NCBI RefSeq assembly: GCF_002843315.1
Contig: NZ_MVDD01000004.1
Span: 124,001-188,000 of the forward strand
Source: Labilibaculum filiforme
GTDB lineage: Bacteria; Bacteroidota; Bacteroidia; Bacteroidales; Marinifilaceae
Direction of reading: 5' to 3'
DNA: 64,000 nt
Part shown: positions 1 through 64,000 of the stretch, in pieces
Layout: each line of letters opens with the position of its first letter
Position numbering within the stretch: the stretch's first letter is position 1
Notes under the pieces: generated by a model
Databases searched by the model: none
Told to the model about the DNA's origin: nothing
What the model saw: the letters and a program-made list of their open reading frames with translations, nothing else
Position numbers and translations under genes: made by a program

Positions 1-350
1 ATCTTAAAATACCTTTCCTTATCCCGTTGCTCTAATTTTCGAAGTAAATGTTGCTTTTCAAATTCTATTTGTCCAGTAGTTACATTTACTTTTAACGGCT
101 CCTCATACAAGACAAATTTCTCTTTATTAAAATGATAGCCCCGAATACAAGCTTCTTCGTAAACAGCTTCTAAATATTGATTAATACCATGAAGTGGATC
201 TTCTAAATTTTTAAAACGAATTAGTTGTGGATGGTTTTTATATCCTTTGGTTTTCCCTTCCAATACATTTTTAGCTAATAGCGTTTCGCGCCAAAGTGCT
301 ACTAATCCTTTTGTATCCAAATATTTTGGATGAATCGACCAAATTCTCAT
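1..350 (-). CDS. Pyrimidine dimer DNA glycosylase family protein (partial)
   Basis: The translation begins MRIWSIHPKYLDTKGLVALW and continues with RETLLAKNVLEGKTKGYKNH, the hallmark opening of the PF03013 family related to T4 endonuclease V, which removes UV-induced pyrimidine dimers by glycosylase/AP-lyase action. About 116 codons are visible and the C-terminus lies beyond base 1. The ATG at 348-350 is a clear start with the conserved N-terminus immediately after it. The family call comes from remembered sequence similarity; catalytic activity is inferred, since many chromosomal members are uncharacterised. Confidence 0.8.
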   Translation of the reverse strand, partial: MRIWSIHPKYLDTKGLVALWRETLLAKNVLEGKTKGYKNHPQLIRFKNLEDPLHGINQYLEAVYEEACIRGYHFNKEKFVLYEEPLKVNVTTGQIEFEKQHLLRKLEQRDKERYFK

Positions 351-374
351 CGTTCGTTGTTTTGTTTATAAAAA

Positions 375-1358
375 TTAAGATGTTGCTAGTTTAATTGTCT
401 TTTCTACGGTCCATATCCTTTCCTTTTTAAAAGGCTTGACACGAAACTTACAATTAGAAATGGTACAATGTTTACACATCTTTTTGGTACAAGCATCGGT
501 ATGAATCGTAAAATCGATGGCGAAAGGATATTGCTCCGAAATTTTTTGCATTACAAAATCTCCTTCCTTATGCGCTTCGGTAATATTCAAATACCATGGT
601 AAAGTTAAATCACAATCAATATGGTAACGATCTCCGTATTTAAGTAATTTTAGATTGCTTACATCAATCCAATTTTGTTTCCTATTCTCCCACAAAATTT
701 TACTGATAGCTTTTAATAGCTTAAAATCTGCCTCGTCCATTAAATTCGATGTGGTTTCCTTCAAAATCTTATATCCAGTGTAAATAATGATGGATCCAAA
801 AAGCATTGCAATTGCGCTATCGAGCCACGCTTTTTTAGTAAGTAGCAGTAAAAGCAAACCAAGCACTAATCCTATGGTCGAATAGGTATCCGACTGCAAG
901 TGTTTTCCCCCAGCAATCAGAGCAATCGATTTGTGTTTTCGTCCGGTTTTAATACTAAAGTAGCCTAACACGTAATTTATTAAACCCGCTAAAGCTACAA
1001 TCAGAATTCCAATATCTAATTGTTCTATTTCACTCGGATTAAACAAACGCTTTATGGCCTCGAAAATAATAAGTAAACCAGCCAATACAATTAATATGCC
1101 TTCAATCGAAGCCGATATCGATTCAATTTTACCATGTCCAAAAGGATGATCTACATCGCGAGGTTTTAAGGCAAAACTAATACTGTAAAGACTTATAAAA
1201 CCTGTCATTACATTTACTGTACTTTCTAACGCATCGGTTAAAACCCCAACAGAATTGGTTAGGAAATAGGCTCCCATTTTCGCAACAAAAATAAGTACCG
1301 AAAAAACTAGAATTCTCCGCTGAACAATTAATTTTATTCTCTTCTCATTTTCGTGCAT
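375..1358 (-). CDS. Cation diffusion facilitator (CDF) metal transporter
   Basis: 327 aa inner-membrane divalent-metal/proton antiporter of the FieF type. Visible features are about six hydrophobic segments in the first 200 residues, the family motif HPFGHGK (71-77), and candidate metal ligands D42 in TM2 and H153/D157 (HLQSD) in TM5. The second TM2 aspartate of FieF is replaced here by serine (position 46). The cytosolic domain contains GDRYHIDCD (242-250). The C-terminus is unusual: Cys290, Cys295, Cys298 and Cys303 form a CX4CX2CX4C patch that could bind metal. Substrate (Zn, Fe or Mn) cannot be read from sequence. It is a single gene between the glycosylase and the alr operon. Confidence 0.88.
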   Translation of the reverse strand: MHENEKRIKLIVQRRILVFSVLIFVAKMGAYFLTNSVGVLTDALESTVNVMTGFISLYSISFALKPRDVDHPFGHGKIESISASIEGILIVLAGLLIIFEAIKRLFNPSEIEQLDIGILIVALAGLINYVLGYFSIKTGRKHKSIALIAGGKHLQSDTYSTIGLVLGLLLLLLTKKAWLDSAIAMLFGSIIIYTGYKILKETTSNLMDEADFKLLKAISKILWENRKQNWIDVSNLKLLKYGDRYHIDCDLTLPWYLNITEAHKEGDFVMQKISEQYPFAIDFTIHTDACTKKMCKHCTISNCKFRVKPFKKERIWTVEKTIKLATS

Positions 1359-1521
1359 CCCTAAATTTATGGAATATCTCGCAATAAATCTAAATGATTT
1401 GCCAAAGGCCTAAGCTACTGATCGAATTAAGGAGGTACTTTTGACAATCTAATGCACTTTTAGAAAACAACTTTGAAGCAAACGAACCTACTTTTCAAAT
1501 TATAAAAACTGTCTGCACAAA

Positions 1522-2679
1522 CTATTCTTTTACAATCACTTTACGTTCTATTAGTTCCGATAAATGAGCCAACACTTCGTAATTTAACTGATCACTGATA
1601 TCGCTAAAAGCACTTACTTTAATTTCTAAATCGTCTTGTTTCCCAATAATTACTACCTCATCGCCAACTTCAGTACTTGGCACATTAGAGATATCTGCAA
1701 TAATCATATTCATATTTACTACACCAATTACACCACACCGATGTCCATGAATAAGCACAATGCCTTTATTACTTAAGGAACGACTATATCCAGAAGCGTA
1801 ACCAATAGGAATAAGCGCGGTTTTAATATTACTTTGTGCCAGGTACGAGATTCCATAGCTTACAAATTCGCCACACTTCACCTCTTTAATAGACATGATT
1901 TGACTTTTCCAGCTAAGAATGCGCTCCAATGGATCCTGCTTATTGGCTTTGTTATTAAAATACTGAATAAATACCTCGGTGCTCGACCAAAATCCGTAAA
2001 GCATAATCCCAATTCTTACCATATCCATTCTTGCTTTCGGATAAATAAAGGAAGCGGCAGAATTTGCAACATGTTTGCATTTGGGATGAATATTACTTGC
2101 TTCCAGAATACTAAGCATCTTGTTATAATTCTTTAATTGCTTTTGTATTCTCGGATGATTGGAGATACTTTCGGCCCCAGCTAGATGGGTACAAAAACCT
2201 ACCACATTTATAAATGCATCGTTCTCTTTAATGATAGAAATAGCAATTGCCAACTCCTCGGCATTTAATCCCGAACGATTCATTCCTGTTTCGGCTTCGA
2301 GATGGATATTTGCCTTAATATTTAGCTCTTTGGCGTATGCTATCGCAACTTGTAAACGTTCAATATTAAAAATAAAAAATTCAATTCCTTTTTCAATAAC
2401 ATCAGGCATATCTTCATCAGCAATCCAACCCATAATCATAATTGTATTTGCTCCAGAAAGACTAACATACACTCGTATTGCTTCCTCGTAGCTAAAAACA
2501 GAATAATGATTTATTCCATGTTTCTCGAAAAGAGGAACAATCTGTTCGATACCGTGACCATAGGCATTGGCTTTTACTACTGCCGAAATGCATACATTCT
2601 TTCCCATTTTCTTTTTTAAAAACGTTACATTCTTCTGCAACGATTTTTCATCAATACTTATTACGGAACCTTCAGTCAT
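1522..2679 (-). CDS. alr: Alanine racemase, monofunctional
   Basis: 385 aa fold-type III PLP enzyme interconverting L- and D-alanine. K36 in VVKANAYGHG is the PLP lysine, and Y275 in the VSYGISY motif is the likely second catalytic base. MNRSG (133-137) is also typical of the family. It has no MurF-like fusion, whereas many Bacteroidota carry a MurF-Alr fusion for cell-wall synthesis. Its start codon overlaps the stop of the upstream amidohydrolase by one base (TAATG), so the two are translationally coupled, with the symporter further upstream. The context points to a catabolic or peptide-scavenging role rather than the housekeeping enzyme; that is inference. Confidence 0.93.
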   Translation of the reverse strand: MTEGSVISIDEKSLQKNVTFLKKKMGKNVCISAVVKANAYGHGIEQIVPLFEKHGINHYSVFSYEEAIRVYVSLSGANTIMIMGWIADEDMPDVIEKGIEFFIFNIERLQVAIAYAKELNIKANIHLEAETGMNRSGLNAEELAIAISIIKENDAFINVVGFCTHLAGAESISNHPRIQKQLKNYNKMLSILEASNIHPKCKHVANSAASFIYPKARMDMVRIGIMLYGFWSSTEVFIQYFNNKANKQDPLERILSWKSQIMSIKEVKCGEFVSYGISYLAQSNIKTALIPIGYASGYSRSLSNKGIVLIHGHRCGVIGVVNMNMIIADISNVPSTEVGDEVVIIGKQDDLEIKVSAFSDISDQLNYEVLAHLSELIERKVIVKE

Positions 2680-3806
2680 TAAAAATTAATTTTTTTGTAA
2701 ATACTAAAAAACAGCTTACTGCCTGTTTCAATTATTTCATCGGGAAAATTGAATGTTGGATTGTGCAAGGGAACATGAGTTGCTCCAGCTCCTAAACCAA
2801 ACAAACAAGTATTGTATTTCTGTGCGAAGTATGCAAAATCTTCCGACCACTTAAATGGTTTTTCAAGGCGTTCAACTTCGAGCTTATTTTCTTTTGCCGC
2901 TTGCTCTACGAAACTTACACACTGCTTAGTATTATCGCTTGCCGGAAACACTTCGGAATAGGAAATTTCTGCTCTGAGCCCCTCGGCCTTCGACACTTCT
3001 CGAACTATTTTTTCCGCATTGGCGGTTAATATTTCCATATCGGCATTTTCGAAAGATCGAAGCGTGACTCTTATTTCTGCATATCCCGGCGATGTTCCAA
3101 ACGAAATTTCGCCCAATTGAATATGAATAATGGTAAGCAAACTTAAATCCTTAAAGAATGCTTTATTTTTTGCCAGTTGATTTAAATCCTGAATAATTAA
3201 AGAAATGGCATTTGCCGGACTAACACCATTTTCGGGTTCGGCAGCATGAGATGTTCTACCAAAAAGCTGAATGGTCATTCCTTTAGAAGCGGCGGAAAAA
3301 CTTCCGCTTTTTACTAGAACATTGTGTTCTTTACTGCCAGGAATATTATGAAGAGCAAATAGGTAATCTGGTTCAATCTCCTTAAATCGAGGAGATTCCA
3401 TTACATCTACAGCACCCTGCTCCACTTCCTCGGCTGGCTGAAAAAGCAAAACAACTCTTCCTTTCCGAGGCCGATCCGAAGCAATCTTCTGTGCCAAACT
3501 GGCTAAAATAGCCATGTGTCCATCGTGTCCGCATGCATGTGCTACATTTCGATTTACCGAGGCGTATTCCAGATTCGAAGTTTCGGTAATTGGCAACGCA
3601 TCCAATTCCGATCTAAACATCAACGTTTCTCCAGCCTCCTTACCGTTAAAAACAAAGGCTTTCCCGGTTTTACTCAAATTAATAGTTTCATCGGGTAAAA
3701 AAGGTTTCATGAATTTCTCTATCCGTTCTGCCGTTTTATATTCATTATTAGATACTTCAGGGTTTTGATGAAGCGCGTGCCGAAGCTTTATAATTTTTGT
3801 TATCAT
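2679..3806 (-). CDS. M20 family amidohydrolase (N-acyl-amino-acid / hippurate hydrolase type)
   Basis: 375 aa dinuclear-metal hydrolase of the M20D group. Metal and catalytic residues are visible: ACGHDGH (91-97, Cys92, His94), the glutamate pair in PAEEVEQGA (E126/E127) and ALHNIPG. The C-terminal metal histidine is probably in the THVPLHNP stretch. Members cleave N-acyl amino acids or small amides in the cytoplasm; the exact substrate is not readable. It overlaps the upstream symporter by four bases (ATGA) and the downstream alanine racemase by one base. This suggests that the symporter imports a compound, this enzyme deacylates it, and the racemase converts the alanine released. Confidence 0.88.
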   Translation of the reverse strand: MITKIIKLRHALHQNPEVSNNEYKTAERIEKFMKPFLPDETINLSKTGKAFVFNGKEAGETLMFRSELDALPITETSNLEYASVNRNVAHACGHDGHMAILASLAQKIASDRPRKGRVVLLFQPAEEVEQGAVDVMESPRFKEIEPDYLFALHNIPGSKEHNVLVKSGSFSAASKGMTIQLFGRTSHAAEPENGVSPANAISLIIQDLNQLAKNKAFFKDLSLLTIIHIQLGEISFGTSPGYAEIRVTLRSFENADMEILTANAEKIVREVSKAEGLRAEISYSEVFPASDNTKQCVSFVEQAAKENKLEVERLEKPFKWSEDFAYFAQKYNTCLFGLGAGATHVPLHNPTFNFPDEIIETGSKLFFSIYKKINF

Positions 3807-5239
3807 GGTTTCGTTTTAAAAAGCATATAAGTTACCGAAAAATATACGAATGCCGAAGCAGATATCCCAAAGATATTCGCATCAAGACCAAAAGGTAAAT
3901 CAAGCTTTAAAACAATTAACACAACCGTGGTAGTTCCTCCAATAATCATCGATAAAATAGCCGCCAAAGAATTGGGCTTTTTCCCGTATAAAGCAACCAA
4001 TATAGGTATGAATAAACCAGAAACCATAAAGGCATACGAGTAGAGCATTAACTCTAATACATTCGTCATAAAGGACGCGAGCAATAAAGCCAAAGCCCCA
4101 ATACTTAGTGTAACAATTTGAGATGCCAGCAGTTGTGACTTACGATCCTGTTTAAATTTGAAGATTTTGCTTAAAATATCGGTTTGTACATTTCCCGAAG
4201 CTGCCATCAAGCAGGAATCGGCAGTGGAAAGAACTGCCGAAAAATATGCAGAAAGCATAAGTCCCATTAATCCAACAGGCAATACTGTATTTAATAAAAC
4301 CGGCAATCCCATTTCCGGATCGATTCCTGTACTTAGGTTGTAACCAATTTCATTAAACATTCCCGTTTCGAAGGCAACCCTCGAAAACATACCAAGGGTA
4401 ACTCCCATAAACGCCATTAAAGGCCATTCGAACAAACCTGCAATAAACCACGCTTTTCGTGCTTGCTTTTCGCTTTTCGATGCATAAATACGTTGGTAAA
4501 GAGTCATTCCTACAAACCAAATGGGAATTATAGTAACTCCCCAATTTACGATTTGCTGCCAGCGTATATTCCCTAAAGAAAGAAATTCGGGACCTAGAGT
4601 TGCTTTTATTGTTTCGATGCCACCAATGGCATAATACGAAATTGGAATTCCTACAAACACGAGTCCCGACATCAAAATAATCCATTGAATAGTGTCGGTA
4701 TAAATAACCGCTTTCATACCACCAATTCCGGTATATACAACAGCAATAACGCCCATAATTATGAGCGCCCAAGTAAAATCAATTTCAACAAATGTTGCAG
4801 AGGCCAATTTCGCTCCTGCTAATAATTGCGAACTGGTAAATCCGATGTATCCAATGGCCGAAATTATTCCGGCTATTAAAGCGACTTTTCCATTGTAAAA
4901 GTGTTCGAACAACTGTGGAAACGTGAAAAACTGATGTTTTACCGAAAGCTTACTAACAATTGGAATTAATACTACAGCACTTAACCATGCACCTATTAAA
5001 CCAGTAAACAGCATCCACGATCCAGAAAGTCCAAGGGCAAAACCTAAACCTCCTAATCCGATAGAAAAACCTCCTCCTACATCTGTTGCAACTACTGACA
5101 AACCAATATGCCAACTTCCTAAAGCTCTTCCCCCTATGTAGTAATCTTCAATATTTTCATTCTTTTTAAAGAAGTAAATGCCGACTCCCAGCATTAGTGC
5201 GAAATAGATGATAAAAATAAAAATGTCGATAATATGCAT
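3803..5239 (-). CDS. Sodium:solute symporter (SSS family)
   Basis: Inner-membrane carrier with about 13 hydrophobic helices; early motif EDYYIGGRALG and the sodium-site region DVGGGFSIGLGGLGFALG are typical of the SSF/PutP superfamily. An upstream in-frame ATG at 5272 would add 11 residues. I chose the ATG at 5239 because MHIIDIFIFIIYFALMLGVG starts directly with TM1, as in relatives. First gene of a three-gene operon with ATGA overlap to the M20 hydrolase. The solute is unknown; an acylated amino acid, dipeptide or amino acid fits the neighbours. Confidence 0.88.
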   Translation of the reverse strand: MHIIDIFIFIIYFALMLGVGIYFFKKNENIEDYYIGGRALGSWHIGLSVVATDVGGGFSIGLGGLGFALGLSGSWMLFTGLIGAWLSAVVLIPIVSKLSVKHQFFTFPQLFEHFYNGKVALIAGIISAIGYIGFTSSQLLAGAKLASATFVEIDFTWALIIMGVIAVVYTGIGGMKAVIYTDTIQWIILMSGLVFVGIPISYYAIGGIETIKATLGPEFLSLGNIRWQQIVNWGVTIIPIWFVGMTLYQRIYASKSEKQARKAWFIAGLFEWPLMAFMGVTLGMFSRVAFETGMFNEIGYNLSTGIDPEMGLPVLLNTVLPVGLMGLMLSAYFSAVLSTADSCLMAASGNVQTDILSKIFKFKQDRKSQLLASQIVTLSIGALALLLASFMTNVLELMLYSYAFMVSGLFIPILVALYGKKPNSLAAILSMIIGGTTTVVLIVLKLDLPFGLDANIFGISASAFVYFSVTYMLFKTKP

Positions 5240-5272
5240 ACAAATAGGTTTAAAAAAATAGCATAGATCCAA

Positions 5273-5595
5273 AAACGAGAATCTATGTTATTTCATTTAT
5301 TAAATCAAAAAAATAATTGTCTTAAGCCTTTGTGGCACGTATTTTCAGAAGACTATTAAGAATTTACATCCTTCTCGTTAAAAAACACTCTCGTTTACTA
5401 GAGAAATTAGCCTGTTCTTATTTAACCAATACGAAACACCCCCATTATAACATTTTTGGGGAGAAATGCAATATTTCGATAAAGGAGAATCGCTTTTTTG
5501 CCAATAATATGGGGCAAACAGTTCCATTTATATCCTCTTCGTAATTAAGGATATGAGGGAAATAATCGTAAAATAATTACAAAAACAAGCCGGTT
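5273..5595. other. Intergenic region upstream of the symporter operon
   Basis: About 320 bases without a convincing gene, between the antiporter stop and the symporter start. A plus-strand 70-codon GTG frame (5332-5544) has no recognisable domain or promoter and I do not call it. Promoter elements for the symporter operon should lie here, but I found no clear TTTG/TAnnTTTG pair. A short inverted repeat (CGGTTT/AAACCG, around 5590-5602) overlaps the antiporter stop and precedes a T-rich run on the minus strand; it is a weak terminator candidate. Confidence 0.5.
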
Positions 5596-6828
5596 TTAAA
5601 CCGTAGTTAGAGACGCCTTTTTTTCTGTTTTTTTAAAACCCCATTTTAACATTAGCGGCGTAGTAATGGTAGTGAGAACTCCCATAATAATTAAGATTGA
5701 AAATATCTCATTTGTGATGAGTCCGGCTTTGTAAGCTATATTCGCAATCACTAATTCCATAATTCCTCTGGCATTTAAACCAAAACCCATTACTATCGCT
5801 ACTTTACTATTTAATCCGGCAATTCTACTTCCTAAATAACCACCAACTATTTTTGAAAAATAGGAAACCAAAACCACCGTAATCAATAATCCGATGTTAT
5901 GTATGGATGCAAAAGTAAATTCCAGTCCGATACTAGCAAAAAATATGGGAGCTAAAAAGCCCATTGCCAAACTACCCGTAGCCTTCTCAATAGTTTGTAA
6001 ATTTTCCTTTCCGAGAAATGATTCACTAAGTAGCATAGAAGCAAAAAAGGCTCCAATAATAAAATGAAAGCCCAAAGCTTCGGTTACCGATGCAAACAAA
6101 AGAACAAAAACAAAAAAGAGTGCAAAAAGGGATTCTTTTCCTTTTATTAGTGAAAGCATTTTTTTCAGCCTTTCCTCAATATAATTCTCTTTTTTGGAAA
6201 TTCGCTTAATCGTATAGTAACTAAAGGCTAAAATTGCAATAAAAACAAATAGTTTCAGTAGTGAAATGGCCGCCACTACCATTACCGACTTAATCGACAT
6301 ATCGGTTTTTTCTAAATTTAGTAATACCCCTAAGATCGACAAGGCCACCACATCATCGAAAATAGCCACCGAAATAATCTTTTGCCCAACTTCCGAGTTT
6401 AACTTCCCTAAATCCATTAATATGCGAATACTAACTGGCAAGGCAGTAATGGCTATACAAAGCCCTACAAACATGGTAGTCATAGCTTTTAAGCCAAATA
6501 AATAACCCACTAAAAAACCACTAAACAAGGGCACAAAAAAAGCTAGAATAGATATAATCAAACTCTTTCCTTTTGATGATTTAAGAATGTCTTCCACATT
6601 AATTTCCAGTCCGGCAAGAATCACCAAAAGGAAAATACCTAATTCCGAAATAACCTTGATAGCCTCGGTATGATGAACACAATTCAATAAACTTGGTCCA
6701 ACAATTACTCCTGCTATAATTTCACCAATCATTGCAGGTTGTTTCAACCGCTCAAATATTTCTCCAAAGAACTTGGCGGCTACCAACAAAATAAGCATGT
6801 TTGTAAAAAATGGAAGTTCTATATTCAT
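5596..6828 (-). CDS. Monovalent cation:proton antiporter, CPA2 family
   Basis: 410 aa membrane protein with about 12 helices, matching the Na_H_Exchanger domain of KefB/GerN-like CPA2 proteins. Typical segments include the TM1-2 stretch QPAMIGEIIAGVIVGPS and the helix containing FDDVVALSILG, which carries the acidic pair of the ion path. It lacks the TrkA-N (RCK) regulatory domain found in KefB/KefC, so it is a short transporter-only form. Role: Na+ or K+ exchange for H+ in pH or salt homeostasis. Single gene, transcribed toward the symporter operon. Confidence 0.9.
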   Translation of the reverse strand: MNIELPFFTNMLILLVAAKFFGEIFERLKQPAMIGEIIAGVIVGPSLLNCVHHTEAIKVISELGIFLLVILAGLEINVEDILKSSKGKSLIISILAFFVPLFSGFLVGYLFGLKAMTTMFVGLCIAITALPVSIRILMDLGKLNSEVGQKIISVAIFDDVVALSILGVLLNLEKTDMSIKSVMVVAAISLLKLFVFIAILAFSYYTIKRISKKENYIEERLKKMLSLIKGKESLFALFFVFVLLFASVTEALGFHFIIGAFFASMLLSESFLGKENLQTIEKATGSLAMGFLAPIFFASIGLEFTFASIHNIGLLITVVLVSYFSKIVGGYLGSRIAGLNSKVAIVMGFGLNARGIMELVIANIAYKAGLITNEIFSILIIMGVLTTITTPLMLKWGFKKTEKKASLTTV

Positions 6829-6954
6829 ATTTTATATGCTGTATAAATTTTTGTTGGACGAGAATCAATTTATCTTCTAAATATAACTGTTTTCAGTTTA
6901 CACAGATACTGGTAAACTATAAATTAATAAGTAATAAATTCGTCTTCCCTTTTC

Positions 6955-6996
6955 GCCAAAAAACAAAACCTCCGTCAATTTGGACGAAGGTTTTGC
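6955..6996 (-). terminator. Intrinsic terminator of katG
   Basis: On the minus strand a 12-bp stem with one mismatch (AAAACCTTCGTC pairing with GACGGAGGTTTT) is followed by a run of six T. It lies about 30 bases past the katG stop. Confidence 0.8.
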
Positions 6997-7028
6997 AAGA
7001 ATTAGTTTCTGATACAGAAACAAAAATA

Positions 7029-9678
<2,650 letters not shown>

Positions 9679-9698
9679 CTTTACATTTTATCAGTAAT

Positions 9699-9713
9699 TG
9701 AGAATCATTCTCT
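9699..9713 (-). promoter_or_regulatory. PerR/Fur box upstream of perR-katG
   Basis: TGAGAATCATTCTCT is a 7-1-7 inverted repeat with one mismatch in the outer pair, matching the Fur-superfamily operator form TGANAATNATTNTCA. It ends 21 bases before the perR start codon, as expected for an autoregulatory repressor site. Confidence 0.75.
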
Positions 9714-9844
9714 TTTAGGAATAATTAAATTTACAATTTTTTTTCGTTTCCACGAATTTTATTTTCTGATAGTTGCCTTTATTGATTTCTTAAAAAAACA
9801 CCAAATAAATATAATGTAAGTGGAATTTATAGTAAAAATAAAAT

Positions 9845-9874
9845 AGGCCACTGCAACTATATTGCAATGGCCTA
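9845..9874 (-). terminator. Intrinsic terminator of the GH117 gene
   Basis: Minus-strand hairpin of 11 bp with a G-T pair (GGCCATTGCAA with TTGCAGTGGCC) followed by TATTTTATTTTT; about 75 bases past the GH117 stop. Confidence 0.75.
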
Positions 9875-9946
9875 ACTAACATCGATTGATACTGGTTTAC
9901 GAACCAATTTCAATCTTTATCCCACTTACTATTAATAATCAATCCT

Positions 9947-11185
9947 TCACTTTTGCGCTTCTTCGATTCGTTTACGTTGCTTTCCATTTAAACCATGTGT
10001 ATAATAAAACTCCGGTTTATAGTAAGTATTTGTTCGTTTCATATCAGGATCATCGAGATCTTGACTTAAATCACAATCAAAACGTGTTAAAATTGCGTGA
10101 TTGGTTTCCCATGTTGTAACCGTAGTGAAATGAGATATTCCCCATGTAATTCCACGTCCATCTTTAGTATCTGTAAACGCATCAGGAATATACGGACCAC
10201 CTGCACTTGGCATTAATGAGGTAATGGCTGCAATTTCAAAATTCACGCCATCTTCGGCATATTGCACCGTAAAATGTTCATTACCATCCCGAATAACCAA
10301 AGCGGCTATTCCTCCTTTAAAAGGGAAAAGAGTTGTTTCGTGTCCTGAATTAATGATTGGATTCAGAGGGTGCTTTTCGAATGGACCTAAAGGATTATCG
10401 GCCACAGCCAAACCTTGCATACGCACTAAATTTGGTTGTCCGTTGGCATCGGATTTATAATATAAATAAATTTTTCCCTTATACACCAGCGGGTAAGGAT
10501 CATGAATTGAATACTGATCCCACTCCCCTTCGGCACCGTTAGGTATTACAATTTTATTGTATGCAGTCCACGGACCGTCGGGCGAATCGGCATAAGAAAC
10601 AGCAACCGGACAATCATCTCCTCGTTTTCCACTTGCTTCCATAAATCCTTGATAGTACAAATAGTATTTCCCTTTCCATTCTAAAATATCTGTGGTAGCA
10701 ACCGAACGCCATCCAACATTTGGTTTCGGTGGTCGGGGAACAGCAACTCCCTGCTCCTCCCAGGTAAATCCGTCGGTACTGGTAGCATACCAAATATCGC
10801 ATAAATCCCAATCGCTCGATGGAATTGTATCGTTACATTTCGACGCTCCCTGAGGTGGCGTAGGTGTTTGTCTATGCGTATACCAAACGTAATATTTCCC
10901 ATTAGCAAAAATCACCTTCGATGGATCTCTTCTAGATATAGTACCATCGTCGTTATTGTAATCAAAGCCTTTTAACTTTGTATATTTAAATTGAGAATAC
11001 AACTCGTTCTCCTGAGGAGTAGGCGCAAAATACGCATCGTAATTTCGCTCCATAGCTGCACTTAATTCACGCTTGGGTTTCTCTGCAGGTAGTTTATAAG
11101 GAAATCCTTTCTGTTGTGCTTTCACATCCTGATTAAAAACACAACAGACAACCAAAATAAATAATAGTAGGATACTGTTTCTCAT
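9947..11185 (-). CDS. Glycoside hydrolase family 117 (3,6-anhydro-alpha-L-galactosidase type)
   Basis: 412 aa secreted or periplasmic protein with a signal peptide (residues 1-23, ending VKAQ). The five-bladed beta-propeller motifs of GH117 are evident: SQFKYTKLKG, SRRDPSKV, DWDLCDIWYATSTDGFTWEE, SIHDPYPLVYKGK and SGHETTLFPFKGG. Candidate catalytic residues by analogy with characterised GH117 enzymes are D87, D229, E283 and the unusual general acid H282. The family removes terminal 3,6-anhydro-L-galactose from neoagaro-oligosaccharides. It lies 134 bases downstream of a GH2 enzyme on the same strand, with a regulator divergent from both. The exact clade, and so the substrate (agar, porphyran or other), cannot be fixed by eye. 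Confidence 0.9.
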   Translation of the reverse strand: MRNSILLLFILVVCCVFNQDVKAQQKGFPYKLPAEKPKRELSAAMERNYDAYFAPTPQENELYSQFKYTKLKGFDYNNDDGTISRRDPSKVIFANGKYYVWYTHRQTPTPPQGASKCNDTIPSSDWDLCDIWYATSTDGFTWEEQGVAVPRPPKPNVGWRSVATTDILEWKGKYYLYYQGFMEASGKRGDDCPVAVSYADSPDGPWTAYNKIVIPNGAEGEWDQYSIHDPYPLVYKGKIYLYYKSDANGQPNLVRMQGLAVADNPLGPFEKHPLNPIINSGHETTLFPFKGGIAALVIRDGNEHFTVQYAEDGVNFEIAAITSLMPSAGGPYIPDAFTDTKDGRGITWGISHFTTVTTWETNHAILTRFDCDLSQDLDDPDMKRTNTYYKPEFYYTHGLNGKQRKRIEEAQK

Positions 11186-11319
11186 ACCAAATTAATATTT
11201 GTGATGTGATTTGTTTTTGCTAACAACGATTAGGTTGTTGCTCAATTCACTCCATTTTAAAACTGATACCAATTGGTTCTTTGTTCACCAATAGTATTTA
11301 TTATCTAAGAATTACGAAC

Positions 11320-13860
11320 TTATTGAATACTTAGTTGAATAGTGTTGCTTTTAATGGCATCGGACAAAGCAACTATTTTAGCTGTTCCAACTTTTGTTGT
11401 GGATTGTAGAATTAATAAGCAACGCCCCTTATTGGTGCGAACAGTATTCGATTGATAGGTTTGGGTACTTGCAGCCGATCCATTATCTACACCTAATAAT
11501 TTAATTGCTCCTTCCAACTCAAAACTAATGTTTGCATCCGTTACAATCACTGGGTTATTATCCTTATCATAAAGCTGAGCAATAACATGTGCAACCTCGT
11601 ATCCATCGGCATTTAAGCTTGAATTATCAACACTTAGTTGAATTCTTACTGGTTCCGATGATGTTGTAATGGTAGAATTAATTTCTTTACCATCTTTCAC
11701 CCCTTTTGCTTCCAATTTTCCTTTTTGGAATGGAACTGCCCATTTATAGATACGATCTTCGAAATTTTTCAGACTTTTAATTCCTAAAGATACTCCATTT
11801 AAAAAGAGCTCTACTTCAGGACAATTCGAAATTACCTCAACAATTACGTCGCCTTCATTCGAGTAATTCCAGTGTTCTACTACCGGATACCATTCCCACA
11901 AGGCTTTTTGCCATGCATCAGGTTTTTTCTCGATAATATTTCCTGTTGCATCTATTTTATATTGTGAATCTTCAATAGAATTTGAGCAAATATAAATATG
12001 TGGTTCATTCGACCATAAGGTTTTATACATATGGTAAGATGGTTTTGGAAATGCAGCCAAATCGACCAAACCACTTGAGGTCGCTTTCTTTGGCCAATGT
12101 CCGTTAGATTCTCCAAGGTAATCTGTTCCTGTCCACAGAAATGTTCCAGATACAAAATCCCTCTCCTCAATAGCCTTCCACTCATGCCATTGCCCCAAAT
12201 TTTCTGTTCCCATTACAATTTTATTTGGATAATACTTTTTCGCGTAATCATACATTACACGACGGTAGCTAAACCCAACAATGTCCAATGCATCGGTATA
12301 ACCAGTTTCAAAACTTGCCGATGGTAAAATGCAGTTGGCAATCACCGGACGACTAGTATCTAAATCTTTGGTCCAGCCTGCCAATTTTTTTGCAGTTTCG
12401 CCAATTGTGTGCTCCAATGCTGGCATTTTATTGTATTCTGAACGAATTTTTTCTGGAGAAAATGGAGGTTGTGACCAAAAATATCCTCCTTGCCAATTCA
12501 TATTATCAAAGAAACCTGTCGCTTTTTTATTTCGAGGATAAGTCCACTCTATTTCATTTCCAATGCTCCACTGGAAAACAGAAGGATGATTTCGATGCGC
12601 TAACATGGTATTCTTTAAGTCAAATTCGGCCCATTCTTGAAAATGCTCTCCATATCCACGAGTTATATAATCGTCATGACGTTCGTTCATATTTAAACGC
12701 TTATCTTTTGCATAATCCCATTCATCGAAGAACTCATCCTGCACCAAAAAACCCATTTCATCGCATAATTCAAGCAATTCTTCCGAAGCAGGATTGTGTG
12801 CAATCCGCAAGGCGTTACATCCTCCATCCTTTAATATTTGCAAACGTCGTTTCCACACTCCTTTTGGTACAGCAGCTCCAACCAATCCTCCATCGTGGTG
12901 TTGGCAAACGCCTTTGATCTTCATATTTACATCATTCAGAAAAAATCCCTGTTCCTTATCGAAACGAATAGAACGAATTCCAAATGTAGTTTCATACACA
13001 TCAACACTATTTTTTTCGATCATAAGTTTCGAAACAGCCTTATATAAATTAGGAGTATCAACACTCCACAAGTCAGGATTAGCGATAACTACAGTCTGAT
13101 TCATTGTATTTTCACCCGGTTCTAGCTCCATAGTTTCAGAAATTATTTCTTTCACCTTACTGCCATTAGGAGCAAAAAATTCGGTGATAATGTGAAACAT
13201 TTTCTTTGTTTCAAAATCATTCGCCACAGTAATATCAACAGAAACAGTTGCCTCTTTAGAAGAAACCTGAGGTGTAGTAATAAAACTTCCCCAAATTGGG
13301 ATGTGTAATTTATTAACGCTTATCAACTTTACGTTTCTATAAATACCCGAACCTGTATACCATCTACTGTCGGCATATCTTGTATGATCGACCTTTACAG
13401 CCAAAACGTTATCTTTTCCTGCTGGATTTAAATAAGGTGTTAGATCGAAATAAAATGGAGAATATCCATAAGGATGCTCACCAAGTCTTTTGCCATTCAA
13501 CCACACTTCTGAATTATTATATACTCCATCAAAAAGGACATAGGTTAACTCATCCGCAGCAACGTTTACCGTGAAATGTTTACGATACCATCCTAAACCA
13601 CCAGGCAGATATCCAGTACATCCTTCTCCTTTAATAGAGTCAAAAGGAAACTCAACGCTCCAATCGTGCGGAAGATTCACTTCCCGCCACGAGGCATCAT
13701 CTAAATTTACCGCATAAGCATCGTTTGCATACTCTAAGGAAAATTTCCATCCAAAATTAAAATCTAATTCCCGTTGTGGCTCCTGAGCGGATTGACATCC
13801 TATCATTAAAAAGAACAACAAACCAATAGTTAATTTATTTATCATACCAGTAAAATACAT
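11320..13860 (-). CDS. Glycoside hydrolase family 2 lipoprotein, beta-galactosidase-like
   Basis: 846 aa with a lipoprotein signal whose lipobox is LMIGC (Cys22); a start at 13845 (MINKLTIG) is equally possible. Domain order: jelly-roll sugar-binding domain (about 30-180), Ig-like domain (about 190-300), TIM barrel (about 300-600) and C-terminal DUF4982/Ig-like domains. The acid/base is E436 in SIGNEIEW and the nucleophile is E553 in MGTENLGQW. Beside GH117, a beta-galactosidase acting on agar-type oligosaccharides is the natural prediction, as in Bacteroides plebeius and Zobellia agarolytic loci. No SusC/SusD pair is in the window, so this is not a full PUL. Beta-glucuronidase or another GH2 activity remains possible. 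Confidence 0.88.
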
Positions 13861-14049
13861 TTAGTGATGTTTTTATATTTTCAATCAAAAATGCATCGAA
13901 AAATGAATATTTTAGTACAGTTTGCCTGAACAAAAACTAAACACCCCCGTTTTTTGAGCACTTTTATTCTGAACAAATAAGTTAAAGCAAATACCTTTAC
14001 TCCTACAAAACAAGTAATTAACAATTACACAACCTTACAAAGCTTTCCA

Positions 14050-15681
14050 ATGGCATATAGACTTTTCATTCTACTGTTTTTATTTCGTGCGGGATTACTT
14101 TTCTCTCAAAATTCGTCTCAGGCAAACGATAGTATCGTTTCTAACTTTTATAATCTCGATTCAAACAATCGATTTAGCACACAATATTCCGAAGGAATGA
14201 TTTTCAAGCTTCAGAATCGATATTCGAACCAAATTGAAAAAGGTGATACCTTGATGGCAATTCAAACCCTTTCAAAACTGGGTACAATCTATTCCAATCA
14301 TGCCTCCTACTCACAAGCTTATCAGCAATTTTGGAATGTGTTGCTCTTGGCCGATAAAATTAAAGATGAAGTTACTATTGCTCAAGCACATGAACAAATT
14401 GCTTGGCTCTATTCTATTTTCGAAAGAGAAGAGGAAGCTATCAGTTATTTTCAATCCTCTTTAGAAATAAAAAAGCGACTTTTGCAACAGGCTAAAATTT
14501 CTAAACAAAGTCTTCGTGCCAATTATTATGGCCTAACTACCTTATTTCGTGAACGAAACAAACCAACACTATCAAAAGCATATCTCGATAGTTGTTTTAT
14601 GATTCATTATTCGGGTGGAGAGAATGTAGCGCCAAGTGAGTTTCTCCTCGCAGAAGAAGGCTACTATCTGCTAAATCAGAACCGCACCACCCAAGCTCTT
14701 CAAAAAATGCATTCTATTGAAGCTTGGTTTCAAACCTATCAACCCGATTATTTAGTGATTCTTTACTCGTTTATAGGTGATGCATATCAAAAATTAAAAG
14801 CGCATAAAAAAAGTGAATATTACTATAAATTGTCTATTAAAATCAGCGAAAGCTCTAAAGGACATATGAATTACATTCCAAGAGTTCATCAGAAATTATC
14901 GGAGCTTTATTTTAATATGGGAGATTTCAAAAAAGCTCACCATCAATTATGCGAAGCCAAACTTTTAAATGAGCAATTGTTTGATAGTCGTAGTGAAAAA
15001 AACAGACCATTATTTGAGATTAACGACGAATTTAGAAAAGAAAAAGAAGCTCATCAAAAATTAATTCAACAACAACGACTGGCACAACTGGAACAAGAAG
15101 ATAAAATTTGGTTCCTTGAAAAAATACTATTTATAGCAGCTATTGTATTTCTATCTATATTAGTAAGCTTCTATGTTCGACACTTAAACACGAAACATCA
15201 AACCGAAAGAAATTTAGCCCAAAGCAATCAAGAACTTGAAAAAAACAAGAATAAAGAACTCTTCGAACTTAAGAATAAGGAATTAGCCATCTCGGCATTG
15301 CAATTAATCGAAAAAGATGAACTATTAAATCAATTAAAAAATAGTTTAACCAATGCCCCTACTCCTCCAAATGAAGTGGAAGTTAGAAAAATATTCAAAT
15401 CTATTTCCAATAGCAATGCGCAGAATTGGAAACAATTCGAAGCTCGTTTTGTAGCTGTAAATCAATCTTTTTTTAAAAATTTAAACGCAAAATATCCAAA
15501 CATAACTGCAGGAGAAAGAAAACTATGCGCCTTAGTAAAATTAAATTTCTCTAGTAAAGATATCGCAAAGCTTCTTGGAATTTCGACGGATAGTGTACAT
15601 ACTTTACGGTATCGGCTACGAAAAAAAATGGGACTTGATCGTTCGGATAATCTATTTAAACATCTGGAACTTTTGGGTTAA
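14050..15681 (+). CDS. TPR transmembrane regulator with LuxR-type HTH
   Basis: 543 aa. A signal peptide (1-20) leads into tetratricopeptide-like helical repeats (about 60-330), one transmembrane helix (about 355-373), a coiled-coil linker (about 380-430) and a C-terminal LuxR/GerE helix-turn-helix: ITAGERKLCALVKLNFSSKD then IAKLLGISTDSVHTLRYRLR. This SusR-like arrangement is common in Bacteroidota, where the periplasmic part senses and the cytosolic HTH acts. It is divergent from the GH2-GH117 pair with 189 bases between, which suggests it controls those enzymes; the ligand is unknown. Confidence 0.85.
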   Translation: MAYRLFILLFLFRAGLLFSQNSSQANDSIVSNFYNLDSNNRFSTQYSEGMIFKLQNRYSNQIEKGDTLMAIQTLSKLGTIYSNHASYSQAYQQFWNVLLLADKIKDEVTIAQAHEQIAWLYSIFEREEEAISYFQSSLEIKKRLLQQAKISKQSLRANYYGLTTLFRERNKPTLSKAYLDSCFMIHYSGGENVAPSEFLLAEEGYYLLNQNRTTQALQKMHSIEAWFQTYQPDYLVILYSFIGDAYQKLKAHKKSEYYYKLSIKISESSKGHMNYIPRVHQKLSELYFNMGDFKKAHHQLCEAKLLNEQLFDSRSEKNRPLFEINDEFRKEKEAHQKLIQQQRLAQLEQEDKIWFLEKILFIAAIVFLSILVSFYVRHLNTKHQTERNLAQSNQELEKNKNKELFELKNKELAISALQLIEKDELLNQLKNSLTNAPTPPNEVEVRKIFKSISNSNAQNWKQFEARFVAVNQSFFKNLNAKYPNITAGERKLCALVKLNFSSKDIAKLLGISTDSVHTLRYRLRKKMGLDRSDNLFKHLELLG

Positions 15682-15742
15682 ATAAGCTTACCATATATAT
15701 ATCACCTTAATTACCTGCAAGTTAACAATAAAGAAATACCTA

Positions 15743-15773
15743 TTTGAACTTGTCTTGACAACTTGTAGTTTTG
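15743..15773 (+). promoter_or_regulatory. Bacteroidota-type promoter (TTTG-N19-TAGTTTTG)
   Basis: TTTG at 15743-15746 and TAGTTTTG at 15766-15773 with a 19-base spacer reproduce the housekeeping Bacteroides promoter TTTG-N19-TAnnTTTG exactly. It drives the small gene starting at 15859 with a leader of about 80 bases. Confidence 0.75.
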
Positions 15774-15858
15774 CTATATCTTTAATCTCTCATTGTAATT
15801 TGCTTTCAATTTCCTTAAATTCGAACACTGCTATTTACCCAAACAAAATTACTATATA

Positions 15859-16104
15859 ATGAATATTTTAAGCACTATAAATAAGCAATTAAACCGACAA
15901 GAAGTTTTGGAAGAGCTTGTGAAAGTATTTTCGCCTTATGCACTAAACCTACTTAAATCGGGTGGCGATTTTAGTTATATGAATATGTATGCCGATAATT
16001 TCCGCGATCAATTACTCAATCAAACCAATTTTTCGGAATATGATATTTATACTATTCTAAATGAGGCCTGTGATATTAGCTGGAGAAATCAGGTGAACAA
16101 TTAA
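15859..16104 (+). CDS. Small hypothetical protein
   Basis: 81 aa, soluble and mostly predicted helical, rich in Asn, Leu and Tyr, with no signal peptide, Cys motif or family I recognise. A textbook promoter 85 bases upstream and a tight tail-to-tail overlap (four bases) with the ThrE-like gene argue that it is real rather than a chance frame. The function is unknown; an adaptor or small regulatory protein is only a guess. Confidence 0.65.
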   Translation: MNILSTINKQLNRQEVLEELVKVFSPYALNLLKSGGDFSYMNMYADNFRDQLLNQTNFSEYDIYTILNEACDISWRNQVNN

Positions 16105-17372
16105 GCAGGCAGCATGCTTTTCGAGGATACTTTTTTAATGTTCCGATCCATAAAACTACCCGAGAATATTAAGCCTCCAATAATGCCCATAAAAATGTAA
16201 AGTACTTGCGACCCCATATTACTGTGAGCACCGCCAGCATCTAAAAAAACACTGCTTAAACCAATAAATGCCTTACTTCCTGGAACCAGCATAATAATAC
16301 CAGGAACCAAAAATACCAACTGTGGCGATCTTGTAATTTTACTAAAAAGCTTACTAACACTCACCGCAACAATGGTTCCTATAAATATACTGACTAAAAT
16401 TCCTGCAAAATCGAAAAGTGTAGTGGTGTAAAAACTAATAAACCCTGCAATCACACAATATAAAACATCACGTGTTCTTACTTTAAACACAACCGCCAAA
16501 CTAAGTGCCAAAACAATAATAGCTATATAATCAAGCCACTCGGGCACATCGTTTACAACATTATTAGGTTGCAAATCAATAAACAAAGGAAGTATTGCTA
16601 AGCCTAAAACAACACCAAAAAATTGTTTGAAAAGGGAAACTAAGGCATCAAAAAGCTTGGCTGTGCCAGATACTAGACTTCTCGAAGTAATCTCCTCTAA
16701 TGCAGTGGTGATCGATAAGCCTGGAATAAAAACAATAATGGCAGCCAAAATAGTCATTGAAATATTAATTTGTTCAAATCGCAAAGACAGCATCCCTGTT
16801 ATAATCGTTGCCACAAAGGCAATTAACGACTCCAAAGCACTACGGATGTATCCCGATTTTTGTGCTAAAAGGGTAATTCCATAAATTACAGCTCCAATAA
16901 CAGAAGCAGTAATCGCAGAAGCCCAACTGGTATCCAATATCATACTAAATGCTCCCGCGGATAGAATAAAAGCAGCTAACTCAGTCAATTTTCCATAAGC
17001 AAAAGGTGCCGTTTTTAACCGCTCCATAGCTGTTTTCGCTTCTTCGAAACTAATTTTATTAGAAAGCACATCATTTGTGATTTCAACAATTCGCGACAAG
17101 GCACCCAAATTCAGTTCGCCAGGAGGTACGCACTCTACATAGTTGTATGTTTGCTCCTCCTCTTCATAAAACACATAGTTAATCCAGGTAGGAGTATCCA
17201 TAAAACTTCCCTTAATCCCCTTTTTTTCAGCAATATCGGTTAGGTATAACTGTGATTTGTAGGAAGGCACTCCATAAGTATGTAAAGCCTTTCCTAACTG
17301 CACTATGAATTTGTATTTTCCGGGAACCTGCATGCCTTTATCTTTCTGTTCTAAATAATTATTAATAAGCAA
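16101..17372 (-). CDS. Threonine/serine exporter ThrE family protein
   Basis: 423 aa fused form of the ThrE (DUF1212) family. It has an N-terminal soluble domain of about 130 residues, followed by about 10 membrane helices in two bundles (DUF1212 then the ThrE_2/DUF3815-like half). The GLSITTALEEITSRSLVSGT stretch is characteristic. Members export threonine or serine, or in some bacteria other small metabolites. Single gene, convergent with the small ORF on its left and divergent from SulP on its right. Substrate not established. Confidence 0.85.
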   Translation of the reverse strand: MLINNYLEQKDKGMQVPGKYKFIVQLGKALHTYGVPSYKSQLYLTDIAEKKGIKGSFMDTPTWINYVFYEEEEQTYNYVECVPPGELNLGALSRIVEITNDVLSNKISFEEAKTAMERLKTAPFAYGKLTELAAFILSAGAFSMILDTSWASAITASVIGAVIYGITLLAQKSGYIRSALESLIAFVATIITGMLSLRFEQINISMTILAAIIVFIPGLSITTALEEITSRSLVSGTAKLFDALVSLFKQFFGVVLGLAILPLFIDLQPNNVVNDVPEWLDYIAIIVLALSLAVVFKVRTRDVLYCVIAGFISFYTTTLFDFAGILVSIFIGTIVAVSVSKLFSKITRSPQLVFLVPGIIMLVPGSKAFIGLSSVFLDAGGAHSNMGSQVLYIFMGIIGGLIFSGSFMDRNIKKVSSKSMLPA

Positions 17373-17558
17373 GATGTATTTACGAATGCCCTCAACTAGC
17401 TTAAATTTTCACAAAAATACAATTTATTTATGCACTAAGCCATCGCATGAACTTGGTATTCTTTGTATTTATAGTAGTTGTAGAAAGATTACAAGTCGTT
17501 TTATTTTATTTTTAGTAAAATATTCCTCTTTTGGAGGATAACGAGAGGCTTTATGCAT

Positions 17559-17566
17559 TACTTTTG
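17559..17566 (+). promoter_or_regulatory. -7 promoter element for SulP
   Basis: TACTTTTG matches TAnnTTTG. A TTTG lies at 17530-17533, giving a long 25-base spacer, so the -33 part is doubtful. The predicted leader is about 125 bases. Confidence 0.45.
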
Positions 17567-17601
17567 CATCTCATAATAACCAAAAACGAAAAAATAAATT
17601 A

Positions 17602-17672
17602 GTCATAAAAACAGATACTCCCTTTTGGGACTCTTATTCATGACGGTTTTCTCCTGAACTTAATTGGGAGAA
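17602..17672 (+). promoter_or_regulatory. Structured 5' leader of SulP gene (candidate cis-regulatory RNA)
   Basis: Stem 1 pairs GTCAT (17602-17606) with ATGAC (17640-17644) and encloses a small TCCC-TTTT-GGGA hairpin. Stem 2 pairs TTCTCC (17649-17654) with GGAGAA (17667-17672), ending 25 bases before the ATG. There is no U-tract, so control of translation would be more likely than termination. It does not match a riboswitch I know. Confidence 0.35.
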
Positions 17673-17697
17673 TTACTACCCTTTAAACTATTAACAA

Positions 17698-19326
17698 ATG
17701 AACTCTATTTTTAAGCCTAAATTATTCACTGTACTAAAAGATTACAATTTTCAAGCCTTTCAAAAGGATTTGTTTGCAGGAATTATTGTAGGTATCGTTG
17801 CGCTTCCTTTAGCCATTGCTTTTGCGGTTGCTTCAGGTGTTTCACCAGAAAAAGGTTTAATTACAGCAATTATTGCCGGTTTTTTAATATCACTTTTGGG
17901 TGGTAGTCGTGTTCAAATTGGTGGACCTACGGGAGCTTTTATCGTAATTGTTTACGGTATCGTTAATCAATACGGAATTGATGGTTTAATGATTTCGACC
18001 TTTTTAGCAGGAGTTATCCTTATTCTGTTTGGCGTATTGCGTATGGGTGCAGTTTTAAAATTTATTCCGCATCCTCTAATTGTAGGGTTTACGTCGGGTA
18101 TTGCCTTAGTCATTTTTTCTACGCAAATCAAAGCTGCTTTTGGTTTAGATCTTGCGGAAGTTCCTTCAGAATTTCTCGCTAAATGGGCTTGCTACTTCGC
18201 AAATATTTCAAGTTTAAATATTTCTGCCGTAATCATTAGTGGAGGTACAATCTTATTAACATTATTCTCTGGCAAATTAATTCCAAAAATACCTGGTTCT
18301 TTTATCGCAATTATTGCAATGACAGCCTTGGTACAAATCTTCGGTTTGCAGGTTGATACCATTGAATCGGTATATGGAAGCATTCCTAATACATTTAGCT
18401 TTGATATGCCTACAGTGGATTGGACCAATCTACCCAACTATTTTCAACCAGCCATTACCATCGCTATTTTAGGAGCTATAGAATCTCTTTTATCCGCAGT
18501 AGTTGCCGACGGTATGATTGGTGGTAATCACCGATCCAACACAGAATTGATAGCACAGGGAATTGCAAATATATTCTCTCCTATTTTTGGTGGAATTCCT
18601 GCTACGGGGGCAATTGCCAGAACTGCAACCAACGTTAAAAATGGTGGACGCACGCCAGTTGCTGGTATAATTCATGCATTCACGCTACTACTTATAATGT
18701 TAGTGTTTGGACAATGGGCAAAATTAATTCCAATGTCGTGTTTAGCAGGTATTCTAATTGTTGTTTCCTATAATATGAGTGAATGGAGATCCTTTCGATC
18801 TATTTTAAAAGGAACCCGATTCGATACTATTGTTTTGCTTACTACCTTCTTTTTAACCGTACTGGTAGATTTAACCATCGCTATTGAAATGGGAATTGTA
18901 TTATCATCTCTAATTTTCATGTATCGTATGTCAAAAATCAATGGCATAATACCACTAGAATCAGAATCGGATGAAATTCAGAATTACAATCAAATCCCTA
19001 AACAAATAGAGATCTACGAAATTAGCGGTCCGTTCTTTTTTGCTGCTGCTAAAAGATATCAGGAAACCCTTCGCGATCTAAAAAGTTCTACGTCGATACT
19101 AATTATTCGAATGCGTCACGTTCCTTTTATGGATACAACCGGAGTTCGAAATTTTATCGAAATAATTAAGGATCTGAAAATTAGAAAAACAAAAGTGATT
19201 TTATCCGGAGTAAATTCCGAAGTATTGAAAGAACTTCAGAATAGTGAGATTCACAATTTAATAAGTGAAGAATTCATCTTCAACAATTTCGATGAAGCAC
19301 TTGAAGTTGCTAAAAAATCCTTATAA
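17698..19326 (+). CDS. SulP family anion permease with STAS domain
   Basis: 542 aa. The transmembrane core (about 20-410, roughly 12-14 helices) carries the SulP signatures VGIVALPLAIAFAVASGVSP and GGSRVQIGGPTGAF. A cytosolic STAS domain follows (about 440-542; MRHVPFMDTTGV marks its conserved loop). Members import sulfate, bicarbonate or other anions, often with Na+ or H+. No cysteine biosynthesis genes or carbonic anhydrase are nearby, so the anion is undecided. Single gene with its own leader and a downstream terminator. Confidence 0.92.
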   Translation: MNSIFKPKLFTVLKDYNFQAFQKDLFAGIIVGIVALPLAIAFAVASGVSPEKGLITAIIAGFLISLLGGSRVQIGGPTGAFIVIVYGIVNQYGIDGLMISTFLAGVILILFGVLRMGAVLKFIPHPLIVGFTSGIALVIFSTQIKAAFGLDLAEVPSEFLAKWACYFANISSLNISAVIISGGTILLTLFSGKLIPKIPGSFIAIIAMTALVQIFGLQVDTIESVYGSIPNTFSFDMPTVDWTNLPNYFQPAITIAILGAIESLLSAVVADGMIGGNHRSNTELIAQGIANIFSPIFGGIPATGAIARTATNVKNGGRTPVAGIIHAFTLLLIMLVFGQWAKLIPMSCLAGILIVVSYNMSEWRSFRSILKGTRFDTIVLLTTFFLTVLVDLTIAIEMGIVLSSLIFMYRMSKINGIIPLESESDEIQNYNQIPKQIEIYEISGPFFFAAAKRYQETLRDLKSSTSILIIRMRHVPFMDTTGVRNFIEIIKDLKIRKTKVILSGVNSEVLKELQNSEIHNLISEEFIFNNFDEALEVAKKSL

Positions 19327-19351
19327 ACAATTACAAGTGTTCAATTAAAAC

Positions 19352-19387
19352 TATACGTCTTATTATAAGCATAAAATAAGACGTATA
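19352..19387 (+). repeat. 13-bp perfect inverted repeat after SulP
   Basis: TATACGTCTTATT (19352-19364) pairs perfectly with AATAAGACGTATA (19375-19387) around a 10-base loop. It lies 26 bases after the SulP stop and about 55 bases before the GC-richer terminator. There is only a weak T-run after it, so it may be an mRNA-stabilising hairpin or a protein-binding palindrome. Confidence 0.55.
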
Positions 19388-19443
19388 AATTTCCTTTAGC
19401 AAACACGATGCAACCAAAACCACTATAATTAAGGAGAAAAATT

Positions 19444-19486
19444 AAACCGGACTATTAGGTAGTTATCCTAAAGTCCGGTTTTTTTC
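19444..19486 (+). terminator. Intrinsic terminator downstream of SulP
   Basis: AACCGGACT-A-TTAGG pairs with CCTAA-A-GTCCGGTT (one internal mismatch) and is followed by a T7 run. It is well placed for termination of SulP transcripts on the plus strand. Confidence 0.85.
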
Positions 19487-19524
19487 ATGTGCAAACCCTA
19501 ATTATAAGAACATGAAGAATCTTT

Positions 19525-19941
19525 TTATTGTGCCAACTCAAATGCTTCTTTAAGCGCATTCACAATTATATCGGGCACTACATGTGGTTTTCGTGTTTTA
19601 CCATTTACAAATACAAGCGTAGATGTTGCTGTGCAGGTTTTTTCATAGTTCCCATTTTCGAATTCGAATTCAAATTTAAAGCGAGCCTTTGGCAATTCTT
19701 TTATTCTAGTTCGAACCGTCAACTCTTCATCATAACCTGTTGGTTTCAAATACTTTAGATTCATTTCGATAACCGGAAGCATTATATTATTCTCCTCCAA
19801 CACTTTATCATTTATACCAAATTGCCGTAACAATTCAGTTCGTGCCAGATGACAATAATTAACGTAGTTGGCATGATATACATAGCCCATTTGGTCTACC
19901 TCATCATATCTAGGCCTTATTTTACATTCGCCAATAATCAT
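19525..19941 (-). CDS. Acyl-CoA thioesterase, 4HBT/YbgC-like hot-dog fold
   Basis: 138 aa from the ATG at 19941; a longer frame from 19980 would overlap the preceding ATPase by 43 bases, while the chosen start gives an ATGA overlap and begins MIIGECKIRPRYDEVDQMG. The motif YDEVDQMGYVYHANYVNYC contains the catalytic Asp of the YbgC/FadM type. The family hydrolyses acyl-CoA thioesters in the cytoplasm. It is the last gene of the ATPase/NifX cluster and translationally coupled to it. Whether it serves that system or is a passenger is unknown. Confidence 0.85.
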   Translation of the reverse strand: MIIGECKIRPRYDEVDQMGYVYHANYVNYCHLARTELLRQFGINDKVLEENNIMLPVIEMNLKYLKPTGYDEELTVRTRIKELPKARFKFEFEFENGNYEKTCTATSTLVFVNGKTRKPHVVPDIIVNALKEAFELAQ

Positions 19942-20825
19942 TGTTCTATTTTTTGTTCCGAACTGGCAACTTCCTTCCAAAGTTCCGATAGAATAATTCC
20001 AATTTCAGATTCTTTATTATACTCCAAAATTGTCTTTTTTGCTACCATCGAATGAACTACATCTTCGGAAAAAGGAAGTTTTCCCATTAGCTTAATGTCT
20101 TGTGATGCAAAAAAACTTTCCATTTGATTGCATATATCCAAATTAATATCAAATTTATTGATTAATGCATACATTGGAATTTTAAACGACTGTACCAATT
20201 CAACCAGACGTACTACATCATGAAATCCAGATTTACTTGGCTCTGTAATCAGAATTACAGCATCGGCTCCAGTGATTGAAGCAATTGCTGCACAACCAAT
20301 TCCTGGAGGTCCATCGTTTAAAATATAGTCTGCATTCTTTGCTTTGGCTATTTCTTTTGCGCTTTTTCGGATTTGAGTTACCAATTTACCCGAATTCTCT
20401 TCCCCTGGTCCCATTTTAGCATGAACCAATGGTCCAAAACGCGTATCGGACACGTACCAAAAATTATTCGTACTTCGCTCCGAACTAATTGCTCCTACAG
20501 GACATACACGTTCGCAAAGACGACAGCCTTCGCAAGCAAACGAATCGATTTCCAATCCACCACCCGTTTTAAAATTAATAGCATCAAATTTACAATGCTC
20601 TCTGCAAAGTCCACAATTGGTACATAAATCAGTATCAATAGAAGCAACCCAAGCCCCATCAAACACATGAGTTTCTTTATTTTCTGGTTGAAAAATAATG
20701 TGAAGATCCGCTGCGTCAACATCAGCATCTACAAAAACAGTATTTTCAATCACAGAAGCTAAGGCTGCCGTTATACTTGTTTTCCCGGTACCGCCTTTTC
20801 CACTTAATATTGTTATGTCCTTCAT
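19938..20825 (-). CDS. MinD/Mrp-type P-loop ATPase with 2x[4Fe-4S] ferredoxin insert (copy 2)
   Basis: 295 aa from the ATG at 20825 (an ATG at 20834 also exists). A deviant Walker A, SGKGGTGKTS, opens the protein. A bacterial-ferredoxin insert follows with two CX2CX2CX3C clusters (CTNCGLCREHC and CEGCRLCERVC). The later motif NDGPPGIGC belongs to the ATPase core. Such proteins are soluble ATPases linked to Fe-S or metal cofactor handling; in Desulfovibrio, paralogues form part of the ORP complex. It is encoded next to a sister ATPase with a similar layout, so a heterodimer is plausible. Confidence 0.9.
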   Translation of the reverse strand: MKDITILSGKGGTGKTSITAALASVIENTVFVDADVDAADLHIIFQPENKETHVFDGAWVASIDTDLCTNCGLCREHCKFDAINFKTGGGLEIDSFACEGCRLCERVCPVGAISSERSTNNFWYVSDTRFGPLVHAKMGPGEENSGKLVTQIRKSAKEIAKAKNADYILNDGPPGIGCAAIASITGADAVILITEPSKSGFHDVVRLVELVQSFKIPMYALINKFDINLDICNQMESFFASQDIKLMGKLPFSEDVVHSMVAKKTILEYNKESEIGIILSELWKEVASSEQKIEQ

Positions 20826-20826
20826 A

Positions 20827-21696
20827 TTATTCATTCAATTTTTGCAAATATGCCACCACTTTACGATATTCTTTCGCAAACTGAAGAGGCACACAGCTCA
20901 CAATTTTTCCTTTTGCATACAAACTTGCATACTCCTTACTAAAAGGAATTTCGCCCAACAATTGGATACCTTCCGCTTTCAAATATTCATATACTTCAGA
21001 ATCTCCTAATCCGGCTTTATTTACAAAAACACCAAAAGGTTTATCCACCTCGCGCAATAAATCAACGGTAAGTTTTAAGTCATATACTCCAAATGGAGTC
21101 GGTTCTGTAACCAAAATCACAAAATCGGCATCCGAGATGGTTTCAACAACCGGACAGCTAGTACCTGGAGGTGCATCATAAATCAGAACATCATTTTCAA
21201 CAACTAAATTCCTCTTTACATCCTTAATTAACATTGTCTGTAAGGGAGAACCAACTCTCAAATTGCCCTCCATCAAACTTCTATCATTCCCTATATTGTA
21301 ATCGGTAATGGTTCCAATAGCATTTGTAGTTTCATGAATTGCATCAAACTGACAAGCCACAAAACAAGCTCCACAAGAATGACACAAATCCTTATTCACA
21401 GTAGCATACTGCATAGTAGGCATCATTACAATTGCATTAAATTCACAATACTCTTCGCATTTTTTACAAAACGTACACTTCGAAGTATCAATTTCAGGAA
21501 TCACTTGAACCGATGCCTTCTCACTGGTAACCGAAACGTTCCGAAAGAACAAAAGATCATTTGGTTCCTCTACATCGCAATCGACCAATTGTACTTTTCT
21601 TGTCCAATTTTCATTGATCGAAGAAAACAAATTCACTGCAAATGTTGTTTTTCCAGTTCCTCCTTTGCCACTTGCAATGGCTATTTTAAATGCCAT
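20827..21696 (-). CDS. MinD/Mrp-type P-loop ATPase with 2x[4Fe-4S] ferredoxin insert (copy 1)
   Basis: 289 aa. Walker A is ASGKGGTGKTT (8-18). The insert has Cys74/77/80/84 and Cys105/108/111/115, enough for two [4Fe-4S] clusters. YDAPPGTSCPV is the switch-region motif. It starts 16 bases inside the DUF89 gene with a strong AGGAGGGG ribosome site, rare among the genes here. With copy 2 it makes the paired ATPases characteristic of ORP-type clusters. Nucleotide-dependent loading of a metal or Fe-S cofactor onto the NifX-like neighbours is inferred, not shown. Confidence 0.9.
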   Translation of the reverse strand: MAFKIAIASGKGGTGKTTFAVNLFSSINENWTRKVQLVDCDVEEPNDLLFFRNVSVTSEKASVQVIPEIDTSKCTFCKKCEEYCEFNAIVMMPTMQYATVNKDLCHSCGACFVACQFDAIHETTNAIGTITDYNIGNDRSLMEGNLRVGSPLQTMLIKDVKRNLVVENDVLIYDAPPGTSCPVVETISDADFVILVTEPTPFGVYDLKLTVDLLREVDKPFGVFVNKAGLGDSEVYEYLKAEGIQLLGEIPFSKEYASLYAKGKIVSCVPLQFAKEYRKVVAYLQKLNE

Positions 21697-22547
21697 AAAC
21701 TCCCCTCCTGTTTTTTTGTAATTACTAAATCTCCCTTACTCACACCCAACAATTCAGCTATTATATCGCATTTAGCCATCAGCATAAAATAAAGTGATTT
21801 TCTTTTTTCATTTAGCAAGCCTTCAAAATTCCCTTGTCCTTTAGAAATAACCACATCGGCCTTTTTAAACAGCTCCTGAAACTCCTCAGAACAATTGTCT
21901 ACTAAGGTGGAAGGTGCATCATGTCCATTCGATATCACCCTGCAAACATCCTGCATACCAACTTGACTAGCATCCTCAAGGGTAACATCATTAATTATAG
22001 GTGCTCCCCGAACTACATAGCATAAGTTAGGATGATTTAAATGCTGAATAAAAAGCTTATCGAAAACTATTTCGCCCGCATTATCACCTAAATACAAGAC
22101 AGATTGCGCTTGCTTGATTTCAGCAAACATCTCGTTTCTATCGTCTAATATGAAATCAAGGGAAAGTAATTCTTGAATTTTAGCTGGAATATCTGTGGGA
22201 ACACTATGAGCTCCATAATCAATAATATTTCCAACAACTGCTAATTTTGCTGCTATATGAAAAGGTTCCTTATGCGTTTCTACAAATGCATTCCAATTTT
22301 CATATTGCGAATACAAAACTGAATTGGCATATTGTTTCTCTTCGCGATACAGATCATCACTTTGGATCCTTTTTTTCGCCAAGCGATGAATTAATAATGC
22401 CAAATAAGGATTAGAGAGATGACTACAATTTGTCAATAAATGATCTACTTCAGAGGAGAAATTACTTGCAACTTCCCCCTGAAGTTTAAATTTTTTAATT
22501 AATAAATCTACCGTTTTAGAATGGCAAGCCAAACACCTACTATCCAT
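21681..22547 (-). CDS. DUF89 / ARMT1-like metal-dependent phosphatase family protein
   Basis: 288 aa from the ATG at 22547 (a frame from 22562 adds five residues and overlaps the NifX gene). It begins MDSRCLAC, the N-terminal Cys motif of prokaryotic DUF89 proteins. The family metal and active-site motifs are visible: LGDNAGEIVFDKL (D155/N156), IINDVT (N186/D187), SNGHDAPST and SKGQGNFEG. DUF89 members are damage-control phosphatases on metabolites with Mn, Co or Ni dependence; the substrate here is unknown. It lies between NifX and the two ATPases, two bases after the former and overlapping the latter. Confidence 0.85.
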   Translation of the reverse strand: MDSRCLACHSKTVDLLIKKFKLQGEVASNFSSEVDHLLTNCSHLSNPYLALLIHRLAKKRIQSDDLYREEKQYANSVLYSQYENWNAFVETHKEPFHIAAKLAVVGNIIDYGAHSVPTDIPAKIQELLSLDFILDDRNEMFAEIKQAQSVLYLGDNAGEIVFDKLFIQHLNHPNLCYVVRGAPIINDVTLEDASQVGMQDVCRVISNGHDAPSTLVDNCSEEFQELFKKADVVISKGQGNFEGLLNEKRKSLYFMLMAKCDIIAELLGVSKGDLVITKKQEGSLWHLK

Positions 22548-22549
22548 AT

Positions 22550-22888
22550 TTAGTGATCGCAATAATTAGCAGTAAAACTTAAGCTTTTATTCAAAAAGCC
22601 ATTTACCAGCTCAACAGCACTTATTTGTGGAGCTCCGACAAATACATTTACATTGTGCTGATTAAAAATCTGAATGGCTCTATTTCCCATTCCACCAGCA
22701 ATAACGTCGGTAACTCCTAAATCGGCTAAAAATGGAGGCAACAAACCTGGCTCGTGTGGTGGTGCGGCAACTAGCTCTTCAGCAACAATACTGTTATCAG
22801 CAATATCAAGTAGCGCAAAATGAGAGCAATGTCCAAAATGTCCATCCAAAATTCCATCTTTAACAGGAACTGCAATTTTCTTTTTCAT
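22550..22888 (-). CDS. NifX/NifB-type dinitrogenase cofactor-binding domain protein (copy 1)
   Basis: 112 aa single-domain Nitro_FeMo-Co fold (PF02579), like the orange protein and NafY/NifX. Visible motifs: HFGHCSHFALLDI near the N-terminus and VIAGGMGNRAIQIFNQHNVN. A histidine-rich patch (residues 17-23 region and PPHEPG) could bind a metal cluster. No nitrogenase genes occur in the window, so a role in nitrogen fixation is unlikely. By analogy with ORP it may carry a Mo/Cu or Fe-S cluster; that is inference. Confidence 0.88.
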   Translation of the reverse strand: MKKKIAVPVKDGILDGHFGHCSHFALLDIADNSIVAEELVAAPPHEPGLLPPFLADLGVTDVIAGGMGNRAIQIFNQHNVNVFVGAPQISAVELVNGFLNKSLSFTANYCDH

Positions 22889-22891
22889 ATG

Positions 22892-22930
22892 TTAATGATT
22901 TGTTTTTAAGTTATATGTGAAACTTACCAT
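22892..22930 (-). CDS. Candidate 12-codon leader peptide upstream of NifX-like gene
   Basis: ATG at 22928-22930 followed by 11 codons (peptide MVSFTYNLKTNH) and TAA, ending three bases before the NifX start. It is preceded by GGAGGAGG with a seven-base gap to the ATG, a much stronger ribosome site than most genes here have. It could feed ribosomes into NifX by termination-reinitiation. The short length means chance is possible; alternatively the SD may serve NifX from a distance. Confidence 0.35.
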   Translation of the reverse strand: MVSFTYNLKTNH

Positions 22931-23063
22931 ACTGATATCCTCCTCCGCTATGTCAAAATAATTTTAGCAGGGACGGTTCCTAGTGTTTCAAAAAGTTTAC
23001 TTCACCCTAAACAAAAAAGGAACCTTATTTTATTTACAACTTATTCATTTAGGGAAAATACAA

Positions 23064-23116
23064 CACAAGAAGTCCAGTTGCCATACAATAAAATTGATAA
23101 CAAGTAACTTCTTGTG
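23064..23116 (-). repeat. 10-bp perfect inverted repeat between the two halves of the cluster
   Basis: CACAAGAAGT (23064-23073) and ACTTCTTGTG (23107-23116) are perfect arms separated by 33 bases, 48 bases past the DUF5320 stop. A second looser pair, GGTTCC (22976-22981) with GGAACC (23029-23034), lies nearby. Either could be a processing or attenuation structure separating the upstream four genes from the downstream five; there is no clear T-run. Confidence 0.35.
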
Positions 23117-23163
23117 CTTCTTACTAATCAGGATACATTCTCATGAAGCCTATGAATAAATAT

Positions 23164-23367
23164 CTAGTCGTTCATTTTCCTTCGTCCGAGTCCCATTCTT
23201 CCGCCTCGTCCACGACCTAAACCTAATCCTTGTCCTCTACCTCTTCCTCTGGTTTCTTCCTGAGCTTCATTTTCTCTATCCGTTTTCTCGTTGGCTTTAC
23301 ATTGGCCCATTCCTCTTCCGGTTCTGGAACCTTTTCCTTCCGGACCTTTTCGATCTAACCCTGGCAT
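23164..23367 (-). CDS. Small glycine/arginine-rich DUF5320-like protein (b)
   Basis: 67 aa starting MPGLDRKGPEGKGSRTGRGM, the standard DUF5320 opening (G-P-x-G-x-G-x-x-T/S-G-R-G). The rest is a charged linker and a Gly/Arg/Leu tail of low complexity. An ideal AAAGGAGGTT Shine-Dalgarno sits five bases before the ATG. Proteins of this type accompany NifX-like and Mrp-like genes in anaerobes; the function is unknown. Confidence 0.82.
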   Translation of the reverse strand: MPGLDRKGPEGKGSRTGRGMGQCKANEKTDRENEAQEETRGRGRGQGLGLGRGRGGRMGLGRRKMND

Positions 23368-23380
23368 ATCAACCTCCTTT

Positions 23381-23566
23381 TTAAATTGATTTACTACTTT
23401 TTAATCTTTTTCCTTGTCCTTTACCACAACCACTCTTCCGTTTTAAGCCCAAACCTTTTCCTAACTTCTCCATCAGCGTGTTTTGGTCTACTTCAGAACA
23501 ATTTCCCAATCCTCTTCCCGATTTTGAACCTTCTCCTCTTGGTCCTTTTCCATCTAAGTGTGCCAT
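23381..23566 (-). CDS. Small DUF5320-like protein (a)
   Basis: 61 aa, paralogous in its first 22 residues to the next gene (MAHLDGKGPRGEGSKSGRGL), then a helical segment and a basic tail with single Cys residues at CSEV and SGCGKG. It lies 10 bases after the NifX-like copy 2 stop and 13 bases before its sister gene. No Shine-Dalgarno is visible, unlike its neighbour. Function unknown. Confidence 0.8.
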   Translation of the reverse strand: MAHLDGKGPRGEGSKSGRGLGNCSEVDQNTLMEKLGKGLGLKRKSGCGKGQGKRLKSSKSI

Positions 23567-23576
23567 AATAAATTCA

Positions 23577-23894
23577 TTAAGATTTCAATTGATTTATAAT
23601 GTGTTGCACTGTATTATTATCATTTTGCAACAACACCATTTGAATATTAAACTTTTCAAGCAATTCTTTTGCTTTAGGGCCAAAATCGCCTGAAATTACT
23701 TTTTGAACTCCTAGTTCAACTACCTTTTCAACAGTTTTAGTACCTGCTCCACTTTGTGCATTGATATTTTCATTTTCAACGAAACTAACTTCACCTGATT
23801 GATCATCGTACAAACAAAACCAACTTGCTCTTCCAAAACGTAAATCAAAAATTGAACTCAATTGGTTTCCTGTTGATGTAATAATTGTCTTCAT
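23577..23894 (-). CDS. NifX/NifB-type dinitrogenase cofactor-binding domain protein (copy 2)
   Basis: 105 aa Nitro_FeMo-Co domain. The N-terminal strand MKTIITSTGNQLSSIFDLRF and the central VQKVISGDFGPKAKELLEKF are typical. It diverges from copy 1 and lacks its histidine patch, so the two may have different partners. It is four bases downstream of the DUF134 regulator and doubtless co-transcribed with it. Confidence 0.85.
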   Translation of the reverse strand: MKTIITSTGNQLSSIFDLRFGRASWFCLYDDQSGEVSFVENENINAQSGAGTKTVEKVVELGVQKVISGDFGPKAKELLEKFNIQMVLLQNDNNTVQHIINQLKS

Positions 23895-23898
23895 ATTC

Positions 23899-24309
23899 CT
23901 ATTTATTTATTAATTCGATATTTTTGGAGTTACAAGCAGGACAAATTTCTTTTTCCATTGTTGCTGGAATATTAAACCTAGCATTACACTTCGAACACAG
24001 ATACCAATCCTTATCCATTACTGCATTTCCATAAACTGTTTTTATCTCTTTTGCTTCAACTAAGGCCGCGGCAATTTTTCTTCGGGCACTTTCGTAGATT
24101 CTCGCAAATGTTGGCCTTGATATGCCCATTAATTCTGCAGCCTCATTGTGTTTTAAAAAATCGTAATCGGCTAACTTTAATGCTTCATATTCTTCATAAA
24201 GTAAATCGATAGATTTTCGACTTTTAGAATTCACACCAAAGGGCCTGTACCCTTTAAATCGTGGAGGCTCCACAACTTTTCGCAATCTTATTTTTCTTGG
24301 CATAGGCAA
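23899..24309 (-). CDS. DUF134 family transcriptional regulator
   Basis: 136 aa. An N-terminal helix-turn-helix resembling sigma region 4 (about 55-79, NEAAELMGISRPTFARIYES) is followed by a zinc-ribbon tail with Cys105, Cys108, Cys123 and Cys126. The start at 24309 (MPMPRK) has an in-frame alternative at 24303. Its promoter carries an 18-bp palindrome, so autoregulation is likely. First gene of the NifX/ATPase cluster and presumably its local regulator. Signal unknown; the zinc ribbon could sense metal or redox state. Confidence 0.88.
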   Translation of the reverse strand: MPMPRKIRLRKVVEPPRFKGYRPFGVNSKSRKSIDLLYEEYEALKLADYDFLKHNEAAELMGISRPTFARIYESARRKIAAALVEAKEIKTVYGNAVMDKDWYLCSKCNARFNIPATMEKEICPACNSKNIELINK

Positions 24310-24319
24310 TTATTTTATA

Positions 24320-24351
24320 CAAAGATAATGAGAATATTCTCATTTCACAAA
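24320..24351 (-). promoter_or_regulatory. Promoter of the DUF134 cluster (TTTG-N20-TATCTTTG)
   Basis: On the minus strand TTTG (24351-24348) and TATCTTTG (24327-24320) are 20 bases apart, a canonical Bacteroidota promoter. The -7 element ends only 10 bases before the 24309 ATG, so the mRNA leader is very short. Confidence 0.75.
24327..24344. promoter_or_regulatory. 18-bp perfect palindrome, likely operator
   Basis: AATGAGAATATTCTCATT is a perfect palindrome lying between the -33 and -7 elements, overlapping the latter by one base. A repressor bound here would block RNA polymerase. The half-site TGAGAAT is the same as in the PerR box at 9699, but the spacing is 7-0-7 rather than 7-1-7, so either DUF134 or a Fur-family protein could bind. 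Confidence 0.65.
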
Positions 24352-24383
24352 CATTGTCACTATTTACTATCACAGCTTTAGAA

Positions 24384-24409
24384 CAAAAAAAGAGGCCCCC
24401 ATAGCCTCT
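24384..24409 (-). terminator. Intrinsic terminator after the SDR gene
   Basis: Minus-strand hairpin AGAGGC/GCCTCT with a seven-base loop, followed by a run of seven T, about 26 bases after the SDR stop. It insulates the DUF134 promoter from read-through. Confidence 0.8.
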
Positions 24410-24434
24410 GTAATTATTCTTGTTTTCCTGAAAC

Positions 24435-25202
24435 TCACACTTCCTCCTCCTGAGAAACATAATGTGCAAATTGCTTTTCCACTGTAATTGGCTCGGACAA
24501 ATATAATTCTCCAACTTGTTTCGACATAACATCAGGAAACACATATTCTTTCCCATCAATAAGGCCTTGAATTATTTCTCTAGCAACATTTACTGGTGAA
24601 TCCTTTTCTATTTCCAGATCTTTTGTCATTTCAGTATCAACAGGTCCTGGATATACTCCCATTACAAGAATATTTGTTGCGAATAGTTCTCCACGTAAAC
24701 CTTGTGTAATACTATGAACGGCAGCCTTCGAGGCAGAATAAGCTCCGGCCATAGGCATACTAGCTAATCCAAATACAGAAGAAATATTGACAATTGCCGC
24801 AGTCTCCCGTTGTTTTAAACGATCTATTAAAGAAACAGTTAACTTTACCAAACCCCAAACATTTACTTCAAAATTTATAGCCATACTGTCTAAAGTTTCA
24901 TCTGCACAAAAACCACCAGCTTCGTACACCCCAGCATTGTTAATTAAGATTTCGACATCCTTCGCTAATTTTGTAGCTTTAATAATCGATCGATCATTTC
25001 TTAAATCTAATAGTACTGGCACTAAACGCCCTTCATATTCAGGTTTAAGATCATCCATAGCTTTTATATTTCTGACTCCAGCATATACTTTTTTAGCCCC
25101 CTTCTCAAGCAGTTCTATAGTAATTGCTCTTCCAATTCCTCTATTTGCTCCACTCACAAAAGCTACCCTACCTTTAGGGGAAACTTTAATTTCATTCATC
25201 AC
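24435..25202 (-). CDS. Short-chain dehydrogenase/reductase (SDR) family protein
   Basis: 255 aa classical SDR. NAD(P)-binding GANRGIGRA (19-27), the NNAG motif in LINNAGVYEAGG and the catalytic YSASK with an upstream Ser (NISSVFG) are intact. An R/K after the glycine motif and the lack of an acidic residue ending strand 2 hint at NADP(H). It has a GGAGGT ribosome site nine bases from the ATG. The substrate is unknown. It is upstream of the DUF134 cluster but separated from it by a terminator, and divergent from trpB. Confidence 0.88.
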   Translation of the reverse strand: MMNEIKVSPKGRVAFVSGANRGIGRAITIELLEKGAKKVYAGVRNIKAMDDLKPEYEGRLVPVLLDLRNDRSIIKATKLAKDVEILINNAGVYEAGGFCADETLDSMAINFEVNVWGLVKLTVSLIDRLKQRETAAIVNISSVFGLASMPMAGAYSASKAAVHSITQGLRGELFATNILVMGVYPGPVDTEMTKDLEIEKDSPVNVAREIIQGLIDGKEYVFPDVMSKQVGELYLSEPITVEKQFAHYVSQEEEV

Positions 25203-25356
25203 AACCTCCGTTTTTGGTTTAAAATTATTTGAATTGATTCTTTACAATTTACAACTATCCTGTTCCAATAGCAATGGTAATTATCCGGTATATCTCTATT
25301 TAGAATCTGAAACCAAATTGAACAGATCCTGCCCCTGTCCATTTAACTAATTTTTC

Positions 25357-25364
25357 TATCTTTG
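25357..25364 (+). promoter_or_regulatory. -7 promoter element for trpB
   Basis: TATCTTTG matches TAnnTTTG. No TTTG is found 19-21 bases upstream, so the promoter is incomplete or activator-dependent. The predicted leader is about 210 bases. Confidence 0.45.
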
Positions 25365-25469
25365 CTTTTATCGTTTGATTTTGGCAATTTCTTATCGGGG
25401 TGCGAGTAATCTATAATCTTTTCCAATAGCATTCCCGGCTGGAGATGAAAAGGAATTAAACGAAACTTT

Positions 25470-25519
25470 AATAACCGGACTCTGGAGATACATCTTTATG
25501 GATCCGGTTATTTTGTTTT
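25470..25519 (+). terminator. Terminator/attenuator hairpin in the trpB leader
   Basis: AATAACCGGA (25470-25479) pairs perfectly with TCCGGTTATT (25503-25512), then TTGTTTTG. It sits about 63 bases before the trpB ATG and inside the predicted transcript, so it should end transcription unless an alternative fold of the upstream 100 bases prevents it. No Trp-codon-rich leader ORF or T-box signature is seen. Confidence 0.65.
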
Positions 25520-25581
25520 GAACAGCTAACCACAGGAAATTCAAAATATTTAAAATATCATTAACCAAAATAGTTACGAGA

Positions 25582-26784
25582 ATGTCAACAAATTATTTTA
25601 AAGCCAATCCCGACCTAAAGGGATTTTTCGGCGAATATGGAGGAAGTTTTATTCCTGAAGTTCTGGAAGAAGAGATGAAAAAAATTAATGATGCTTACTA
25701 TTCCATCAGTAAGTCACATGAATTTATCTCCGAATTAAGAAGTATTCGAAAGCATTTCCAAGGTCGTCCTACTCCTGTTTATTTTTGCAACCGCTTATCG
25801 AATAAATATGGCGGACGTATTTATTTAAAACGTGAGGATTTAAATCATACTGGAGCGCACAAACTAAACCACTGCATGGGAGAAGCTCTTTTAGCCAAAT
25901 ATATGGGCAAAAAAAAGCTAATTGCTGAAACCGGAGCAGGTCAACATGGAGTGGCTTTAGCAACCGCTGCAGCCTATTTTGGTTTGGAATGTGAAATTCA
26001 TATGGGCGAAGTGGATATTGCCAAAGAACACCCGAATGTAGTGAGAATGAAAATTCTTGGAGCTACAGTTGTACCGGTTACTCATGGCTTAAAAACATTA
26101 AAAGAAGCAGTCGATTCCGCTTTTACAGCCTATCTTCAGGATCCAATAAATACCATTTATTGCATTGGATCAGTTGTTGGACCGCATCCATTCCCAATGA
26201 TTGTTCGCGATTTTCAGCGTGTTGTTGGAATTGAAGCCCGAGAACAATTTCAAGAAATGACAGGAGAACTGCCAGACAATGTAGTAGCTTGTGTTGGTGG
26301 CGGAAGTAATGCAATGGGTATTTTTTCGGCCTTTTTAGAAGATGACGAATGCACTTTGCATGGTGTGGAACCTGCTGGTAGATCGTTTAAAAAAGGAGAT
26401 CATGCTGCCTCTTTAACTTTTGGTAAACCTGGAGTAATACATGGATTTAAATGCTATTTATTGCAGGACGAAAATGGAGAGCCAGATCCTGTATATTCCG
26501 TTGCTAGCGGATTGGATTATCCAGGTGTGGGACCAGAACATTCGATGCTTAAAGATCTTAACAAAGCGGAATACCATTCTATTACCGACAAAGAATGTAT
26601 TGATGCTTTTTATGAGCTAAGTAGAGCCGAAGGAATTATTCCAGCATTAGAAAGTGCTCATGCTGTTGCTTACGCGTTAAAACTTGCAAAAGCAAATCCT
26701 CAAAAATCAATTTTAGTAAACTTAAGTGGCAGAGGTGATAAAGACATCGACTTTATTGTAGATACCTTTGGATTGCCAGAATAA
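25582..26784 (+). CDS. trpB: Tryptophan synthase beta subunit, stand-alone
   Basis: 400 aa PLP enzyme that joins indole and serine to make tryptophan. PLP lysine K94 in [10 protein letters not shown], catalytic E116 in AETGAGQHG and the phosphate-binding GGGSNAMG are all present. The N-terminal [17 protein letters not shown] is typical of TrpB1. There is no trpA or other trp gene in the window, so it is an orphan copy. It may act as an indole-salvage enzyme or be the second trpB of the genome. It sits behind a leader with a terminator hairpin. Confidence 0.93.
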
Positions 26785-26903
26785 GAATTAAAGATTTTTA
26801 TCATTATAATATTTAGAAAAATTTTATTCAGAAACTAACTATTCACATGAACCTTACTCTTATAATAGTGAGCTTTTAGTTTAGTTAACAATTATAAAAA
26901 TAG

Positions 26904-26931
26904 AATACCACTTTTCGAAATGGTATTTTCA
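26904..26931 (+). terminator. Terminator-like hairpin after trpB
   Basis: AATACCA (26904-26910) and TGGTATT (26921-26927) enclose a 10-base stretch that can itself pair, with TTC and then ATTG after. The T-run is modest, so confidence is moderate. Confidence 0.45.
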
Positions 26932-27020
26932 TTGTGAACGACTGCATTCTATATAATTTTATAAATTGTTAACAATTTACTTTGTTGCTTTTTAAATTTT
27001 TGACTTATATTTACTTTACT

Positions 27021-27443
27021 ATGGGGGATAAATATCAGTTTACAAAAGATTTAAGCAAGGAAATGGAGTTTATTACTTCGAGAAGTAGTGGGCCAGGAGG
27101 ACAGAATGTAAATAAAGTAAATTCGAAAGTTGAGCTTCGATTTTCGGTTTTCGAATCGGAACTATTAACTAAAAAAGAGAAGGAAACTATCTTTCTGAAA
27201 TTATACCATCACATCAATAACTTAGGTATTTTATCGGTTACGGCTCAAACAGAACGGTCTCAGCTTCAAAATAAAGAAATTGCTATTCAAAAGTTCTATC
27301 AATGGATTGAAATTGCATTAACTCCCGTAAAACCAAGAAGAAAGACTCGTCCGACAAAAGCATCGAAAGAGAAAAGATTGGAAAAGAAACAAGCGCAGTC
27401 GCAAAAAAAGGAAAACAGAAAAAAACCTGATTTATTGAAATAA
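27021..27443 (+). CDS. arfB: Peptidyl-tRNA hydrolase ArfB (ribosome rescue factor)
   Basis: 140 aa from the ATG at 27021; a TTG 39 bases upstream would add a hydrophobic stretch not expected in the family. The catalytic GGQ loop lies in SSGPGGQNVNKVNSKVELRF. The long Lys/Arg-rich tail (about 105-140) is the part that enters the empty mRNA channel of stalled ribosomes in ArfB/YaeJ. It hydrolyses peptidyl-tRNA on non-stop ribosomes. Stand-alone gene ending at a bidirectional terminator shared with fumarase. Confidence 0.93.
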   Translation: MGDKYQFTKDLSKEMEFITSRSSGPGGQNVNKVNSKVELRFSVFESELLTKKEKETIFLKLYHHINNLGILSVTAQTERSQLQNKEIAIQKFYQWIEIALTPVKPRRKTRPTKASKEKRLEKKQAQSQKKENRKKPDLLK

Positions 27444-27475
27444 AAAAGGGTGATCCAATGGATCACCCTTTTTTA
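27442..27475. terminator. Bidirectional terminator between arfB and fumarase
   Basis: GGGTGATCC (27448-27456) and GGATCACCC (27460-27468) form a nine-bp stem flanked by A6 and T6, so it works on both strands for the convergent genes. Confidence 0.93.
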
Positions 27476-27490
27476 TTTGAAATTTTCAAT

Positions 27491-29095
27491 TTACATATTT
27501 GCAAAAAAGTCATTTCCTTTATCATCAACAATAATAAACGCTGGGAAATTTTCCACGCGAATCTTACGAACTGCTTCCATTCCTAATTCAGGAAAATCAA
27601 TCACTTCAATAGATTTAATGCTATTTTTCGCTAATACAGCTGCAGGACCACCAATGGAGCCTAAATAAAATCCGCCATTTTCTTTACAAGCATCGGTAAC
27701 TGATTGATAACGATTCCCTTTGGCTACCATTACCATAGAACCACCTACTTTTTGAAATGGACCTACATAGGAATCCATACGACCGGCTGTAGTTGGACCA
27801 AAACTTCCTGAAGGCATTCCTTTAGGCGTTTTTGCTGGGCCGGCATAATATACCGGGTGATTTTTGAAATACTCAGGCATTTCTTGCCCTTCGTTCAACA
27901 TTTGCTGGATGCGGGCGTGAGCCATATCACGAGCCACAATCAAGGTTCCTGTTAAACTCAATCGTGTTTTTACTGGATGTTTGGTTAATTCTTTCAAAAT
28001 ATCTGCCATTGGCTGATCTAAATTGATTTCAACAGCATCTTTCAAATGTGGAGCTTCTTTTGGCAAATATTGAAATGGATTTTTCTCTAATTCTTCCAAA
28101 TAGATTCCATCTTCGGTAATTTTAGCTTTCACATTACGATCGGCACTACAACTTACTCCTAAACCTACCGGACAAGAAGCTGCATGACGAGGCAATCGAA
28201 TTACTTTTACATCGTGAACAAAATATTTTCCACCAAACTGAGCTCCTATTTCGCTTTTTTGACAAATCTCTTCAATTTTCTTTTCCCACTCCAAATCGCG
28301 GAATGCCTGACCACCTTCGTTACCTTCTGTTGGTAAATGATCGTAATATCCGGCAGAAGCCTTCTTAACTGTAGCTAAAGTTGCTTCGGCCGAAGTACCA
28401 CCAATAACCAAAGCTAAATGATAAGGAGGACAAGCAGAAGTACCTAAATCGCGAAGCTTATTAGTAATAAAAGCGGTTAAGTTCTTTTCATTCAAAAGCG
28501 CTTTGGTTTCCTGATACAAGAAAGTCTTGTTTCCAGATCCACCACCTTTGGTTACAAACAAAAACTCGTAAGCATTTCCTTGGTTCGCGTAAATATCAAT
28601 TTGAGCAGGAAGATTATTTCCTGTATTTTTTTCTTCGAACATCGAGAAAGGAACTACCTGTGAATACCTCAAATTTCTTTCCTGATAGGTATCGTAAACT
28701 CCTTTCGAAAGGTGCTCTGCATCGTTAGCTCCTGTATAAACATCCTCTCCTTTTTTTGCAACTACAATTGCAGTACCTGTATCCTGACAAGTTGGTAATT
28801 CACCTTCGGCAGCAACCACTTGATTCAACAACATGGTATGAGCTACAAAACGATCATTATCTGACGCTTCACTATCCTGAAGAATGGATTTAAGCTTTTC
28901 TAAATGAGCAGGACGTAAGAAAAAAGATACATCAGAGAAGGCTTCTTTCGAAAGCATCTCAAGTCCCTTTGGATCTACTTTTAAAATTTTTCTTCCATCA
29001 ACTTCAACAGTTGAAACGTAATCTTTTGTTAGCAAACGGTACTTGGTAGTATCTTTTGTTATCGGAAATGGTTTCTGATAATGAAAATCGGACAT
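27491..29095 (-). CDS. Fumarate hydratase, class I (iron-sulfur)
   Basis: 534 aa single-chain class I fumarase (alpha and beta domains fused, as in E. coli FumA/FumB), converting fumarate and malate. Key regions: [20 protein letters not shown] with the first cluster cysteine, [20 protein letters not shown], and [18 protein letters not shown] with further cysteines. The C-terminal [18 protein letters not shown] is the beta-domain signature. The [4Fe-4S] cluster is oxygen sensitive, fitting an anaerobic or facultative lifestyle. Convergent with arfB. Confidence 0.93.
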
Positions 29096-29179
29096 GATAT
29101 AATAATTTTAAAATTTTGTATTTATAATTCCACTGACAATAATCAAAAAGGATATTTCCACTTCAATTAAAGTCACAGA

Positions 29180-29187
29180 CAAATATA
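29180..29187 (-). promoter_or_regulatory. -7 promoter element for fumarase
   Basis: On the minus strand TATATTTG matches TAnnTTTG, 84 bases before the fumarase ATG. No clear -33 element. Confidence 0.4.
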
Positions 29188-29279
29188 AGATAAATTGCAG
29201 ATGCAGACTCTGGAAATTAGCTATTCTATAACATTGTCCTGCAACATAAGCATAACAATTCTTATTTTACCACCTGTAT

Positions 29280-31592
29280 TTAAAATCCTAATGCATCTAG
29301 AATTTTCTCATTTAACTGTCTGTTTTTTCCTTTGTAAGGATAACAGTGAATGTGAATTGCTGGATTAAAATTCATCTCAATAATAGCATAATTATCTTTT
29401 GTTGCCGGCTGGTTCACATCTTCAATCATCATGTCTAATCCAGTAATCTGAACTCCTAAAGCGATTGACGACTGAATTGCTATATCCTTGTATGACTGAT
29501 GAATATCATCGGTAAAATCGATACTATCGCCACCGGTACTTATGTTTGAATTCTCGCGTAAGTATACTACTTGATCTTTTTTAAGAACACTTTCAAAATC
29601 GAAGCCTTGCTCTTTAAGAAACATCTCTTCCGCTTCTTCCAAACGAATTTTCTCAAGTGGTGTTCGATACCCTTTTCCTCGCAAAGGATCCTGATTTTTA
29701 ATAGCTACCAATTCCCGAATACTTTTCTCTCCATCGCCTTTTACATTAGCGGGTACTCTGTGTAAAATACCGCAAACCTGATCGTTAATCACAAAAAATC
29801 GAAATTCTTTTCCTGAAATAAATTCCTCGATTAGAATACTTCCATCGTGCTCAAAAGCTATATCAACAGCTCTTTTGTAGACCTCCTCGTTCTTATTCTC
29901 TTTTAAAATTGTGATTCCTAATCCATAATTTGTCGATTTTGGTTTTATTACAATTCCTTTTCCTTCAAATAGATCAAAATCGGAACGTGCTTGTCTGGCA
30001 TCCTGATAATCTAATCCTGCAGGAACTCTAATTCCTGCTTTTTCAAGAATTTTTTTCGTTACCAACTTATTTTCCATCATCAAAACACTGGAATAATTAT
30101 CTAATGAGGTTCGTGTTGCCTGCATTACATATTCCGTTTTATCTCCTTGACTTAAGCTAATAAAATTTTCACTGCGATCTAAAATACAAAACTCAACTCC
30201 TCTCCGTAAAGCTGCTTTCATTAATAATTGGGAAGACAATTCCAGATCTTCGAAACCATGAAAACGAAAACCTCTCATTTCACTTTCTTCTTTGTACTGT
30301 TTTGCTTTATTCAGATGAAAATTGATAAAACCTTCCTCAATAATATGTTGTTTTACTTGATAAGAAGTTCGTTGGTCTGGATGCTCCACAAAATTAGAAA
30401 CCTCCACCAATGCTCCCTGATAATCGGAATCATTACTCAAATCCGATTCTCTTGCAAAATCAGTAATATCAGCAAGTAAGTCATTCAACATTTCGGAAGC
30501 TAGGACTTCTTTTCCATCAAAACTCTGAAGCATTAATTGAGAATTCAGTCCATGGCAGGCTACCAGATCTTGATTAGCCACGGCTATTTTCTGTTCTATT
30601 TCGTTATAAATTTTATCTTCCTTTTTAAACAAACAATACAACAAGAACAAATGGGTAAAATACAAGCGATTCTTGGAAATACCTGATTTTTCGAACGGAT
30701 CTAAATCCAAAATACGAACTTCCAAATGAGAGATTTTCTTGCTTTTTTCGTCGAATTTTAACCGAATTGGAAGATAAAGCTCCTCTCCTGCCAAAATTTT
30801 ATCGGACGCTATAAGGTTATTCACTGACTTATTAAAACTCTGAAGACTATTAAAATCGACATAAAACTCTTCAATATTTCGATATCCCATGGAACTATTT
30901 CGAATAGAAATAGCATTTCCACAGCTCATGAAACTCTTTTTTCCTGTTTGTAATGATTTCATTTTTAGAGATGGATCGGAAATTGGACTTTCCCCAAACA
31001 ACCAGATCAACATCCAACGGTAACGCATAAAATTCCGCACCATTTTCAAATATATGGTTTCCCGAAAACGCTCTAATTCTTCGTTACAGTGGTTCGCTTT
31101 TTTCAATTTACGTTCCAACCGATCCGATAAAGAAAAATTAAAATGGATACCCGAAAGCATTTGCCTCTCTTTTCCATACCTATTGGCTAATTCCTCTCTA
31201 TATTTCTCTTTCAGAATTCCTTTCTCGCCAAACTTTGCTATTGGTATTTCTTCCTCATGAGGCAATAATGGCGGCAAACTTTGTGGCCAAAGTAATTCAT
31301 CCGTTAAATTCTCGGAAATGACATCCTGTAAAGTTTCTAAAAAACCATGAACTTCGGCAATACTATGCAAAGGAGGAGTAATCATCTCTACCTGACTCTC
31401 CGAAAAATCGGTAGTAATAAAAGGATTCTGAAATTTATCTCCTAGAATTCCCGGATGAGGCGTAGTAGCCATATTTCCAGAATAATCTACCCTCACATTT
31501 TCTTTTTCGATGCCAAACTTTCCGTTTTTTAAACTCTCCCTAATCCCCTCTAAGCGAAGGGCTTCATTGATATTGTTAATAAGATGATCCAT
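29280..31592 (-). CDS. gshAB: Bifunctional glutamate-cysteine ligase / glutathione synthetase
   Basis: 770 aa fusion (GshAB/GshF) making glutathione from Glu, Cys and Gly in the cytoplasm. Residues about 1-450 form the gamma-glutamylcysteine ligase half (FGIEKENVRV and FSESQVEMITPP carry substrate and Mg2+ ligands). Residues about 480-770 form an ATP-grasp half (VIKPKSTNYGLGI, ILIEEFISGKEFRFFVI, IIEMNFNPAIHIH). The MATE exporter gene ends only three bases upstream, so the two form an operon. The fusion is found mostly in Firmicutes and gamma-proteobacteria and patchily in Bacteroidota, so ancient transfer is possible. Confidence 0.94.
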   Translation of the reverse strand: MDHLINNINEALRLEGIRESLKNGKFGIEKENVRVDYSGNMATTPHPGILGDKFQNPFITTDFSESQVEMITPPLHSIAEVHGFLETLQDVISENLTDELLWPQSLPPLLPHEEEIPIAKFGEKGILKEKYREELANRYGKERQMLSGIHFNFSLSDRLERKLKKANHCNEELERFRETIYLKMVRNFMRYRWMLIWLFGESPISDPSLKMKSLQTGKKSFMSCGNAISIRNSSMGYRNIEEFYVDFNSLQSFNKSVNNLIASDKILAGEELYLPIRLKFDEKSKKISHLEVRILDLDPFEKSGISKNRLYFTHLFLLYCLFKKEDKIYNEIEQKIAVANQDLVACHGLNSQLMLQSFDGKEVLASEMLNDLLADITDFARESDLSNDSDYQGALVEVSNFVEHPDQRTSYQVKQHIIEEGFINFHLNKAKQYKEESEMRGFRFHGFEDLELSSQLLMKAALRRGVEFCILDRSENFISLSQGDKTEYVMQATRTSLDNYSSVLMMENKLVTKKILEKAGIRVPAGLDYQDARQARSDFDLFEGKGIVIKPKSTNYGLGITILKENKNEEVYKRAVDIAFEHDGSILIEEFISGKEFRFFVINDQVCGILHRVPANVKGDGEKSIRELVAIKNQDPLRGKGYRTPLEKIRLEEAEEMFLKEQGFDFESVLKKDQVVYLRENSNISTGGDSIDFTDDIHQSYKDIAIQSSIALGVQITGLDMMIEDVNQPATKDNYAIIEMNFNPAIHIHCYPYKGKNRQLNEKILDALGF

Positions 31593-31595
31593 ATA

Positions 31596-32948
31596 TCAAA
31601 ATTTACCAAATGTATTATTTTTAAAATAAGTTCGTAATAAAAAGTAAAGAACTATACCTTTTAATATGCTACTTCCGGTGATACTCCACCAGACACCATT
31701 TAAACTTAAAACAGTATAAAAACCAAGAAAATAAGCTCCTGGCAAACGTAAGGAAGTAAATATCACACTAACAGTAGCAGATATCTTTGTCTTTCCAAGT
31801 CCGTTAAAAACTCCGGCACTAATCATTTCCAAACACATAAATAATTGAGAAGCTGCCAATATCATTAAATAATCCTTTCCCATTAATATACTTTCTGCCT
31901 CGGGAACGAATATGGAAAATAAAGTTTTGGGAAGAATCAAAAATATTAAAGTAGTAACAGATCCTACTGCCAAAGATAAGCGCAATCCGGCTTTATAAAT
32001 ATCAGGAACCTCGGTTAAATTTTTTGCTCCGTAACTATGCCCTACCATAATAGTTACAGCTTGCATAATTCCACCAACAATCATAAATGTAATGGATTCG
32101 ATTTGAACACCAATTTTCTGAACCGCAATGGCATTAGGTCCCCAATCTGCAATAATTCGAGCTAGAAAAATATAAATTACCGAAAATGAAATTCGTTGCA
32201 CCGCAGCAGGCATACCCACCTCAAATAAACTTTTTAGTTTAGCAACATAGGGCAAAAAACCTTTAAAATATATTTCATCAAATTTGTGATATACAAAATA
32301 GAAATATCCCAAACTACAGGCTCTTCCGAGAATTGTAGCAATAGCCGCTCCTTCAACTCCCAGCTTAAAAGTAAAAATCAACAGAGGATCCAAAACTATA
32401 TTTACTAAGGTTCCTATAACACTGGCCTTAAAGGATATTTTTGTTTTCCCATGAGCGTTAAAAATACTGATGAATAAAAGGTTAACAAAACTAATAATAA
32501 TCCCAAAAGAGCTAATTATTAGATAAGAAACGGCCATTTCATTCACCTGAACATCTTTCATCTGAAAAAAACCGATGAACTGCTCTGGAATCGCTAAAAA
32601 TACTGAAGTAAATAAAATAGCAATTCCCCCAATACCCCACAATCCAGCAGTAGAATACCTACCTGCGGCATTCAGATCTTCAGCACCCACCGAGTGCGCC
32701 ACTTTTATATTCGCACCTACGGTAACAATCGAAGCCATTGCCCAACCTAAATGTAGAAAGAAACCTGCCGAACCAACTGCCGCCACGGCTCCACTTCCCA
32801 AATATCCTACCCAAATCATATCGGTAAGATTATAAGTCATGTGCAATAGAAACGAACCAATAATTGGGAAAGCCAACTTCAGTAGCTTTTTTCCAACTTC
32901 AGAATATTTTCGTTCTCTTCTAAGTAAACCGGTGATGAATTTTAACAT
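31596..32948 (-). CDS. MATE family efflux transporter
   Basis: 450 aa with about 12 membrane helices in two MatE repeats; opening KKLLKLAFPIIGSFLLHMTY and DMIWVGYLGSGAVAAVG are typical. The family exports drugs or metabolites by Na+/H+ antiport. It lies three bases upstream of gshAB in the same direction, so export or detoxification of a glutathione-linked compound is an attractive but unproven idea. The MarR/OhrR-like gene is 74 bases further upstream on the same strand and could be its regulator. Confidence 0.9.
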   Translation of the reverse strand: MLKFITGLLRRERKYSEVGKKLLKLAFPIIGSFLLHMTYNLTDMIWVGYLGSGAVAAVGSAGFFLHLGWAMASIVTVGANIKVAHSVGAEDLNAAGRYSTAGLWGIGGIAILFTSVFLAIPEQFIGFFQMKDVQVNEMAVSYLIISSFGIIISFVNLLFISIFNAHGKTKISFKASVIGTLVNIVLDPLLIFTFKLGVEGAAIATILGRACSLGYFYFVYHKFDEIYFKGFLPYVAKLKSLFEVGMPAAVQRISFSVIYIFLARIIADWGPNAIAVQKIGVQIESITFMIVGGIMQAVTIMVGHSYGAKNLTEVPDIYKAGLRLSLAVGSVTTLIFLILPKTLFSIFVPEAESILMGKDYLMILAASQLFMCLEMISAGVFNGLGKTKISATVSVIFTSLRLPGAYFLGFYTVLSLNGVWWSITGSSILKGIVLYFLLRTYFKNNTFGKF

Positions 32949-33022
32949 CTATAAAACTTCATGTGTGAATGCAAAAGAATATAAAATGGCAATAAAAATA
33001 AACTTAGCTATAACAATAATCA

Positions 33023-33481
33023 CTATTTAAGCATTTTATGAATTAGTTGATCCAATTCATTTTTTAAACACATTGCTTTCCCAAGGTTGCAATTAAGGGT
33101 CTTTGCCATTTCTTCGGGAATATTTTTCGCTTTCAGTTTTAGATCTTTTCCTTTATCCGTAAGAAAAATAAGAACCTTTCTTTCGTCTTCGCAACACTTT
33201 ATTCTTTTAATAAAAGAGAGTTGTTCCATTCGTTTCAAAAGAGGAGTTAAGGTGTTCGTATTTAAATATAATTTACAACCAATTTCGTTAACTCCAACCC
33301 CATCTTTCTCCCATAAAACAAGAAATACCAAATATTGAGGGTAGGTAATTCCAAGCTCATCAAGATAAGGCTGATAATGTCTTGTCATCAGCCTTGAGGC
33401 TGCATAAATCGTAAAGCATAATTGATTCTCCAATTTAAGAGGTTCGAACTCTTTACTTGCTAAATTGTCCATAATTTTCAT
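33023..33481 (-). CDS. MarR family regulator, OhrR-like
   Basis: 152 aa winged-helix repressor. The N-terminal LENQLCFTIYAASRLMTRHY matches OhrR proteins and supplies Cys22, which equals the peroxide-sensing cysteine. The HTH is about residues 55-100 (GVNEIGCKLYLNTNTLTPLL). A second ATG at 33472 (MDNLASK) is possible. There is no ohr gene next to it; the following genes are MATE and gshAB, so a thiol or peroxide stress regulon is suggested. A palindrome at 33486 may be its operator. Confidence 0.85.
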   Translation of the reverse strand: MKIMDNLASKEFEPLKLENQLCFTIYAASRLMTRHYQPYLDELGITYPQYLVFLVLWEKDGVGVNEIGCKLYLNTNTLTPLLKRMEQLSFIKRIKCCEDERKVLIFLTDKGKDLKLKAKNIPEEMAKTLNCNLGKAMCLKNELDQLIHKMLK

Positions 33482-33485
33482 TTAT

Positions 33486-33497
33486 ATCGCTTGCGAT
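33486..33497. promoter_or_regulatory. Candidate OhrR operator palindrome
   Basis: ATCGC-TT-GCGAT is a perfect 12-bp palindrome five bases upstream of the regulator start, an unusually GC-rich element in AT-rich surroundings. The position suits an autoregulatory site, but it is short and could be chance. Confidence 0.35.
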
Positions 33498-33529
33498 GCA
33501 AATTAACGAAATTGTGCGGTAAGATCAAA

Positions 33530-33563
33530 AAATAAAGCCCTGTATATCGCGACAGACAAGGCT
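33530..33563 (-). terminator. Terminator of the DoxX gene
   Basis: Minus-strand AGCCTTGT pairs with ACAGGGCT (one G-T pair) and is followed by TTTATTTTTTG, about 20 bases after the DoxX stop. Confidence 0.65.
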
Positions 33564-33584
33564 ATAATAATGGGATAATTTAGT

Positions 33585-33983
33585 TTACTCTTTCCAAAAT
33601 CCTTTTTGATTTAACAATCGAAATTTTCCCGCGCCTAAGAATATAATTGCCAGTGCTCCGAATAAATACAAGACATTTAGCTCGATAGCCAAACCTCCGT
33701 ATTCGTTTAAGTGAAAAAAACCTTCGGGATAAGCTGCAGGAATAGATACCAACATGGTGAGTGCAATGATCAAAGCAGAAAGTCTTGTATATATTCCTAA
33801 TAATAATAAAATTGGAGCAAGTAATTCGCCAACATAAACTCCGTAAGCCAACATTTCTGGTACACCAATTTTAACCAGCAGAAATTTTACGCCACCAATA
33901 CCATTCAAAAATTTTTGAACGCCATGTAACAAAAGTAGACCTCCAACTGATATTCGTAACATTAGTTTTCCTAAATTTTCCAT
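33585..33983 (-). CDS. DoxX family membrane protein
   Basis: 132 aa with four predicted membrane helices and the DoxX signature LMLRISVGGLLLLHGVQKFL and VYVGELLAPILLLLGIYTR. Members are small inner-membrane subunits linked to quinone or sulfur redox or to oxidative-stress membrane complexes. It is upstream of the OhrR-like gene on the same strand but separated by a terminator, and divergent from recQ. A -7 box TAGATTTG lies at 34021-34028. Confidence 0.88.
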   Translation of the reverse strand: MENLGKLMLRISVGGLLLLHGVQKFLNGIGGVKFLLVKIGVPEMLAYGVYVGELLAPILLLLGIYTRLSALIIALTMLVSIPAAYPEGFFHLNEYGGLAIELNVLYLFGALAIIFLGAGKFRLLNQKGFWKE

Positions 33984-34061
33984 AAATATATTTTTATTTG
34001 ATTAATTTCGAGTTTCCTAACAAATCTAAGAGTCTTTAAAGAAGTTATAAATGCACAATTT

Positions 34062-36029
34062 ATGGCTATTGATGTACTTTTTTTCAACCCGCAATTACTG
34101 AATATGTTACACACACTATTACAAAACAATTTTGGTTTTTCTGATTTTAAGACTGGTCAAAAAAAAGTTATTTCTACAATATTGGATGGAAAATCAGCAA
34201 TAGCAATCTTCCCCACTGGCTCTGGAAAGTCGCTATGTTACCAACTTCCAGCATTACAACTTCCCGAAATTACCTTAGTGGTTTCTCCATTGCTGGCCTT
34301 AATAAAAGATCAAATTGATTTTCTTCAATCGAAAAACATATCTGCTGTGCGTATCGATTCCTCGCTCTCGAAAGAGGAGGAACAAGAAATTATGAATGGA
34401 ATCCGCGCCAAGCAACACAAAATTTTAATGATCTCGGTAGAACGTTTTAAAAATGAACGCTTTCGCAGATTTCTGAAAGACATTCCAATTTCTTTACTGG
34501 TTGTAGATGAAGCCCATTGCATTTCGGAATGGGGACACAATTTTCGCCCAGATTATTTAAAATTACCCGATTATCGAGCTACTTTTCGAGCAAAACAAGT
34601 CCTTTTGCTTACCGCAACCGCTACTCCCAAGGTTATTGAAGATATGAGCAAAAAGTTCGATATTGCAAAAGAACAAGTTACTATTACAGGATTTTACCGA
34701 TCTAATTTGCATTTGAATGTTATTCCTGTCATTCAATCCGAAAAAAATAAACAACTACTTAGCTTACTTCTTTCCCGAAAAAGTGAATGTGGAATTGTAT
34801 ATGTAACGCAGCAAAAAACGGCCGAAGTTGTAGCAAGTATTTTAGCTTCGGAGGGAATTGGTTCCAAAGCCTATCATGCCGGATTAAAAAGTGAAGACCG
34901 AGAGGAAATCCAAAATCAATTTATGGCGAATAAAATTAATTGCGTAGTTGCAACCATCGCTTTTGGAATGGGAATCGACAAATCGAACATTCGCTATATA
35001 ATTCATTACGACCTTCCAAAATCGACTGAAAACTATTCTCAGGAAATTGGTCGAGCAGGTCGCGATGGACAAAAATCAGATTGCATTGTTTTGGCAAATC
35101 ATGACAATGTGAATGTGCTTGAGAATTTCATATTTGGAGACACTCCTGCACTATCAGGCATAAAAGAAATTCTCAGTCGCATAAAAAAGGCTAAAACAAG
35201 CTGGGAAATCAAACTAAACACACTGCCAGCATCAACTAATATTCGGATACTTCCCATTAAAACCCTACTGGTTTACATGGAGATACGAGGAATTATAAAA
35301 CCACAATACAGCTATTTTGCTGACTATCGGTTTAGCCTAAATAGCGACGAAAAAAGTATCGTGGAAAAGTTCCAAGGAGAACGAAAGAAATTTATTCAGG
35401 CTATTTTCGATCATTCTGAAAAAGCAAGAAAATGGACAACAGTAAATTTTGATACAATCAGTCAGAATTATTCGACAGACAGAAATCGAATTATTTCAGC
35501 CCTTGAATATTTCGACGCTCAAAGATTAATTAATCTGGAAGCAAAAGTAATGGTGGATGTTTTCGCTGTTACGAATCCAGATTTTGATATTGATGAAGTA
35601 GCTCAAGAACTTTACGACAGTTTTAAACTAAAAGAAGAAGCTGAAGTAAATCGAATTCGCGAAATGCTAAGTCTGTTTGAATCGGAAACCTGTATTAGTA
35701 AGAATCTTGCGAACTATTTTGGAGAATATCCCGAATGGGAAAAATGTGGACATTGCTCTGTTTGCAATTCTGGTCCGGTAAAAATTGCCAAATCCAAAGA
35801 GTTGAAGAATCTGCATGAATACAATTATCAGGAATTATGCAAAAATGCCACAAGCCAATTTGGGGATCAAATCACTAACGAACTTCTGGCAAAATTTTTA
35901 TGCGGAATTAATACTCCTATTTTTTCGCGACTAAAATTGAAGCAGGAAAAACATTTTTCAGTATTGGAAAACTATCGGTTTACTGATGTTTTAGAGTGGG
36001 TTAAAACAAGTAAAAACGAAAGTATTTAA
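34062..36029 (+). CDS. recQ: ATP-dependent DNA helicase RecQ
   Basis: 655 aa (an ATG at 34104 would give 641 aa). The superfamily 2 helicase core has Walker A TGSGKS (52-57), the DEAH box in VVDEAHCISEWGHNFRPDY and the arginine-finger motif GRAGRDGQ. A zinc-binding region near the C-terminus (CISKNLANYFGEYPEWEKCG, then HCSVC) and a winged helix follow. There is no obvious HRDC domain, as in many short Bacteroidota RecQ paralogues. It unwinds DNA 3'-5' in recombination and repair. Confidence 0.92.
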   Translation: MAIDVLFFNPQLLNMLHTLLQNNFGFSDFKTGQKKVISTILDGKSAIAIFPTGSGKSLCYQLPALQLPEITLVVSPLLALIKDQIDFLQSKNISAVRIDSSLSKEEEQEIMNGIRAKQHKILMISVERFKNERFRRFLKDIPISLLVVDEAHCISEWGHNFRPDYLKLPDYRATFRAKQVLLLTATATPKVIEDMSKKFDIAKEQVTITGFYRSNLHLNVIPVIQSEKNKQLLSLLLSRKSECGIVYVTQQKTAEVVASILASEGIGSKAYHAGLKSEDREEIQNQFMANKINCVVATIAFGMGIDKSNIRYIIHYDLPKSTENYSQEIGRAGRDGQKSDCIVLANHDNVNVLENFIFGDTPALSGIKEILSRIKKAKTSWEIKLNTLPASTNIRILPIKTLLVYMEIRGIIKPQYSYFADYRFSLNSDEKSIVEKFQGERKKFIQAIFDHSEKARKWTTVNFDTISQNYSTDRNRIISALEYFDAQRLINLEAKVMVDVFAVTNPDFDIDEVAQELYDSFKLKEEAEVNRIREMLSLFESETCISKNLANYFGEYPEWEKCGHCSVCNSGPVKIAKSKELKNLHEYNYQELCKNATSQFGDQITNELLAKFLCGINTPIFSRLKLKQEKHFSVLENYRFTDVLEWVKTSKNESI

Positions 36030-36075
36030 ATATATAATACCTACTTTTACACCTTCATAATAAACAATAAAAGTT

Positions 36076-37386
36076 TTGAAAAGAAATCCGAATTTCCCGT
36101 TTGCACCATCAAAATCACCAATTTTTTACGGATGGATTGTTATGTTTGCGGGTACTATTGGTGTAATTGCAAGTATTCCCGGTCAAACAATGGGCGTATC
36201 CGTTTTCACCAATTACCTAATTGATTCTTTACAATTAAGTCGCGATGCCCTAAGTTCTGCCTATTTAATTGGTACTGTAACCAGTTCACTATTTTTAACC
36301 CACGCCGGTAAAATTTACGATAAGTTTGGAGCTCGTTTTACTGCCATGATTGCCGCTTTCGGATTAGGAATCACCCTTATACTGTTCTCTTATTCACACT
36401 TATTGTCCGAATCAATATCTTCATCAATCAACATCGGATTTTCAACATCCTCCTTTGTTCTTATTTCTTTACTATTTTTCTTTTTACGTTTTTCCGGGCA
36501 AGGAGTATTAACATTAGCATCGCGCAACATGGTAATGAAATGGTTCGACCAACGAAGAGGTTTAGCCAACAGTCTTTCAAGTGCAATTCAATCTTTTGGT
36601 TTTGCTGTATCTCCATTATTTATTGCTCTTATTATTACTCGTTTCGATTGGAGTACGGCCTATCAGGCATTGGCAATACTAACGGTCCTATTTATAATTT
36701 TTGCCTACTTTTTATATCGAGATAATCCAGAAGAATGTGGCCTAATTCCTGATGGTAAAATGATTGAAACAAAAGTTGAAAGCTTACCAACTTTTCAATC
36801 AAAAAAACAATATACCTTAAAAGAAGCACGAAGCACATGGGTTTTTTGGGTGTTTGCTCTTTCTTTATGTTTTAATGCTTTTTTTATTACCGGATTTACT
36901 TTTAACATTATTTCCATATTCGAATCGTGTGGCTTTTCTGAACAAAAAGCTTTGAGTGTATTTATTCCAGTCTCTATTATCTCCATAATTACGGCTGTTA
37001 CTGGTAATATTTTTAGTGATTATATTCGAATTCAAAAACTACTATTCGTTTACTTAATAGGCTGTTTTTTAGCAAGCTTGGGCATTGCTATTTTAGAATC
37101 CGAAATTGGTTATTACATTTTAATTGTAGGAAATGGAATTATGGGAGGACTATATTCAGTTTTGGTTGCAATTAGCTGGCCTCGTTTTTTCGGACGTAAA
37201 CATTTGGGAGCCATAAGTGGTTTATCCATGTCCTTAGTTGTATTTTCAAGTGCTTTTGCACCTCTTTTTTTTAGCAGAATACATACGTTAACTAATAGCT
37301 ATAGCTTAGCGGGATATGTTGGTATTGCATGTGCAATCCTCTTATTTGTTTTCTCAGTAAAAGCCAAAAATCCACAATTACAATAA
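36076..37386 (+). CDS. MFS transporter, oxalate/formate (OFA)-like
   Basis: 436 aa with 12 membrane helices. The start is a TTG at 36076 giving MKRNPNFPFAPSKSPIFYGW; no closer ATG preserves the N-terminus. IFYGWIVMFAGTIGVIASIP and KIYDKFGAR resemble OFA and monocarboxylate-type carriers. It follows recQ by 46 bases and may be co-transcribed, with no functional link seen. Substrate unknown; small organic anions are the family norm. Confidence 0.82.
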   Translation: MKRNPNFPFAPSKSPIFYGWIVMFAGTIGVIASIPGQTMGVSVFTNYLIDSLQLSRDALSSAYLIGTVTSSLFLTHAGKIYDKFGARFTAMIAAFGLGITLILFSYSHLLSESISSSINIGFSTSSFVLISLLFFFLRFSGQGVLTLASRNMVMKWFDQRRGLANSLSSAIQSFGFAVSPLFIALIITRFDWSTAYQALAILTVLFIIFAYFLYRDNPEECGLIPDGKMIETKVESLPTFQSKKQYTLKEARSTWVFWVFALSLCFNAFFITGFTFNIISIFESCGFSEQKALSVFIPVSIISIITAVTGNIFSDYIRIQKLLFVYLIGCFLASLGIAILESEIGYYILIVGNGIMGGLYSVLVAISWPRFFGRKHLGAISGLSMSLVVFSSAFAPLFFSRIHTLTNSYSLAGYVGIACAILLFVFSVKAKNPQLQ

Positions 37387-37419
37387 AAATAAACAGACAC
37401 AAAATTTAATTTGTATCTG
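37385..37419 (-). terminator. Terminator between MFS and barrel receptor genes
   Basis: CAGACACAAA (37394-37403) pairs with TTTGTATCTG (37410-37419) with one G-T pair. The T-rich flank TTTATTTTTATTG is on the minus strand, so it mainly serves the receptor gene. Confidence 0.6.
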
Positions 37420-37448
37420 CCTTTCAACTCGATTAAAAATTGACTTAA

Positions 37449-40151
37449 CTAAATATCATATTTAACGGTAAATAATACGTAACGAGGTTGTACGAAATAG
37501 GTTGAAGATGAAAATGAATAATCAGTTTCGCTACTTTGATCCAACGACTCGGTATTTAATAAATTATTGCCTTTAATTCCGAACTCCCACTTGCTGTCCT
37601 TTTGCTGATAAGTAAGATTTGCATCTAAGAAACTATACTTATTCTCAATCGTTTTATTTTTATCGGTATAACTATACCAATCGTAATCTATAGTAAAAAT
37701 AAAACTCTTCAAGAATGCCGCGTCGAACTTTGCAAATGGCCGTTTGGTATAATAAGTTGTTGTAGTTGAACCTCTATCGTATTCGCTGATAGAATAATTG
37801 TAACCTACTTCCAAATTTGGTGCATTTTTAAAATTCGTAGCCAAAGAACCACTATAATTTTGATTTAACGATTCGGAAACACTTGGTTGTGAATTCACCA
37901 AATTATTGGTTTTAGCCCATGAAAAATCGGCTTTTACCGATCCTTTCACTTTTTTAAATGTTCGTTGGTACCTGCCACTCGCACTTACCGATTCATCGTT
38001 AAAATTAGAGTTGATAGTAGTTCTTACCTGATTAATTCCAATTGGCATCACATCGTTTTTCAACGCATCAATTCGTTTGGTATAAGTCAAATTGGCAAAC
38101 ATATTTGTAAAATTGAACATGTTGAAACTAAAGAAATTTAGAGAAAGCCGATGATTTAATGCGCTTTCCAAGTTTCTGTTTCCACTATAAACAGAATTAT
38201 AATTGTTCAAAACAAAAGATTCTGCAAAACTTGAAACATCCGTAAAGGAACGAGTAATCTGATAATTGAAACGTAAATTCTCCGACTTTTTAAGTTGCAT
38301 ATTCACATAAAATTCGGGAAGTAAGGAGGTTAATTCATCTTTTACCGTTGATCCTAACTGAGTATTTTTTGCTTCGTACTGATGCAAGCTAAAGCCTGGA
38401 TTAAAAGTGAAAATTCCGGTTTGTAATTTGTAATGAAATGCGAAAAACAAATCGGAGATATTGAACTTCACATCATTAGTAAATTCCTCTCCTGTCATTT
38501 CCAATTTTGAACTATTATCTAAGATCTGAAAAATCTCGGAATCGAAATTCTGATGACTTTGAGTAGTTCCCAAGGTGAATTCAATATTGCTTTTATCGCC
38601 AGTAATATAATAGTAATCCAATTTTGCATCTATCTTATTACTTACAATATTTTTCTGTTGATTTAAATTATAAAAGTCGACACTCTCATCAATAGGAAAC
38701 AAACTCACAAATGCAAACTCATCTCTTACTGCATTATAAAATGGATCTTCGTCCTGATAAAGATGTTGCGCCTCGAAGGAGAAAATATTCCTCTCATTAA
38801 GCGTATAATAGATATTTGTATTCTGATTTACAGAAATCGGTTTTTGTTGCTTAAACTGAGTAATATCATCTGTTGCATCACTCACCACTGAAACTACTTC
38901 TCCTTGTTCTTCATCGTTCGACTTTTTTACTAATACATCGTAATCGAACTGAAAATTAGAATTAGGTTTGTAAACAGAACTAAACTTAAGCAGTCCTAAA
39001 TTTACTGTCTGATCAGTTTTATTGATGGCCTCCTCTACCAAGGAACTATTTCCATCTAATTTATAGGTAGTTTTGCTTTGTGTTTCCATTTTGGTTCCCG
39101 TATAGGAATAAATCCCAAAACCACTTAAATCTAAGGCCTTATTTGGGGAATACGAAAAGTTGATTGCTCCAAATTTAGTATCAACATCTTTTGCCTTATT
39201 GTTTTGAGCTGTTGATAAACCCAAACCATCCGATCCCACTTCAATAGAACTTCCACCTCCGGGATTAAAGCCCTTAAAACCACCGGTGAAATTCATATAA
39301 TCTCTTCGGGTAAAAGGAACTTCCCCAATATTGTTGGCATCTGTTATTACATTCAAACTAAATTCCGGACTATAGTAAAATAATTTTGGATGAGCTAAAT
39401 ATTTCTCATCAGGACCAGCTCCGGCAGTTAATTCTCCAAACCAGAATTTCTTTTTCCCAGACTTTAAACGAATATTTAGAGCTACGTTATCGTCATCGTT
39501 AGTTAAACCTTTCATTTGTCCAACCTCATTGAAATTCCTCAGAACTTCAATTTTATCTATCGCATCGGCGGGAATATTGTCCGAGGCAATCTTGGAGTCC
39601 CCATCGAAAAAATCTTTTCCCTCTACCATTACTTTCTGGACCTTTTTTCCCTCCACTTCAATTTGTCCATCATCATTCATTTCTATACCTGGAAGAGTCA
39701 CCAAAACATCTTTCAATTTCTTTTCGGTTCCTGTTGTAAACGAATCAGTATCGTAAACAATGGTATCGCCACGAACAGAAACAGGCATGGTGTAAGTAAC
39801 ATCAACTTCGGAAAGCAAACTGTTTTCTTCCGATAAATTCACATCCCATTCCGCATCAATAGTAGTGGTAGTAAATGGAAATTCTTTTGGCTGAAAACCA
39901 ATAAAACTAACTTTTATCGTGTAGGTTGAATTCGTTAATAAACTCAATTTGTAAAGTCCACTATGATTGGTTACGCAATAGGATTCTAACAGGTTAGTTT
40001 CGTTATTAATTGCAATAATATTAGCCATTTCCACTCCCAATTCCGTACTATCCCTCACAAAACCTTTTAAGGTTATTTTTTGAGAGAAACCAGCAATAAA
40101 AGTGCATAAAAATAAGAATACAAGAAAAATCTTCTTCATGAGAACGTACAT
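37449..40151 (-). CDS. TonB-dependent-receptor-like outer membrane beta-barrel protein
   Basis: 900 aa. A signal peptide (ending near FSQK, about residue 24) precedes a carboxypeptidase-regulatory-like Ig domain (about 25-105). A plug-like segment follows (about 120-215, with KVMVEGKDFFDGD) and then a long barrel of the OMP_b-brl_3 type ending in alternating aromatics (VQPRYVLFTVKYDI). It has no SusD partner. The GLPGLI gene lies 40 bases upstream on the same strand, a pairing seen repeatedly in Bacteroidota. Cargo unknown; metal, peptide or siderophore are possible. Confidence 0.86.
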   Translation of the reverse strand: MYVLMKKIFLVFLFLCTFIAGFSQKITLKGFVRDSTELGVEMANIIAINNETNLLESYCVTNHSGLYKLSLLTNSTYTIKVSFIGFQPKEFPFTTTTIDAEWDVNLSEENSLLSEVDVTYTMPVSVRGDTIVYDTDSFTTGTEKKLKDVLVTLPGIEMNDDGQIEVEGKKVQKVMVEGKDFFDGDSKIASDNIPADAIDKIEVLRNFNEVGQMKGLTNDDDNVALNIRLKSGKKKFWFGELTAGAGPDEKYLAHPKLFYYSPEFSLNVITDANNIGEVPFTRRDYMNFTGGFKGFNPGGGSSIEVGSDGLGLSTAQNNKAKDVDTKFGAINFSYSPNKALDLSGFGIYSYTGTKMETQSKTTYKLDGNSSLVEEAINKTDQTVNLGLLKFSSVYKPNSNFQFDYDVLVKKSNDEEQGEVVSVVSDATDDITQFKQQKPISVNQNTNIYYTLNERNIFSFEAQHLYQDEDPFYNAVRDEFAFVSLFPIDESVDFYNLNQQKNIVSNKIDAKLDYYYITGDKSNIEFTLGTTQSHQNFDSEIFQILDNSSKLEMTGEEFTNDVKFNISDLFFAFHYKLQTGIFTFNPGFSLHQYEAKNTQLGSTVKDELTSLLPEFYVNMQLKKSENLRFNYQITRSFTDVSSFAESFVLNNYNSVYSGNRNLESALNHRLSLNFFSFNMFNFTNMFANLTYTKRIDALKNDVMPIGINQVRTTINSNFNDESVSASGRYQRTFKKVKGSVKADFSWAKTNNLVNSQPSVSESLNQNYSGSLATNFKNAPNLEVGYNYSISEYDRGSTTTTYYTKRPFAKFDAAFLKSFIFTIDYDWYSYTDKNKTIENKYSFLDANLTYQQKDSKWEFGIKGNNLLNTESLDQSSETDYSFSSSTYFVQPRYVLFTVKYDI

Positions 40152-40191
40152 TTAATTGAGTTTAGAAATAAATTTTTGAGAGGCAATTTTT

Positions 40192-41031
40192 CTAGTGAGG
40201 ACCGTGACCTCCTCCACCTCTTCGACCACCAAAACCACCATTTTCACGCATTTCTGTCATTTTATCTTTCGATATTTGATCGTACTCTGCCTGACTAACT
40301 TCCTTGCCCTTTGAAGGTGCTTTTATTTCGATTCTCTCCGTTGGATTCAGTACAATTTGAGAGCACAATATGCTGGTTATATCATCATTCACCTCTAAAA
40401 TTAAACCTGGCAATCCCCAATACGATGCAGGACCTTGATTTACAGGAATATCTGGTGAATACCATGCAACAATCTCAATTTCTTTTTCAATAAACTCTTT
40501 TTCAGTATTATTCTGATCGCGATTAAATATTGCAGACATGTTTGGTCGTTTTACAGTTCTAATAGCAGTTGCCTTAAATGCTGTATAATTCCCTATTTTC
40601 TTAGTTTCGCTTCCCATTTTCCATGCTAAGTTTGGCAGGCTATCTTTCACCAAAAAAATCTTCCCAAAAAGATCATTTTTAACCGAGTAAGTGCCTTCCT
40701 TCACATTTTTGTAATAATCTTCACCACTACTTCCCATCATTCCAAACCTCATTCCACCACGCCCACCAGCACCTCCGGTAGATTGCTCCAACTTCACTTC
40801 TTCTTTATAAATCGATTCGATTTGATTAAAACTTAGAGCATATGTTTTTTCACCTGCCTTTTTCATTCGTTCCAACATCTCTTTTTTTCTGTCTTCAGGG
40901 ATATTTCTACCTCCAAAATCCATTTTAACTGTTGTTTTACTCTCGTAAATCGCTTTTCCCTGAAAATCCTGTGCAGATAAGCTTGAAATTAGAAGTAGTA
41001 TGCAACAAGCTGCAAACAGTAGTTTAGTCAT
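40192..41031 (-). CDS. GLPGLI family protein
   Basis: 279 aa secreted protein with a signal peptide (1-20, LSSLSAQ). The naming motif appears as WGLPGLILEVND. The C-terminus is a Gly/Arg/His-rich tail (GGFGGRRGGGGHGPH), and there is another GGAGGRGGMRFGMMG segment mid-protein. The His-rich tail could bind metal. It is the first gene of a two-gene unit with the barrel receptor. The function of the family is not known. Confidence 0.88.
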   Translation of the reverse strand: MTKLLFAACCILLLISSLSAQDFQGKAIYESKTTVKMDFGGRNIPEDRKKEMLERMKKAGEKTYALSFNQIESIYKEEVKLEQSTGGAGGRGGMRFGMMGSSGEDYYKNVKEGTYSVKNDLFGKIFLVKDSLPNLAWKMGSETKKIGNYTAFKATAIRTVKRPNMSAIFNRDQNNTEKEFIEKEIEIVAWYSPDIPVNQGPASYWGLPGLILEVNDDITSILCSQIVLNPTERIEIKAPSKGKEVSQAEYDQISKDKMTEMRENGGFGGRRGGGGHGPH

Positions 41032-41275
41032 ATCTTTTTAGTTTTTGTAAAATCGTTCTACTAAGACTATAGAATAAGGAGATGGTTTAATCTTCGCTAA
41101 AGAAAAAATGCTCTTTCCGCTAAAAAAATGGACTAGCTAAGTAGCCGATTTAAAACTAAAAAATTCATTCGGTGTTTTCATTTTTAATACCACCCGGTTC
41201 TACACATATATTTTATTGATACACCTATTGTAACACAGGACTTATTCAAAAGTTACTCTCTTAAGCCATAACAAC

Positions 41276-41304
41276 AAGAAAGCCTACATAAAATGCAGGC
41301 TTAT
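41276..41304 (-). terminator. Terminator after the duplicated-domain secreted protein
   Basis: Minus-strand AAGCCTGCAT pairs with ATGTAGGCTT (one G-T pair) and leads into TCTTGTTGTT, about 25 bases after the stop. Confidence 0.6.
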
Positions 41305-41327
41305 CAACTATAATTTGGAAGTGGATT

Positions 41328-42110
41328 TTATTTTACGGTTTTCTTCATAGTACCTAGATAAGTCCAATTTAAATCTCTTGTTTTAATAGCGGCATCAATC
41401 TTATTTTGAGTTTCCGCATCAACATTAAACACCTCATTTCTACCATACGCATCAAAATAATGCAAATATCCTGTAAACATATCGAAGGTCATGTGGGTAG
41501 TCGGCACCTTACTTCCCGAAGGCATCAATACTCTGGACAAAGCCCAATGACTCATGGTACCCGCATCTACTCTTGTTTGGTGAATAGGAAGAAACAATTC
41601 CATTTCAGCTTTTTCATAATTATCAAACTTCCCTTCAATTGCCTCCATAAAATTCATTCTCATTACTGTACCAACCTCCATTACAAATTTATCTTTAGTG
41701 GCAGCAATCACTTTCATAAACATTCTCTTACTAAGCTCTCTTGATTTTTCTCCAAGCTCTAAGGCTTTCCTTAATTCCTCCTCTGTCATGGCTGGATAAG
41801 CCTTTTTAGCAGCATTCCACACATCTCCATCCGACAATGCTTTTACAGGATTATCGTAAATAGTTACCGTTAAATACTGATATCCCTGCTCGGCACCACC
41901 AGGTTTTAACGACCATAAATCCCAGCCCTTAATTTCTCCACTTCTAACGCGTTCGGCATGTATCTTTTCCCAAAAAGTCTCTGTTTCCCAATAATTCGTT
42001 TCCTGATCGCTGTTCACTTTCATGAATTCAAAAACCAGAAACCGTTCTTGTTGCGCTATGCCAGTAATGCAAAACAATACCATAGCAACTAATAGCAGTA
42101 ATTTTTTCAT
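41328..42110 (-). CDS. Secreted protein of unknown function with an internal duplication
   Basis: 260 aa with a clear signal peptide (1-20, CITGIAQ). I do not recognise a named family. Two halves share the spacing H-x2-R-x3-G-x4-W: H51, R54, G58, W63 and H177, R180, G184, W189, each followed by a beta-strand-rich stretch with conserved aromatics. This suggests a tandem alpha-beta (ferredoxin-like or ABM-like) fold, as in secreted dimeric alpha-beta barrel proteins. It is a single gene with its own -7 box and terminator. The conserved His/Arg pair might form a ligand site; that is conjecture. Confidence 0.75.
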   Translation of the reverse strand: MKKLLLLVAMVLFCITGIAQQERFLVFEFMKVNSDQETNYWETETFWEKIHAERVRSGEIKGWDLWSLKPGGAEQGYQYLTVTIYDNPVKALSDGDVWNAAKKAYPAMTEEELRKALELGEKSRELSKRMFMKVIAATKDKFVMEVGTVMRMNFMEAIEGKFDNYEKAEMELFLPIHQTRVDAGTMSHWALSRVLMPSGSKVPTTHMTFDMFTGYLHYFDAYGRNEVFNVDAETQNKIDAAIKTRDLNWTYLGTMKKTVK

Positions 42111-42432
42111 AACAACCAGTTTTAGTTAATAATACTTAAGTTACAGCTTTTTATGCCTTTTCACAAAAGAGAAATGCCACTGGCAAATTTACCCCAATAT
42201 AGAAGCCCAATCAGGCTTATCATTTTAGTTTTTAGGATTTTAAAAACTCTTTACCCTCTTTCTTTATTCAAGTAGCAAGAGGCATAAAACATAACTATAA
42301 TAGATTTATCCTATCCAACTAATAAATGTCCCTAAGAAAAACTACTTGCTTGATTTTCTAATCGTCAATAAGTTCATTTTTTTGCGTATTTTCAGTTATT
42401 ATTCAGAACCAACTTCCCTTAACAAAAATAGT
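42111..42432. other. Intergenic region between the secreted protein and MscS
   Basis: 322 bases between divergent genes. On the minus strand TAAATTTG (42184-42191) is a fair -7 element for the secreted-protein gene. A plus-strand TTG frame from 42346 runs into MscS but encodes no plausible extension. Nothing else is evident. Confidence 0.5.
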
Positions 42433-43287
42433 ATGATTGAATTACAAGAAATTTCAAACAAAATATTAGTATTACTTCCTAAATTTGGCTTAGGCATTGT
42501 TATTTTATTCCTCTTTATAATGAGTTCGTGGTTAATTAAAAAAGTAATTACCAAACGAGTAAAACCTAAAACAAAGAATCCCCTACTCGCCGAATTTTTA
42601 GGAAAAGTAGTTGCATTCGTAATTTCTATTACCGGATTTGTTTTATTTCTGCATATTATCGGACTTGGAGCTATCGCCAAAAACATAATGGCTGGTGCAG
42701 GAATCACCACCTTTATAATTGGTTTTGCATTTAAAGATATTGGGGAAAACTTTCTATCAGGAATTTTAATGGCTTTTAAAAGTCCCTTTAAAGTTGGCGA
42801 TTTAATTGAAACCAGCGGAACAGTAGGTTATGTTAGCGAATTAAATCTTCGCGAAAGCATCCTAAAAACTTTAGATGGAAAAGATGTTTACATTCCGAAT
42901 TCTCAAATAATTAAAAACCCACTATTCAACTACACTATCGATGGTTTTTTACGATATGAAATAATTGTTGGTTTGGACTACAATACCGATTTTAAAAAAG
43001 TTTCGGATATTATTACAAATAATTTAGCCCAAATACCCGAGGTGTTAGGTGGGGATAAAAAACCAATGGTAGTAGTAGATGAACTTGGTACAAGCACCGT
43101 AAATATGAGGATTTTATATTGGATAGATACTTTTAAATCAAAATCAAAAGCTTATCATCTACAAATTAAGTCGCAAATTCTCATTAAAATTGTTGAAGAT
43201 TTAAATAAAAACGGGATATATTTACCTGCCGATATTGTTGAAATAAAAAACTACAATGATCAGATTATACAAACAAATAAAATTTGA
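42433..43287 (+). CDS. MscS family mechanosensitive channel (1)
   Basis: 284 aa from the ATG at 42433 (the longer TTG frame is not supported). Three membrane helices are followed by the MscS beta domain: IGFAFKDIGENFLSGILMAF and FKVGDLIETSGTVGYVSELN are typical pore and beta-domain motifs. Function: tension-gated release valve in osmotic downshock. A second MscS-like gene follows 150 bases downstream on the same strand, with its own -7 box. Confidence 0.9.
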   Translation: MIELQEISNKILVLLPKFGLGIVILFLFIMSSWLIKKVITKRVKPKTKNPLLAEFLGKVVAFVISITGFVLFLHIIGLGAIAKNIMAGAGITTFIIGFAFKDIGENFLSGILMAFKSPFKVGDLIETSGTVGYVSELNLRESILKTLDGKDVYIPNSQIIKNPLFNYTIDGFLRYEIIVGLDYNTDFKKVSDIITNNLAQIPEVLGGDKKPMVVVDELGTSTVNMRILYWIDTFKSKSKAYHLQIKSQILIKIVEDLNKNGIYLPADIVEIKNYNDQIIQTNKI

Positions 43288-43328
43288 TTTTAAAACGAAT
43301 AAGATCTACAACAAAATAGAATAGAAAC

Positions 43329-43336
43329 TACTTTTG
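43329..43336 (+). promoter_or_regulatory. -7 promoter element for MscS (2)
   Basis: TACTTTTG matches TAnnTTTG, 101 bases before the start; no -33 element is evident. Confidence 0.35.
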
Positions 43337-43437
43337 CCTTTCTCAAATTAATTTATCTGAATTTAAAGCACAATTCGGATCTTTAAACGAATGCCAATCG
43401 GCCAAATAAACTAAGAACTAAACAGATTAATTTTCAC

Positions 43438-44367
43438 ATGAACAATTTTTTTAATAAAGAACTGGTTAGAACTCAACTAATCAAAGTTCAAGAATGGATA
43501 ATAACAGATTTAACGGCAATTGTAATCATTACCATTGCTCTATTCATTGCTTTAAAATTTGGAAAGTATTTTATACATGGACTTACCAAAACCTTACTAA
43601 GTCATTCCGAAAAAAATGAAAAGATTGACACTCTTGAAGCTGAAAAAAGAATAAAGACTCTAATGGGTATCATATCCGGAGTATTTAGAATAATGGTTTA
43701 CTCAATCTATTTTATGATACTACTGCAAAAATTCGGGATAAACATTGCCCCTATCCTAGCTAGTGCCGGAATAATTGGATTGGCTGTTGGTTTTGGTGCT
43801 CAGGAATTGGTTCGAGATGTTATCTCTGGGTTTTTCATTCTGCTCGAAGATCAAATTAGAACAGGAGATGTTGCCATTATTAATGGAACTGGTGGTCTTG
43901 TCGAGAAAATTGAATTACGCACCATCACCTTGCGCGATTTTTCTGGTGTTGTGCATATTTTTCAGAATGGTAAAATTAATACCCTTTCGAACAGAACGAA
44001 AGAATGGTCGGCTGCAGTATTTGAAATTGGTGTTGCTTATAAAGAAGATGTGCAACAGGTTATGGATATTATGGCACAAATTGGCAAAGAAGTGCAGGAA
44101 GATGCAACATTTACCCAAAGCATATTGGAACCTATTGAGATTATGGGACTGGATCAGTTTGGCGATAGTGCTTTAATTATTAAAGCTCGTATAAAAACAA
44201 AACCATCTATGCAATGGGTCATTTCCAGAGAGTTCAACAAGCGCTTAAAAGTGGCCTTCGACAAGCATAATATTGAAATTCCATTTCCACACACAACTAT
44301 TTATTGGGGCGATAAAATAGCTCCTCTTCATCTCGAAGTGAATGATTCAAAAATATCAAAGTCGTAA
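43438..44367 (+). CDS. MscS family mechanosensitive channel (2)
   Basis: 309 aa. Helices occur near 25-45, 75-100 and 105-130; the pore helix and beta domain are IGLAVGFGAQELVRDVISGF and FILLEDQIRTGDVAIINGTGG. A soluble C-terminal alpha/beta domain ends IPFPHTTIYW. It resembles the YnaI/MscM-like subgroup. It is not a recent duplicate of the upstream MscS, as sequence identity is low outside the core motif. Role: osmotic or ion release. Confidence 0.9.
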   Translation: MNNFFNKELVRTQLIKVQEWIITDLTAIVIITIALFIALKFGKYFIHGLTKTLLSHSEKNEKIDTLEAEKRIKTLMGIISGVFRIMVYSIYFMILLQKFGINIAPILASAGIIGLAVGFGAQELVRDVISGFFILLEDQIRTGDVAIINGTGGLVEKIELRTITLRDFSGVVHIFQNGKINTLSNRTKEWSAAVFEIGVAYKEDVQQVMDIMAQIGKEVQEDATFTQSILEPIEIMGLDQFGDSALIIKARIKTKPSMQWVISREFNKRLKVAFDKHNIEIPFPHTTIYWGDKIAPLHLEVNDSKISKS

Positions 44368-44530
44368 TAAACTTATAATACCAATTTAATTTCAAAATAG
44401 ACTTTCATTGAAATGAATTAATTTTTAGCTGTATCGAAGCAAAAAAGTAAAACATAAGCAAGTTAGGGTGCATCTTTTTTAACGAAGATATAGCTTATAA
44501 AAACTACCCCTTTCGGAGAAATGGGTAAAA

Positions 44531-44569
44531 AAAATCCTCAGGATCGTATATCCTGAGGATTTTTTTTGT
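44531..44569. terminator. Bidirectional terminator between MscS (2) and the phosphatase-fold gene
   Basis: AATCCTCAGGAT (44533-44544) and ATCCTGAGGATT (44550-44561) form a perfect 12-bp stem with a five-base loop, flanked by A and T runs. Confidence 0.95.
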
Positions 44570-44575
44570 TTTAAT

Positions 44576-45412
44576 TTACAAGTCGACTTCTACCATTACA
44601 GGCAAATGATCGGAAGGGTACCTCTCCTCTACCTGATCGTCAATAATACGATACTGATTTACTTTCCCATCGCCTTTGCTGATGAAAATATAATCAATAC
44701 GATCGGTAACCGGCTCGCTGTGTTTAAATCCATTAAAGCTTCCCTCAGGGCCTGAACAATTCTCGCCTGCCAAACTTTTTGTTTCTCCCAACACCTCACT
44801 CAAATATTGAATTGCCGAAGTTTCGGGAGTCAGGTTTAAATCGCCCATTAAAACACAAGGGTAGTTTTCTGGATTGTGTTCAGTGATTTTACCGTAGATT
44901 AATTTGGAGCTATTTAATCGCGCCAACTCACCAACATGATCGAAATGAGTGTTGAACACATAAAACCGTTGCTTTGTTTCCTTATTCTCCAAAAGCAAAT
45001 AGGTACATATTCGTTCTAAAGCTGCATCCCATCCTTTCGAAATTTCTTCAGGAGTTTCCGACAACCAAAAAGTGGTATGCTTTATCAAATTGTATTTTTC
45101 TGTCCGATAAAAAACGGCACAATACTCTCCTTTTTGTTTGCCATCATCGCGTCCAACACCAAGGTAAGAATAATCTGTGAGCGCACGATCCAAATAAAGT
45201 ATCTGATCGTTCAAACCTTCCTGTGTACCAAATACATCAGGGCTATATTTCTGAATCAGATCTACCACATTGGCTTTTCTTGCCTCCCAACAATTTATAC
45301 TATCACCGGGATTGTTGTAACGCAAATTGTAAGTCATAAATGTTTGTGACTGTTCTTGTTCAGCACATCCAAATAGCATTAGTACAAAAAATAAATATAT
45401 ATAGTTTTTCAT
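44576..45412 (-). CDS. Endonuclease/exonuclease/phosphatase family lipoprotein
   Basis: 278 aa from the ATG at 45412, which places a lipoprotein signal (MKNYIYLFFVLMLFGC) at the N-terminus; the frame from 45439 adds nine residues. EEP-fold motifs: TYNLRYNN, GTQEG (Mg2+ glutamate), NTHFDHVG, LMGDLNLTPE and YPSDHLPVMVEV (catalytic His). Such surface or periplasmic enzymes hydrolyse phosphodiesters, sphingomyelin-like or inositol phosphates, or nucleic acids. It is 73 bases downstream of GH92 on the same strand and may share its transcript. Confidence 0.88.
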   Translation of the reverse strand: MKNYIYLFFVLMLFGCAEQEQSQTFMTYNLRYNNPGDSINCWEARKANVVDLIQKYSPDVFGTQEGLNDQILYLDRALTDYSYLGVGRDDGKQKGEYCAVFYRTEKYNLIKHTTFWLSETPEEISKGWDAALERICTYLLLENKETKQRFYVFNTHFDHVGELARLNSSKLIYGKITEHNPENYPCVLMGDLNLTPETSAIQYLSEVLGETKSLAGENCSGPEGSFNGFKHSEPVTDRIDYIFISKGDGKVNQYRIIDDQVEERYPSDHLPVMVEVDL

Positions 45413-45511
45413 GTGTCTAAACTTGTTTGAAAATGTCACATGGAACTCGCCAAATAGTTATTCTCGTGTGTGAGATTTTTTTTCATGGCTCGTTTCATCT
45501 CTTCAAATTGA

Positions 45512-47695
45512 TTACTTAGCTCCTAAAACAAATTTCAATTCTCCACCCTGCATAAGCTGCTGATGAGTAATTGTTAACTCCTTATATTCTTCCCCATTTA
45601 AATAAACAGCTTGAATGTAATGATTCTGCTCTGCCTGATTTTCCGTAGAAATGGTAAAAGTTTTTCCGTTTGGCAAATGAATTACTCCTTTTTCGATAGA
45701 TGGTGAAGTTATATCGTATATTCCGTTGGCCGGATTTGTTGGGTAAATCCCTAGCGAAGACATCACCAACCAAGCCGACATCTGTCCACAATCTTCGTTT
45801 CCACAGTACCCGTCGGGTTTGTTTGTGTATTGCGAACTAATTATTCTGCGAACCATTTCCTGTGTTTTTCCCGCTTGTCCGATATGATTATACAAATAAG
45901 CTACATGATGACTAGGTTCGTTCCCGTGTGCATACTGTCCAATCATTCCTGTACTAAAAATAGGCAGGTCGTCGGTCGTGGCCGGATAATAGGTGAACAT
46001 TGAATCCAGCTTAGCTGTAAACTTCTCTTTTCCAACTGTGGCGATAAACTCAGGAATATCTTGTGGTACGTACCAGAAATATTGCCATGCATTACTTTCG
46101 CAATAGTAATTGGTATAATCTTTCGCAACAAAATTAGGAATGAACTTGCCATGCTCATCTTTCGGACGGAAAAAAGTCGATTTTGGATCGTATAAATTCT
46201 TCCAATTCTCCCCACGTTTTAAAAAGTACTGATAATCTTCTTCCTTGTTCAAGGCTTTTGCCAACTGGGCAATGCACCAATCATCGTAAGCATATTCCAA
46301 AGTTTTGGATACCGACCAGTTCTCTCCTTCGGAATCGGTAGGAACGAAACCCAATTTCATGTACTCATCAATCTCTCTGCCCTTTTCCATTGCTGATTCC
46401 TTACAAGCAGTAAAGGCTTTTTCAGCATCCATCTCAATTCCCTTGAAATAAGCATCAACAATAACAGGTACGGCATGGTAACCAATCATCATGTTGGTTT
46501 CGTTTCCTGCCAGCGACCAAACTGGCAATAAGCCTGTTTCATCGTAATGTGCCAAAAATGATTGGATAAAATCTTCTACTTTATCAGGACAAAGAATGGT
46601 GTACAAAGGGTGAGCTGTTCGATAGGTATCCCATAAAGAGAAGGTGTCGTAACGATCAAATCCTTCGGCTTTGTGATATTTTCCATCTGCTCCTTTGTGC
46701 ATTCCATCTACATCTGAAAGTAAGGATGGTGTCAAATACAGGTGATATAAATTGGTATAGAATATTTCTTTTTGAACTTCCGATCCGGTAATTTCAATTT
46801 GCGAAAGCAACTTCTCCCATTCCTGATCGGAATTTCTTACAGTAGCATCGAAATCCCAAGCCGACAGTTCTGCTTGCAGGTTTTTCTTTGCACCTTCAAC
46901 CGAAGCCGATGACAATGCCACTTTAACCAATATTTGTTCCTTCTCGGTAGTTGGGAAATTGGCAACAATCTTAGTTTTTACTCCATTCACTTCCCTATTT
47001 AGCGATTTTGCATCTGCTTCGAACAAATCGGCACTTTTAAAAGCTTTAGAGAATTGAGCTACAAAATAAACGTGCTGATCTCTCGCCCATCCGTTGGATT
47101 TTCGATATCCAGAAATGGTAGAATCATTTTCGATGGTAATTTTTGTGGCATATGGATTGTCCCAATTCATTCTGAAACCTAAATCCAATATGATCTGTGA
47201 TTTTTCATCGGCAGGAAAAGTATATCGGTGAAATCCAACCCGCTTAGTCGTTGTTAACTCGACAACAATACCAGAACTTAGCAAATCAACTTTGTAATAT
47301 CCTGGCGATGCTTCTTCTCGGTCGTGAGAAAATTTAGAATACGGACGATAATCTCCTTCAGGAGTTAAACTTTCGGTAAAACGACTGTTCATTGGCATGA
47401 ACAACAAATCGTACATATCTCCTGCTCCGGTTCCCGATAAATGGGTGTGGCTAAATCCGGCAATGGTAGAATCAGGCCAAAAATAGCCTGCTATTCGATC
47501 CCATCCGGGCAAACCGTTATCAGGACTCAACTGAACCATTCCAAAGGGAGAAACTGCCCCCGGATAAGTGTTCCCTGGTCCATCGGTTCCTACAAAAGTA
47601 TTTACGTAATTAGTAAGCTTTATATCGCTTTCAACATTCTTTTCACTACACGCAAAAAGACAAATCATTGCCCAACAGATGGCTAATAATCTCAT
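45512..47695 (-). CDS. GH92 family alpha-mannosidase, lipoprotein
   Basis: 727 aa with a lipoprotein signal (lipobox LFAC). Family GH92 features: NTFVGTDGPGNTYPGAVSPF near the N-terminus, GFSHTHLSGTG, the (alpha/alpha)6 barrel with YDTFSLWDTYRTAHPLYTIL, and GNEDCGQMSAWLVMSSLGIY. These enzymes are Ca2+-dependent exo-alpha-mannosidases acting on N-glycans or mannan at the cell surface or in the periplasm. The linkage preference cannot be read. There is no SusCD pair nearby. Confidence 0.93.
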   Translation of the reverse strand: MRLLAICWAMICLFACSEKNVESDIKLTNYVNTFVGTDGPGNTYPGAVSPFGMVQLSPDNGLPGWDRIAGYFWPDSTIAGFSHTHLSGTGAGDMYDLLFMPMNSRFTESLTPEGDYRPYSKFSHDREEASPGYYKVDLLSSGIVVELTTTKRVGFHRYTFPADEKSQIILDLGFRMNWDNPYATKITIENDSTISGYRKSNGWARDQHVYFVAQFSKAFKSADLFEADAKSLNREVNGVKTKIVANFPTTEKEQILVKVALSSASVEGAKKNLQAELSAWDFDATVRNSDQEWEKLLSQIEITGSEVQKEIFYTNLYHLYLTPSLLSDVDGMHKGADGKYHKAEGFDRYDTFSLWDTYRTAHPLYTILCPDKVEDFIQSFLAHYDETGLLPVWSLAGNETNMMIGYHAVPVIVDAYFKGIEMDAEKAFTACKESAMEKGREIDEYMKLGFVPTDSEGENWSVSKTLEYAYDDWCIAQLAKALNKEEDYQYFLKRGENWKNLYDPKSTFFRPKDEHGKFIPNFVAKDYTNYYCESNAWQYFWYVPQDIPEFIATVGKEKFTAKLDSMFTYYPATTDDLPIFSTGMIGQYAHGNEPSHHVAYLYNHIGQAGKTQEMVRRIISSQYTNKPDGYCGNEDCGQMSAWLVMSSLGIYPTNPANGIYDITSPSIEKGVIHLPNGKTFTISTENQAEQNHYIQAVYLNGEEYKELTITHQQLMQGGELKFVLGAK

Positions 47696-47774
47696 ATTCT
47701 CTAATAATTTGAATTTCTGAAAAATTTTAAATTCAGAAACAATATGGAAATTTGGCTTTTGGAGATTATGAGTT

Positions 47775-47782
47775 CAAATATA
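47775..47782 (-). promoter_or_regulatory. -7 promoter element for GH92
   Basis: Minus-strand TATATTTG matches TAnnTTTG, 79 bases before the ATG. Confidence 0.4.
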
Positions 47783-47825
47783 CGGAAAAGAAGCATATTC
47801 AATAATGATTTAAAGAAACTAGAAC

Positions 47826-47857
47826 AAAAAAAAGGATCAGCATTGCTGATCCTTTAC
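47826..47857 (-). terminator. Terminator of the xylose operon
   Basis: Minus-strand AAAGGATCAGC pairs with GCTGATCCTTT around a three-base loop, followed by a long T-run; about 90 bases past the transporter stop. Confidence 0.9.
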
Positions 47858-47944
47858 ATTATCCATTATCTTAAATCAATAAAACCCACCAACTTATCTA
47901 TTAATTAGCGATAATGGATATAACATGTACTTTTTACTAACTAT

Positions 47945-49552
47945 TTATTTTTTCCATAATTTTTGCATGTCTTCCAAGCTTCTTCCTTTGGTTTCTGGTA
48001 CAATTTTCCATACAAATATTGCCGACAGAATTCCCATCAATCCATAAATCCAATACGAAAAACCATGATTGAACTGAGCGGTTAACCACGAATTATCATT
48101 CATCATTGGAAAAGTCCATGAAACCATCATATTTGCAATCCACTGAGCTGCAACCGCCAAAGACATGGCGCTACGAATTGAGTTCGGGAAAATTTCCGAA
48201 AGCAATACCCAAGTAACTGGTCCCCATGACATGGCAAAAAAAGCAACGTATCCTAACATCGCAAATAAAGCAACCAAACCTAACTGATTGAAATAAAATG
48301 CAGCACCTAGTGCGAACATACAAACTCCCATACCTACACCACCAATAATCATCAATGGTTTACGACCAAATTTGTCTACTGTAAAAATCGCAAGCACGGT
48401 AAAAATCAGGTTTATTGCCCCAACCAAAATGGTTTGAAGAAGAGAAGTATCTGTATCGTTGCCCATGTTTCTAAAAATTTCGGATGCATAATACAATACC
48501 GCATTAATTCCGACAAATTGCTGGAATACAGACAACAGAACTCCTATTAATATAATTAAGCCTCCAAAAGTTAACCATGGAGCATTCTTTTCTTTTAATG
48601 ACTCCTTAATATCAATCATTAATTGTGGAGCTTTGCTAGTTCCAACTATCTTATTCAGCAATCCTTCTGCTTCCTCTTCACGCGATTTCATGATTAAATA
48701 ACGAGGTGTTTCAGGAACAAAATACAACATCACTAAAAAGAATAGTGCTGGTATTATTTCGGATGCAAACATATATCGCCATCCAATTTCATTCAACCAA
48801 TTATCATCACCACTTAAGGCAATAAAATAATTAACAAAATACACTATCAACATTCCAAAAACGATTGCAAACTGGTTTCCAGAAACCAATTTACCGCGAA
48901 TATTTGCAGGTGCAATTTCGGCGATATACATCGGAGAAAGCATAGATGCTATTCCTACTCCAATACCACCAATAATTCGATAAAAAATAAATGAGCTAAT
49001 TGTACTTGCGCCGAAAAAATTAAGTATTTCGGGCATTGCAGAACCTAAAGCCGAAATTGTAAATAGAACTGCAGCTAAAACTAAACCACGCTTTCTACCA
49101 ATATTCTGACTAACGTATCCTCCGATTGATCCACCAATAATACAACCAATAATGGCACTTGAGATGGTAAAACCATTAATCGAGTTTAAGGTGTTTTCAG
49201 AAATTTCGTTTACGGATACCCAAAATTGAGTATACCAAATTACAGCACCTATAATTATAACTAAAGCACTATAAATCATTCCTTTTGTTTTTCCATACAT
49301 GCGAAACATGAAACTGGAAACCAACAAAGAAACAACAATAAAACATAGAGAAATAATAATTTTATATTCTCCTAAAACTTGTAATGCAAGGGCATTATCA
49401 GTTTGTAATGGGGTAACAAAAAATACTTTTAAAGCTTCAATAGCTCCATTAATTACGGCAGTATCGTAACCAAATAGCAATCCTCCTAGTGTAGCCACCA
49501 AAGTAATGCTTAGTATGAACGATTTACTCCCCTGAGTTTGGGTCTGAGTCAT
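47945..49552 (-). CDS. xylE: Sugar porter MFS transporter, xylose:H+ symporter type
   Basis: 535 aa from the ATG at 49552 (a frame from 49582 adds ten residues). Twelve helices with sugar-porter motifs: GYDTAVINGA, NIGRKRG, PETPRYL, QQFVGINAVLYYA and VPETKGRSLED. It is last in the order xylB-xylA-transporter, 61 bases after xylA on the same strand, which makes xylose the likely substrate. The large loop between helices 1 and 2 and the long helix-5/6 loop are as in E. coli XylE relatives. Confidence 0.9.
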   Translation of the reverse strand: MTQTQTQGSKSFILSITLVATLGGLLFGYDTAVINGAIEALKVFFVTPLQTDNALALQVLGEYKIIISLCFIVVSLLVSSFMFRMYGKTKGMIYSALVIIIGAVIWYTQFWVSVNEISENTLNSINGFTISSAIIGCIIGGSIGGYVSQNIGRKRGLVLAAVLFTISALGSAMPEILNFFGASTISSFIFYRIIGGIGVGIASMLSPMYIAEIAPANIRGKLVSGNQFAIVFGMLIVYFVNYFIALSGDDNWLNEIGWRYMFASEIIPALFFLVMLYFVPETPRYLIMKSREEEAEGLLNKIVGTSKAPQLMIDIKESLKEKNAPWLTFGGLIILIGVLLSVFQQFVGINAVLYYASEIFRNMGNDTDTSLLQTILVGAINLIFTVLAIFTVDKFGRKPLMIIGGVGMGVCMFALGAAFYFNQLGLVALFAMLGYVAFFAMSWGPVTWVLLSEIFPNSIRSAMSLAVAAQWIANMMVSWTFPMMNDNSWLTAQFNHGFSYWIYGLMGILSAIFVWKIVPETKGRSLEDMQKLWKK

Positions 49553-49613
49553 GGGTTTGGAATTAGAAGTAAACTCCCGCAAATTATTTTACGGGAGTTT
49601 AAAAATAGTTATT

Positions 49614-50939
49614 TTAAATATACCAGTTAATTAACTGCTCTAACATTTCTTGTTTTCCACTTAGTTGCTTTGGTTCGCCAACTTCTTGAGCAATCTTTCT
49701 AAGATCTTCAAGACTAAGGTCGCCATTAGCAAATGCTTTTCCATTTCCTGATTCGAAAGAAGAGTAACGATCTTTCTTCATTTGCAAGTATGGAGAATCT
49801 GTTCTGATTTTATCAGCAATAACCAATGCACGTGCAAATACATCCATTCCACCAATATGCGATACAAAAATATCTTCTAAATCAGTAGAGTTACGACGAG
49901 TTTTCGCATCGAAATTGATACCCCCATGAGTAAATCCACCATTCTCTAGAATTGGCAACATGGCTGCAACAGTTTCGTAAATGCTTGTTGGGAATTCATC
50001 AGTATCCCATCCATTTTGGTAATCACCTTTGTTAGCATCGATACTTCCCAACATGTTGTTGTCAACAGCTGTTTGCAATTCGTGCTCAAATGTGTGACCA
50101 GCTAAAGTAGCGTGGTTTACTTCAATATTCATTTTGAAATCGTCAGCCAAACCATATTTGTTTAAGAAACCCATTACGGTTGCTGTATCGAAATCGTACT
50201 GATGCTTCATTGGTTCCATTGGCTTAGGCTCAATCAAGAAAGTTCCTTCGAAACCATTCTTACGACCATAATCACGAGCCATGGTTAAGAATTGTGCCAT
50301 ATGATCCAATTCTTGTTTCATATCGGTATTGAAAAGAGACATGTAACCTTCACGACCACCCCAAAAAACATAACCAGTACCACCCAAAGCGATAGTCGCA
50401 TCCAATGCATTTTTTACCTGAGTACCAGCATTAGCAACAACACTAAAATCAGGATTGGTAGAAGCACCATTCATGTAACGAGCATTCGAAAATACATTCG
50501 CTGTTCCCCACAATAATTTAACTCCTGATTCTGCTTGCTTTTGCTTTGCATAGTCAACCATTACCGACATTCTCTTCTCAATCTCGAAAACAGAACCATC
50601 TCCAACAACATCAGTATCGTGAAAACAATAGAATGGTACACCTAATTTTGTAATGAATTCGAAAGCTGCATCCATTTTAGATTTAGATGCACTAATTGCA
50701 TCAGCTTGATTTCCCCAAGGAAATTTTTGAGTTCCTGGTCCGAATGGATCTCCACCGTCTCCACAGAAAGTATGCCAGTAAGCCACTGCAAAGCGCAAGT
50801 GATCTTTCATAGTTTTACCTGCAACAACGCGGTTCTCATCGTACCACTTATATGCCATAGGATTTTTTGATTCTGGTCCTTCGTAAGCAATCTTACCAAT
50901 TCCAGGAAAATACTCTTTGTCTCCTTTTAGAATAGTCAT
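49614..50939 (-). CDS. xylA: Xylose isomerase
   Basis: 441 aa TIM-barrel enzyme converting D-xylose to D-xylulose. The class II signature is clear: [34 protein letters not shown] (catalytic His), [18 protein letters not shown] (metal Glu and Lys) and the metal-ligand stretch [20 protein letters not shown]. It lies between the kinase and the transporter genes. Length matches the family. Confidence 0.97.
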
Positions 50940-50984
50940 GATGTTCTTTCTTATTAAATTATCAATCTGTTTATTAGCTATCTT

Positions 50985-52466
50985 CTATAAATTCTTATGC
51001 AATTCTTTGTTCCAGCGATCATATGCCTTCAACATTTCTTCACGAAGTTTTTCCTCAGGCTTGATTGTATTGATTTTCTCCAATCCTGCGAATGCTTCTT
51101 CCAATGAAGAATAAATGCCTGCACCAAATCCTGCTCCTCTTGCTGCTCCCAACGAACCATCGGTATCGTACAATTCAATAGTTGCACCCGATACTGTCGC
51201 TAGAGTTTCTCTAAACAAGGGACTCAAAAACATATTTGCATGTCCGGCACGAATTACATTTGGCTGTACGCCAATTTCTTTCATTATTTCCATTCCATAA
51301 AAGAATGAAAAAGCAATTCCTTCTTGTGCTGCTCTGTAAATATGAGCATCAGTATGTCGATTCAAGTTCAAATTTGAAATTTGAGCTCCAATTTCACGAT
51401 TCTTCAAAACACGTTCTGCTCCATTACCAAAAGGCAGAATAGTAATTCCATCCGATCCAGCAGGAATTTCCATCGCCTTTTCGTTCATCTCTGCATAAGA
51501 CAAACCTTTTGCTACATTATGGTTCAACCATGAATTCATAATTCCGGTTCCATTAATGCAAAGCAAAATTCCCAAACGGTTATTTTCTGCGGTATGGTTT
51601 ACATGAGCAAATGAATTTACTCTTGAGTAAGGATCAAATTTCACTTCATCACTAACACCATAAACCACTCCCGAAGTTCCCGCAGTTGTTGCTACTTCTC
51701 CTGGCTTCAACACATTTAAAGACAATGCATTATTTGGCTGATCACCGGCACGGTATGAAACTACTGCTTGACTCGAAAATCCTAATTCTTTTGCAATTTC
51801 GGGAAGTACTTGTCCTTGATTTGAGAAAGTATCTACAATTCGCGGCAATACATCTGCTGATAAACCGTAGGCATCCAGTACATCTTTCGAAACTGAATTA
51901 TTTTTGAAATCCCAGAAAATTCCTTCCGACAAACCTGAAACAGTAGTACAGATTTCTCCGGTTAATTGCATGGCAATAAAATCTCCGGGTAACATTATTT
52001 TGTGAATTTTCGCAAATGTTTCAGGTTCATTCTCTTTTACCCAAGCCAATTTACTAGCTGTGAAGTTTCCAGGAGAATTTAGTAAATGCGAAAGACATTT
52101 ATCTTTTCCAATACTGGCAAAAGCCTTATCGCCAATTTCAACGGCTCTGCTATCACACCAAATAATGGAAGAACGAACTGGCTTCAAATCTTTATCAACA
52201 CAAACCAAACCATGCATCTGATAGGAAATACCAATGGCTTTTACCATAGCCTTATTCACCTTCGCAGTTTGCATTACGCTTTTAATGGCTTGCTTTAAAT
52301 AATCCCACCACATTTCCGGATCCTGCTCTGCCCAACCTATTTGGTGTGCTGTAATTTGCATCTCCTTTTTTGGAAAAAAGTCGGTAGCTAAACACTTACT
52401 ACTCTCGGCATCCAATAGGGATGCTTTAACCGATGAACTTCCTATATCTAATCCTAATAAATACAT
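50985..52466 (-). CDS. xylB: Xylulokinase
   Basis: 493 aa FGGY-family kinase making xylulose-5-phosphate. MYLLGLDIGSSSVKASLLD is the N-terminal phosphate loop, QMHGLV and GWAEQDPEMWW follow, and ATTAGTSGVVYGV plus the C-terminal GGRSL-equivalent region DGSLGAARGAGFGAG complete the ATPase fold. It is the first gene of the xyl operon, 45 bases ahead of xylA. A -7 box lies about 45 bases upstream of its start. Confidence 0.95.
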   Translation of the reverse strand: MYLLGLDIGSSSVKASLLDAESSKCLATDFFPKKEMQITAHQIGWAEQDPEMWWDYLKQAIKSVMQTAKVNKAMVKAIGISYQMHGLVCVDKDLKPVRSSIIWCDSRAVEIGDKAFASIGKDKCLSHLLNSPGNFTASKLAWVKENEPETFAKIHKIMLPGDFIAMQLTGEICTTVSGLSEGIFWDFKNNSVSKDVLDAYGLSADVLPRIVDTFSNQGQVLPEIAKELGFSSQAVVSYRAGDQPNNALSLNVLKPGEVATTAGTSGVVYGVSDEVKFDPYSRVNSFAHVNHTAENNRLGILLCINGTGIMNSWLNHNVAKGLSYAEMNEKAMEIPAGSDGITILPFGNGAERVLKNREIGAQISNLNLNRHTDAHIYRAAQEGIAFSFFYGMEIMKEIGVQPNVIRAGHANMFLSPLFRETLATVSGATIELYDTDGSLGAARGAGFGAGIYSSLEEAFAGLEKINTIKPEEKLREEMLKAYDRWNKELHKNL

Positions 52467-52964
52467 TTTATAAGCTTTTTTAATCCGTTCTGCCCTGTTC
52501 TGTTCTGAGGCAAATTTAGAAATGTTTTTCGATAAAAAAAAATTCTTTTACAAAAGCGAAACGTTTTTTACCTAAACAACTGTTTGACAATACAATAAAA
52601 CAGAACTATAAATTCATTTGTAAGTTTAAAAACCTTTATACCTTGTTAAAGCGAATTATATTTATCGGTTCCAAACTCAAAAATCCAAATTCCTATCCAC
52701 AGCAATCTGGCGTTTCACCCCCACTTCATTGTATTTTTAAAACTAATTACTAAAAACTAAACTTATTATTTAGTAAATTAAGCTCTTACTTAATGTTTAC
52801 GTTCCTTTTAAATAAAAATCAATCACGAACAACAATTCCATAGCGTCGTTTGTTATCTTTTAAAAGAGGAACTCGATTGACAAATAAAATATCTGAATGA
52901 ACTAGTTGTAATTATGGGAGCAACTATTTACCATTTGAATTTAGTTTTCTACAAATAAACATCT
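52467..52964. other. Intergenic control region of the xyl operon
   Basis: 498 bases between divergent xylB and the SDR/DUF2867 gene, without a convincing ORF. It holds a -7 element for xylB at 52511 and a candidate operator around the AAACGTTT palindrome near 52560. The right half is AT-rich and featureless to my reading. No regulator gene of the XylR type is in the window. Confidence 0.55.
52511..52518 (-). promoter_or_regulatory. -7 promoter element for the xyl operon
   Basis: Minus-strand TAAATTTG matches TAnnTTTG 45 bases before xylB. A -33 TTTG appears only 32 bases further upstream, so an activator may be needed. GAAACGTTTT, a LacI-like half-palindrome, lies about 45 bases upstream of it. 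Confidence 0.4.
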
Positions 52965-54407
52965 ATGAAAATACTACTTACAGGTGCCAACGGTTATATA
53001 GGTAAACGATTACTCCCAATTCTTTTGGAGCAAGGACACCGAGTTGTTTGCTGCGTTCGAAATAAAGATCGTTTCCAAGCCAAGGAAGTTGACCACCCAA
53101 ATTTGGAAGTATTCGAAGCCGATTTACTAAATTTAGCGTCTTTATCGGTACTACCTGTTGATATTGATGTGAGCTATTACCTGATTCATTCCATGCTTCA
53201 TAATACGAAAGGGTTCGAGGATTTGGAAAAAAAATGTGCTCGAAACTTTGTAGAATACCTTGATAAAACACAAAATCGACAAATTATTTATTTGAGCGGA
53301 ATTTCCAATGTTGAAATTTTATCAAAACATTTAGATTCAAGAAAACAAGTAGAAGAAATTCTAAAAACAAGCAGTAGTTATCATACAATTCTAAGAGCTG
53401 GAATTATTGTAGGCTCGGGAAGTGCATCTTTCGAAATCATTAGAGATTTGGTTGAAAAACTTGCCATTATGGTCGCACCAAAATGGTTACTCACAAAATG
53501 TCAGCCCATAGCTATTCGAAACGTTATCAGCTTTTTAACTGGAGTAATCGATCGCCAAGAATGCCACAATCAAACTTTTGACATTGGCGGTCCCGAGGTG
53601 TTAAGTTATAAAGAAATGCTACAGCAATATGCCGAAGTTAGAAAGCTACCAAGAATCATTGCCACACTTCCTATTATGACCCCCCGACTATCGTCGTACT
53701 GGTTGTATTTCATCACTTCTACCTCCTATAATTTGGCCTTAAATTTAGTTGACAGCATGAAAATTGAAGTAATTTGTCGTCCGAATAATCTTGCTTCTAC
53801 CTTAGGCATAAGACTCATGCCTTACAAAGAGGCAATTGAACTGGCAACAGGTAGAATTAAGCAACAAATGGTAATTTCTTCGTGGACAGATGCTTTGAGC
53901 AGCGGTATTCTTCCCAACGAAAAAATGAAGTATGTAGAACCACCTGATTTTGGGTGTTACACCGATAATAAGCGCTATAAATTTACAAATAATCCAGAAC
54001 AAATAATTGAGAATATTTGGGCTTTGGGCGGCGACCGAGGTTGGTATTACGGCAATTGGCTTTGGCATTTACGTGGGCTGTTAGATAAACTTTTTGGCGG
54101 TGTAGGTTTGAACAGAGGACGCAGACATCCAACTGAAATAGTAATGGGCGATTCGCTCGATTTTTGGCGCGTATTACTTGCCGACAAAGAAAATGGTCGC
54201 CTGCTTTTGTATGCCGAAATGCTACTACCAGGCGAGGCTTGGCTCGAATTTTCATTGGTGAAAAAGAAGGGTGAAAACTACCTTTCACAAAAAGCCACCT
54301 TTCGTCCGAAAGGAATCATGGGAAGATTGTATTGGATTTTGAGTTATCCCTTCCATATATTTATCTTTAAAGGAATGGCGAAGGGGATTATTAAGTATAA
54401 AAAATAA
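52965..54407 (+). CDS. NAD(P)-binding epimerase-like protein with DUF2867 domain
   Basis: 480 aa. An atypical SDR/NmrA-like Rossmann domain occupies about 1-300 (GANGYIGKRL is the glycine motif). A C-terminal DUF2867 domain of the START/SRPBCC type spans about 320-480 (WYYGNWLWHLRGLLDKLFGG and GDSLDFWRVL). This fusion is widespread in bacteria with no established reaction; a reductase acting on a hydrophobic ligand is conceivable. It starts a run of four small unrelated enzymes on the plus strand. Confidence 0.88.
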   Translation: MKILLTGANGYIGKRLLPILLEQGHRVVCCVRNKDRFQAKEVDHPNLEVFEADLLNLASLSVLPVDIDVSYYLIHSMLHNTKGFEDLEKKCARNFVEYLDKTQNRQIIYLSGISNVEILSKHLDSRKQVEEILKTSSSYHTILRAGIIVGSGSASFEIIRDLVEKLAIMVAPKWLLTKCQPIAIRNVISFLTGVIDRQECHNQTFDIGGPEVLSYKEMLQQYAEVRKLPRIIATLPIMTPRLSSYWLYFITSTSYNLALNLVDSMKIEVICRPNNLASTLGIRLMPYKEAIELATGRIKQQMVISSWTDALSSGILPNEKMKYVEPPDFGCYTDNKRYKFTNNPEQIIENIWALGGDRGWYYGNWLWHLRGLLDKLFGGVGLNRGRRHPTEIVMGDSLDFWRVLLADKENGRLLLYAEMLLPGEAWLEFSLVKKKGENYLSQKATFRPKGIMGRLYWILSYPFHIFIFKGMAKGIIKYKK

Positions 54408-54413
54408 TAACAG

Positions 54414-54848
54414 GTGATCAATATGAAGAAACGAGTAACTGGAATTGGGGGAATCTTCTTTAAATCGAAAGACCCAAAAGCAAGCAGAGAATGGTATAAC
54501 AAACATTTAGGCATACAGTGTCCTGATGAATATGGTGGCATGTTTGAATGGCAGAAAACAAGTAAACCTGAAGAAACAGCCTATACAATTTGGAGTCCTT
54601 TCGAAGATAAAACAGAATATTTCGAGCCCTCGAAAAAAGATTTCATGTTTAATTATCGAGTGGAAAATTTGGTAGAACTCTTGAAGGTTCTAAAAGAAGA
54701 AGGTGTTGAAATTGTAGGTGAAATGCAGGAATTTGAATATGGAAAATTTGGATGGATACTCGACCCAGAAGGCAATAAAGTAGAACTCTGGGAACCTATC
54801 GATGGACCATTTGGTGACATGTACAGGGGAAAATCAACTTCAGAATAA
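54414..54848 (+). CDS. VOC superfamily (glyoxalase/bleomycin-resistance-like) protein
   Basis: 144 aa from a GTG at 54414, or 141 aa from the ATG at 54423 (MKKRVTGIGG), which has AGGTGATC just upstream. Single VOC module: GIGGIFFKSKDPKASREWYN at the start and GKFGWILDPEGNKVELWEP with the metal-ligand Glu at the end. The substrate is unknown. It lies six bases after the DUF2867 protein and is likely co-transcribed with it; a hairpin terminator follows. Confidence 0.88.
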   Translation: MINMKKRVTGIGGIFFKSKDPKASREWYNKHLGIQCPDEYGGMFEWQKTSKPEETAYTIWSPFEDKTEYFEPSKKDFMFNYRVENLVELLKVLKEEGVEIVGEMQEFEYGKFGWILDPEGNKVELWEPIDGPFGDMYRGKSTSE

Positions 54849-54864
54849 TATAAAAATAGTATTG

Positions 54865-54907
54865 AATGATCAAAAACATCACTTTCTTTGTTTTTGATCA
54901 TTTTTAG
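54865..54907 (+). terminator. Terminator after the VOC gene
   Basis: AATGATCAAAAAC (54865-54877) and GTTTTTGATCATT (54890-54902) form a perfect 13-bp stem, then TTTAG; the stem is AT-rich. Confidence 0.7.
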
Positions 54908-54942
54908 TAAAACAATACAAATCTATTATCTTATAAATTATC

Positions 54943-55374
54943 ATGAATCAAGCCATTGTTAATTTTTTAGATCCATTCACTATTCCCGGTGAAAAGTTAA
55001 AATATTCCATTATCTGTTCACAATATCAAGACAAATGGGTATTTGTACGCCATCGCTTACGAGAAAGCTGGGAAATGCCTGCCGGTCATATCGAAAAAGG
55101 CGAAACTGCACTGAATGCGGCACGCAGAGAATTGTATGAAGAAACAGGCGCTTCTCAATTTAGTTTACGTACCCTTTATGATTATTCGTGCGATTGGAAG
55201 GGAGAAACAAGATATGGCAGGATTTTTTTTGCCGACATAACACAATTGGGAAAACTACCTGTATCTGAAATTGCGGAAGTAAAATTTTTCTACCGATTGC
55301 CTAAATTTCTAACCTATCCTGAAATTCAAAATTTGGTATTTGAGAAAGTTTGCAACTATTTAAAAACAATTTAA
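54943..55374 (+). CDS. Nudix hydrolase
   Basis: 143 aa with a full Nudix box, GHIEKGETALNAARRELYEE then TGA (GX5EX7REUXEEXGU). Such enzymes hydrolyse nucleoside diphosphates linked to other groups; the substrate is open. It has no HTH, so it is not an NrtR/XylR-type regulator despite being near the xyl operon. An ASCH-domain gene follows 24 bases later. Confidence 0.88.
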   Translation: MNQAIVNFLDPFTIPGEKLKYSIICSQYQDKWVFVRHRLRESWEMPAGHIEKGETALNAARRELYEETGASQFSLRTLYDYSCDWKGETRYGRIFFADITQLGKLPVSEIAEVKFFYRLPKFLTYPEIQNLVFEKVCNYLKTI

Positions 55375-55398
55375 AATTCTATTTCAAAAGAAAAAAGC

Positions 55399-55707
55399 AT
55401 GAGTCAAATCCATTTTCACGATGATTTTTACATTCCAATACTTAAAGGTAATAAAACCCAAACCGCTCGTGTTCATGAATTAATTCCAAGCTTAGGGAAT
55501 GGCGAAGCTATTTTTAATGAAAAAAGTTCAATTTCTATTGATATCACGAAAGTGAAACACAAAAGTTTTGATGATATGAGCCTAAAGGAAGTTCAAAAGG
55601 ATGGTTTTACGTCTAAAAACGACCTTTGGACGGTATTGATCGGCTTTTATCCAGAACTCAAGAAATCTGATTTATTAATGCTGATTGAATTTCAAACTAT
55701 AAAATAG
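55399..55707 (+). CDS. ASCH/PUA-like domain small protein
   Basis: 102 aa. The motif ILKGNKTQTAR fits the ASCH signature G-x-K-x-x-T-x-R at about residues 15-25, and the overall length and strand pattern match the PUA-like beta-barrel. ASCH proteins bind RNA or modified nucleosides; some are amidohydrolases on N4-acetylcytidine. It ends 10 bases from the convergent lactonase gene. The call is from motif and length, so moderate. Confidence 0.7.
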   Translation: MSQIHFHDDFYIPILKGNKTQTARVHELIPSLGNGEAIFNEKSSISIDITKVKHKSFDDMSLKEVQKDGFTSKNDLWTVLIGFYPELKKSDLLMLIEFQTIK

Positions 55708-55717
55708 TAAGGCGATT

Positions 55718-56845
55718 TTACTTTTCGAAAAGAATACAAACCGGACTGGATGCTTTTACTTCATCCACGAAAGTGAGTAAACCTGTTGAGCTATTTCTTT
55801 CGAAACATACAATATTATTGGTGTTTTTGTTTGCAACCAGTAGAAATTTATCGTCGGGCGACAAGCTAAAATTACGAGGATGATCGCCACGAGTAGGCTG
55901 ATGCCCAACTAATTTCAAAGCGCCATCTTTCTGAACTTCATAAATAACGATACTGTTATGTCCTCGGTTCGAACCATACAAAAATTTTCCATCATTAGAA
56001 ATATGTAAATCGGCAGTATTACTTACTCCCTCGAAATTGGCGGGCAAAGTGCTGACATTCGCTACTAACTTTATTTCCTTACTACTCGAAATTGAAAATG
56101 TAGTTATGGTATTGTCAAGCTCGTTAATCACATAAAAAAAGTTCCCATTCGGATGAAAAGCCAAATGCCTTGGTCCGGCTCCATGGGCAAGAGAAACTTT
56201 TGCCTGTTGGGCAGGTTTAAATTTATTACTTGCCATATCGATACTGGAAATCCACAATTCGTTCGTTCCCAAATCGACAGCAATAATATTATTTGAATTC
56301 GGCTGAAACCATACGCTATGGGCATGTGGTCGATCTTGACGATTTACTACGCTTCCTGAACCCTTATGTTGTTGTACCGCTAACAAATCAGATAATTCTC
56401 CATTTTTCTTTACCTGCAAATACCCAATATTACCTCCTGAATAATTCGCTGTAAGCACTTCACCAGCATTATTCGCAGTAACAAAACAGGGATGCGCTCC
56501 CCCACTGGCTTTGCGACTAATTAACTTCAATGAATCGTTAATTTGATACGATTCAACAGTTCCCATATCATTATCTAAACGAATTTCGTTAACGGCCAAA
56601 AGCGTTTGCTGATGGTTGGCAAACGCCAAAAAAGAAGGATTATTGGTAGTAGCTGCCAATCCAAGCATTTCTATATGTCCGGCAGTATCCATGGTAAGTT
56701 TATAAATTCCCTCGGATTCACCATCGGTATAAGTTCCCAAATAAAAGGAGTAGGCATTTTGCTTCTCGGTAGTTTTAAAATTTGAGTTTTGACAGCTTGC
56801 AACAAACAAAAGTGAGGCAAATAAAATGATATTTCGTTGAAACAT
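55718..56845 (-). CDS. Lactonase family (6-phosphogluconolactonase-like) beta-propeller lipoprotein
   Basis: 375 aa. A lipoprotein signal with lipobox VASC, then a seven-bladed propeller of the PF10282 Lactonase family: FYLGTYTDGESEGIY, GAGPRHLAFHPNGNFFYVIN, GSNRGHNSIVIY and GDHPRNFSLSPDDKFLLVAN are its repeat motifs. Because it is exported, a role on sugar lactones outside the cytoplasm, or a structural propeller, is more likely than the pentose-phosphate step. Single gene upstream of the heparinase gene's stop. Confidence 0.87.
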   Translation of the reverse strand: MFQRNIILFASLLFVASCQNSNFKTTEKQNAYSFYLGTYTDGESEGIYKLTMDTAGHIEMLGLAATTNNPSFLAFANHQQTLLAVNEIRLDNDMGTVESYQINDSLKLISRKASGGAHPCFVTANNAGEVLTANYSGGNIGYLQVKKNGELSDLLAVQQHKGSGSVVNRQDRPHAHSVWFQPNSNNIIAVDLGTNELWISSIDMASNKFKPAQQAKVSLAHGAGPRHLAFHPNGNFFYVINELDNTITTFSISSSKEIKLVANVSTLPANFEGVSNTADLHISNDGKFLYGSNRGHNSIVIYEVQKDGALKLVGHQPTRGDHPRNFSLSPDDKFLLVANKNTNNIVCFERNSSTGLLTFVDEVKASSPVCILFEK

Positions 56846-56977
56846 GGTTCGTTTTTTTTGAGAAGTTTAAAGATAAGGAAATATCGTAATTTGCGAAGGC
56901 GAAAAGAAAGCTAGTGGTATTTTTGTAGTCTTTTACATACTGTGTTATAAACTTATTCGCGACAAGAATAATATTAT

Positions 56978-59623
56978 CTACATTATTATTATCTTCTTTT
57001 TTACAGTTTTTTCCATATAACGAATAACTAAAAAATAGAAGCCTGCAGTTAAACCACTTAAATCCATAACGGTTCGGTTACCCGACTCTTGATGTTGCGA
57101 TAGCATTCGACCATTGGAATCGTAAACACTTACCTCAAACTGAATCACTTCGTCGTTCTCTATATGAATTGAAAACTCCCCATTATTCGGATTTGGAAAT
57201 ACTTGTACGGCTCCTAAACTTTCTTCCTCAGGATTTTCCGGGGCTGGATTATCCGGATCTCGATTGTCTGGATTGGGATTATCAGGGTCGGGATTATCAG
57301 GGTCGGGATCTTCATCTAGACTATCCTTTACTACTAATCGATGATTTCCCTCTGAGAGATTAACTTTTAATTCTAAAATTCCCTCTGAATTAGAATCTCC
57401 TGTTTGCTCCAAAACCTCGTCTACAAATACCCCAAAAGAACTGTTGCTTTTTAGATCAACCGCAAAAACAGTAATGCTTCTATTGCCCGGAAGTTCGTTG
57501 ACAGAATAAGCCACAGAGGCTGTATCTCCCTGCGCATCAAAAAGATATAGGTGATCTTCCCAATCGACACCAATTGTACCTTCATTCGAAAATAACTTAC
57601 CGCCCGCTCCTGCGGGATTACTGCTGTCGCCAATTTTAATGGTATGCAAAAAAACAGTATTTTCCTTTACTGCAATTGGTTCTACTTCTATGCGCCAAAA
57701 TCCTGGATGCTCATTTTCCAAAATAACGCCTCGTCCTGGCGGATAGTTAGTTCCATCTACCCAATATTCGTAACCACTACCTCCAATTAATGTAGTTTTA
57801 CTTTGCTCGGGCAAAAGTGTTCGAATAGCCAGACTACCTCTCCCATTTGTGGTTTTATAGTCGGTTCCATTGTAGGTAATAATATTATTGGCAACCTGTG
57901 TGCTTGTAACGCTTCCGCTGATTTCCGGCCGGTTTACAAAGTGGTTGATATATTTGGCTTTTCGCACTTTCGAACTTGTATTCAGCAAATGAACATGATC
58001 CAGAACAATAATCCGATCGGGTTTGTGAAAAAGCAAACGACGTTCGAACCGATCCAGTTTATTAGTTGCATAGGAAGCTGCCGCATCGGCCACCTGATAG
58101 GAATAATCCTTACCAGAAACATAACGAATCCATTTTCCCCTTTGGTGCTGAGGCGCGAAAACATCCTCTAAATTCTCTAAACGATTGGACTCAATCTGTC
58201 CGCCATCGTTGGAAACATTTTTCCCCAAATTCCGATAAGATTCTGTTCCATCGTAAACACAAATAGAATTGTGTGCTATGGTTCGTGTATAATAATTGTT
58301 ATAATGAGAGGTACCATAAGAATCGTAAAAACCTGCATCCACAAGCAATGGTTGATCCTTTATAATTGTAAAGGTATTGTTATCCCGATGCTCATGATCG
58401 GCACGTTTTGCCGGAGCATTGTAAAACCAAAGCATGCTAGCATCTTCGTTCCAAGAAGTACGGCTTACCGACAAACCAGCTTTATCGGACCACCAACTAA
58501 GCGGTGGTTGAGGATGTGGCACGTAAGCTGCGGTAAAATCTTTATAGAGTAGCTTAATAAAAACCAAAATTGTGTTGTTTAAATATTGCGATTGATTGTA
58601 AACCTGCACTAAATATTGACTGCGTGCATCAGTAAACTCTGCCGCATGACGATACATTACGCGATCGGCCTGATCTAATTTCACAATAGCATCGCCCAAA
58701 TGAATACAATGATTATCGGGACGAAAATAATACCAATATTGATTGATTGACTCTTTTATCCAAGCTTGACTTTTATAATAATCCCGATCGGTTCCAAATT
58801 TCATATCATCGAAAAACTGATACTGAATGGGTAAATTTATCTTTCCGTAGGCTGCTCCCCAATTCCAACCGCCATCGTCATCACGAAAGTGAGAAAAAGC
58901 AGGAAGAATACCATTTTCCCACTTCCCAAGCAAGGTTTGATACCAAGAGTTAACTTGAGACAATTGCGAAGATGAAAGTCCATCGGCTTGATAAAGTGCA
59001 ATTGCTGCACGCATCGTCATGATACAATTATTTATGTTGTGGCTACTTACATAACTATTCCCAGAGGATGTCAGCACATAATTGTTCATAAAATACTCCA
59101 ATACCCGATAAAAAGAACTCGCTAATCTTTGTCGAAGCGATACAGGAATATCATTATAAGTCCAATCGAGAAGAATAGCTCCATACTCACAGTTTTTACG
59201 AAGCAAATTCTCTTGTGTGTCTCCCGAATAGTTAGCAAAATCTATTCCATCGAGATATCTAATGTAATTTTCGATAATAAATTCACTTCTTGCCTTTGCC
59301 AAATTATCTGTTCCTAACTGCACTAAAAATGCAGTCATTTTAGCTAGCATAAAGGAATCGTCATCGTTCCAATCGTAGGTCCATTGAGCAGAATTAGAAC
59401 CTGCTAAATAATGATTGGAATTTGTAATCCAACTATTGTTGTAACTGTTTATAAATGTGATGTAAGTACTGCCACTATCGCCACCCGAGATGTTTGATTT
59501 CAACCAATCGAAACGCTCCTGCCCCAACTCTATTCTTGGTCGGTTCGCATTTACCTGCGAATATGCCTGAGAAAAGGATTGAATAAAAAACAGAATTAAT
59601 ACAAATAGTTTAAAGCCTTTCAT
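56978..59623 (-). CDS. Secreted heparinase II/III-like polysaccharide lyase with T9SS sorting domain
   Basis: 881 aa. Signal peptide (1-22), an (alpha/alpha) barrel (about 25-370) and then the Hepar_II_III domain (about 380-600), with ADHEHRDNNTFTI, LLVDAGFYDSYGTSHYNNYY and RTIAHNSI; the Tyr and His here are the probable catalytic residues. A third beta-sandwich region (600-760) and a repetitive Asp-Pro-Asn linker (about 765-800) lead to a C-terminal type A sorting domain (about 800-881; VFPNPNNGEFSIH ... GFYFLVIRYMEKTVKKKIII). The protein is exported via type IX secretion. The substrate may be glycosaminoglycan, alginate or another uronic polymer. Confidence 0.87.
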   Translation of the reverse strand: MKGFKLFVLILFFIQSFSQAYSQVNANRPRIELGQERFDWLKSNISGGDSGSTYITFINSYNNSWITNSNHYLAGSNSAQWTYDWNDDDSFMLAKMTAFLVQLGTDNLAKARSEFIIENYIRYLDGIDFANYSGDTQENLLRKNCEYGAILLDWTYNDIPVSLRQRLASSFYRVLEYFMNNYVLTSSGNSYVSSHNINNCIMTMRAAIALYQADGLSSSQLSQVNSWYQTLLGKWENGILPAFSHFRDDDGGWNWGAAYGKINLPIQYQFFDDMKFGTDRDYYKSQAWIKESINQYWYYFRPDNHCIHLGDAIVKLDQADRVMYRHAAEFTDARSQYLVQVYNQSQYLNNTILVFIKLLYKDFTAAYVPHPQPPLSWWSDKAGLSVSRTSWNEDASMLWFYNAPAKRADHEHRDNNTFTIIKDQPLLVDAGFYDSYGTSHYNNYYTRTIAHNSICVYDGTESYRNLGKNVSNDGGQIESNRLENLEDVFAPQHQRGKWIRYVSGKDYSYQVADAAASYATNKLDRFERRLLFHKPDRIIVLDHVHLLNTSSKVRKAKYINHFVNRPEISGSVTSTQVANNIITYNGTDYKTTNGRGSLAIRTLLPEQSKTTLIGGSGYEYWVDGTNYPPGRGVILENEHPGFWRIEVEPIAVKENTVFLHTIKIGDSSNPAGAGGKLFSNEGTIGVDWEDHLYLFDAQGDTASVAYSVNELPGNRSITVFAVDLKSNSSFGVFVDEVLEQTGDSNSEGILELKVNLSEGNHRLVVKDSLDEDPDPDNPDPDNPNPDNRDPDNPAPENPEEESLGAVQVFPNPNNGEFSIHIENDEVIQFEVSVYDSNGRMLSQHQESGNRTVMDLSGLTAGFYFLVIRYMEKTVKKKIIIM
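57245..57312 (-). repeat. Tandem 15-bp-type repeats encoding a DPDNP linker
   Basis: Units such as GGTCGGGATTATCAG recur in tandem with drift and encode Asp-Pro-Asp-Asn-Pro repeats in the linker before the sorting domain. In-frame gain or loss by slippage would change linker length without breaking the gene. Confidence 0.75.
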
Positions 59624-59746
59624 TGATTTCGACGATTTATTACAAGCATCAAATTACGAAAAAAACTAGGAATTAAATTCTAAAAATATACCTTACCAAC
59701 TAATTTAGAATTAAATAAGTCTCTATTTCTTAACATAAACTTATCG

Positions 59747-59754
59747 CAAATATA
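59747..59754 (-). promoter_or_regulatory. -7 promoter element for the heparinase-like gene
   Basis: Minus-strand TATATTTG matches TAnnTTTG, 123 bases before the ATG; it lies just after the MATE gene stop. Confidence 0.35.
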
Positions 59755-59773
59755 CTTAATGCGATTATTTTTT

Positions 59774-61138
59774 TTACTGAAGTGCAATTTTCCGATTTAA
59801 CTTCCGTAATTCTCTTATTAGAAAAGCACCTGCCACAATTGCCGAACCAACGTCAGATATTGGACTAGCAAGCCAAACACCATTCAAACCCATAAAAGTA
59901 GGAAGAATAAAAAGTATTGGAATTAGCAAAATTACCTGACGCATTAATGTAAGCATTGCCGAAATTCCTGCCTTTCCGATAGATTGAAAATAATTTCCCA
60001 CAATCACCTGAAAACCAACCACAGGTAATGCCATTAATATAATTCTTAAACCGTAGGTTCCCACTTCCAAGAGCTCTGCATTAGAGTTATTAAAAGCTTT
60101 TACAATTAGTCCGGGAAACAGTTGCACCCCCAAAAAACCCACAATTGTGATTCCTGTAGCCACCTTCAAACATACAATCAAACATTCTTTAACTCTGGCG
60201 TAGTTTTGTGCACCATAATTAAATCCAAATATTGGCTGCGCCGCCATATTTAAGGCTACAACCGTCATTACAATCAGCATGGCAACCGAATTAATTACTC
60301 CCATAGCCGCAATAGCAATATCGTTACTATATTGTACCAATTGAACATTAAATAATGCTTGAACAAAACTTCCTGCCAGTTGCATAGAAAAAGGGGCAAA
60401 ACCAATCGTTAAAATGTAAAAAACAATTTCTTTGTTTAATTTAAAATTTACCGACCGAAGTTTAATTACCGATTTTTCGCTTCGGAAATGTCTGATTACC
60501 CAAACACATAAAATAAATTGTGATATAATAGTTGCATAAGCTGCTCCAGCTACCCCCATATCCAAAACAAAAATGAAGATTGGATCGAGAACGATGTTGG
60601 TTCCTGCACTTATTAGCATAGAATACATCGCTATTTTGGCGTTTCCTTCGGAACGAATTAAATTATTTAAAGAAAAACCTACAACACTAAAAATAGATCC
60701 GTAGAGAATAATATTTAAATATTCGTTGGCAACAAACATGGTGTCATCAGCCACACCAAACATCCGCAATAAAGGATCCTTTATTAAAAAGCCAATTAGC
60801 GTAATAATTATCGAAACAATAATCATGAGTACAAATGAATTTCCCAATACCCATTCGGCCCTACCTAAATCTTTCTTTCCCAGGTTAATTGAAATCCTAA
60901 CGCCTGCTCCTATCCCAATAAGCATACCAAATGCCATCATAATTAGCATGATAGGAAACACGGCACTAAGTCCCGACAATGCAATTGCACCAACCCCTTG
61001 ACCAATAAAAATTCGATCGACTACATTGTACAATGAATTAATAACTACACCGGTAAAAGCGGGTAAGAAATACTTCCAAAGCAAGCTTCTGATACTTGCA
61101 CTCTCTAACTCCTGAACGTTTCTACTATTCTTATCCAT
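59774..61138 (-). CDS. MATE family transporter (second)
   Basis: 454 aa, about 12 helices in two MatE repeats. SLLWKYFLPAFTGVVINSLY and NVVDRIFIGQGVGAIALSGL resemble the DinF/MepA-like subgroup, unlike the copy near gshAB. Expected role: multidrug or metabolite export driven by Na+ or H+. Single gene with a -7 box (TACCTTTG) 17 bases upstream of its start. Confidence 0.9.
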   Translation of the reverse strand: MDKNSRNVQELESASIRSLLWKYFLPAFTGVVINSLYNVVDRIFIGQGVGAIALSGLSAVFPIMLIMMAFGMLIGIGAGVRISINLGKKDLGRAEWVLGNSFVLMIIVSIIITLIGFLIKDPLLRMFGVADDTMFVANEYLNIILYGSIFSVVGFSLNNLIRSEGNAKIAMYSMLISAGTNIVLDPIFIFVLDMGVAGAAYATIISQFILCVWVIRHFRSEKSVIKLRSVNFKLNKEIVFYILTIGFAPFSMQLAGSFVQALFNVQLVQYSNDIAIAAMGVINSVAMLIVMTVVALNMAAQPIFGFNYGAQNYARVKECLIVCLKVATGITIVGFLGVQLFPGLIVKAFNNSNAELLEVGTYGLRIILMALPVVGFQVIVGNYFQSIGKAGISAMLTLMRQVILLIPILFILPTFMGLNGVWLASPISDVGSAIVAGAFLIRELRKLNRKIALQ

Positions 61139-61536
61139 AAATTTTCTTGTGGCGCAAAGGTATCAATTAATGACTGCACCATTCTAAATTCTTTTATTAA
61201 AAAAGTATAAAAGTCTTTAATCGCTAACTATTCATGAGCGAGGAACTAAATATCTACCATCATTAATTACAAAAAAATAATTCAACACAAGTAATAAAAT
61301 AATTCACTCTATAAGCACCTCTCTAAACTACTTCTTCTGATAAATCATGAACCAATATTTCGAGTTTTAAAATTGTTACTATTAGTTCCTCATTTTAACG
61401 CCTGCGAACCGAAAAAGTAATTCTTTTCAATAAAAAATGAAACAATAGCCGATTATATAGAAAATTATAGTTCTTTTGCGAAATTTATTTCCGAAATTAA
61501 GCTCTTTCAAAAACTGAATTACGAAGAAAATCAAGC
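61139..61536. other. Intergenic region between MATE and MscS (3)
   Basis: 398 AT-rich bases between divergent genes. Minus-strand TACCTTTG at 61155-61162 is a clear -7 element for the MATE gene, implying a leader of only about 10 bases. No gene, repeat or hairpin of note was seen in the rest. Confidence 0.55.
61155..61162 (-). promoter_or_regulatory. -7 promoter element for MATE (second)
   Basis: TACCTTTG on the minus strand matches TAnnTTTG, 17 bases before the ATG. Confidence 0.5.
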
Positions 61537-62373
61537 ATGCTGGAAACAATTACTAAAATATTAGAATTCGAACTCATAAATATTGCCGACCATAAAATCA
61601 GAGTCCTTACCTTGGTAAGTATCTTTCTTATTTATGTGTTGACCAGATTTTGTCTTTATTTAATAAGAAAAACCCTTTTTCGCAAACACAATGTAACTAA
61701 GATTGATCCTGGCAATACTTATGCACTGTTTCAAATCATAAAATACGTGATTTGGGTAATAGCAATTGGTTTAATTTTGGAGAGCTTAAATGTAAAAGTT
61801 ACCGTACTTATTGCTGGTTCGGCAGCATTACTAGTTGGTGTTGGTTTGGGATTACAGCAAACATTTAATGACATTATATCTGGAATTATTCTTCTTTCGG
61901 AACGTTCGATAAAAATTGATGATGTATTGGAGATTGACGAAGATGTTGTAAAAATACAAAGCATTGGATTACGTACCTCGAAAGGTTTGAACCGCGACGA
62001 TATCTCTATTATAATTCCTAACTCACTAATAACAACCAATAAGGTAATAAATTGGAGCCATCAATCTAAAAAAACTCGATTTAGAATAAATGTTGGAGTT
62101 GCTTATGGTAGTGATGTTGATTTAGTGATTAAAACCATGGAAGAAAGTGCATTTGAACATCCCGATATTGATGAACGACAATCGGTTGAAGCACGTTTAT
62201 CGAATTTTGGTGCCTCCTCTTTGGATTTTGAATTGCTATTTTTCAGTAAAAACATCTTTAGAATAGGAAAAGTAAAAAGCGATATTCGTTTGATAATAAA
62301 TAAAAAATTCGCTGAGAAAAAAATAACTATTCCTTTTAATCAGTTGGATGTGCATATGAAAAATAATATGTAA
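61537..62373 (+). CDS. MscS family mechanosensitive channel (3)
   Basis: 278 aa. N-terminal helices are followed by the pore and beta-domain stretch LLVGVGLGLQQTFNDIISGI then ILLSERSIKIDDVLEI, closest to the compact MscS/KefA-domain form. The C-terminal alpha/beta domain ends at IPFNQLDVHMKN. It is the third MscS homologue in the window. It lies 273 bases upstream of rimB-rimK on the same strand, with no evident functional tie. Confidence 0.9.
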   Translation: MLETITKILEFELINIADHKIRVLTLVSIFLIYVLTRFCLYLIRKTLFRKHNVTKIDPGNTYALFQIIKYVIWVIAIGLILESLNVKVTVLIAGSAALLVGVGLGLQQTFNDIISGIILLSERSIKIDDVLEIDEDVVKIQSIGLRTSKGLNRDDISIIIPNSLITTNKVINWSHQSKKTRFRINVGVAYGSDVDLVIKTMEESAFEHPDIDERQSVEARLSNFGASSLDFELLFFSKNIFRIGKVKSDIRLIINKKFAEKKITIPFNQLDVHMKNNM

Positions 62374-62646
62374 GTACAGCTTGAACTTGCCTATCACTTT
62401 ATTTCCCTTCCATTTAGGTTTACAAAAAATGATGGTTTAAAGTGCCAAATTGTTCAAGTAACAAATACAAGCTAACTAGTTTTTCTCCTTGCGGAAAATT
62501 ACGGTACTATTGCTCTACTCCAATTTAAAAAAGGAGAAAAAGAGATATGAAAGATAAATTAAAGGAAAAAAGCGTTTGGAATTAATTTCCTATCTTAGAA
62601 ATTTTATAGTGCTTCCCTTCGATAAAAATAAAGAAATTATAATTAC

Positions 62647-63087
62647 ATGAAAATAATCATTGGGAAAATTGACCGAGCTGACTTTCCAGATTTACATTTA
62701 ACGGATATAGATTTAAAAGTAGATACTGGAGCATATACATCTTCTATTCATTGCCACCAAATTAAAGAATTGCAGGTTGGAACGGAAAAACATCTAAAAT
62801 TCACACTTTTAGATCCTTCGCATCCTGATTATAATGAAAAAGAATTTACCGTTAAAAAATTCAAGCGAAAAAGAGTTAAAAATTCATTCGGGAAATCAGA
62901 AACCCGTTTTGTAATTGAAACTATTATCATATTATTTAATAAGGAGTTCCCCATTGAACTTTCCTTAAGCGAACGTAGTGAAATGAAATATCCGATTTTA
63001 ATCGGAAGAAAACTTTTAAATGGAAAATTTATTGTTGATACTTCAAAACGCAATATCTCTTTCAAATTGAAGCAAAAACAACAATAA
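62647..63087 (+). CDS. rimB: RimB/ATP-dependent zinc protease family (retropepsin-like)
   Basis: 146 aa of the PF05618 family, a retropepsin-like fold with the DTGA motif (KVDTGAYTSSIHC, about residues 26-38) and a second strand motif PILIGRKLL. In Pseudomonas, RimB works with RimK in controlling glutamate tails on ribosomal protein S6. Its position 38 bases ahead of rimK supports that role. Whether it is a true protease is unsettled. Confidence 0.88.
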   Translation: MKIIIGKIDRADFPDLHLTDIDLKVDTGAYTSSIHCHQIKELQVGTEKHLKFTLLDPSHPDYNEKEFTVKKFKRKRVKNSFGKSETRFVIETIIILFNKEFPIELSLSERSEMKYPILIGRKLLNGKFIVDTSKRNISFKLKQKQQ

Positions 63088-63125
63088 CGAATTATAGTCC
63101 ATCCAATAAATGTTAATTACAAATT

Positions 63126-64000
63126 ATGAAGATTGTTATTTTATCAAGAAATCCTAAATTATATTCTACAAAAAGATTAGTTGAAGCAGCAGAAAAACGA
63201 GGACATGAAGTTCATGTAGTAGATCATTTAAAATGCATTATTGAAATTGAAAAGAAAAGACCGAAAATATTTTTTAATGGTGCATACCTTGAAAATGTTG
63301 ATGCTATTATTCCGCGAATTGGTGCATCGGTTACCTTTTATGGATCGACAGTAGTTCGTCAATTTGAAATGATGAAAACATTTACTGCTGTTGGCTCTGA
63401 AGCGTTGATAAAATCACGAGATAAATTAAGAAGCCTACAAGTACTTTCTCGTGCAGGAGTAGGATTACCTCGAACCGTATTTACCAACTACACAAAAGAT
63501 GTTAATCATGTAATTCAATCGGTTGGCGGTACTCCCTTAGTGCTTAAGCTTTTAGAGGGAACTCAAGGTTTAGGTGTTGTATTGGCAGAAACTCAAAATG
63601 CAGCAACTTCGGTAATAGAAGCATTTAACGGACTTAAAGCACGTGTAATTGCTCAAGAGTTTATTGAAGAATCGAAAGGTGCCGATATCAGAGCTTTTGT
63701 AGTAGATGGACGAGTAGTTGGAGCAATGAAAAGACAAGCTCTAAAAGGGGAATTTCGATCCAATTTGCACCGAGGAGGTTCTGCATCGATTATTGAATTG
63801 ACTGATGAAGAGGAAAACACTGCAATTAAAGCAGCCAAAGCAATGGGATTAGGTATTGCTGGTGTAGATATGCTACAATCTGCAAGTGGACCCTTAGTTT
63901 TAGAAGTAAATTCATCGCCTGGTTTAGAAGGAATCGAACTTGCTACCAAGAAAGATATCGCAAAACAAATAATTAGATTTATTGAAAGGAATGTTGACTA
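63126..64000 (+). CDS. rimK: RimK-like ATP-grasp ligase (ribosomal protein S6 glutamate ligase), partial
   Basis: 291 codons are visible and the last two bases (TA) are probably the start of the stop codon, since known RimK proteins are about 300 aa. It begins [20 protein letters not shown]; the ATP-grasp core shows [39 protein letters not shown] and [14 protein letters not shown] (Mg2+-binding Glu and Asn). It adds glutamates to the C-terminus of S6, modulating translation. It pairs with rimB. Confidence 0.92.

Follow-up and report, generated by a model that had tools for sequence, protein, structure and literature searches.

The nine genes at positions 24309-19525 of the analyzed DNA constitute an operon of the orange-protein (ORP) type that is conserved widely; for operons of this kind, a role in building or holding metal-sulfide clusters has been proposed in bacteria of low-oxygen habitats. 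The sequence studied was a 64,000-nt window of the Labilibaculum filiforme contig NZ_MVDD01000004.1, and all positions are given in window coordinates. The novel element is a 14-base palindrome, TGAGAATATTCTCA, which is located over the promoter of the first gene, encoding a DUF134 protein, and also marks other genes: in some relatives these are genes of sulfane-sulfur reduction, a molybdoenzyme and an Fe-S carrier. The DUF134 gene probably encodes an undescribed DNA switch, and since the palindrome is found both over its own promoter and at other sulfur and molybdoenzyme sites, the protein probably regulates its own gene and is linked to genes of sulfane-sulfur and molybdoenzyme metabolism. 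The palindrome, its probable regulator and the co-marked genes provide a direct handle on the role of the orange-protein complex, as well as first leads on the function of DUF134 and DUF5320. Among the papers listed for DUF134 (UPF0251/COG1342/PF02001) and DUF5320 in an open-licence library, none dealt with the function of either, judging by titles and abstract openings; the "DUF134" of PMC10434189 is DUF1349.

Gene content and conservation

As the earlier note had described, all nine genes are placed consecutively on the minus strand, with one sizeable gap (22889-23163, 275 bases) and with the remaining junctions of a few bases or overlapping. A profile search matched all nine products to named families above the Pfam cut-offs. 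The DUF134 protein (23899-24309, likely ATG at 24303; 71 bits) has a sigma-region-4-like helix-turn-helix followed by a zinc-ribbon-like C-terminal part with four invariant cysteines. It is followed by NifX2 (23577-23894), with a NifX fold of the TM1290/MTH1175/orange-protein type, and by two short, cationic, Gly-rich proteins, DUF5320a (23381-23566) and DUF5320b (23164-23367, with an RGRG-rich tail), matching their family with 41 and 42 bits. Beyond the gap lies NifX1 (22550-22888), resembling the C-terminal Di-Nase domain of MrpORP; the two NifX proteins match PF02579 with 54 and 58 bits. The next gene encodes a member of the DUF89/ARMT1-type metal-dependent phosphatase family (21681-22562, likely ATG at 22547; 200 bits). 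MinD_A (20827-21696) and MinD_B (19938-20834) are P-loop ATPases (CbiA/ParA families), each with an inserted ferredoxin of two [4Fe-4S] motifs, seen as two Fer4 stretches. The last product is a YbgC/FadM-type hot-dog thioesterase (19525-19980; Pfam 4HBT_2, 71 bits), whose likely ATG at 19941 overlaps the MinD_B stop by 4 bases. The likely start codons are our own reading and are slightly off the mechanical ORF starts.

The first part of the gap contains a long predicted hairpin (minus strand), conserved in four close relatives, while the sequence of a 12-codon reading frame in it (22930-22892) is poorly conserved in four aligned relatives. No Rfam family was found at the gathering score, and the profile search of the nine genes, with the remaining window read by eye, revealed no nif structural or assembly gene among the nine, so a nitrogenase link was discarded.

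Gene co-occurrence, by which the earlier note had proposed to judge the cluster, is well above chance. When only the 67 DUF134 loci followed by 6 kb or more of sequence are counted, NifX was found in 66, the ATPase pair in 56 and DUF5320 in 52. Neither DUF89 (present in 26, not found in 41) nor the thioesterase (present in 30, not found in 37) is therefore core. Across all 80 named DUF134 loci, some of which are cut by contig ends, the counts are 79 for NifX, 65 for such an ATPase, 59 for DUF5320, 33 for DUF89 and 32 for the thioesterase. Of 198 genomes from the order, 45 contain DUF89, 73 contain DUF5320 and 33 contain both (Fisher p = 1.6e-8, uncorrected for phylogeny). Gene order is mostly the same across the loci, and the gene set and order are conserved in Bacteroidota, Chlorobiota and Ignavibacteriota records. 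Co-occurrence and conserved order thus rule out a chance clustering of the nine genes. The Asp-Asn and Asp motifs conserved in DUF89 phosphatases have a catalytic role; they appear here as DNAGE and NDVT, and in relatives as DN.GE (49/50) and [NS]D.T..DA (36/50).

The ORP core was reportedly defined by Maiti et al. in 2016 as an orange-protein-like NifX gene together with two ferredoxin-bearing ATPases, and such a NifX gene adjoins two such ATPases here. In a quick tree, MinD_A and MinD_B form two old clades, A (support 95) and B (support 99), each taking in one ATPase of the MrpORP-bearing locus of Peptoclostridium, to which the pair is orthologous by this tree. Both branch outside the single Mrp clade (support 100), although the tree software flagged adjoining long branches in the Mrp and MinD_B rows. 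A role as Mrp/ApbC/NBP35 carriers was therefore rejected, and the grouping with ordinary Mrp/ApbC carriers that would have spoken against the earlier reading was not seen. Gene content, co-occurrence and ATPase clades together support the ORP-like nature first proposed for the cluster.

The promoter palindrome and its other sites

The palindrome (24329-24342, strand-neutral), a candidate DUF134 operator, is perfect and lies between two minus-strand boxes of the Bacteroidota promoter type: a -33-type TTTG (24348-24351), 20 bases from the -7 box, and a -7-type TATCTTTG (24320-24327) that aligns in relatives. No other site in the window comes within 2 mismatches of it. Within the same limit, TGAGAATATTCTCA was found in 85 of 96 DUF134 upstream regions, not all of which are independent (L046 and L114 are one contig, as are L049 and L123, and the stretches taken for L143m and L144m are the intergenic one already used for L143 and L144). 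In 68 genomes of relatives the exact palindrome occurs 91 times, versus once for the reversed pattern, with 75 sites at DUF134-type operons and 16 elsewhere. Seven of 47 genomes are without an exact site, and their DUF134 upstream regions have one-mismatch forms. In the genome of L. filiforme itself, a 16-base form allowing up to 2 mismatches gave 11 sites (only 3 exact) versus 3 for the reversed control.

The 16 sites away from the operon include upstream regions of (i) a persulfide-reductase-type flavoprotein of CoADR-rhodanese-TusA-DsrE architecture (CoA-disulfide-reductase type), (ii) mobA/PhsA-like genes, (iii) Mrp genes and (iv) lone DUF5320 genes (the exact site in G496). In Labilibaculum the palindrome is placed between mobA and the gene of a PhsA-like molybdopterin enzyme, named only PhsA-like because it scores 487 bits against a cut-off of 694 for the thiosulfate reductase model NF012032. 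The earlier statement that there is no client enzyme holds for the nine genes but needs revising, as the palindrome in Labilibaculum also precedes this molybdoenzyme and the flavoprotein. Another site, in L230, precedes an operon with an RGG-tailed NifX, and that in L231 is about 550 bases from its linked gene. Five sites (L217, L228, L229, L232 and L234) look like chance, being located inside reading frames or next to genes of no related function. In a survey restricted to 16 CoADR and 20 PhsA-like upstream regions (excluding flavoproteins of greater distance and the disrupted copy of G517), the palindrome was present within 2 mismatches in 7 and 5, respectively, the latter being 5 of the 14 closest; the null was 78 of 4000 windows, which overstates chance since the source stretches contain true sites. 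At sulfur genes the palindrome is conserved mainly in Labilibaculum.

Proposed mechanism and alternatives

We consider it slightly more probable than an even chance that this Bacteroidota ORP-type operon serves to assemble or hold metal-sulfide clusters under a control shared with some genes of sulfane-sulfur and molybdoenzyme metabolism, through the following steps. DUF134 would bind the palindrome over its own promoter, with repression lasting until sulfide, polysulfide or a thiometallate is detected by the Cys4 zinc ribbon of the protein. MinD_A and MinD_B would form a heterodimer with four [4Fe-4S] clusters, like Orp3/Orp4; NifX1, as the detached Di-Nase half of MrpORP, would receive or hand over clusters via Cys/His ligands, and NifX2 would hold an anionic metal-sulfide cluster without cysteine ligands. 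The polycationic DUF5320 proteins (median net charge +8 and 25% Gly in 92 ORFs) would wrap the NifX2 cluster, as proposed for thioferrate and the cationic tail of IssA, and DUF89 and the thioesterase may clean up phosphorylated or thioester by-products. The idea that the ATPases load a cluster onto the NifX proteins found no support as to direction: in Desulfovibrio, the apo Orp3-Orp4-Orp8 complex is reported to receive its Fe-S cluster from the Mrp domain of MrpORP (PMC6345978).

The doubling of NifX pointed out earlier is real as to gene number, but the two are different kinds and not copies, with HFGHC (as GHFGHC) and CDH motifs in NifX1 and not in NifX2. NifX1 matches the MrpORP model NF041136 over positions 264-365 only (113 bits), and a fused Mrp ATPase-Di-Nase protein is expected to reach at least 450 bits. 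NifX2 scores above NifX1 against MTH1175 and orange protein (30 bits to the D. gigas orange protein 2wfb). Neither NifX of the window has a cationic Gly-rich tail in the same chain, as IssA has; such a cis tail, of RGG type, was found in one chain among 181 NifX ORFs, that of L230, whose gene follows a ferredoxin gene.

It is possible, though clearly less probable, that the system is purely an iron-sulfur one: a thioferrate-like particle on NifX and DUF5320 would serve as the store of iron and sulfide, Fe-S clusters would be delivered by the ATPases, and molybdenum would not be involved. This is consistent with IssA of Pyrococcus furiosus, which stores thioferrate and whose NifX fold is joined to a cationic Gly-rich tail (PMC5524996), with the binding and transfer of Fe-S by MrpORP (PMC6345978), with Mrp genes being present within the operon in some relatives or downstream of a palindrome, and with the tailed NifX behind a ferredoxin gene in L230. 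The palindrome between mobA and the molybdopterin enzyme gene argues against it, as does, weakly, the higher score of NifX2 against MTH1175 and orange protein, MTH1175 itself being IssA-like.

Another regulator might bind the palindrome, with DUF134 being a passenger or another kind of effector, which we regard as unlikely. Crp/Fnr-type profile matches were found in 10 of the 80 loci, and an Ancylomarina genome and one other Marinifilaceae genome have a variant palindrome upstream of CoADR and the main one at the DUF134 promoter, so a second binder is likely at CoADR there. Nevertheless, 75 of the 91 exact sites are at these operons, and motif variants track a recognition-helix residue of DUF134: all 82 proteins read that go with the main motif have Ala, and 6 of the 7 that go with the variant have Thr (of four genes with neither motif, three have Ala). 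When 9 genomes were searched with the variant TGAACATATGTTCA as a second key, the single exact site was that of its own operon.

Similarly improbable is a function of the DUF5320 proteins in RGG-type binding of nucleic acids or in condensate formation, with no connection to metal sulfide. Their RGG-like, low-complexity cationic tails would suit such a role, but 91 of the 92 ORFs have Cys, within an N-terminal motif that is conserved by eye, and they are encoded beside NifX in most loci, with one cis NifX-RGG chain known. Their doubling, also remarked upon before, is a pair of genes of different types by eye. That the ATPases are positioning proteins of a complex acting in polar localisation or cell division is very doubtful: they match MinD-type families, and polar localisation of MrpORP and a cell-division role of the ORP complex are put forward in PMC6345978, but the nameable off-operon-site and accessory genes concern sulfur, redox or metal cofactors and include no division gene.

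Within the metal-sulfide reading favoured above, the DUF5320 proteins may provide in trans what the cationic tail is to IssA; the likeness is chemical, with descent not proven, because the DUF5320 tails are of low complexity. More speculatively still, and slightly less probable than the iron-sulfur alternative, DUF134 (UPF0251) could found a family of sulfur- or thiometallate-sensing regulators, and the IssA-type protein that stores thioferrate or thiomolybdate could in bacteria have come apart into a core, NifX, and detachable polycationic tails, the DUF5320 proteins, with charging by the ferredoxin-ATPase pair. If so, the operon would act as a buffer for metal sulfides (Fe, Mo, Cu), and sulfur respiration would be carried out by the co-regulated persulfide reductase and molybdoenzyme.

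Comparison with known systems

The PF02579 fold is shared with NifX, NafY and NifB of nitrogenase cofactor assembly, but no nitrogenase gene is among the nine, and the off-operon sites suggest links to sulfur and molybdopterin enzymes. In IssA/IssX, too, a NifX fold and a cationic Gly-rich tail occur together, in cis as in L230; the tail-like proteins of this operon are separate genes with their own Cys motif. The Desulfovibrio ORP complex comprises Orp3, Orp4, Orp5, Orp8 and Orp9/MrpORP (PMC6345978). By comparison, MrpORP is split here (the L. filiforme operon has neither an Mrp gene nor a fused MrpORP, and a separate Mrp gene is present in 9 of 20 longer stretches of relatives), sigma-54 control is replaced by DUF134 with a palindrome at a promoter of Bacteroidota type, and the DUF5320 pair, DUF89 and the thioesterase are added. 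Putative orthology to Orp3/4/8 is suggested by the MrpORP model, one Peptoclostridium locus and the 30-bit match with D. gigas orange protein. That locus, Peptoclostridium acidaminophilum EAL2_RS11320-11300, reads DUF134-NifX-ATPase-ATPase-MrpORP; unlike the L. filiforme operon it has a fused MrpORP (465 bits, cut-off 450) and no annotated DUF5320, DUF89 or thioesterase, but it shares the DUF134-NifX-ATPase-ATPase order and the orthologous ATPase pair.

Gene content and conservation of the operon

All nine genes of the minus-strand cluster (24309-19525) claimed in the earlier note are present as described, transcribed in the order DUF134, NifX2, DUF5320a, DUF5320b, a 275-base gap, NifX1, DUF89, MinD_A, MinD_B and thioesterase. 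Among the named matches listed, the DUF134 protein is closest to that of Labilibaculum sp. K2S (93% identity). Across 198 genomes of the same order, the DUF89 protein found matches in 45 and DUF5320 in 73, with both in 33 (a count that ignores shared ancestry). In 20 longer stretches taken around DUF89 matches, the prevailing order was DUF134-NifX-DUF5320(-DUF5320)-NifX-DUF89-MinD_A-MinD_B; a Mrp-type ATPase without ferredoxin came next after MinD_B in nine, and a thioesterase followed the ATPases in several. A few stretches (e.g. L052 and L061) hold DUF89 without the remaining operon genes. Accessory genes within or adjoining the relatives' operons encode a CGGC protein, a ZIP transporter, a CoA-disulfide-reductase-like (CoADR) flavoprotein, a peroxiredoxin, a radical SAM protein, CobO, a metallo-beta-lactamase-fold protein and DUF169.

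A single scan with the DUF134 alignment provided the named-genome sample, i.e. the best 80 of at least 562 relatives, all of them Bacteroidota, Chlorobiota or Ignavibacteriota by record name. The 67 of these loci with at least 6 kb downstream carried NifX in 66 cases (two copies in 50, three in one), two ATPases in 56 and DUF5320 in 52. The thioesterase (30/67) and DUF89 (26/67) are therefore frequent, though not core to the operon. Facing the end of the operon is a gene at 17698-19326, by eye a SulP-like transporter, with a match in 13 of the best 80 loci. Elsewhere in the window, a catalase-peroxidase gene adjoins a Fur/PerR-like regulator gene (7029-9678, both by eye).

The gap between the operon halves contains a long predicted hairpin (23045-23163), kept in four close relatives; at 6 of its 34 pairs both partners are changed in some row of the alignment. 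It is perhaps an attenuator or a processing site. A 12-codon reading frame (22892-22930) directly before NifX1 has GGAGGAGG as a strong Shine-Dalgarno-like sequence; conservation of the frame is poor among the relatives aligned.

A palindrome at the DUF134 promoter and at sulfur genes

When upstream regions from 12 Marinifilaceae were aligned, one block of the DUF134 promoter stood out as conserved: the palindrome TGAGAATATTCTCA, sitting between the promoter boxes TTTG and TAnnTTTG, which have a spacing of 20 bases. It was found within two mismatches in 85 of 96 DUF134 upstream regions (exact in 71), a variant near TGAACATATGTTCA in seven and neither form in four. Where the DUF134 helix was readable, the main palindrome was paired with Ala (82/82) and the variant with Thr (6/7); the four cases with neither motif had Ala (three) or Thr (one). 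The predicted model (mean pLDDT 72) has a helix-turn-helix resembling sigma region 4, with this residue in its last helix; many of the best solved-structure matches were sigma-factor region 4 domains, none of the matches having E < 0.001. Four Cys in the C-terminal part were invariant in 27 sequences. In genomes G520 (stretch L276) and G495 (Ancylomarina euxinus, L277), the CoADR flavoprotein is preceded by TGAACATATGTTCA, even though DUF134 in these genomes has the main motif; a second regulator is likely.

The window's own genome contains three exact sites of the 16-base form (this operon, between mobA and a PhsA-like gene, and at a DUF1847 gene), one site with a single mismatch before the CoADR flavoprotein, and one with two mismatches before a peroxiredoxin; 11 sites lie within two mismatches, versus three for the reversed control. 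Sites within two mismatches precede 7 of 16 CoADR orthologues (five Labilibaculum-like and two Marinifilum genomes) and 5 of 20 PhsA-like genes (the same five Labilibaculum-like genomes). Of the two own-genome DUF1847 genes (L189:4635-5129 and L194:6841-7314), one has the exact palindrome upstream, and the other has another PF02579 gene a few genes away.

In 68 genomes, all picked for holding a DUF134 locus and not for the palindrome pattern, the exact palindrome gave 31 sites in 21 genomes (reversed pattern, 0) and 60 sites in 40 of 47 more (reversed, 1), against a chance expectation of about 0.05 per 5 Mb. Operons of this type hold 75 of the 91 sites, as assigned by contig coordinates, DUF134 match (17 of 21 loci in the first count) and reading of L226 and L233. 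The other 16 sites are off-operon. Two (L218, L220) precede a flavoprotein gene; its orthologue in the window's own genome combines CoADR, rhodanese, TusA and DsrE domains. Two more (L219, L225) separate mobA from a PhsA-like gene. Mrp genes follow the site in L222, at some 200-250 bases, and in L223, at about 40 bases; lone DUF5320 genes follow it in L207 and in L221, where DUF4405 is next. In L230 a ferredoxin gene lies about 170 bases downstream of the site and a Mut7-C gene on its other side; in L231 the distance to a related ferredoxin gene is about 550 bases. One site precedes an MFS transporter (L227). The remaining five, inside reading frames (L217, L228, L229, L232) or adjoining an unrelated gene (L234), look like chance.

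Probable kinship to ORP and a likeness to IssA

NifX1 scored 113 bits against the NCBIfam model of MrpORP (the Mrp ATPase fused to a Di-Nase domain, Desulfovibrio Orp9), the match being confined to the model's C-terminal third. CXHFGHCE and CDH motifs are reported for that Di-Nase domain in PMC6345978. Of the 115 ORFs in the NifX1 class, which as scored takes in some NifX2-like ORFs, 86 contain HFG[HR]C and 88 have C[DN]H towards their end; HFGHC was absent from all 88 NifX2-class ORFs. A further HFGHC-type NifX protein with a Cys/His-rich end is encoded elsewhere in the own genome (L193:4595-4966), and similar proteins sit inside the operon in L055 and L059.

Both ATPases have two CxxCxxCxxxC motifs (76/76 MinD_A and 79/79 MinD_B ORFs). 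A quick tree of 112 rows, flagged by the program for long branches that meet, groups Mrp in one clade (support 100) and divides the other ATPases by position into clade A (first position, support 95) and a second-position clade (99). Each of the latter two has its own member from Peptoclostridium, Acetoanaerobium and Chloroflexota. Clade A also takes in three rows scored as MinD_B, all of them first-position genes. A plasmid search yielded three records from outside Bacteroidota. The Peptoclostridium acidaminophilum locus reads DUF134-NifX-ATPase-ATPase-MrpORP, its MrpORP scoring 465 bits (cut-off 450). Kinship to Desulfovibrio Orp3, Orp4 and Orp8, the partners of MrpORP, is indirect.

The DUF5320 proteins (92 ORFs, some sharing contigs) have a median length of 64.5, net charge of +8 and 25% glycine, an N-terminal motif that by eye is TGPxGxGxxTGRxxGxC-like throughout, and Cys in 91; longer relatives are extended by GRG repeats rich in Phe/Tyr and by another C-terminal part. 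In Pyrococcus IssA, according to PMC5524996, iron and sulfide are bound by a NifX-fold domain, and a cationic, Gly- and aromatic-rich tail is the proposed thioferrate binder. A similar architecture was found in one of 181 ORFs examined, in L230: a NifX domain (45 bits) continued in the same chain by a tail of 57 residues (39% Gly, net charge +10), encoded by the third gene after the ferredoxin gene adjoining the palindrome. With this chain as query, alignments in several genomes continue through the stop codon that separates NifX from DUF5320; because the tail is of low complexity, they are only suggestive.

Labilibaculum, Ancylomarina and Lutibacter isolates are described in PMC11129491 as growing at up to 7 mM sulfide, which fits a sulfur-linked reading of the putative switch that would control the whole system. 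With the ATPase pair as one component, two NifX folds that may differ in ligand sets and polycationic helpers that would serve a putative anionic cluster, the system would, by analogy, work like ORP plus IssA.
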